The notes below the pieces were generated by a model. That model was given only the letters and a program-made list of their open reading frames with translations. It had not been told where the DNA came from and made no database searches. A stretch of DNA of 25,229 nt from a virus. Positions within the stretch are counted from its first letter, which is position 1; each line of letters starts with the position of its first letter. Shown here piece by piece: positions 1-25,229 of this stretch. Location: the IMG/VR virus record IMGVR_UViG_3300012003_000219, positions 1-25,229 of that record, one strand, 5' to 3'. The position numbers were made by a program, and so were the translations under genes.

Positions 1-83
1 TAGCTCCAGCCGACAGGGAACGAGCCGGTTAGCAGCGTCGGCGAAGTCTGTAGGTCGGTGTGTGTTTCGGCGGCTATCTGCAT
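1..83 (-). CDS. Start of a virion-operon gene, cut by the window edge
   Basis: An ATG at 81-83 on the minus strand opens a frame that stays open to the left edge (27 codons, beginning MQIAAETHTDLQTSPTLLTG). It is too short for the usual ORF length cut-offs. The position fits the next gene of the capsid operon after the 115-residue gene at 913-1260, with the plus-strand endonuclease cassette lying between them. No clear Shine-Dalgarno precedes it. The product is not recognisable from 27 residues; a head-tail connector or head-completion protein would be usual at this place, which is inference from gene order only. Confidence 0.5.
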   Translation of the reverse strand, partial: MQIAAETHTDLQTSPTLLTGSFPVGWS

Positions 84-103
84 GGTCTAGGTATCGCTGG
101 AAC

Positions 104-124
104 GTCCGCCTTGGCAGGTACAAT
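104..124 (+). promoter_or_regulatory. Cassette promoter A (GTCCG-N10-TACAAT)
   Basis: GTCCG at 104-108, ten bases, then TACAAT at 119-124. The same spacing recurs before seven other genes in the window. A 15-nt string ending in the -10 box (111-125) is identical to that of the minus-strand cassette at 20994-21008. Predicted transcription start is near 131, about 64 nt before the first usable start codon. No good -35 TTGACA is present, so the GTCCG block centred near -25 may be the upstream contact. Confidence 0.6.
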
Positions 125-130
125 GGCAGC

Positions 131-194
131 AATAGAAAGTCCCCGCGAGCTTGCGACTCCGGGGACGTGGCTCGACCTAACTAGGAGGTCTCGC
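131..194 (+). ncRNA. Structured 5' leader RNA of HNH cassette A
   Basis: Hairpin 1: GUCCCCG (139-145) pairs with CGGGGAC (160-166); after an unpaired C146, GAG (147-149) pairs with CUC (157-159), leaving a 7-nt loop. Hairpin 2: GACCU (174-178) pairs with AGGUC (186-190), which buries part of the AGGAGG Shine-Dalgarno at 183-188. The same two-hairpin layout precedes three minus-strand HNH genes, with compensatory base changes in stem 1. I know of no catalogued family that it matches. It is far shorter than HEARO/omega RNAs. A cis-acting translation control element is the simplest reading. Confidence 0.65.
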
Positions 195-233
195 GTGGAG
201 GATTGTACGGAACGGGACGGGGGAATAAACTGA
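195..233 (+). CDS. 12-codon leader ORF overlapping HNH A (TGATG)
   Basis: AGGAGG at 183-188 is correctly spaced (6 nt) for a GTG at 195, which opens a 12-codon frame ending in TGA at 231-233. That TGA shares its A with the ATG of the endonuclease (TGATG), the classical termination-reinitiation arrangement. The first 14 nt (GTGGAGGATTGTAC) resemble the start of the HNH gene at 16010 (ATGGCGGATCGTAC, 11 of 14 identical). The ORF therefore looks like a truncated N-terminus of that other HNH family left behind in front of a different nuclease. It could alternatively be an untranslated relic. Confidence 0.45.
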   Translation: MEDCTERDGGIN

Positions 234-1012
234 TGCCTGGTCGTACCGCCGCCGATCAAGATCAGATCCGCGAGACATATGAGCGCACGGGGTCCGGGCG
301 CGAAACGGCTCGCGTTCTTGGATTGCATGAGAACACCGTGTATGCCGCCCTCCGTCGTATGCGGGGCAAGTGCCTAAACTGTGCATCGGACGCCGCTGCG
401 GGGCGCAAGTGCTGCGAGCGCTGTCTTGAGATCCAACGCGAGCGTGTCAAGGAGAGGCGCGCAGACCAGAAGAAGAAGGGACTGTGCGTGTCCTGCGACG
501 AGCGCGTGGAGTGGCCCTCCCGCACCCTTTGTGCCGTGCACCGCGCGAAGGCTGTCGAGACAAACCGTCAGTACGAGACACACGCGCGTTCTCAGAGAGT
601 TGGGACGCACCAAGGAAAACCGAATAGCCGACAGCGGCTGCGCTCGATTCGCAGTCGGTACGGACAGGGCGGACTCGATGCATGGGAGCGAGACGGAGCG
701 CGCTGCGTCATTTGCGACGCTTCTTACGAGGAAGCAACTATCACGATTCACCACAAGGACCTCACCAAGACGAACCATGCCGTTGAGAACTTGGTCTGTC
801 TTTGCTTCGACTGCCATCAACTGGTCCACGGCCTTTTGCGAAGCCGCGCGCCGCATAGCGTGCTCCCGTGGATCGAGGCTAATTGCCCGGAAGCCCGCGA
901 GCGGGCCAGATGTCAGCGAGAGCCGTGGGTTGCGGAGATGTCAAGCCCGGTAGTAGCAGCCGTGCTCCCACCATCGGTGGTGGTGACGGCGAACACAAGT
1001 CCGAGGTTGTAG
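233..1012 (+). CDS. HNH endonuclease with N-terminal helix-turn-helix
   Basis: Probable homing-type DNA endonuclease. The start is set at ATG 233 (preceded by GGGGGA and coupled to the upstream mini-ORF); a TTG at 203 is also in frame. An N-terminal helix-turn-helix (residues ~5-45: ETYERTGSGRETARVLGLHE) is followed by two Cys clusters (CLNC...CERC; CVSC...CAVH). The HNH core near residues 155-200 has CVIC, the HH of ITIHHKD, ENLVCLC and CHQLVH. The last ~33 codons run antisense into the 3' end of the capsid-operon gene at 913-1260, so the C-terminus may be fortuitous. It faces against the virion operon and carries its own promoter and leader, as expected of an inserted mobile cassette. Its protein is not homologous to the three minus-strand HNH proteins that share its leader. 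Confidence 0.8.
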   Translation: MPGRTAADQDQIRETYERTGSGRETARVLGLHENTVYAALRRMRGKCLNCASDAAAGRKCCERCLEIQRERVKERRADQKKKGLCVSCDERVEWPSRTLCAVHRAKAVETNRQYETHARSQRVGTHQGKPNSRQRLRSIRSRYGQGGLDAWERDGARCVICDASYEEATITIHHKDLTKTNHAVENLVCLCFDCHQLVHGLLRSRAPHSVLPWIEANCPEARERARCQREPWVAEMSSPVVAAVLPPSVVVTANTSPRL

Positions 1013-1260
1013 CCGTATCCGATGTCGTCAATGTGGCGCTGGGCGGATGCCGCAACCTCGAAGGACAGCACCGGAACGGTCGTGCCGAGCGTAACACTGG
1101 CGTTGCTTGCAGCATCGAAAACCTGGAGCCATCCGACCGCAGCGTCCAGGTTGAGGATCTCTAGCGTGCGGAGTACGCCGTTGCCGGATGCAACGTTTCC
1201 GCCCGCGACGAGTCCTTTGAGTGCGGCGTTACGGTAGGGGAGACTTCCCGCTCCGGTCAT
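913..1260 (-). CDS. Virion-operon protein, 115 aa (head or tail associated)
   Basis: The product begins MTGAGSLPYRNAALKG and is rich in Gly, Ala, Thr and Val. Segments such as LGTTVPVLSFEVAASAQ and GLVFAVTTTDGGSTAA are typical of small beta-rich phage virion proteins encoded downstream of the capsid gene. I recognise the type but cannot give a precise function. The ATGA overlap with the upstream gene (stop at 1257) puts it in the capsid operon. Its 3' 100 nt overlap the convergent endonuclease gene ending at 1012. Confidence 0.7.
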   Translation of the reverse strand: MTGAGSLPYRNAALKGLVAGGNVASGNGVLRTLEILNLDAAVGWLQVFDAASNASVTLGTTVPVLSFEVAASAQRHIDDIGYGYNLGLVFAVTTTDGGSTAATTGLDISATHGSR

Positions 1261-1511
1261 GCCGCCACAACCTCACGCTTCTTACGTGCGACGGGTTTCT
1301 TTGCGGCGAACCGCGCCTCGTATTCGGCAAGCACCGCCTCGTACTCGTCGGTGTCATAGACGATTACCTTGTCGGTGTCGATGAGCGCGTCCAGGCCACG
1401 CCAATCCCACGACGCGACAACAGCCGGGTCGAGTAGTTCACCTGTCGGCACGATGCGCCGCCCACCGTCATTGTCAACGGTGAGCGGCGCGTTCGTAACG
1501 TAGAGCCTCAT
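1257..1511 (-). CDS. Small capsid-operon protein, 84 aa
   Basis: Sits 5 nt after the major capsid stop and overlaps the next gene by ATGA. The N-terminal half resembles a small beta domain (MRLYVTNAPLTVDNDGG). The C-terminal half is acidic, then strongly basic and Ala-rich (FAAKKPVARKKREVVAA). Genes of this size just after a capsid gene often encode head-completion or neck proteins. No specific family is recognisable, so this is a positional guess. Confidence 0.65.
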   Translation of the reverse strand: MRLYVTNAPLTVDNDGGRRIVPTGELLDPAVVASWDWRGLDALIDTDKVIVYDTDEYEAVLAEYEARFAAKKPVARKKREVVAA

Positions 1512-1516
1512 CGAAC

Positions 1517-2533
1517 CTACGAGGTCGCGGCGCTGAAGTATGCACCGAGCGTGGGGGCTACGACATGGGCGTCCATCGTGATCTGGCCCTCGACGCGCAT
1601 CGTCGGGTTGCCATCGGTGCCAATGCCGAGTTCCGGCATCGGGATCTGATGGATGCGCGCCTCGTAGCCGCCGATCGGCGTCCAGACGAACGTGTACCCG
1701 GCAGACGGGCGCATGATGCCAGGGTTGGGCTCCGAGTAGCAGAGCAGCGCGTCCGTATTCGTCGCAACGAAGCTGAACGAGTCCGTGGCACCTTCATGTG
1801 CGGTGTTGTAGACCGCCGAGGCAACCAGCACCTCGAAGCCTCCGCCACCGTCCGCAGCCTGCGGAGCATCCGGGGGCGCGATCACCGAACCGATCAGACC
1901 CGGTGTAATCACCGACCCGGCCGTCGTGTACTTGAAGCGCTGGAGGAACTCGTCGTTATTGGCGAGACCCTTGTACGCATTCGTGCCGAGCACCAACTTG
2001 TTCGGCCACTTGCCGGTCATCTGCTTGATCTTGAACGACTGCGTCTGGATGTCCTCGATGGGGGTCGAGGATGCCGCATCCCACTTCGTGGTCGGCGTGA
2101 TGTCTCCGCCCGTGGTGGAACCCGTCCAGGTAGACGTGGTGAAGAACTTCGACGCCCACTGAACCTCGCGACGGATCGCGAGTACCTGCGTAACCCACAG
2201 GGTTGCGTCGCGGTCAGCGTCGAGCGGCACATCAGACTGTTCCCGGATCTGCGGGTCAACGTCCTGGTGGTGTGCCCAAACGTCGCAGTAGTACGAGCCG
2301 GTCGTCAGGTTGTACCCGCCGCCCGACGACTCGGAGCCGGGGCCGCGCAGGGTGGCGACATCGCGGAAGAAGTCACCCTGGTTATAGATGAAGTACTTGT
2401 TGGACTGCTTCTGAACCGGGATGACGGGGAACACCTTCGGGGCGATGTAGTCGTTCGCCGACTGAAGGTATGCGACGCTGATGTTCGTCAGCGCAACATC
2501 GATATGGACCTGGCCTGAATAGGGCTGAGGCAT
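1517..2533 (-). CDS. Major capsid protein (HK97-like)
   Basis: 338 residues, of usual length for a non-fused HK97-fold capsid subunit. The N-terminus MPQPYSGQVHIDVALTNISV and the segment DYIAPKVFPVIPVQKQSNKY match the conserved opening of a widespread phage capsid family (IAP-KVFPV-PV-KQS-KYF). The C-terminus, with EGQITMDAHVVAPTLGAYF, is also typical. A Shine-Dalgarno AGGA lies 7 nt before the ATG. The gene follows the decoration protein and precedes small head genes, the standard order scaffold-decoration-capsid. The protein assembles the icosahedral shell and may be an acceptor for the sugar-modifying enzymes in the right half of the window, which is inference. Confidence 0.9.
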   Translation of the reverse strand: MPQPYSGQVHIDVALTNISVAYLQSANDYIAPKVFPVIPVQKQSNKYFIYNQGDFFRDVATLRGPGSESSGGGYNLTTGSYYCDVWAHHQDVDPQIREQSDVPLDADRDATLWVTQVLAIRREVQWASKFFTTSTWTGSTTGGDITPTTKWDAASSTPIEDIQTQSFKIKQMTGKWPNKLVLGTNAYKGLANNDEFLQRFKYTTAGSVITPGLIGSVIAPPDAPQAADGGGGFEVLVASAVYNTAHEGATDSFSFVATNTDALLCYSEPNPGIMRPSAGYTFVWTPIGGYEARIHQIPMPELGIGTDGNPTMRVEGQITMDAHVVAPTLGAYFSAATS

Positions 2534-2557
2534 GTTGTTTTCCTAGTCCTTTCTGGC

Positions 2558-2965
2558 CTAGTTGGTGATGCCGGAGTGGGTGAGCAGAACCGCGAACTTG
2601 TCGCCCGCGACTGCGGACTGAAGGGCGATCCCGACGGTGTAGGAACCTGCGAGCTTTTCCGGCGTTCCTGCGGTGACGCTGGCGACGGTCGCCTTGACCG
2701 CCTTACCGGATGCGTCCGATGCAACCTTGTCGTTCACGGTGACCGTTCCACCCGCGACGACCTTCGTGATGCCGAAGCAACGGACGGTGCCCTCGCGAGT
2801 TGCGGCAGACGGGGCATCCTGGAGAACACCGAGCACGGACACGTTCGCCCCCGCGACTGCAAGCTGCGAGGAGCCGTTCAAGCTGACGAACAGGTGCTGG
2901 TCGGCCGAAAGATCGCCCGAGGCCGGGAACGAAAAGTCCTGGCCTGTGTTGACTGAGTAGGCCAT
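2558..2965 (-). CDS. Head decoration protein
   Basis: 135-residue beta-rich protein of the DUF2190/decoration type: an early FPASGDLSADQHLFVSLNG, a central GVLQDAPSAATREGTVRCFG and VVAGGTVTVNDKVASDASGK. Proteins of this kind bind the outside of the shell at capsomer junctions and stabilise it. The ATG shares its A with the TAA of the scaffold gene (TAATG), and the gene lies immediately before the capsid gene, the classical scaffold-decoration-capsid order. The function is assigned from family resemblance plus position. Confidence 0.75.
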   Translation of the reverse strand: MAYSVNTGQDFSFPASGDLSADQHLFVSLNGSSQLAVAGANVSVLGVLQDAPSAATREGTVRCFGITKVVAGGTVTVNDKVASDASGKAVKATVASVTAGTPEKLAGSYTVGIALQSAVAGDKFAVLLTHSGITN

Positions 2966-4098
2966 TAGCCCTGCTCCTTCTTCATGTCGTCGTACAGGGT
3001 CGGGTTGTCATCGAGCGCCTTCGCGATGGCCTGCGACTTCGTGAGCTTGCTGTCGCCCTTGCGGATCTCATCGGCTGCGGCTTCGAGGCGCGACTCTGCG
3101 TCACCCTTGCCGGTGCCCTGGCCTGCACGACCGGCCTCCTTAAAGAGGTCGCCCGCCTTGACCTGCTCGTCGGCAGCCTTCAGAACCTCGTCCAGCTTCG
3201 CGGCGGTCCCCTCGGGGAGTGCGCCGTCCCGCTCGGCGTTGGCGATCGACTTCAGCACGGGGCCGAACTCGTAGTCGCGGGTCTCGCGAACGTCGCGCTC
3301 TTCCTTGGCGATCTTCTCGGCGTTCTCAGCCTTCGTCGCCTGCTCTTCGGCCTTCTTGACAAGCTCGGCCTTCTCGTCTTCCTGAGCCTTTAGGATCAAC
3401 TCGAATGCGGGGCGCTGTTCATCGGGCACAGCGGACAGGTCCCACGAGCCGTCTTCCTTGCGAACCGGCACCGTTGCGGTGTCCGTCATGTCCGTTTCCT
3501 CCTTGTTGACTTTCCATTCGTCCGGGAGCTGGTCTTCAGCGCCTAGGGCTTTGGCGCGCTTCTTGATGTGCGCCTGAATCTCTGCGTGCGGTGCTTTGCC
3601 ACGACCGACCGCGTGGATGGCGTTCTTGAGGTCGGCCACGTTCTCGATCGGGTATGAGCCGTTCGAGAGGGCCGCGCCGTTCGTGACTAGGGTCTTGCGC
3701 TGGTCGGCGGTGAACGTGCGCTTGATGACGGACTCGTAGGCTTTCGCGAGTTCTTCGTCCTCGTTGTCCTTGTCGTCGGACGTTCCCTCGGTGCCGTTCG
3801 CGTTCTCTTCGTCCTCGTCGGCCTGTGCGGGCGTGATCGCCTTCAGCACGTCGGCGGGGATCGCCTCAACGAGCCGGGCATAGGCGGATGCGGCAAGCAG
3901 GACTTCCTCGTCGCCGCCTGCCTTCTTGACACGCTCCAGGAGTGCGTCCTCACCCTCGGCAGGCTCATCGAGAATCTTGGCAATCGTCTCGTCAAACTCG
4001 ACTTCGCCGGACTTCGCAAGCAGAAAACGACGCCTGTTCGCGCCGCGATGCACCAGAGAAACCTCTCCGGGCTGAATGTCGTGGAGCTTGCGAGCCAT
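2965..4098 (-). CDS. Scaffold-type head protein with a nested internal start
   Basis: 377 residues in two parts. The N-terminal ~200 residues begin MARKLHDIQPGEVSLVHRGA, contain an acidic linker, then a module with FTADQRKTLVTNGAAL and HIKKRAKALGAEDQLPDEW that recurs in phage head proteins. The C-terminal ~174 residues are highly charged and Ala/Glu/Lys-rich (predicted coiled coil), as in capsid scaffolds. They have their own strong ribosome binding site and in-frame ATG at 3489, so a shorter protein of 174 residues is probably also made. The gene is just upstream of the decoration and capsid genes. Its 5' side faces the divergent AAA+ cassette. Confidence 0.75.
   Translation of the reverse strand: MARKLHDIQPGEVSLVHRGANRRRFLLAKSGEVEFDETIAKILDEPAEGEDALLERVKKAGGDEEVLLAASAYARLVEAIPADVLKAITPAQADEDEENANGTEGTSDDKDNEDEELAKAYESVIKRTFTADQRKTLVTNGAALSNGSYPIENVADLKNAIHAVGRGKAPHAEIQAHIKKRAKALGAEDQLPDEWKVNKEETDMTDTATVPVRKEDGSWDLSAVPDEQRPAFELILKAQEDEKAELVKKAEEQATKAENAEKIAKEERDVRETRDYEFGPVLKSIANAERDGALPEGTAAKLDEVLKAADEQVKAGDLFKEAGRAGQGTGKGDAESRLEAAADEIRKGDSKLTKSQAIAKALDDNPTLYDDMKKEQG
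3487..3504 (-). promoter_or_regulatory. Internal ribosome binding site and start codon in the scaffold gene
   Basis: On the minus strand AAGGAGG (3504-3498) lies 8 nt before an in-frame ATG at 3489-3487. This is the strongest Shine-Dalgarno in the capsid operon, and it falls exactly at the boundary between the globular N-terminal part and the coiled-coil scaffold part. Translation from here gives a 174-residue protein (MTDTATVPVRKEDGSW...). The layout parallels the nested lambda C/Nu3 genes. Confidence 0.7.
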
Positions 4099-4148
4099 CC
4101 GAACGGGCGTTATCGGAAGGGTGGTTCAGGCTTTCGGGCTTGCGCTAC

Positions 4149-4169
4149 GTCCGGGGTGTCATGTAGGCT
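4149..4169 (+). promoter_or_regulatory. Leaderless cassette promoter E (GTCCG-N10-TAGGCT)
   Basis: GTCCG 4149-4153 with the wider block GTCCGGGGTG shared with the promoters at 8731 and 12085. After ten bases comes TAGGCT 4164-4169, then exactly six bases to the ATG at 4176. A -10 box 6 nt from the start codon puts +1 at or next to the A of ATG, so the mRNA is probably leaderless. Further upstream, GCGTTATCGG (4107-4116), GGTTCAGGC (4123-4131) and GCTTGC (4138-4143) also recur in front of the HNH gene at 12112. Confidence 0.65.
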
Positions 4170-4175
4170 GCCTCT

Positions 4176-5252
4176 ATGACAGGTTGGATATCTCCCGCGT
4201 GGGGCATTGATGCTCCCCTGAACAGTGCCGTGTTTCTCGACAGGGTTGCCGAGCGCGGATTGTCGTTCGTTCACTCAGCGTCATGGTCAACCGGCATAGA
4301 GGGACCACCGGATTTGGACGGAACGATCCTCACGTTGACCGACGAGCGCACGTCACAGACCGTGATTGAGCGCGAAGACTGGATCGCATCGGCAGCACTT
4401 GAGGATGGGAAAGTGCGTATCAAGGTCGGCGCGGCCAGTATCGAAGCGCGCGACGAGTGCGTGGCTGAACTACTCGGTGTATTTCCTCGTTCGGAGCCAA
4501 GCACTGACTCGGTGCCGGTTTCTTTCTGGACATACAGCCCGCATGGGCCGCGCACCGTGTCGCGCCAGATTGCGGTCGCACCGTGGGAGGCGGTCGAGGG
4601 GAACTACCCGACTGAAACGCGACGCCTGCTTGCGGAGATGATGGACGAGAGTTTCCGCCCGTCACACGGAGGACAGCTAGTTCTATGGCAGGGCGAGCCG
4701 GGGACTGGCAAGACGCACGCCCTTCGCGCGCTGGCCTGGGAATGGCGCAAGTGGGGGAGCCTGCACTACATCGTGGACCCGGACCGCATGTTCGGCGACC
4801 ACGCCGACTACCTGATCGACGTGCTGCTACATGAGGAATACATCTACTCCGACGACGATGGCGGCAGTAAGCCATCAACGAAGTGGCGCGTGCTCGTGCT
4901 TGAAGATACGGGCGAACTTCTCGCCGCTGACGCGAAGGAGAAGACCGGGCAGGCTTTGTCTCGACTCCTTAACACTGTGGACGGGATGATCGGACAGGGC
5001 TTGAAGATCCTCGTTCTCGTAACGACGAATGACGAGCTGAAGAAACTCCATCCTGCCGTCGCGCGTCCGGGTCGCTGCGCTATGCAAATCACGTTCGCGG
5101 AGTTCCACTCCGAGGATGCACACGAATGGGCGACGGAGCGCGGACTGGAAGACTGGATTCCTAACTCGTCGCAGACACTCGCTGAGTTGTATGCCGTCGC
5201 GGATGGTTACGCGCGGAAGCCCGCCGAGCGCCTAGTCGGCTTCGCCAACTAG
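4176..5252 (+). CDS. AAA+ ATPase with N-terminal accessory domain
   Basis: 358 residues. Walker A GEPGTGKT at 173-180, Walker B VLVLED at 239-244, sensor-1-like TTND at 283-286 and an arginine-finger region HPAVARPGRC at 292-301 define a complete AAA+ core. The first ~160 residues form a non-enzymatic domain like those of DUF5925-type actinobacterial/phage AAA proteins; I am not certain of the family name. The gene is transcribed against the virion operon from a leaderless promoter and ends 9 nt short of the convergent repeat-protein gene. It therefore looks like a self-contained moron. It has no nuclease domain, although it shares its promoter type with endonuclease cassettes. A role in remodelling phage or host complexes is possible, but the target is unknown. 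Confidence 0.85.
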   Translation: MTGWISPAWGIDAPLNSAVFLDRVAERGLSFVHSASWSTGIEGPPDLDGTILTLTDERTSQTVIEREDWIASAALEDGKVRIKVGAASIEARDECVAELLGVFPRSEPSTDSVPVSFWTYSPHGPRTVSRQIAVAPWEAVEGNYPTETRRLLAEMMDESFRPSHGGQLVLWQGEPGTGKTHALRALAWEWRKWGSLHYIVDPDRMFGDHADYLIDVLLHEEYIYSDDDGGSKPSTKWRVLVLEDTGELLAADAKEKTGQALSRLLNTVDGMIGQGLKILVLVTTNDELKKLHPAVARPGRCAMQITFAEFHSEDAHEWATERGLEDWIPNSSQTLAELYAVADGYARKPAERLVGFAN

Positions 5253-5261
5253 CCCCCACGC

Positions 5262-6209
5262 CTAAAGCATCCCCATAATCCGCAAAACCTCCTGAGCCTC
5301 CCCGTCATCCTCAACCTGCACAGCCTGTACGTGTTCCTTAACGGGTGTAGCCGTTCCGAGAGGTACGGCCCGTCCTCTATGCACCATCCGTTGTGACTGA
5401 GCGCGAAGTCTTGCGAGTGTGGAGGGGCTGACCTTGCGGCGACCGGAGGATGAGCCGCCACCGCCGTCCTGTTTCTTCGGGCGACTGGTGGGAGTTGCGT
5501 AGAGCGACGAGGTTCCGCTGAGCGTCAGAGTCCACCCCGTAACGAGACCCGTGCCTGTCACTTGACCTGGGCCGGTTAGGAGAGGGTCGCCTATGTAGCG
5601 AATGAAGCCGGGCTGGGCCGCGAGGGTGGACGTTCCAGCTAGGGAGACTGTGATGCTCACCAGCGGGTCGAGGTTGGGCGCGAGCGAACCCGTCCCGGCG
5701 AGTGTGGGCGAGATTGACCGGATGACCCCGCCGCCAGTGGTGACCGACCCCGAGAGAGTCGATGTTCCTGCGAGTGATGCGGTGATGCGTGCATACGGCG
5801 TGACCGTTGCGGCCAGTGAGGAAGTTCCGGCCAGCGTGACGGTGAACCGATGGTAGGGGGTGATCGTGGCCGTCAGCGAGGATGCGCCCGAGAGCGCCAC
5901 GGGAATCCGTTGGTAAGGCGTCACGGCTGCCGTTAGCGAACCCGTCCCGGCCAGCGCCACCGTGACCGCCTTCGTGACGGGTGCCTTCGTGACGGCAGCC
6001 GTAAGACCCGACGTACCGGCTAGGGCAACGGTGAAGCGTTGCAGCGGTACGACGGTCGTGGAGAGCGTCGAGGTTCCCGCCAGGGGGACGGAGAGCCGAT
6101 GTAGAGGCGTTACCGTCGCCGTAAGAGAGGACGTGCCCGCGAGCGTCGGCGCTACCGCCTTCGTGGACGACGACGCCGCCTCCCACAGCGAGCGGAGCGC
6201 AAGCAGCAC
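5262..6209 (-). CDS. Virion-operon protein with ten LAGTSSL repeats
   Basis: 315 residues starting at GTG 6209, six nt after AAGGGG. Residues 23-242 consist of ten imperfect repeats of a ~20-residue unit with consensus LAGTSSLTATVTPYxRxTV, rich in Ser/Thr and predicted to form short beta strands. The remainder (243-315) is a Gly/Ser linker followed by a charged tail (SPSTLARLRAQSQRMVHRG). Repeat architecture and position among head genes suggest a virion surface or fibre component. The regularly spaced Thr/Ser pairs would make plausible O-glycosylation acceptors for the operon's glycosyltransferases, which is inference. No enzymatic motif is seen. Confidence 0.75.
   Translation of the reverse strand: MLLALRSLWEAASSSTKAVAPTLAGTSSLTATVTPLHRLSVPLAGTSTLSTTVVPLQRFTVALAGTSGLTAAVTKAPVTKAVTVALAGTGSLTAAVTPYQRIPVALSGASSLTATITPYHRFTVTLAGTSSLAATVTPYARITASLAGTSTLSGSVTTGGGVIRSISPTLAGTGSLAPNLDPLVSITVSLAGTSTLAAQPGFIRYIGDPLLTGPGQVTGTGLVTGWTLTLSGTSSLYATPTSRPKKQDGGGGSSSGRRKVSPSTLARLRAQSQRMVHRGRAVPLGTATPVKEHVQAVQVEDDGEAQEVLRIMGML
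5484..6143 (-). repeat. Ten tandem ~60-bp coding repeats (LAGTSSL units)
   Basis: Codons 23-242 of the gene at 5262-6209. Units begin at residues 23, 43, 63, 86, 106, 126, 146, 170, 190 and 230. Seven are 20 residues long; unit 3 has 3 extra residues, unit 7 has 4, and unit 9 carries a 20-residue insertion. L-(A/S)-G-(T/A)-(S/G)-x-L is kept in all ten. At DNA level the units have diverged, so the repeat is old or under selection for protein rather than DNA identity. Confidence 0.8.
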
Positions 6210-6232
6210 GGGCTACCCCTTGGGGCGCACGG

Positions 6233-6970
6233 CTAGAACTCGTCCCACTCGCACGTCACAAGCCACATGTCCGTGATCGGGTTCTGCGTGGCTAGAACGT
6301 AGTCAGCGAACACGACGATCCCTTCAAGCGCCCGCAGCGTAACGAACGTGTCCCCGTCGAAGAACGTCGTCCGGTCAAACATCTCGTAGCCCGCAGCGGT
6401 GATGAGGCGTGGGGCGTACTCCTGCGTTAGCTTCGTCCCGGCCGGAAGGGTCGCGGTGAGTGCGGTGGCCGAACTCGTGCCGTCCGCTGATGCGTCCCCG
6501 AACACCGTCACCGATGTACTAGACGCAAGGGCCGAGTCGAGCGGGGTCTTCGTGAGCGCGGTCCCGTTCGTTGGTAGAACAGTCACCTTCCACGCCCGGA
6601 TCATCGGGGGAAGCACCGTTACCGCCTTGACGACCGTCTGAACGAGGTCAATGGCGATCATGTTGACGTGGACAACCACAGTCGAGCCGGTCGCGTTGTG
6701 TAGCGCAAAGAGTTTCTGCCCGGCCGTGCCCGCGCGTCCTGGCGTGCGGAACGTTGCGACACGGCCCGAGTAGGCGGGCACGGCCCCGCGACGGATGATT
6801 GCCTCCCCTGCCGCCGACACCTTCATCTTGTTCGCGTAGGTCGCAGGGTCGGCAACCACGACGTTCTGGCGGTAGACGGTAGGTGTTCCCGCCTCGGTGG
6901 AGGTTAGGGAGTCGGCGTCAACGTCCTTACCTGCGCCGTCTACTGCTACCTGGACGTGACCTGCGGCCAC
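6233..6970 (-). CDS. Virion structural protein, 245 aa
   Basis: Begins MAAGHVQVAVDGAGKDVDAD. Beta-rich, with GQKLFALHNATGSTVVVHVN and DGTSSATALTATLPAGT, which resemble phage tail or baseplate-type appendage proteins rather than enzymes. It follows the tail-fibre-like gene at 6977-7390 by 6 nt and is 23 nt upstream of the repeat-protein gene, all within the head operon. No catalytic motif or signal peptide is seen. The call is structural from composition and neighbours only. Confidence 0.65.
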   Translation of the reverse strand: MAAGHVQVAVDGAGKDVDADSLTSTEAGTPTVYRQNVVVADPATYANKMKVSAAGEAIIRRGAVPAYSGRVATFRTPGRAGTAGQKLFALHNATGSTVVVHVNMIAIDLVQTVVKAVTVLPPMIRAWKVTVLPTNGTALTKTPLDSALASSTSVTVFGDASADGTSSATALTATLPAGTKLTQEYAPRLITAAGYEMFDRTTFFDGDTFVTLRALEGIVVFADYVLATQNPITDMWLVTCEWDEF

Positions 6971-6976
6971 GGGTGG

Positions 6977-7390
6977 TTACGCCTCGGACGCGCTTAGCGC
7001 GGTGGCGATGACCTGTGGTGTGTCGCCGGGGTTAACCGCCGTAGAAGTCACCGAGCCGAAGTAGAGAATGTTCCCGGCGGTGCTCGCGTCACAGATCGCA
7101 AAGAAGGTGACGGTGTTCAGCACTCCGGCGTTAGCTGCGAAGGTGATCGCGGTAGCGTTCGTGATCGCCGCGCCTGCGGTAGACGTGGCGAAGTTGGTCG
7201 TGTTCGCGGTCACGGCCACGCGAACGTAGCCCGTGTAGGAAGCTTCGCCCGCCGTTGATCCCGTAGATGCCGCTGTCAGCGTTGCCGTCCACAGCGCCAT
7301 GTAGAGCGTCGCCGGGGATGAGTACGCGGCAGCATTGAACTGCGCGTTAAGCAGCTTGCTGATCTGGACCTGAGACTTGCCGGACGCCAC
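6977..7390 (-). CDS. Phage tail-fibre-like or capsid-associated protein, 137 aa
   Basis: Resembles the small phage structural family with an N-terminal LLNAQFN...SSPATLYMALWTATL segment, a Gly-Tyr-x-Arg-Val-Ala-Val strand (TGYVRVAVTANTTNF) and TFFAICDASTAGNILYFGSV near the C-terminus. Such proteins are annotated as tail fibre or virion proteins in many phages. The GTG start shares its G with the upstream TAG stop (TAGTG). Ser/Thr content is high. Confidence 0.7.
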   Translation of the reverse strand: MASGKSQVQISKLLNAQFNAAAYSSPATLYMALWTATLTAASTGSTAGEASYTGYVRVAVTANTTNFATSTAGAAITNATAITFAANAGVLNTVTFFAICDASTAGNILYFGSVTSTAVNPGDTPQVIATALSASEA

Positions 7391-7656
7391 TAGCCGCGCC
7401 TCTCAGCGAGTAGAGCCTGGATCGCGTCGAGTTCGTCGGCGGTGACAGTGAGGCCAGCGCCGCCATCTTCTAGCGCGATGTGGGCGTACTGTCCGTGCTG
7501 GCGCTCGTGCCAAGACTTGTCTTCGTCGGTGGCGTACCGATAGCTGCCGTCCTTCTCATCGAGGTAGAGGCGCTTGTCGGGCTGGTCGTTCTCATCGACG
7601 GAGTAATGCCAGCCGTCCTGGTAGCAGACGGGGCCGGTGTAGTAGTCGGCGCTCAC
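7390..7656 (-). CDS. Small acidic hypothetical protein, 88 aa
   Basis: Tyr/Asp-rich N-terminus (MSADYYTGPVCYQDGWHYSV, DQPDKRLYLDEKDGSYRYAT), ending with an amphipathic helix (ELDAIQALLAERRG). The GTG start overlaps the stop of the protease gene (GTGA), so the two are translationally coupled. Not recognised. It lies where head-assembly genes are expected. Confidence 0.6.
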   Translation of the reverse strand: MSADYYTGPVCYQDGWHYSVDENDQPDKRLYLDEKDGSYRYATDEDKSWHERQHGQYAHIALEDGGAGLTVTADELDAIQALLAERRG

Positions 7657-8756
7657 TCAGGCACGTATCGCTTGCTGCCGTCTTCTGCGGTCTCGACGCG
7701 GACAGACTTCGGCTTCGGGGCTTCGACATTCACATGGTTGTGAACCTCGGGAGCTGCGGCAGGCTCAACGTGGTTGTGTACGACTGGCGCTGCCTGCTCG
7801 GGAACATGAACGTTGACGGTGTGCTCGCCATGCTCCGGCATGTGGTTGTGGATGACGGGGGTGATTGAGCCGTCCCCGAAGTTGACGTGGACGTGGACGG
7901 GCTGCGGCGATGCCATTGGCGCGTCCTTCGCTACGGCCTCAACCATCGGCGAACGCCTGCCACTCCCGCCAACCGACCACGCCCCCTTGTGGCCCTTCTT
8001 GACTTGCTCCCAAAGGTTGTCATCGGGAACATGCGCGGCCAGCACCCACGACCCGGCCTTTACGACCTGTCCGCCCATTTGGAAATCACAGGGGGCGATG
8101 TAGGACTCGACAGGCCGGACTGTTTCGGGGGCCATCTTCCGGTGCTGGTCTCCGATAGCTAGACCCTGCTGGTAGAGGTAGCGATGGGCGGCAATCTCAA
8201 CGTCCTCCTTGCTGACGACATCGCCTTGTGAGTCCTCCACGTCTGGTTCGAGGACGATGCCGTATACGACCCGTGCCTCGTCGTCTGCTTTGAGGACTGA
8301 CAGCTCGGGTGTAGAAGTCTCCACCGGTTCGCCCTTTTTGCGCTTTCGTTTCGGCTTGGCCTCGCCTAGAGGTACGTCTACGTGAACATCTGTGGCTGTT
8401 GGGGCGTCTTTGCGAATGATCTGCCAGTCGCCAGCGGTGGGGAGTGCTGCTTCCGCTTCGCCGTCGAAGTTCTCAACGCCGGGAATCGCCAGGAAGGCAT
8501 CCCGCGCCGCGTCGTGGTCTTCGGTACTCGACCAGTCAGCGCCCTGCCAGAAGACGGTCTTGGTCTCGGGGTTCCACGCGCACCCCCCGTAGCCACCATC
8601 CGGCTTGAACCTGTCGGCAACCGCTCCGATCTGTCCCTCGATGCCAGACTTGCGAACGAGGACGGGGAGGGGACGGCGGACGAGTTCCACGGGTGGGGGA
8701 TATCGGCGGGGCGCGAGGGCAGGGGATTCCGTCCGGGGTGCCACGTACAATGTCAA
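7653..8756 (-). CDS. xkdF-like: XkdF-like prohead protease with His-rich C-terminus
   Basis: 367 residues from a TTG start; a GTG four codons later is an alternative. Residues ~165-270 match the XkdF family of putative phage serine proteases: VVYGIVLEPDVEDSQGDVVS, AHRYLYQQGLAIGDQHR and GHKGAWSVGGSGRR. The protein probably matures the head together with the scaffold and capsid proteins. The C-terminal ~75 residues are unusually rich in paired His (VIHNHMPEH, VVHNHVEPA, EVHNHVNVE), a possible metal-binding or virion-binding tail. No Shine-Dalgarno precedes the TTG, and the divergent nuclease gene starts 2 nt away with its promoter inside this gene's first codons. The original translation start may therefore have been altered by cassette insertion. 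Confidence 0.75.
   Translation of the reverse strand: MTLYVAPRTESPALAPRRYPPPVELVRRPLPVLVRKSGIEGQIGAVADRFKPDGGYGGCAWNPETKTVFWQGADWSSTEDHDAARDAFLAIPGVENFDGEAEAALPTAGDWQIIRKDAPTATDVHVDVPLGEAKPKRKRKKGEPVETSTPELSVLKADDEARVVYGIVLEPDVEDSQGDVVSKEDVEIAAHRYLYQQGLAIGDQHRKMAPETVRPVESYIAPCDFQMGGQVVKAGSWVLAAHVPDDNLWEQVKKGHKGAWSVGGSGRRSPMVEAVAKDAPMASPQPVHVHVNFGDGSITPVIHNHMPEHGEHTVNVHVPEQAAPVVHNHVEPAAAPEVHNHVNVEAPKPKSVRVETAEDGSKRYVPE
8731..8751 (+). promoter_or_regulatory. Leaderless cassette promoter F (GTCCG-N10-TACAAT)
   Basis: GTCCGGGGTG at 8731-8740, TACAAT at 8746-8751, six bases, then GTG at 8758. The motif lies inside the first codons of the divergent protease gene. The match to the promoters at 4149 and 12085 covers GTCCGGGGTG plus most of the following CCAYG. 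Confidence 0.65.
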
Positions 8757-8757
8757 G

Positions 8758-9918
8758 GTGGCAGGGACGATGGCGGAACTGGCGGCGCGGCGAGCTAAGG
8801 TTGTAGCGGCCTACTTCGATGAGAGTGTTCCACTGAGTGAGCGGACATCGACCGCGCTCGGCGCTCGATTCGGCCTTTACTACCAGACGATCTTGCATGA
8901 CGTTCGGGCGAGTGGGTATGAGACGCGAGACTTTCGACCGCGCCGCCTACCCACTTCGGTAACGATCTCTTGTGATGGCTGTGGGGAGAGTTTCACCATT
9001 CCGCAGTGGAAGATCGACCACGGCCAGCGATTCTGCTCGGTCAAATGCAGGCGGTCGCCACTGACCGAGCGTGAGTGCAAGTTCTGTGGTGCAACCATGT
9101 TCGTTCCCGAATACATAACCCGCCAGGGGGAGGGAAAGGGCACGTACTGCTCCAAGGAGTGCGGCGCGGCGGGTACTGCCCTGGGTCGCATCGGAAAACC
9201 AAACCCGGCGGCGCGCAAGTCCATCCTGGAATACCACCGCCAAAAGCGGGAGACAGGTTATCCGCCATCTCCGCTCAAGGGAGAGTGGCTCAAGTTCAAC
9301 TGCGAAATCTGCGGCGTGGAGTATGAGCGCCCCGTCTCCGCCACGCGGCGGGGCCGCAAGCCCAAGCACTGCTCGCGCGAGTGCTCCCACGAGGCCAAGC
9401 GGCGCGTCACGGGCACAGATCACCCCCTCTACTCGTCCGAAGAAAAGCCGTGCGAGTGGTGCGGGGAGCCATTCCTAATCAAGCAATGCAGAGTTAGGGA
9501 CGGGGCGGCGAAGTATTGCTCCAAGCAGTGCCAAGGTGCGGCGTCTTGTGCGGCGCAAGGCGGTCGTTCTTCAAGCATCGAAGATGCAATGGCACTTGCC
9601 TTCGATGCGATTGGAGTCAAGTACGAACGACAGGCAAGGATCGGCCGCTGGTCGGTTGACTTCCTGTTAGTCGATGCACCGATCGTCGTTGAGTGCGATG
9701 GGGACTACTGGCACGCAAGGGCCGAAGTGATCGCACGAGACGAGCGAAAGAACGCCGACCTTCTACAGCGCGGCTATGGCGTAGTAAGACTTCCTGAATG
9801 GCAAATCAAGAGCGAGGCGAATGCGCTTGCGCGGTCAGTCGCCGAGTACCAGGAAGCAGCTACAGCGGCAGCCGGGGTGTACGAATCCTGGCAAGTCCCC
9901 GTTCCAATCGTCGCCTAG
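8758..9918 (+). CDS. Four-zinc-finger EDxHD/Vsr-like endonuclease
   Basis: 386 residues from GTG 8758, chosen because it is 6 nt after the -10 box as in the sister cassettes. Four consecutive treble-clef-like zinc motifs are visible: CDGC...FCSVKC, CKFC...YCSKEC, CEIC...HCSREC and CEWC...YCSKQC. The C-terminal ~110 residues are a PD-(D/E)xK-type nuclease of the Vsr/DUF559/EDxHD group: SSIEDAMALAFDAIGV, WSVDFLLVDAPIVVECDGDY, W-H, and a closing GYGVVRLPEWQIK. Likely a homing endonuclease in which the zinc array reads the target and the C-terminal domain cuts. The last 84 nt overlap the convergent MuF gene. Transcribed against the virion operon from its own promoter. Confidence 0.8.
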   Translation: MAGTMAELAARRAKVVAAYFDESVPLSERTSTALGARFGLYYQTILHDVRASGYETRDFRPRRLPTSVTISCDGCGESFTIPQWKIDHGQRFCSVKCRRSPLTERECKFCGATMFVPEYITRQGEGKGTYCSKECGAAGTALGRIGKPNPAARKSILEYHRQKRETGYPPSPLKGEWLKFNCEICGVEYERPVSATRRGRKPKHCSRECSHEAKRRVTGTDHPLYSSEEKPCEWCGEPFLIKQCRVRDGAAKYCSKQCQGAASCAAQGGRSSSIEDAMALAFDAIGVKYERQARIGRWSVDFLLVDAPIVVECDGDYWHARAEVIARDERKNADLLQRGYGVVRLPEWQIKSEANALARSVAEYQEAATAAAGVYESWQVPVPIVA

Positions 9919-10689
9919 CGGTACTCTTTCGCCGTCATGCTGCGCGCAGATTTCTTCGGGATCATCTTGGACCGCTGACCATTCAAGTTCCGCCGTCGCG
10001 ACATTGAATAGACCTTGCGCCCCGGCATCCATATACCCGGCGATTCTTCCAGCGGTGGCCGCCTTCGATGTTTCACTAACCGCGATCAGCTTCGCCCGCG
10101 CCGTCCGCATCTTCCCCGCATAGCGCATAGCCGACGACGCCACCTGATCCGGCTTGCGCCCCAGCTTCCGCTGTCCCTCCGCAAAGTTCATCACCGCATT
10201 CGCCTGACGTGAGGTAAGCCCCACAACCTCCCTGATCTGCGGGGCAAGCACGTAAGGGTGAATCCCACTCGCATAGCCCCGGCTGACCACGTTGGCAATA
10301 GCCCTCCGTGTCTCCGTGCTCACCTCACGGACAAGCCTTGCCTGCTCAGCCTGCACCATCCGGTCGAAATGCGGGTTGTGCAAGTTGAAGCTGAGATGCA
10401 GGTAGGGGTTCAGGTGGGCAACGTCCTCGAACGCCCGCTCTGCCTCGTCTAGCGCCGTGGGGAGAAGGACGGGCTGGAACGCTACGGCCTGCAAGATGTG
10501 GTCGAGCATCCCGGCGCTGCGGTGAATGATCGCGTTCGCCAACACGTTGTCGGTTAGCTGCTCGTGGAGACGGTCAACCCAGAGCAGGAAAGCGGCAATG
10601 AGAGGCTTCTCGTTGGCGGCTATACGGGCACGCCAGGACCGTTGTTCCGGGGTGGGGGTTGCCTCTTTGCGGAAGTAGACGACGGGCAC
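9835..10689 (-). CDS. MuF-type minor head protein
   Basis: 284 residues. The C-terminal part has the hallmark of the Mu gpF/SPP1 gp7 family: ELEWSAVQDDPEEICAQHDG, then GDLPGFVHPGCRCSCFLVL (HPxCRC). The upstream helical region (AKLIAVSETSKAATAGRIAGY) fits as well. These proteins sit inside the head near the portal and help head assembly or DNA delivery. The GTG start shares its G with the TAG stop of the portal gene (TAGTG), the usual portal-MuF order. The 3' 84 nt are covered by the antisense nuclease gene ending at 9918. Confidence 0.85.
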   Translation of the reverse strand: MPVVYFRKEATPTPEQRSWRARIAANEKPLIAAFLLWVDRLHEQLTDNVLANAIIHRSAGMLDHILQAVAFQPVLLPTALDEAERAFEDVAHLNPYLHLSFNLHNPHFDRMVQAEQARLVREVSTETRRAIANVVSRGYASGIHPYVLAPQIREVVGLTSRQANAVMNFAEGQRKLGRKPDQVASSAMRYAGKMRTARAKLIAVSETSKAATAGRIAGYMDAGAQGLFNVATAELEWSAVQDDPEEICAQHDGERVPLGDDWNGDLPGFVHPGCRCSCFLVLGD

Positions 10690-12044
10690 TATTCGCCCTC
10701 GGACGTGTCCCCGGCCTCAGCACTCGGAGCGCCGATCTTCTCACGCAGCCATGCGAGCAGCGGGTCGGCCTGGTCGCCCGTGAAGAGCGGAGCGCCCGCG
10801 CTGGATGCGGCGGTCAGAATCTCCGCGATGCCGTCAAGGTCAACCTCTTCGGCGGGGCCGTGACAGAGGCGCGCATAGCCCCCAGCGGCCTCCATTCCGT
10901 TCAGTCGGTAGACGCGGGGGATCAGGTCGGTATTGAACACTGAGGCGATCTGGTCAAGGTGCGACTCGATCGCCCCGTTAAAGAGGTCCTTCTTGTTGTT
11001 CGAGAGCGCGTAGCTTCCTGTCGCCTTGTCGCCGCCCATCGTGATTACGTCAGCGAGCAGACTCCGCGCCATAACCTCGTCGTAATAGCGGATGATCGCA
11101 AGAAGATCGAAGGCGCGAGAGCCGCCGCCCTTCATCAGCTCGAACTCCCACCCGGCAGGTTTCACGACGCCTTCTAGTTCGTCGCGACGTACCTGCGTGA
11201 CCATCGCCTTTGAATCAGCGTTGAGCTGCACCATCGCCGGATCGTTCCCGTTCCAAATGTCCACGTCGGCCGGTGGGGTGAGCATCGGCAGACCGGCCAG
11301 GTCACGCTCCGCACCGATGCCCATAAGACCCTCAAAGCTCTTCTTCATGTACCAAGGCTTGATGCAGTTGCGAAGCACGCTCCGGCCCTCTGGGTTGTTC
11401 TTGTGAACCTTCGTGCGGAACAGCAAAGCCTTCTCGCGCGGGATCGTGTAGACGCCGTAGCTCGGCGGGGGACTTTGGACGAAAGCGGTCCAGTTGTCGT
11501 ACTCATCGAAGTCCCAGCGCAGCAACGAGTCCTGTGCGCGCGTGGCGAGATTCGCCAGTCCGATCTTCCCGTCCGAGAACATCGAGTTGCGCCCGTTGCG
11601 CTTTTTGTACACGGTCTCCGCCACATGAAACCCATACGGCAGGAACGAAAGGATCTCGCTAACCGTGTCGCTCCATGAGTTCTCTAGATCCTCAAAGAAC
11701 ATCCCCTGAATGAACTCTTGCGCCTGCCCGTCGATGTTGTCGGGCGATGCAGGCTCAACCCACCACGTCACCTTGCGAACAAGAACCTCGATCGCGGTGA
11801 GGATGCCCCCGATTACAGGGTCAGTGTCACTGAGTTCCCGGTACGCCTCCGCGCCACGCCGCCCCTGTAGCTCAGTAAGCCATTCCTCAAGAACGTACCC
11901 GCCCCACTGCCGAAGCCCGGTACGTCCGATCTCCGCATACGGTGACTGGCGCGAGGTTGATGCCTTCTGTACCTGATGACGGCTCACAGGTCCGAAGCTG
12001 ACGTTGCGGAACTTGCCGTCCCCTGTGGTGACGCTGTCGGCCAT
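10689..12044 (-). CDS. Portal protein
   Basis: 451 residues, typical portal length. TDPVIGGILTAIEVLVRKVTW WVEPAS near residues 75-100 matches the DUF935/Mu gp29-like portal family, as do LPYGFHVAETVYKKRNG and REKALLFRTKVHKNNPEGRS. The dodecameric portal forms the unique head vertex for DNA packaging and tail attachment. It is followed directly by the MuF gene. No terminase gene lies upstream within the window; instead a glycosyltransferase and other accessory genes do. No Shine-Dalgarno is evident before the ATG. Confidence 0.85.
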   Translation of the reverse strand: MADSVTTGDGKFRNVSFGPVSRHQVQKASTSRQSPYAEIGRTGLRQWGGYVLEEWLTELQGRRGAEAYRELSDTDPVIGGILTAIEVLVRKVTWWVEPASPDNIDGQAQEFIQGMFFEDLENSWSDTVSEILSFLPYGFHVAETVYKKRNGRNSMFSDGKIGLANLATRAQDSLLRWDFDEYDNWTAFVQSPPPSYGVYTIPREKALLFRTKVHKNNPEGRSVLRNCIKPWYMKKSFEGLMGIGAERDLAGLPMLTPPADVDIWNGNDPAMVQLNADSKAMVTQVRRDELEGVVKPAGWEFELMKGGGSRAFDLLAIIRYYDEVMARSLLADVITMGGDKATGSYALSNNKKDLFNGAIESHLDQIASVFNTDLIPRVYRLNGMEAAGGYARLCHGPAEEVDLDGIAEILTAASSAGAPLFTGDQADPLLAWLREKIGAPSAEAGDTSEGE

Positions 12045-12084
12045 CGGGCTAGCTATCGCGTTATCGGTTCAGGCGCTTGCTGCC

Positions 12085-12105
12085 GTCCGGGGTGCCATGT
12101 AGGGT
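12085..12105 (+). promoter_or_regulatory. Leaderless cassette promoter G (GTCCG-N10-TAGGGT)
   Basis: GTCCGGGGTG from 12085, TAGGGT 12100-12105, six bases, ATG 12112. Upstream blocks GCGTTATCGG (12058-12067), GGTTCAGGC (12066-12074) and GCTTGC (12075-12080) match in order those before the AAA+ gene at 4176, where only the spacing differs. A TTGCTG 17 nt before the -10 could serve as a -35. Confidence 0.65.
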
Positions 12106-12111
12106 GGCGTA

Positions 12112-12522
12112 ATGGCAGGCATCTCGTTCGAGAAGCGAATGAGCGTCTACAAGCGCGACGGCTTCGCCTGCGCTCATTGCGGGTTCTCTCAGACCATCGA
12201 GGAAGTGCTCTCCGTGATCGAGAACGCCCGTCACAACCTCGGGCGATTCCCGCGCAATGCCCTACTGACCATCGACCACATTCTTCCCTTGTCGCGTGGC
12301 GGCGGTAACGGATACAGCAACCTCCAGACGCTCTGCTACGAGTGCAATCACCGCAAGGCGGATCGCGTACCGGAAGGTCTGCGCTCGCGTCGTGGCGTTG
12401 CGCCGAAGCGCCGTCACCCGCCCGAGCCTCGCATCGTTACGGGGCGTTTCGTCGGTCGCGCTCCCGTTGGTCAGCCGTTCAGTCGCCCGTTCGCGGTGCT
12501 TGCCGAGCTACTAAGCCCCTAA
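12112..12522 (+). CDS. Small HNH endonuclease
   Basis: 136 residues. A canonical HNH fold is visible: CAHC (residues ~20-23), TIDHILPLSRGGGNGYSNLQ and TLCYECNHRKADR, giving the H-N-H triad with a structural CxxC/CxxC zinc site. An Arg/Pro-rich tail follows and may aid DNA binding. Translation probably begins at the 5' end of the mRNA. It is divergent from the portal gene and convergent with the glycosyltransferase gene (12-nt tail overlap), lying exactly at the border between the virion operon and the accessory operon. Probably a homing cassette. Confidence 0.85.
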   Translation: MAGISFEKRMSVYKRDGFACAHCGFSQTIEEVLSVIENARHNLGRFPRNALLTIDHILPLSRGGGNGYSNLQTLCYECNHRKADRVPEGLRSRRGVAPKRRHPPEPRIVTGRFVGRAPVGQPFSRPFAVLAELLSP

Positions 12523-13227
12523 GGCCCGCCCGATCTCCTGGTATTCCTCCTGGTACATATGACCTCTGAGGTTCTGGGGCAGCGAGAGCCGGTCGATGCC
12601 GCGAGCCTCTAGTGCCCGCGTGTAGCGCACCGTGTCGATGTGTAGGCGGAAGTTCTCGGACGGGTAGCCCGCGCCTCTGCCTTCCATCGCGTGCATATGA
12701 ATGATCCGACAGGACGGGACCGCGACAGCCCTGATGCCGTTCAGATGGGCCATGAGGCTGATGAATCCATCGCAGAAATAGTGCAAGCCTTCGGGGACGG
12801 GGAACACCTTGTCTAGCCATTCGCCTTTGAGGATCGGGAACGTGCTCATGTCTGCCGGTGCGCCGTCCTCAACCTGTACGTGCGCGCCAAGGGATGAGCC
12901 GTAGTTGACGAAGCGGGGATCGTCTACACGCGGGACGGTGAAGTAGCCCTTGTCGAGCCACATGCGGAGCGCCGGTTCCCACCGCTCGTCGGCCGGGCAC
13001 ATATCATCGCTGCCGCACACAAAAACATCGGGCGGATCGTCCCGTACCTGCTCATAGATCGCATTCAGCCCGTCCCCCCACGTAGTCCCCGCCTCCGAAT
13101 ACACGATCTCTAGATCAGCCTCGGGTGTGCGTTCTCTCCACAGCTTCTCTAGTCCTTCACGGCGGGGGCGACGTGCCTCGATTGTCGGTACAGCCAAAAC
13201 AACACGAAGCGCGCCGCCAGCCGTCAC
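12511..13227 (-). CDS. GT-A type glycosyltransferase
   Basis: 238 residues. The N-terminal strand RVVLAVPTIEARRPRREGLE and the acidic metal-site region FVCGSDDMCPADERWEPAL suggest a nucleotide-sugar transferase of the GT2/GT-A fold. Conserved-looking CDGFISLMAHLNG and IIHMHAMEG follow, where GT-A enzymes often have acceptor-site and His residues. Starts at GTG sharing its G with the TAG of the gene before (TAGTG). Donor and acceptor are unknown; modification of virion proteins is a reasonable inference from the neighbouring head genes. Confidence 0.6.
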   Translation of the reverse strand: MTAGGALRVVLAVPTIEARRPRREGLEKLWRERTPEADLEIVYSEAGTTWGDGLNAIYEQVRDDPPDVFVCGSDDMCPADERWEPALRMWLDKGYFTVPRVDDPRFVNYGSSLGAHVQVEDGAPADMSTFPILKGEWLDKVFPVPEGLHYFCDGFISLMAHLNGIRAVAVPSCRIIHMHAMEGRGAGYPSENFRLHIDTVRYTRALEARGIDRLSLPQNLRGHMYQEEYQEIGRALGA

Positions 13228-13502
13228 TAGAACGAACCTGTGCGCGTGCCAGTCACAAGATCGTCCTGCACCTGGCCCGTAGGCTCAAGCGGGTTCACTG
13301 TGTCGATCGTGCCAGTGGGCCAATGGTCGATTGCCGCGACGTAGACCTGAGCGCCTGACTTCTTCAAGCGGCGCACATACTCGCGGGTGATGCAATCGGT
13401 GCATCCGGGGCGCTCGCAGCCAATGACTGTTTCGCCTGCCTTCTTGTCGCGCTCGCAGCCGTGATTACCGACCGCCCTGACGACGACGTGGAACTGTCCC
13501 AT
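13227..13502 (-). CDS. Small Cys-rich hypothetical protein, 91 aa
   Basis: Contains GNHGCERDKK and CERPGCTDCITREYVRRLKKSG, a Cys cluster that may bind zinc. The central AQVYVAAIDHWPTGTIDTVN looks like a single alpha/beta unit. A good Shine-Dalgarno (AAAGGAG) lies 8 nt before the ATG. Not recognised. It sits between two glycosyltransferase genes, with a single-base TAGTG overlap to the one downstream. Confidence 0.65.
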   Translation of the reverse strand: MGQFHVVVRAVGNHGCERDKKAGETVIGCERPGCTDCITREYVRRLKKSGAQVYVAAIDHWPTGTIDTVNPLEPTGQVQDDLVTGTRTGSF

Positions 13503-13525
13503 CTTGGATTTCTCCTTTGTCGTTT

Positions 13526-13541
13526 CACGCCAGTTGGCGTG
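13526..13541 (-). repeat. Short inverted repeat in the intergenic gap
   Basis: CACGCC-AACT-GGCGTG on the minus strand forms a 6-bp, 4-nt-loop hairpin. It lies in the 56-nt gap between the small gene ending at 13559 and the Shine-Dalgarno of the gene starting at 13502. There is no T-tract, so it is not a standard terminator. It may modulate translation or mRNA stability of the downstream gene. Confidence 0.4.
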
Positions 13542-13558
13542 CGACTCGGGCTATCGCG

Positions 13559-13699
13559 TCACCATCGCGCCTGGAACGGTCCGATGCGGAGCACCTTGTC
13601 ATCGAGTGGGTTCCGCCGCTGTGTTCTCAGGTGGTAGAACGTCGGCCGCGCAACTCCCGGCTTGATTCGACTCCACCGCCATGAAATACGGACGCCCAT
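13559..13699 (-). CDS. Small basic protein, 46 aa
   Basis: Starts at ATG 13699, whose A is shared with the TGA of the glycosyltransferase gene (TGATG). It encodes 46 residues (MGVRISWRWSRIKPGVARPT, then FYHLRTQRRNPLDDKVLRIG) and ends at TGA 13559. Evidence for coding: tight coupling, a well-formed basic Trp/Arg-rich sequence, and that it fills an otherwise empty ~200-nt gap. I recall similar short proteins in actinobacteriophages but cannot give a function. Confidence 0.6.
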   Translation of the reverse strand: MGVRISWRWSRIKPGVARPTFYHLRTQRRNPLDDKVLRIGPFQARW

Positions 13700-14376
13700 C
13701 AGAGGCCCTCGGCCATCACTGTAATTTCGTCCCCCGGATCGCCATTAGCAGGAAACCCGACCCGCTTGAAAGGCTGGTAACGCATCCCCAACCTGTGCGC
13801 GATCGGTGACCCGCAAGCGATGTCGTGCCGGTGACCCCTGCAACGCTCATCCGGCGACTCGAACCTGTCGGCGTTGTCCCATTTGCCGTTGAAGCCTCCC
13901 CGGTCGGCAAGGTCTGTCCACTCGTTAAGGAAGGTGCAGGCTGTTTCGTTGCGGAAGTCGAGACCTATGAGCTTGCCCTCAAAGAGAGGTATGTCCATGG
14001 CCTGATCGCGGGTCAGTCCGACCAGTTCGAGCTGCCTGTCCCCGATCCAGTTGCCGACCATGTTGCCGTCCGGTTCGAGATACCAGCCGTCCTCGTCAAT
14101 CCTGGCCCAAATGTCATCTAGGGGCTTACGGTGCAACCAGACCGATGCGTCCAACCAGATCGCCTGGTCGAATCCGAGAGTTCGGGCCTGCTGGAAAGCG
14201 TAGGGCTTGAAGGCGTAAGGGGCTTCTTCGTGGGATGGGCTTCCGGGCGGGTACTCGTCGCGCCAGAACAAGCGCGTCGAGTTTTCACCCCTCTCCTCGG
14301 CGGTTTCAATCAGGCGTTGCTGACCGAGCGGATACCACGCGCCCGAGGCAACCGAAAGCAGGACCCGGCGGGTCAA
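13699..14376 (-). CDS. Glycosyltransferase-like protein
   Basis: 225 residues from a TTG that overlaps the previous stop (TTGA). After a short N-terminal strand (RRVLLSVASGAWYPLGQQRL) comes ARTLGFDQAIWLDASVWLHR, resembling the acidic donor-binding loop of GT-A sugar transferases (D-A-S in place of D-x-D). Further segments include LFEGKLIGLDFRNETACTFL. It is part of a row of sugar-modifying genes. The donor and acceptor are unknown, and a non-catalytic homologue cannot be excluded. Confidence 0.55.
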   Translation of the reverse strand: MTRRVLLSVASGAWYPLGQQRLIETAEERGENSTRLFWRDEYPPGSPSHEEAPYAFKPYAFQQARTLGFDQAIWLDASVWLHRKPLDDIWARIDEDGWYLEPDGNMVGNWIGDRQLELVGLTRDQAMDIPLFEGKLIGLDFRNETACTFLNEWTDLADRGGFNGKWDNADRFESPDERCRGHRHDIACGSPIAHRLGMRYQPFKRVGFPANGDPGDEITVMAEGL

Positions 14377-14606
14377 GTCGTAGCGACGACGGAACCGATC
14401 CGCAGACCCTCAACGGCAGACTCGCCAAGAAGCGCGGTCAGGGCGTCGTGGTCGTGTGCGGTCAGTTCATCGACGGGCTTGGCGAACGCATGGGCCTCAC
14501 TGTCGGGCGTGAACGCCTGAGACGAAGCGAGGATCGTCCTGAGACGGTTCGCGATGTTCGGCTGGTCGGTCTTGATCGCGACCAGCAGGAGAACTTCCTT
14601 GCTCAC
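14373..14606 (-). CDS. Small hypothetical protein, 77 aa
   Basis: Begins MSKEVLLLVAIKTDQPNIAN at a GTG overlapping the previous stop (GTGA) and ends in a TTGA overlap with the glycosyltransferase. Predicted alpha/beta, mildly acidic (AHAFAKPVDELTAHDHDALT). No motif recognised. Coupling on both sides argues that it is translated. Confidence 0.6.
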   Translation of the reverse strand: MSKEVLLLVAIKTDQPNIANRLRTILASSQAFTPDSEAHAFAKPVDELTAHDHDALTALLGESAVEGLRIGSVVATT

Positions 14607-14839
14607 GCCGCCCTCCGCACGCTGAACGAGTGTGTCGGCCTGCGAGAGTCCTGCCCGTCCCGCCTGATCTGCGCGAGTTCGTCCGGGTCGTCAATCACGG
14701 TGTTGAAGTGCTCCAGGCGGGACCCGTCATTCGGGCAGCGACCAGGAATGTGGAGACCGGGGCGGATTGCTTCGCGCCAGCCACACGGCAAACACGTAAC
14801 GACGTGACGGGAGCGGGGAACACGAAAGCGACGACTCAC
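14603..14839 (-). CDS. Small zinc-ribbon-like protein, 78 aa
   Basis: TCLPCGWREAIRPG followed by RCPNDGSRLEHFNTVIDDP gives a CxxC and a single further Cys near the middle, an incomplete zinc ribbon. The N- and C-termini are basic. The GTG start has GGAGG only 2 nt upstream, closer than ideal; the stop overlaps the next start (GTGA). Function unknown. Confidence 0.55.
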   Translation of the reverse strand: MSRRFRVPRSRHVVTCLPCGWREAIRPGLHIPGRCPNDGSRLEHFNTVIDDPDELAQIRRDGQDSRRPTHSFSVRRAA

Positions 14840-14853
14840 GCCCTCCGGTATCG

Positions 14854-15468
14854 CTAGATGCGCTCGACTAGGACGTTGTTACTAGTCACGGCAAGGCGAG
14901 CAAATCCCTCATGCGCGGCGGTTTGTATCCGGTAGCGCTCATTGCCATCCTCGGCTTCAACAATCGCCAGCGCGCCCGGTGCGAATGCGTCGAGCCTGCG
15001 GAGTTCGTCCCACAGCGCCAACGTGCCACCCTCAACGTCGATTGAGATCAGGTCGTAAGGTCCGGGCAGCACAGATAGGAACTGCTCGACCGTGATAGCG
15101 GCAACGTAGGTAGGCGTGAACGGGACACCAGACTTGGCCCACTTGTCGCGGTAGTCCTCGACCGTTGTCGAGAGAAGATCGCGCGCATAGTGAAAGCGGA
15201 TCAGCGGTGATGGCTCGACAACGAGAGCGGCCTGCACTACCTCTACGTCGTCACGGTCGGCGTACAACTCGGCGAGTCGGTCGAATGCCCATGCTGCTGG
15301 TTCGATCGCTACGCCCCCCCAGCCGCGTAGGGCGAGCGCGCGGACGTTGCTGGCCGTGATGCCGTCCGTTTCGCCGACGCTGAGCCAGCGTCCGTGCGTC
15401 GAGCGTCGATCGGCCCACTCTAGGATCGTTGCCTGTTCCGATGACTGCGACCAGTCACGCTCGGTCAC
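14854..15468 (-). CDS. FkbM-family SAM-dependent methyltransferase
   Basis: 204 residues. The N-terminal glycine motif is WLSVGETDGITASNVRALAL, the acidic strand-2 end is GGVAIEPAAWAF, and PYDLISIDVEGGTLALWDEL is the characteristic IDVEG motif of the FkbM family, whose members O-methylate sugars and natural products. Translation is coupled to the HNH gene immediately upstream (GTGA). With glycosyltransferases on both sides, methylation of a sugar attached by them is the likeliest role, though the substrate is not shown by the sequence. Confidence 0.75.
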   Translation of the reverse strand: MTERDWSQSSEQATILEWADRRSTHGRWLSVGETDGITASNVRALALRGWGGVAIEPAAWAFDRLAELYADRDDVEVVQAALVVEPSPLIRFHYARDLLSTTVEDYRDKWAKSGVPFTPTYVAAITVEQFLSVLPGPYDLISIDVEGGTLALWDELRRLDAFAPGALAIVEAEDGNERYRIQTAAHEGFARLAVTSNNVLVERI

Positions 15469-16010
15469 TTCCTAGCCTCTGCTCTCTTGCGGCGCTCGTA
15501 TTCGCGCGACCTGTCCCGGTTGCAGGTGCGGCAGTGGCGCTTGCCGTATTTGTCAAGCCACGTATTGGCTTCGTCGTAGTCGTGACCTTGTGGACAACGG
15601 GTCTTTAGTCGCGCTGCTCGCGCAACGTTCTCCCGAAATGTCACCGCCTCTAGATGGGCAGGATTGACGCATGAGGGTGTGAGGCACAGGTGATCGAGTA
15701 CAAGCCCTTCGGGGATCGGCCCGACAAGAAGTTCGTATGAGTAGCGGTGGGCATAGACAAGCCTTCCCCGTTCGGGCACCCAGAACTGTCCGTAGCCAAG
15801 TCCGTTGTCATGGGCTGTCCATAGCCAGCAAGTCTCGGTCTTGTTGACCTTCGCCCAAAAGCGCTCGTTGAGAGTGGCCGATGGGTCGCGTAGATATGGC
15901 AAGCCATCGAGGGTGCCATCGCGACGAGCCTGCGTGTAGTGATACTCGCAAAGCCCACGGCATGAAAAGGGTCTGTCGCACCCGCCGACAGAACAAGTAC
16001 GATCCGCCAT
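15465..16010 (-). CDS. HNH_3-type homing endonuclease B
   Basis: 181 residues from ATG 16010, 7 nt after GGAGG. An N-terminal CSVGGCDRP...GLCEYHY is a small C-x4-C...C-x2-H zinc finger. The HNH core is FWAKVNKTETCWLWTA, YELLVGPIPEGLVLDHLC and CVNPAHLEAVTFRENV, and a C-terminal zinc element follows (CPQGHDYDEANT, CRTCNRD). One of three paralogues in the window (with 20313-20924 and 23595-24176), all with this zinc-HNH-zinc order. The frame is open upstream through the leader RNA as far as an ATG at 16106, but the start after the Shine-Dalgarno is preferred because only it matches in all three. The stop overlaps the FkbM gene start. Confidence 0.85.
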   Translation of the reverse strand: MADRTCSVGGCDRPFSCRGLCEYHYTQARRDGTLDGLPYLRDPSATLNERFWAKVNKTETCWLWTAHDNGLGYGQFWVPERGRLVYAHRYSYELLVGPIPEGLVLDHLCLTPSCVNPAHLEAVTFRENVARAARLKTRCPQGHDYDEANTWLDKYGKRHCRTCNRDRSREYERRKRAEARK

Positions 16011-16073
16011 GTTCGAGCCTCCAATCAGGTTCGATCCACGCCCCCGGAGTCTTAAGCTCGCGGGGGCTTTTAC
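16011..16073 (-). ncRNA. Structured 5' leader RNA of HNH cassette B
   Basis: Stem 1: GCCCCCG (16067-16061) pairs with CGGGGGC (16046-16040), then GAG/CUC around the loop CUUAAGA. Hairpin 2: CCU pairs with AGG of the GGAGG Shine-Dalgarno, with CGA/UCG extending it. Compared with leader A the second pair of stem 1 changes from U-A to C-G, keeping the pairing. The loop differs by two bases. Confidence 0.65.
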
Positions 16074-16080
16074 GTTGTCC

Positions 16081-16101
16081 ATTGTAGCCGTGGTAGCGGT
16101 C
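16081..16101 (-). promoter_or_regulatory. Cassette promoter B (GACCG-N10-TACAAT)
   Basis: On the minus strand GACCG (16101-16097), ten bases, TACAAT (16086-16081), then ~13 nt to the leader hairpin. The upstream element has one change from the GTCCG consensus. The promoter lies immediately after the stop codon of the upstream methyltransferase, so the HNH and FkbM genes could be expressed independently of the rest of the operon. Confidence 0.5.
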
Positions 16102-16102
16102 G

Positions 16103-16759
16103 TCATGGCAGTTCCGGCGGCACCCAGTCGCCGCGCCAGCAAACAACCATTCGCGCCATAGTCTCGTACACCCGCACCTGGAACCCCTGATGCCGCATGT
16201 ACGAAGCAGCCTCATGTACTGGCTCACCTACCCCATCGTGGAACAGCACAACGGATCTATCCGCCAGGTGAGGCATGAGCATTCGGGCGTCCTCGAGGGG
16301 CTTGCCTACGCTGTGATCGCCGTCTACGAAGGCACCAGCAAAGGTCTCGACGCATCCGGCGAAGTAGTCCTTACCGAGAGCGGCAACGGGGAGAATCCAG
16401 CGGTCAACGCCTACCCCGTGCCAGTTGTCCCTCGCACGAAGAAAGAAGTCCGCGTAGACGAACTGCGGTTCGATGGCGACGAGGAAGCGATCCCTTGGAA
16501 GGTTCTCATCGCTCGGCAGGTAGCCGTTCGTCCAGACCAGCCCATGGGCAATATGCGCCCCGCTCCACCCCGTATGCGAACCGATCTCACACCACGTCCC
16601 AGGAAAGTCCCTCGCGGCCTGCCAGAGAAGCCGGGCCTCCTGAACAGACACATACCCGCAACTGGGCTGGAAGTCGATGTCATGCAGGGTGGTCTGTCCG
16701 TGGACGACGAACTCGGCTGTGTGGGGGAACGCGGGTAGGAGGTTGGGGAAGTCGGTCAA
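16103..16759 (-). CDS. Class I SAM methyltransferase (Methyltransf_24-like)
   Basis: 218 residues from a TTG at 16759 that overlaps the previous stop (TTGA); an ATG at 16774 is also in frame. GTWCEIGSHTGWSGAHIA is SAM motif I, FLVAIEPQF the acidic strand-2 end, and GAFVDGDHSVGKPLEDARML the DGDH motif typical of Methyltransf_24 enzymes. These often act with glycosyltransferases on sugars. Its first 14 nt after the initial base (TGACCGACTTCCCC) recur in a mini-ORF at 16985, which appears to be a scar from a related gene. Confidence 0.7.
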   Translation of the reverse strand: MTDFPNLLPAFPHTAEFVVHGQTTLHDIDFQPSCGYVSVQEARLLWQAARDFPGTWCEIGSHTGWSGAHIAHGLVWTNGYLPSDENLPRDRFLVAIEPQFVYADFFLRARDNWHGVGVDRWILPVAALGKDYFAGCVETFAGAFVDGDHSVGKPLEDARMLMPHLADRSVVLFHDGVGEPVHEAASYMRHQGFQVRVYETMARMVVCWRGDWVPPELP

Positions 16760-16953
16760 CGGGGCGGACTCCATCCAGCGTCAATGAGCGCGTCTCCTAG
16801 CGTGTGCTCGGCGTCAATGAGCAGGTTGCGCGTGAGCATGTCTGCGAGCGGTTCTGTCCTGTAGCCGAAGAGGCTGTCCCACTGGTAGATGATGTGGAAG
16901 CGGCCATCGATCCTCACGACGCGAAACAACTTCGGCTTACGAGGAAGTCTCAC
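16756..16953 (-). CDS. Small hypothetical protein, 65 aa
   Basis: Start set at GTG 16953 because it overlaps the preceding mini-ORF stop (GTGA); a TTG at 16968 would add five residues. Basic N-terminus (RLPRKPKLFRVVRIDGRFHI), then YQWDSLFGYRTEPLADM and a helical end. The stop overlaps the methyltransferase TTG. Not recognised. Confidence 0.55.
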   Translation of the reverse strand: MRLPRKPKLFRVVRIDGRFHIIYQWDSLFGYRTEPLADMLTRNLLIDAEHTLGDALIDAGWSPPR

Positions 16954-16985
16954 GCCTTTACCGTCCAAGCGGGGAAGTCGGTCAT
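16950..16985 (-). pseudogene. 11-codon scar ORF, fused ends of two methyltransferase genes
   Basis: ATG 16985 overlaps the stop of the upstream gene (ATGA) and reads MTDFPAWTVKA, then TGA, which overlaps the next start (GTGA). The 5' 14 nt after the first base (TGACCGACTTCCCC) are identical to the start of the methyltransferase at 16759. The last 18 nt match 16 of 18 bases of the end of the TylF-like gene at 17434 (both end WTVKA-stop). The simplest explanation is an in-frame deletion or recombination that joined the first codons of one methyltransferase to the last codons of another while preserving the coupling at both ends. Confidence 0.5.
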
Positions 16986-17437
16986 ACGGCGTCGTCCTCG
17001 TCTGTCATCCAGTCGGGCCACACGTCCCGTTCAAGTTCGGGCACGCGCTCTTTGTTACATCCCTTTTCAGGACGCCGCCAGAACTCCAGCACGCGCACGG
17101 GGACGCTGCTCATCGTCGCACCAGCGCAGCATCCTTCGCCGCAGTTGTTCGGTGGGTCACCGTAATGAATTTCGCGTGTCTCGATGCGTTCAGCTAGCGA
17201 CGGGTACGGCTTCTCGGGGTCGGCGCGATTGAAGCGTCCCATTGTCGAGAGAGACAGGCAGACCTTGTATTCCTTCTCGCAGTCCTGACACTGAATGAGC
17301 ATCAGGACTACCTCGTCTGCGTAGATGTTCGCGTTCTCGCGAGGAGAGAAGTCGCAGTAGCGCGGGACCGCGTGTTCGTCCCACCACTTCGGCTCGTCAG
17401 GGATGATGTCGAGAATGTCGGCGTAGCGATTGTTCAT
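16982..17437 (-). CDS. Cys-containing hypothetical protein, 151 aa
   Basis: Acidic protein (MNNRYADILDIIPDEPKWWD...) with MLIQCQDCEKEYKVCLSLST and PPNNCGEGCCAGATMSS, two Cys clusters that could form one zinc site. The C-terminus is Trp/Asp-rich (ERDVWPDWMTDEDDAV). It is coupled by ATGA to the TylF-like gene before it. I recognise no family. A nucleic-acid or protein adaptor role is possible but unsupported. Confidence 0.6.
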   Translation of the reverse strand: MNNRYADILDIIPDEPKWWDEHAVPRYCDFSPRENANIYADEVVLMLIQCQDCEKEYKVCLSLSTMGRFNRADPEKPYPSLAERIETREIHYGDPPNNCGEGCCAGATMSSVPVRVLEFWRRPEKGCNKERVPELERDVWPDWMTDEDDAV

Positions 17438-18120
17438 GCCTTCACCGTCCAGTAATCCCCGCTGTTGGTGATCTTTCCCCAGAACTGATTGGCGCGTCCT
17501 GTCCCGGTGAAGTATTCGCGGACGGCGCGCTCGCAGCCATCGAGGTTGAAGTCATCGACCACTAGGACACCGCCGGGCACGACCAAAGGCTCAAGGTAGG
17601 CAAGGCAGGCAAGCGTTGACGAGTAGAGGTCGCCGTCGATCCTGAGTAGCGCGATCCCCTCAGCCTCGCCAGCCTCATACCTCGCCCGCCACGCACCAGA
17701 GACAGCAGGCAACGTCCGCTCAAACCACCCAACGAAGAACGAGAACTGATCTAGCTCGCATCCCCACCGTGCAAGGTTGGCCTGTACGTCAGCGAGGGAA
17801 CATGCAGCAACGCCTGTAGGTTCTAGACGGCCGGAACCGTCGCCCCAGTGTTTCGACCACTCGCGATCAAAGTCTTTGTGGCCATTTGGAAGCCCGGCGA
17901 ACGAATCGAAGAGGCGGATGTTGCGGGGCACGCTCTCGCTCTCGTCACGGCAGGCACGCCACATCGCCGCAGGATGCACGCCGTTCGCAACGCCACACTC
18001 AACGAGGTCGCCCGGTACGCCGTCCGCGATCAGTTCGCGCGTCTTGTCGTAAGTGAAGCGCAGGGAGGGCGGTTCCCCATAGGCGGACTGGCCTACTTCG
18101 GCTAGGAAGGCGTCGATCAT
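17434..18120 (-). CDS. TylF/MycF-like O-methyltransferase
   Basis: 228 residues. GDLVECGVANGVHPAAMWRA (SAM motif I), RNIRLFDSFAGLPNGH, then LLRIDGDLYSSTLACLAYLE with the metal-binding acidic residues, and GGVLVVDDFNLDGCERAV. Together these are the signature of the macrocin O-methyltransferase (TylF/MycF) family, which methylates sugar hydroxyls using Mg2+ and SAM. It is coupled to its neighbours on both sides by ATGA overlaps. In this operon the substrate is plausibly a sugar added by the glycosyltransferases. Confidence 0.85.
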   Translation of the reverse strand: MIDAFLAEVGQSAYGEPPSLRFTYDKTRELIADGVPGDLVECGVANGVHPAAMWRACRDESESVPRNIRLFDSFAGLPNGHKDFDREWSKHWGDGSGRLEPTGVAACSLADVQANLARWGCELDQFSFFVGWFERTLPAVSGAWRARYEAGEAEGIALLRIDGDLYSSTLACLAYLEPLVVPGGVLVVDDFNLDGCERAVREYFTGTGRANQFWGKITNSGDYWTVKA

Positions 18121-18296
18121 GCGGCCTCTGTCTCATGGCGCTTGCGGGCTGTGCGCGCTACGTGTGTGATCTGCTGCGGCGACAGGACAACCGCGAACGT
18201 CTTGCGACACTTCGGGTCGGCAGCCTTGACGAGCTTCTTGCGCTCCTCGCGGTACAGCTTCCAGTAGCGCTCATCAAAGGCATGGCTGGCGGTCAC
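18117..18296 (-). CDS. Small basic helical protein, 59 aa
   Basis: Start at GTG 18296 (GTGA overlap with the preceding gene); an ATG at 18317 is the alternative. Lys/Arg-rich: FDERYWKLYREERKKLVKAA, then FAVVLSPQQITHVARTARKR. No motif recognised. Coupled to TylF through ATGA. Could bind nucleic acid, but this is composition only. Confidence 0.55.
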   Translation of the reverse strand: MTASHAFDERYWKLYREERKKLVKAADPKCRKTFAVVLSPQQITHVARTARKRHETEAA

Positions 18297-18427
18297 TTCG
18301 CCTGCCTCGCCCCGCATTGACGACACCACCGCACGTAAAATTGTCCGCCCCATAGGTTCTCCCAGATGCGGTGATCCCACTCTCCCCAGTCGTGTCCGTG
18401 GAGCCAACATGAAACGCGACTACTCAC
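18293..18427 (-). CDS. Small zinc-finger-like protein, 44 aa
   Basis: GTG 18427 overlaps the end of the methyltransferase gene (GTGAGTAG), with GGGAGGG just upstream. The product CWLHGHDWGEWDHRIWEN... ends RWCRQCGARQAK: one Cys/His pair near the start and CxxC near the end form a compact zinc site. Short proteins with C-x2-H-x-W...RC-x2-C are common in phages of actinobacteria; the function is unknown. A longer frame to 18586 exists but would overlap the methyltransferase extensively. Confidence 0.6.
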   Translation of the reverse strand: MSSRVSCWLHGHDWGEWDHRIWENLWGGQFYVRWCRQCGARQAK

Positions 18428-18941
18428 GCGCCCTCCCAACCCAAACACCCCTACCTGCCTGCAAGAGAACGCCCTCACCACGGGCAAACGTGGCCGGAGG
18501 GTAATGGCTCGCGTCATGGATAACGATGAGAGGACGGGCAGCGCAGGCGAACCAGTGATCCATGTCCCGTTCTCTGGGTTCGCCACCTAGGGAGTCGATG
18601 AAGACGAGGTCGGGATCGCCCTTCGAGTAGGCGTAGTCCACGGAGTAGCCTTCGATGACGACGCCGCGCGTGTTGGACAGCATCATGTGGGCCTGGACGG
18701 CGTACTCCGGGTCATGCTCGTAGCTGAATAGGATGCCGTCCCCGTTCGCCCCTAGCGCCTCCGCGATGAACCTCGACGCGTACCCTTTCCCGCTACCGCA
18801 CTCGACCACCACGTTCGGCTTGCACTGGCGGACGAGGGCGTAGAGGAGTTCGGCTACCTCTAGCTCGCAGGCCATCGAATCGACGCTGAGGAAATCGCCC
18901 TCGGGGTGGGCGTAGAGAGCGCGGAGGTCGTCTAGGGTCAA
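18420..18941 (-). CDS. SAM-dependent methyltransferase (Methyltransf_24-like)
   Basis: 173 residues from a TTG at 18941 overlapping the RNA ligase stop (TTGA). VVVECGSGKGYASRFIAEAL is a clear SAM motif I, ILFSYEHDPEYA gives the acidic strand-2 end and DLVFIDSLGGEPRERDMDHW the IDS region; LIVIHDASHYP follows. The N-terminus (TLDDLRALYAHPEGDFLSVD) is typical of small class I methyltransferases acting on sugars or lipids. The frame is open farther upstream within the ligase gene, but that part has no family resemblance. Confidence 0.7.
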   Translation of the reverse strand: MTLDDLRALYAHPEGDFLSVDSMACELEVAELLYALVRQCKPNVVVECGSGKGYASRFIAEALGANGDGILFSYEHDPEYAVQAHMMLSNTRGVVIEGYSVDYAYSKGDPDLVFIDSLGGEPRERDMDHWFACAARPLIVIHDASHYPPATFARGEGVLLQAGRGVWVGRARE

Positions 18942-19624
18942 AGATCCCTCTCTTTCAACTTCCAGACCATCCGCTTGCCGTCGCGCATTAGCAGCCCAGG
19001 ATCGGTGCGCGCTACAACGCCCTCCTGCGCGCAACCCGCGCCGCCGTCCCCACGCGCCGTCATTGACGGAAGGGACACCAGCCCAATCGCCTCCTCCGTC
19101 GTGACATCATCCCCGAGTACCGGAACGTGCTCGATGCCGAGCTTCCACGCGATGTCCGTCACGTCGTTCCAGTTGAGCCACCAAGTCCGGCTACCGATCA
19201 CGGCGACATCGAACAAGCGGAATGCGATGTCAGAGCGGTACAGACCGCCGCCCTTCTGAATCTTTGGCCCGTACCCCTCGCCAAAGAGAACAGCCGTAGT
19301 CCCTTCATCGAAGGCGGCGGCAACCTTGTCGAGGGTAAACGTTGTGCTGAGATAGTCGAGAAGCGAAGTAGACATCTGTGCGGCGGATGTTCGGCCACCG
19401 AAGCGGATGAATGGCTCCCCTTCGTTCCAGCCCAGTAGTACGCGGATGTTTGTCCCGTCCACCTTCTCAGTGACGAGCCAACGGTCTACCAGCCCGAACT
19501 CTTGCTTACGAAGGTCGCCCGCGATGACCTTCTTCATGTTCTCCGGGTTCCGGTTGTAGAGCGTCTCGATCTTCGGATACTCGGGGAACGCGACTTCAAG
19601 CGCGGGCTTCTCAATCGTCCCCAT
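18938..19624 (-). CDS. RNA ligase (nucleotidyltransferase superfamily)
   Basis: 228 residues. The catalytic lysine motif I is EKVDGTN (K54), motif III is VLFGEGYGPKIQ, motif IV is EGVVAR, and motif V is WKLK near the C-terminus. This set belongs to the Rnl2/RNA-ligase-domain group that seals nicks in RNA with ATP via lysine-AMP. Length matches single-domain ligases lacking a C-terminal extension. A GGGAGG sits 5 nt before the ATG. Phage RNA ligases usually repair tRNAs cut by host anticodon nucleases, but no kinase/phosphatase partner is visible here. Confidence 0.85.
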   Translation of the reverse strand: MGTIEKPALEVAFPEYPKIETLYNRNPENMKKVIAGDLRKQEFGLVDRWLVTEKVDGTNIRVLLGWNEGEPFIRFGGRTSAAQMSTSLLDYLSTTFTLDKVAAAFDEGTTAVLFGEGYGPKIQKGGGLYRSDIAFRLFDVAVIGSRTWWLNWNDVTDIAWKLGIEHVPVLGDDVTTEEAIGLVSLPSMTARGDGGAGCAQEGVVARTDPGLLMRDGKRMVWKLKERDL

Positions 19625-19665
19625 CAGCGCCTCCCTGTCATCGCGGATACTGCCATCACGACAGC

Positions 19666-20316
19666 CTACCCGGCAGCCCGGACGTTCCGCACATGCTCGT
19701 ACTCGGGAAGCGGCGGAACCTGCCCAACATGGCGAGGGCCGCCAGCGAAAAGGGAGTCTGTGGTCGAGTAGCGGTACGAATAAAGCTCAGCGGGGATGAA
19801 CACTTCCGACTGGACTAGCCCGGTGGCTTTGACCCGTTCGGCCCATGCTCGATCTTCACCGAATCCGGGCTGGAAGGGCAGACCCATCACGGCATACCGC
19901 TTCCTCAGGGGGTTCAAATGGGACAGGTCCCGCAGGTAGGCGCTGTCTGTCTCGCTCCACCCATCGTTCGTGATCGAGTGGATGGCGGGCTTCTGCTCGA
20001 CGCCATTTACGAGGTAGCGAATGCGGAAGCCAACCGTGTCCGGGTCGTCTACCAGCGCCTCCATGATCCGGCCCACGTAGTCGTCGTGGACCCAGTCGTC
20101 ATCATCGACATACGCGACGTGTCTGGCCGTGGCCGCAAGCATGAGCTGGTTGCGCTTGCTGCCGATTGCGGCGACTCCATCGTCCCTAGCAAGTAGAACC
20201 CGTGCTCGACCGTAAAATGGACCAAGCTGCGGGGCCAGGTGGTCGAGCAGGGCTACTAGCTGATCGTGTCTCGCCCAAACAGACGCGATGAGAATATCCA
20301 GCGTGGGCAGATTCAC
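19666..20316 (-). CDS. Family 2 glycosyltransferase
   Basis: 216 residues from GTG 20316, which overlaps the stop of HNH gene C (GTGA); the longer frame runs through the HNH gene and is rejected. DILIASVWARHDQLVALLDH is the N-terminal GT2 strand, HVAYVDDDDWVHDDYVGRIM the DxD metal/nucleotide-sugar site, and GFGEDRAWAERVKATG the acceptor-side ED motif (catalytic base). A complete small GT-A core. The acceptor is unknown; a virion protein is likely by context. Confidence 0.8.
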   Translation of the reverse strand: MNLPTLDILIASVWARHDQLVALLDHLAPQLGPFYGRARVLLARDDGVAAIGSKRNQLMLAATARHVAYVDDDDWVHDDYVGRIMEALVDDPDTVGFRIRYLVNGVEQKPAIHSITNDGWSETDSAYLRDLSHLNPLRKRYAVMGLPFQPGFGEDRAWAERVKATGLVQSEVFIPAELYSYRYSTTDSLFAGGPRHVGQVPPLPEYEHVRNVRAAG

Positions 20317-20924
20317 TTGCGGCGGTTCTCCCGAAGATCGCACTGGCGACAATGGCGACTCTTCCCGCCCTTGCTGAGCCGCGTGTTCTCTGCCGTGAAC
20401 TCGTGGCCGCGTGGACAATGGTCGGTTGCCCTCGCCGCGTGCATTCGGCGCACATTCTCGGAGAGGGTCACCGGCTCCAAGTGATCCGGATTCACGCAGA
20501 GCGTGTTGAAGCACAGATGGTCAATGGTCAATCCCTCGGGAATGGGGCCGACGAGCAGTTCGTAGGCGACGCGGTGAGCCTGCTCGGGCTTGCCCTTTGG
20601 AAAGAAGCGTCCATACCCGCGAGTGACTGCGGCCGTCCAGTTCCAGCACGTCTCGGTCTTTTCGACCTTCTCCCAGAAGCGCTCGCTGATTGAGAGATCG
20701 CGCTGCGCTGGTTCGCCGACGTTCTCGATTCCACGGAGCTTGATGCGCTGCCAGTGCTTGTGACACAGACCTTGGCCGACGACGACCGACTCGCATCCTT
20801 CAACCGAGCACAAGGGCGCGGGAAGGGTGCCGTTACGACGCGCCTCATACCAGTGCTTGCGACAGTAGCCCTTGCCGTAGTGTTTGTCTTCACACCCACC
20901 GATCGAACAAGTACGCTGTGCCAT
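20313..20924 (-). CDS. HNH_3-type homing endonuclease C (duplicated zinc finger)
   Basis: 203 residues from ATG 20924. Two N-terminal zinc units are present (CSIGGCEDK...GYCRKHW and CSVEGCESV...GLCHKHW), one more than in paralogues B and D. These are followed by FWEKVEKTETCWNWTA, YELLVGPIPEGLTIDHLC and CVNPDHLEPVTLSENV (HNH), then the C-terminal zinc element CPRGHEFTAENT...CRQC. The extra finger may alter or extend the recognised site. The stop is coupled by GTGA to the GT2 gene. The upstream leader is in frame and open, but translation is expected from the ATG after GGAGG. Confidence 0.85.
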   Translation of the reverse strand: MAQRTCSIGGCEDKHYGKGYCRKHWYEARRNGTLPAPLCSVEGCESVVVGQGLCHKHWQRIKLRGIENVGEPAQRDLSISERFWEKVEKTETCWNWTAAVTRGYGRFFPKGKPEQAHRVAYELLVGPIPEGLTIDHLCFNTLCVNPDHLEPVTLSENVRRMHAARATDHCPRGHEFTAENTRLSKGGKSRHCRQCDLRENRRK

Positions 20925-20988
20925 GTCTGAACCTCCACTTAGGTTTGGACCACGACCCCGGAGGTGACTGCCTCGCGGGGTCTTTAAC
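20925..20988 (-). ncRNA. Structured 5' leader RNA of HNH cassette C
   Basis: Stem 1: GACCCCG (20982-20976) pairs with CGGGGUC (20960-20954), extended by GAGG/CCUC with the loop CAGUCA. Hairpin 2: AACCU pairs perfectly with AGGUU, with the GGAGG Shine-Dalgarno partly inside the stem. Stem-1 position 2 is A-U here against U-A (leader A) and C-G (leader B): three different Watson-Crick pairs at one position. Confidence 0.7.
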
Positions 20989-20994
20989 CGTGTC

Positions 20995-21015
20995 ATTGTA
21001 CCTGCCAAGCTGGAC
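20995..21015 (-). promoter_or_regulatory. Cassette promoter C (GTCCA-N10-TACAAT)
   Basis: Minus strand GTCCA (21015-21011), ten bases, TACAAT (21000-20995). The 15 nt from TTGGCAGG through TACAATG are identical to those of promoter A at 111-125. It follows directly after the stop codon of the gene at 21020. Confidence 0.6.
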
Positions 21016-21019
21016 GGCA

Positions 21020-21199
21020 TCACCGAAGATCCCCCGCCGTCCAGCTAGCCTCGCCCCAGTCCTCGTTAGCACGCTGAAAGCCGAATGCGATGCGAACGGG
21101 AAGCGCCTCGATGATGACCTCGCCGAGAGTGGTGATCGTTCCGCCGTTATGGGGAGTGGGGGCTTCGTCGTCGGGCTGGCCTACCCATGCGCCGCTCAC
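21020..21199 (-). CDS. Small hypothetical protein, 59 aa
   Basis: GTG 21199 overlaps the preceding stop (GTGA); a longer frame to 21217 is less likely. VSGAWVGQPDDEAPTPHNGG is followed by TITTLGEVIIEALPVRIAFG and an acidic Trp-containing end. Not recognised. It is the last gene before the promoter of HNH cassette C. Confidence 0.55.
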   Translation of the reverse strand: MSGAWVGQPDDEAPTPHNGGTITTLGEVIIEALPVRIAFGFQRANEDWGEASWTAGDLR

Positions 21200-21480
21200 G
21201 AGGCATCGTCCAAGCACTCGTATGTCTGCGCGAAGATGTCAGGCTTGCATGGGTACAACTCGCCCTGAACGCCACGGATGATCCAGTCATCGACGCCGAC
21301 TTCCATGCGCCCTTCAAGCGTGGCGATGTAGATGGGGTCGGCACCGCCCGTAGTGGTGATGGTCTCGGCCTCGAATGCCTCCCACAGCCACTCAGGGAGC
21401 GCGCCACCTGAGTTGTGGAAGTTCCCTCCGCCTGCGTAGTGCATCGCCTCGATGACAACGGGGCGCTTGCGGTACTTCAC
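21196..21480 (-). CDS. Conserved phage protein (PVVIEA / YPCKPDIF family)
   Basis: 94 residues from GTG 21480, chosen because of the GTGA overlap and because homologues start MKYRKKPVVIEA; a GTG three codons upstream is also possible. KYRKRPVVIEAMHYAGG at the start and DDWIIRGVQGELYPCKPDIF at the end are the hallmarks of a widespread phage protein of unknown function, with an intervening ADPIYIATLEGRMEV. Common in siphovirus accessory regions; the biochemical role is not known. Confidence 0.8.
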   Translation of the reverse strand: MKYRKRPVVIEAMHYAGGGNFHNSGGALPEWLWEAFEAETITTTGGADPIYIATLEGRMEVGVDDWIIRGVQGELYPCKPDIFAQTYECLDDAS

Positions 21481-21809
21481 CGCCCGCACCGCCGAGCAGC
21501 CCTAGCCCGCTTCCTCGCCAGATGCCTCCGCTTTTCCCCGCTAGTCCGTGGCCTAGGACAGTTCGGATTGGTCTTCCAGGGCGCACAGTCCAGAACCAGC
21601 CCGGTTAGTGAGTGTTGCATGGAGACGCCCCAGCCATGAAGCCGGGTGATCTCGTAAGGCAGGCGGAAATAGCTTTGCAGGACCAGCTCGCCGTGTGCAT
21701 GTTTCTCGCGGGCTTGGGTGGTTGCCCCGGCGTTGACGGGGCGGCGGTAAACTACTGTTCCAGTAGTTAGGGGAGAATCAGTAGTTAGGGACGGAACCTC
21801 GCGGCGCAT
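21477..21809 (-). CDS. Hypothetical protein with basic C-terminus, 110 aa
   Basis: The frame ends in a GTGA overlap with the conserved phage gene downstream, which supports that it is translated. The start is uncertain: ATG 21809 is used here, but the first ~20 codons contain an inverted and a direct repeat (21750-21790), and a later start is possible. The C-terminus GEKRRHLARKRARAARRCGR is strongly basic and could bind nucleic acid. No family recognised. Confidence 0.4.
   Translation of the reverse strand: MRREVPSLTTDSPLTTGTVVYRRPVNAGATTQAREKHAHGELVLQSYFRLPYEITRLHGWGVSMQHSLTGLVLDCAPWKTNPNCPRPRTSGEKRRHLARKRARAARRCGR
21750..21790. repeat. Inverted and direct repeat cluster (CAGTAGTT)
   Basis: AACTACTG (21750-21757) and CAGTAGTT (21761-21768) form a perfect 8-bp inverted repeat around TTC. 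The right arm is the start of CAGTAGTTAGGG (21761-21772), which recurs exactly at 21779-21790, one start every 18 nt. It lies between the conserved phage gene and the tRNA-like gene. The form suggests a dimeric repressor operator or a recombination site; it could be chance within coding DNA. Confidence 0.5.
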
Positions 21810-21842
21810 GGGCGGACGTATCGCCCGCGATAGGCTGCGGGG

Positions 21843-21915
21843 AGCGCGGTAGCTCAGTGGCAGAGTCCTAACGCTTACTGCGAGGGGACGCCCGGTTCGA
21901 TTCCGGCCCGCGCAA
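21843..21915 (+). tRNA. tRNA-like gene with aberrant anticodon arm
   Basis: A strong D-arm (TAGCTCAGTGGCAGAGT, 21850-21866) and T-arm (CCCGGTTCGATTCCGG around 21891-21906) are present, and a 6-bp GC acceptor stem closes them (GCGCGG 21844-21849 with CCGCGC 21908-21913). The outermost pair is A-A, and one T-stem pair (C-C) is mismatched. The anticodon arm cannot be folded normally: both possible alignments leave two mismatches in the stem. They give anticodon UUA (would read UAA stops) or UAC (Val). CCA is not encoded. It lies on the plus strand between minus-strand genes. It may be a decayed tRNA, an unusual tRNA, or a tRNA-derived element. Confidence 0.5.
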
Positions 21916-21920
21916 GTAGA

Positions 21921-22520
21921 TCAGGGACGGACTACAGCGACCAAAGCGTCGTGCCACTCCACCCCGTCACACTCACCAATAGCCGCTGACAGGAAGCCGT
22001 AGTCAGAAGTGATCCCGTTGCGGCCACGGTCGTTACAGTCCATCCAGCTACGGGAGTAGGGGCGGTTCGGTAGGACGCACATGGGCGTGGCGATGTTGGA
22101 CTCGCGTACTTCCTGGTCGGCCCACAGCGTCCCATGCCAGTGGTGCCCCAGTCCCCATCGCGCCTTGAAGATGTGCGCGGCCCCATCGCTCAATGACGCA
22201 TTTATGTTGTCACGGATGGTGTCGAGCGCCCCATATATGTAGCAGTCGTCATCATCGAGGAAGAGAAGATGCGAGCCGGTAGCGATGCCCATGCCCGCCG
22301 TCCGTTGAGCGTTCCCGTACACACTTCCGTCCATGCTCGCCTCGATGTAGACGATGTTGGCAGGCTGGAACGACTCGACCACATCGGCTGCGTGATCCTG
22401 TCTGCCGTCGCCTACCACTATGAGTTCGTCGTCATCCTCTAGGGCGTCTACTACTGAGGCAATAGCGGCGTACAAACTCGGACGGCCCACAGTGGGCATC
22501 ACCACCGAGAACGAGGTCAC
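21921..22520 (-). CDS. Family 2 glycosyltransferase
   Basis: 199 residues from GTG 22520 (GTGA overlap). TSFSVVMPTVGRPSLYAAIA is the classical GT2 opening, GDDELIVVGDGRQDHAADVV the nucleotide-binding region, and GSHLLFLDDDDCYIYGALDT the DxD site. A WHGTLW...PNRPYSRSWMD segment lies where acceptor-binding residues occur. It is a complete but minimal GT-A domain with no membrane anchor, so it is cytoplasmic. Probably glycosylates a virion or host molecule. Confidence 0.8.
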   Translation of the reverse strand: MTSFSVVMPTVGRPSLYAAIASVVDALEDDDELIVVGDGRQDHAADVVESFQPANIVYIEASMDGSVYGNAQRTAGMGIATGSHLLFLDDDDCYIYGALDTIRDNINASLSDGAAHIFKARWGLGHHWHGTLWADQEVRESNIATPMCVLPNRPYSRSWMDCNDRGRNGITSDYGFLSAAIGECDGVEWHDALVAVVRP

Positions 22521-22660
22521 GCCATCCCCACTTGACCGTTCCGACGGCTTCTACCTGACCATTCCGACGCTGCCAGCCAGACCGCAAGACTAAGCGCTTC
22601 CCACGGGCTGTCTGTGTCGGCTAGGCACCATTCGGCCAGGTGCTCAGGTGGTTCTTGCAT
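22517..22660 (-). CDS. Small acidic protein, 47 aa
   Basis: From ATG 22660 the frame gives MQEPPEHLAEWCLADTDSPW, then EALSLAVWLAASEWSGRSRR. It stops at 22517 with a GTGA overlap to the glycosyltransferase. A longer frame reaching 22813 overlaps the plus-strand gene and is less likely. No Shine-Dalgarno is obvious. Function unknown. Confidence 0.45.
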   Translation of the reverse strand: MQEPPEHLAEWCLADTDSPWEALSLAVWLAASEWSGRSRRNGQVGMA

Positions 22661-22694
22661 GGCGGGCCGTATCGTTAGAGCGGGGTTGACTCCT

Positions 22695-22715
22695 GTCTGG
22701 GGTGGCGGGTAGACT
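22695..22715 (+). promoter_or_regulatory. Leaderless cassette promoter H (GTCTG-N10-TAGACT)
   Basis: GTCTGGGGTGG from 22695, TAGACT 22710-22715, six bases, ATG 22722. A TTGACT at 22686-22691 lies 18 nt before the -10 box, the best -35-like hexamer of the set. The GTCTG block keeps the ten-base spacing to the -10 seen at the other cassettes. Confidence 0.6.
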
Positions 22716-22721
22716 GCCACC

Positions 22722-22979
22722 ATGACACTCAAGACGACAGCCCTTCCGCTATGGGCCAAGCGCGTACTGTGGAAGTTGCAAGGAAAGTCGGGGCGCACGA
22801 TCGGGTGGCGCATCGCGCTAGAGAAGAAGCGCTACGACGTGGGCGTTGGGATTGCCGTCCGCCTATGCCGGGGCAACAGATACGGCGACCACACTCCCCT
22901 GTGGCCCGCGAAGCAGCCGCTCGGTGGTTCGTGTCTCTGCGCTCGCACAAGACAGCGCCTTGACTACATTCCCTTCTGA
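22722..22979 (+). CDS. Small basic plus-strand protein, 85 aa
   Basis: ATG placed 6 nt after a -10 box, matching the other plus-strand cassettes. The product (MTLKTTALPLWAKRVLWKLQ..., KKRYDVGVGIAVRLCRGNRY, ending RQRLDYIPF) is very basic with scattered Cys. It has no HNH or other nuclease signature. Coding is supported mainly by the exact promoter-to-start geometry. It is inserted against the accessory operon, and the 65 nt after it (22980-23044), up to the next minus-strand gene, show nothing convincing. Function unknown. Confidence 0.55.
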   Translation: MTLKTTALPLWAKRVLWKLQGKSGRTIGWRIALEKKRYDVGVGIAVRLCRGNRYGDHTPLWPAKQPLGGSCLCARTRQRLDYIPF

Positions 22980-23044
22980 CTAGTCCTCCGGTTCCCACAA
23001 AGCAAACCGAGCATCCACCCACGTCCGTAGGGGTGCGTCAGGGA

Positions 23045-23620
23045 CTAGCTGCGAAGTTCGTGCGCGATGCGCTCGACCATTCCAGGTGGTAGGTAGGTTC
23101 GACCAAGCACCGAAGTGGTGACAGGGTTGCCGGTGTAAATCGGTAGCAGCGACCGCCCCTCGTTCAAGTGCTCGACTGGCGGCAAATGACAGTGCGGCTG
23201 TTCGTGGTAGTAGTCGCGGAGCACCGCCGCCATGAGCCACACGTCGAGCTGTTTCCAGTACCCCGGCTCGCCGTAATTCGACGGGATACGACAAGCGATC
23301 TCGGCTGCATCGGGGTAGGTGACAAGGAAGTCCTCACTGAATCGAGTGAAGCCGAGTGCAGGCCCGACCGTGGTTGTCCACGGATACGGGTTCGCGCAGT
23401 AGCCGTGCTTGCACTCGTCCATGCGCGCGATCTGCTCGCGCGTCCAGTTCATGTCGTGCTCAGCGAGTAGGAAGTCCTCGCCCTCCCGCCAGAGCCGACA
23501 AAGCAGGCGTCCATAGGCGTAGTCGTCCTCCATTGCGACGAACTCGCAGCCGTCTACCCAATCACGAGCGGCGCGGTATGTCTCCGGCCGTAGATCAGTG
23601 AACGGAACTACGACGCGCAA
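23045..23620 (-). CDS. Glycosyltransferase-like protein
   Basis: 191 residues, start taken as TTG 23620 inside the end of HNH gene D (26-nt overlap). RVVVPFTDLRPETYRAARDW opens the fold, WREGEDFLLAEHDMNWTREQ carries an EHD acidic site where GT-A enzymes have DxD, and VEHLNEGRSLLPIYTG follows. This arrangement resembles small glycosyltransferase-like proteins I recall from actinobacteriophages. The start is the weak point: no ATG/GTG fits, and the Shine-Dalgarno (AAGGCGGG) is imperfect. Confidence 0.55.
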   Translation of the reverse strand: MRVVVPFTDLRPETYRAARDWVDGCEFVAMEDDYAYGRLLCRLWREGEDFLLAEHDMNWTREQIARMDECKHGYCANPYPWTTTVGPALGFTRFSEDFLVTYPDAAEIACRIPSNYGEPGYWKQLDVWLMAAVLRDYYHEQPHCHLPPVEHLNEGRSLLPIYTGNPVTTSVLGRTYLPPGMVERIAHELRS

Positions 23621-24176
23621 GAGAAACCCGCCTTGCGCGCTCGCGGTTGCACACACGACACAGCCTGTGATTCGTGCCCTTGTAGCGGTACGTGTTGGCC
23701 TCGTTGTACTCGTGCCCTTGCGGACAGTGAGTGCGGGACGCCGCGTAGGCCGTAATCGTCTCGCCGCGTAGGACGTTCTCGCGCATCGTGACCGCCTCCA
23801 GATGGGCCGGGTTGACACACGGAGGATTGCGGCACAGATGATCGAGGGTTAGACCTTCCGGAATGGGGCCGACATTCATCCTGTACGAGATCCGATGAGC
23901 ACCCTCGGTCGATGGACGGTCTGTGCCACGGCGAATCCCAACGCGGCCATAGCCGTCCGATGTTGCCCCCGTCCATACCCAGCAGGGACCAAGTTCCGGC
24001 CTCGCCGATGGGATCGGGCCGTCCTTGTCCACCTTGCCCCAAAACCGTTGTTCGGTGGTCGGCCTCGGGTCGTCTGTCGAGCCGTAGTTCGCTAGCCGCT
24101 GGTAGTGCATTCCGCAGAGTCCACCCGCCAGCACTTTCCGTTCGCACTCGCCGACCGAACAAGTAACCTGAGCCAC
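23595..24176 (-). CDS. HNH_3-type homing endonuclease D
   Basis: 193 residues from GTG 24176, 6 nt after GGAGG. Same order as paralogues B and C: the zinc finger CSVGECERK...GLCGMHY, then FWGKVDKDGPIPSARPELGP with an insertion before CWVWTG, YRMNVGPIPEGLTLDHLC and CVNPAHLEAVTMRENV (HNH), and the C-terminal CPQGHEYNEANT...CRVC. Its tail overlaps the glycosyltransferase gene. It has a structured leader like B and C, but its promoter segment is inverted relative to A and C. Confidence 0.85.
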   Translation of the reverse strand: MAQVTCSVGECERKVLAGGLCGMHYQRLANYGSTDDPRPTTEQRFWGKVDKDGPIPSARPELGPCWVWTGATSDGYGRVGIRRGTDRPSTEGAHRISYRMNVGPIPEGLTLDHLCRNPPCVNPAHLEAVTMRENVLRGETITAYAASRTHCPQGHEYNEANTYRYKGTNHRLCRVCNRERARRVSLARRSSVH

Positions 24177-24240
24177 GTTGGGCCTCCTGTCTAGGTTCAA
24201 CCGTGCTCCCGGAGGTGTCTGCCTCGCGGGAGCTTCTACC
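24177..24240 (-). ncRNA. Structured 5' leader RNA of HNH cassette D
   Basis: Stem 1 is GCUCCCG paired with CGGGAGC, with C-G and U-A at positions 2 and 3, again compensatory relative to leaders A-C; GAGG/CCUC extends it around the loop CAGACA. Hairpin 2: CCU pairs with AGG of AGGAGG, with UUG/CAA possible outside. The leader ends at the GTG start of the HNH gene. Confidence 0.65.
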
Positions 24241-24245
24241 TTGGC

Positions 24246-24266
24246 AGGGTACATGGCAGGTCGGAT
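24246..24266 (-). promoter_or_regulatory. Cassette promoter D (ATCCG-N10-TACCCT)
   Basis: Minus strand ATCCG (24266-24262), ten bases, TACCCT (24251-24246), a weaker -10 than in A-C. The sequence around it is nearly the reverse complement of the promoter A core: the plus strand reads CCTTGGCAGGGTACATGGCAG against CCTTGGCAGGTACAATGGCAG at 110-130. The call is therefore less certain than for A and C. Confidence 0.4.
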
Positions 24267-24269
24267 GTT

Positions 24270-24470
24270 TCACCCGTCCCCGCCCCATATCTTCTTCCCC
24301 CGCAACCTGAGAGCCGTGACAAGCCGTGCATTCCAGTCGAGCGCTGACGAGTCAACCTGCCCGGCACCGTTCGTAGCCCGCGACAGCACACGGGACAGTT
24401 CTTCCCGCGCCTCCTCGACGGGCAGGCGGGCAATACGGGCCGTCTCGACCTCTAGCGCCGGTTCGTGCAT
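24270..24470 (-). CDS. Small hypothetical protein, 66 aa
   Basis: ATG 24470 shares its A with the stop of the adenine methyltransferase (TGATG). The product is helical and charged: ALEVETARIARLPVEEAREE, LSRVLSRATNGAGQ, ending RLRGKKIWGGDG. Not recognised. The next downstream element is the promoter of HNH cassette D. Confidence 0.6.
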   Translation of the reverse strand: MHEPALEVETARIARLPVEEAREELSRVLSRATNGAGQVDSSALDWNARLVTALRLRGKKIWGGDG

Positions 24471-25033
24471 CAGGCGACAAGCTCGATGTCTGACTCGACC
24501 TCGTTGCCCCAGACGTGCCAGCCGAGACGCTTACGACGCGCAAAGAGTTCCAGGTACGGACCGGGACTGACTTGCTCCACGATGTCTTGGAATGCCTCGG
24601 GCTTCTGGGAGTGCTTGCCGCGCGGCCAGGTGAACCAGCGACTTCCCTGCTTCTCTACCGTGGCAAGCGAGCCGCGACGTGCGAACACGATGAACTCGAC
24701 GTTGGAAAGAAATGCGCCGCCGAACAGCCCTTGATTCGCGGGCTTACACCAGACGAGGACAGCAGACGGCACAAAACCCCAACGATCAACAACGTGGTAT
24801 GCGTCGTGCAGGTAGCGCGTTGTCGTCCACAGGAACAGATGAGCGCCCGGCTCGGCGAGGTCGCCCACGGGCAGGGATGCAATCTCTTCCACTGTCATTG
24901 TCGAATACGGGAGAGTGTGTGACGTTGGCCCGTGCTTGCCAGAGCGCCCACGCGGGTCGCGAGCACCGAAGGAAAACCCCGTCCCGTCCGAGTGATCCCA
25001 CGGCGGGTCGGCCACAATCGTCGCGTACCTCAC
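24470..25033 (-). CDS. MT-A70 family adenine methyltransferase
   Basis: 187 residues from GTG 25033, which overlaps the stop of the membrane protein gene (GTGA). RYATIVADPPWDHSDG contains the DPPW catalytic motif (residues 9-12). AHLFLWTTTRYLHDAYHVVD, FVPSAVLVWCKPANQG and GKHSQKPEAFQDIVEQ (SAM/ribose site), then PYLELFARRKRLGWHVWGNE, complete the MT-A70 fold. These enzymes make N6-methyladenine; in phages this usually protects DNA from host restriction. The longer frame to 25219 adds a segment overlapping the upstream gene and without resemblance. Confidence 0.85.
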   Translation of the reverse strand: MRYATIVADPPWDHSDGTGFSFGARDPRGRSGKHGPTSHTLPYSTMTVEEIASLPVGDLAEPGAHLFLWTTTRYLHDAYHVVDRWGFVPSAVLVWCKPANQGLFGGAFLSNVEFIVFARRGSLATVEKQGSRWFTWPRGKHSQKPEAFQDIVEQVSPGPYLELFARRKRLGWHVWGNEVESDIELVA

Positions 25034-25229
25034 AGGTACAGCTCGACCAGATGAACGCCCACCGTTACGAGCGCTATCACCGTCACGAAGATCAACGCCC
25101 CCGCCGACAGCTTGAAGCAAATGTGCAGAAGCAGCACCGCTAGGAACACCTCCAAGATGATCCGGGTTGGCTCCCACCACTGCTCCACGTTCCATGACGT
25201 TTCGGACAGGGTGCGCCACGGGGTCAGGT
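25030..25229 (-). CDS. Small membrane protein, two predicted helices, 5' end missing
   Basis: A frame open from the right edge ends at TGA 25030 (LVELYL-stop), overlapping the methyltransferase start by GTGA. The visible 66 residues contain PWRTLSETSWNVEQWWEPT, then two hydrophobic segments (IILEVFLAVLLLHICF; ALIFVTVIALVTVGVHLV) separated by KLSAGA. A short two-helix membrane protein of this form could be a holin-like or accessory envelope protein; neither is shown. Confidence 0.6.
   Translation of the reverse strand, partial: LTPWRTLSETSWNVEQWWEPTRIILEVFLAVLLLHICFKLSAGALIFVTVIALVTVGVHLVELYL

Follow-up and report, generated by a model that had tools for sequence, protein, structure and literature searches.

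Four genes in a 25-kb linear virus record (25,229 nt, analysed at full length and hereafter called the window) encode HNH nuclease domains, by which they are putative homing endonucleases, and each is preceded by a short two-hairpin element that separates a TACAAT-type −10 box from the start codon. The locus raises the question of what such an element does in front of such genes, and on which strand. A sequence-only reading had taken it for a sense-strand cis-regulatory leader tied to homing endonucleases. Neither part of that proposal is supported: selection appears to act on the structure of the antisense strand, which has a −10 box of its own within the ORF, and in sampled bacteria the element also precedes integrases, excisionases, a resolvase, Cas1, anti-sigma-like ATPases and small unknown genes. 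We find that the element is very probably a portable, antisense-controlled expression unit, in which a cis-antisense RNA of roughly 65 nt would repress translation.

Four copies in the window and their homologues

All four two-hairpin elements, at 131–194 (+), 16073–16011 (−), 20988–20925 (−) and 24240–24177 (−) (copies A–D, respectively), are present in the window with the stem-1 sequences originally reported. The core pattern they share, CCCGCGAG-N4-12-CTCCGGG, has four matches in the window and none in 100 dinucleotide shuffles. Each copy does head an HNH cassette, as had been described, B, C and D preceding HNH_3 genes and A a gene of another HNH family recognised through HNH phrogs. BLAST of the window against phage records was empty, leaving it with no close phage-genome relative. 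The features are as follows, with matches to the antisense-strand model, R2, given in bits.

Copy A
119..124 (+), mRNA promoter −10 box TACAAT, from the sequence; in relatives its distance to hairpin 1 is constant
about 131 (+), predicted mRNA start
139..166 (−), hairpin 1; antisense, a terminator-like stem with one bulged G, then CTTTCTATT
174..190 (−), hairpin 2 (GACCT/AGGTC), overlapping the Shine–Dalgarno sequence GGAGG
131..196 (−), predicted cis-antisense RNA of about 65 nt with putative ends, coextensive with the mRNA 5′ UTR; R2 match 129–211 (−), 56.4 bits
202..207 (−), antisense −10 box TACAAT, falling in the first few codons that follow GTG 195–197
195–233 (+), 12-codon GTG mini-ORF, overlapping the target ATG
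233..1012 (+), target, HNH endonuclease with HTH (phrog_1271, E 1.9e-11)

Copy B
16081..16086 (−), mRNA promoter −10 box TACAAT, from the sequence
16040..16067 (+), hairpin 1, antisense terminator-like stem with tail CTTTTACG
16013..16034 (+), hairpin 2, continuous 8-bp antisense stem UCGAGCCU/AGGUUCGA; A·C mismatch on the sense strand
16009..16075 (+), predicted cis-antisense RNA; R2 match 15994–16077 (+), 68.9 bits
15998..16003 (+), antisense −10 box TACGAT, from the sequence
15465..16010 (−), target, HNH_3 endonuclease, 181 aa

Copy C
20995..21000 (−), mRNA promoter −10 box TACAAT, from the sequence
20954..20982 (+), hairpin 1, tail TCTTTAAC
20925..20950 (+), hairpin 2, 10-bp stem GUCUGAACCU/AGGUUUGGAC, continuous only on the antisense strand
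20923..20990 (+), predicted cis-antisense RNA; R2 match 20908–20992 (+), 69.0 bits
20912..20917 (+), antisense −10 box TACGCT, from the sequence
20313..20924 (−), target, HNH_3 endonuclease, 203 aa

Copy D
24246..24251 (−), mRNA promoter −10-like box TACCCT, from the sequence
24205..24233 (+), hairpin 1, tail GCTTCTAC
24177..24201 (+), hairpin 2, continuous 9-bp antisense stem GUUGGGCCU/AGGUUCAAC; two A·C mismatches on the sense strand
24175..24242 (+), predicted cis-antisense RNA; R2 match 24160–24243 (+), 62.5 bits
24164..24169 (+), antisense −10 box TAACCT, from the sequence
23595..24176 (−), target, HNH_3 endonuclease, 193 aa

In copy A, the first codons of the GTG region resemble those of B-like HNH genes, and the frame stops after 12 codons (MEDCTERDGGIN), its end overlapping in TGATG with the ATG that starts a different HNH gene. 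The unit, antisense −10 box included, seems to have been put before a new gene. Two further endonuclease-like genes, DUF559/zinc finger (8605–9918) and HNH (12112–12522), both (+), are without the RNA element; they run opposite to the flanking phage genes, with overlapping ends. The virus record also carries a tRNA-Val (anticodon tac) at window positions 21843–21915 (+).

In a pattern search, unrelated viral contigs proved to have the core upstream of their HNH genes, and relatives picked by protein similarity alone, independently of the pattern, have diverged leaders of the same layout. A covariance model of the sense strand, R1, added copies from the same phage records, most of them before endonucleases (HNH_3, EndoVII and others). 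Across 101 aligned copies, many of them from related streptomycetes, both hairpins show compensatory changes. Hairpin 1 has double changes at 10 of its 11 pairs and a covariation score of 0.53 (0.12 in shuffles, at most 0.08 when slid), and the same alignment conserves one bulged base (C in 99%) and a YGG linker. For hairpin 2, none of 5,000 partner permutations paired as well. Mutual information computed blind to structure ranked hairpin 1 pairs at the top and hairpin 2 pairs next, and revealed no further helix, long-range pairing or pseudoknot. The earlier view that RNA structure, not a peptide, is conserved is borne out by this strong covariation. Its constant GAG(G)/(C)CUC holds inside the window only; among relatives the inner stem varies (GGTG/CACC, GCGG/CCGC, GCTG/CAGC, GACG/CGTC and others) while pairing is retained. 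We also considered a switch between the hairpin-1 CUCC and the Shine–Dalgarno GGAG and rejected it, as relatives lose CUCC yet keep the stem. Leaders are more alike within than between genomes, even across unrelated genes (0 of 2,000 permutations).

The strand that carries the structure

Pairs that depart from Watson–Crick geometry distinguish the two strands, an A·C on the mRNA strand being a U·G on the opposite strand. Read as sense, A·C cells outnumber G·U cells by 50 to 6 in hairpin 1 (p 1e-9) and by 112 to 21 in hairpin 2 (p 3e-16); G·U cells number 121 on the antisense strand versus 11 on the sense strand, about 11 to 1, and canonical cells make up 94.1% versus 85.4%. Of 100 copies, 89 have the lower minimum free energy on the antisense strand. 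When 70 antisense sequences were aligned with plain MAFFT, RNAalifold gave exactly two hairpins (−31.3 kcal/mol), with compensatory changes at 17 of 18 pairs; the same alignment read as sense gave one partial hairpin (−14.4 kcal/mol). In the window, hairpin 2 of copies B, C and D is unbroken on the antisense strand only. R2 scored held-out copies above R1 (65.0 versus 39.7 bits for locus L391; 61.7 versus 32.0 for L426), a gain of about 10 to 30 bits that comes in part from the greater length of R2, and it gave fewer terminator false positives. Model-only matches such as L427 and L428 were recognised as ordinary terminators and set aside. These sequence statistics place the selected structure on the strand opposite to the gene.

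A regulator in the sense-strand 5′ UTR is the alternative closest to the original proposal: hairpin 2 would hide the ribosome-binding site, hairpin 1 would guard the 5′ end or bind a factor, and codons 3–5 would hold a translation-ramp motif. The element does lie between promoter and start codon, hairpin 2 overlaps the Shine–Dalgarno sequence, homing endonucleases of T4 offer precedents (PMC2988022), and the mRNA 5′ UTR of the window copies also folds (−26 to −29 kcal/mol). Against it stand the roughly elevenfold excess of G·U on the antisense strand and the disappearance there of mismatches that break the sense hairpins, so that we consider a sense regulator improbable. Still less credit goes to a DNA-level element (a cruciform, a protein-binding inverted repeat or the end of a mobile cassette), which we regard as very unlikely: hairpin 1 is nearly all Watson–Crick pairs and copies travel with mobile genes, but the symmetry of duplex DNA does not predict abundant G·U pairs on one strand, nor is it suggested by two promoters and a start codon at fixed spacing.

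Promoters, RNA ends and the proposed mechanism

The antisense reading calls for a promoter on the opposite strand, and conservation inside the ORF points to one. Among unrelated proteins, position 2 of codon 3 is A in 82%, the wobble position of codon 4 is T in 85% and position 1 of codon 5 is A in 85%; the codon-4 T compares with a background of 13% (P=4e-55; P=2e-27 for host-chromosome copies alone). The A at +8 and the TA at +12/+13, each about 80–85% conserved, read TANNNT when reversed, and an actinobacterial −10 box of this form would begin an RNA close to the start codon. Across the copies no conserved −35 box was found for this antisense promoter, and a generic sigma-70 scan passed over the element promoters. 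Nucleotides at codons 3–5 can raise expression (PMC6920384), a point in favour of the sense regulator; the conserved motif is, however, the exact reversal of TANNNT and not AADUAU, and we rejected the translation-ramp explanation of the in-ORF A..UA.

At the other end, antisense hairpin 1 is followed by about 8 T-rich nucleotides and then by background composition, and together stem and tail look like a terminator of the antisense RNA. The U-tract is short and interrupted, which weighs against taking termination at this hairpin as efficient. On the sense strand, TANNNT clusters 18–20 nt before hairpin 1, and in most copies the target start codon falls exactly at the predicted place. From the promoter placements and the T-rich tail, the putative antisense RNA and the mRNA 5′ UTR would span the same ~65 nt. 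The GC-rich stem and T-rich tail on the antisense strand could also mean a terminator and nothing else, with hairpin 1 protecting the gene against read-through on the antisense side and hairpin 2 being incidental, and R1 does match ordinary terminators such as L427 and L428. Yet hairpin 2 covaries independently, and bulge, linker and in-ORF −10 box are all conserved; we regard this explanation, too, as very unlikely. The three alternatives each fail on either the strand asymmetry or the in-ORF box.

The preferred, antisense-controlled reading can be laid out as follows. A promoter whose −10 box lies 18–20 nt upstream of hairpin 1 would produce an mRNA with a 5′ UTR of about 65 nt. A second promoter, with its TANNNT box in codons 3–5, would produce an antisense RNA starting near the start codon; this RNA is predicted to fold into two stem-loops, the first exposing an anti-Shine–Dalgarno sequence in its loop, and to end at the GC-rich hairpin 1 and its T-rich tail, where the mRNA begins. 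Pairing across the whole 5′ UTR would then prevent ribosomes from binding and hold down the level of the endonuclease, integrase or other product. The sequence statistics establish that a structure is conserved and on which strand, that an antisense −10 box sits within the ORF, that a T-rich tail is present, that the distance to the mRNA promoter is fixed and that many kinds of host and gene are involved; from these points we infer the production of both transcripts, their exact ends and translational repression by pairing. The antisense reading can be tested directly on the window copies and on those of Gordonia phage Malisha; with a promoter inside the ORF, synonymous mutations are predicted to have effects.

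Hosts, target genes and known systems

At least 43 of 296 sampled Actinomycetota genomes carry the element (R2). With R1, it was found in at least 40 of 61 Streptomyces genomes (at least 14 matches in the richest), in at least 13 of 121 Chloroflexota genomes, where some matches are weak, and in one Gemmatimonadota MAG; none of 119 Bacillota genomes appeared among the R1 matches listed, and at least 1 of 299 Pseudomonadota genomes has it (R2). One actinobacterial genome (G754:C161) holds two tandem R2 copies, at 131–216 and 310–399. Among isolates, Malisha (OP434458) has two copies, at 9386–9452 and 26684–26752, the genes they precede being gp34 (HNH) and gp15 (endonuclease VII), and Brevibacterium phage Rousseau has the element before ROUS_22; in most isolate actinophages tested, HNH genes lie in tight operons without it. 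The element-bearing gp15 of Malisha stands directly before the tail assembly chaperone gene gp16 (OP434458.1, 9386–10115), and a homing insertion at this locus is plausible.

Pfam HNH_3 was detected in 31 of 97 target proteins, a set rich in HNH because the search began from HNH genes. Other targets include endonuclease VII, resolvases, excisionase-like HTH_17 proteins, Cas1, HATPase and many small unknown proteins, together with tyrosine-integrase-like targets and one GIY-YIG-like target assigned by eye. These genome surveys rule out a leader specific to homing endonucleases. The two Cas1 genes (L405 in G268; L432 in G484) belong to one actinobacterial and one Chloroflexota genome. At several Streptomyces loci the target adjoins, often divergently, a small GntR- or XRE-like gene. 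Frequently downstream of the element in Streptomyces is a family of ~100-aa proteins (L366–L394; M-x-x-L-I-R ... LVRPYL.AHE), which often adjoins small regulators of these types.

The closest known parallel is RNA-OUT of IS10/Tn10, a 69-nt antisense RNA against the transposase mRNA that blocks ribosome binding (PMC5006887). Both are short structured opposite-strand RNAs (predicted, for the element) that cover the site where translation of a DNA-mobility gene begins, with an opposite-strand promoter inside the target gene (for the element, the predicted promoter at the conserved antisense TANNNT of codons 3–5), secondary structure selected on the antisense strand and coverage of the translation initiation region, hairpin 2 overlapping the Shine–Dalgarno sequence and ending at the start codon. 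The two share no sequence or covariance-model relation. RNA-OUT is one long stem from enterobacterial elements, whereas our element has two stem-loops, covers the whole 5′ UTR and occurs on many unrelated genes and on actinobacterial elements.

Hairpins of the T4 type, in the I-TevI, segB and Aeh1 mobE mRNAs, likewise control phage homing-endonuclease expression through RNA near the ribosome-binding site (PMC2988022). They are sense-strand structures bypassed by late promoters; in the element it is the antisense structure that is selected, and the gene's own promoter lies upstream of the two hairpins. We found no stable sense helix enclosing the ribosome-binding site with an internal late promoter, sense helix 2 being weak and mismatched. 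The SAS/ESAS repeats of cluster K mycobacteriophages are also repeated inverted-repeat and RBS-proximal elements before actinophage starts (PMC3203893). ESAS has little RNA-pairing support and a sequence conserved in one cluster, whereas the element keeps pairing and changes sequence across phyla, and the 13-bp SAS GGGATAGGAGCCC beside the start is absent from the window leaders and the element consensus.

CopA, RNAI, Sok and P22 sar are also antisense RNAs encoded in cis; they have stem-loops and belong to plasmid, toxin or phage genes. To our knowledge each is bound to one gene family, unlike the element, which is reused on unrelated families.

The suggestion that the element was undescribed stands: Rfam 15 cmscan returned nothing for it in the window (one chance lncRNA match fell elsewhere) or, on either strand at E≤1, at eight loci that carry strong copies, and a full-text search of open-licence papers found no description. 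Antisense RNAs are known by the hundreds from Streptomyces transcriptomes (PMC3765725), so individual copies may have been detected before but not recognised as a family. We see an even chance that the copies form one unrecognised portable antisense RNA family across Actinomycetota, Chloroflexota, Gemmatimonadota and phages, repeatedly captured as a dosage brake by unrelated mobile or accessory genes (homing endonucleases, integrases, excisionases, Cas1), with fast-changing stems by which each copy silences its own gene only. The element would represent an antisense RNA family that is widespread in actinobacteria and their phages and absent from Rfam, and one of the few that move between unrelated genes. 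It would also explain, in general terms, how hosts lacking T4 late-promoter logic keep free-standing homing endonucleases, integrases and excisionases at harmless levels.

Two other hairpins were seen in the searches. Lambdoid phages SfV, mEp460 and ST64B carry GACGCCCGCGAG-TGTGCAG-CTCCGGGCGTC-GTGG between ymfL-like and ymfM/Rha-like genes, and this lambdoid element (L002, 5463–5484, and about 50 similar enterobacterial loci) has the same core hairpin, bulged C and GTGG. It reached only 15 bits with R1 and had no R2 match; we do not claim it as a relative of the actinobacterial element. A further recurrent hairpin, aaaGCGCCCGCGAGG..CCTCCGGGCGC, precedes an ATG by about 80 nt in contigs from metagenomes and isolates (L006, L031, L057, L061, L070, L073, L092, L100 and L105).
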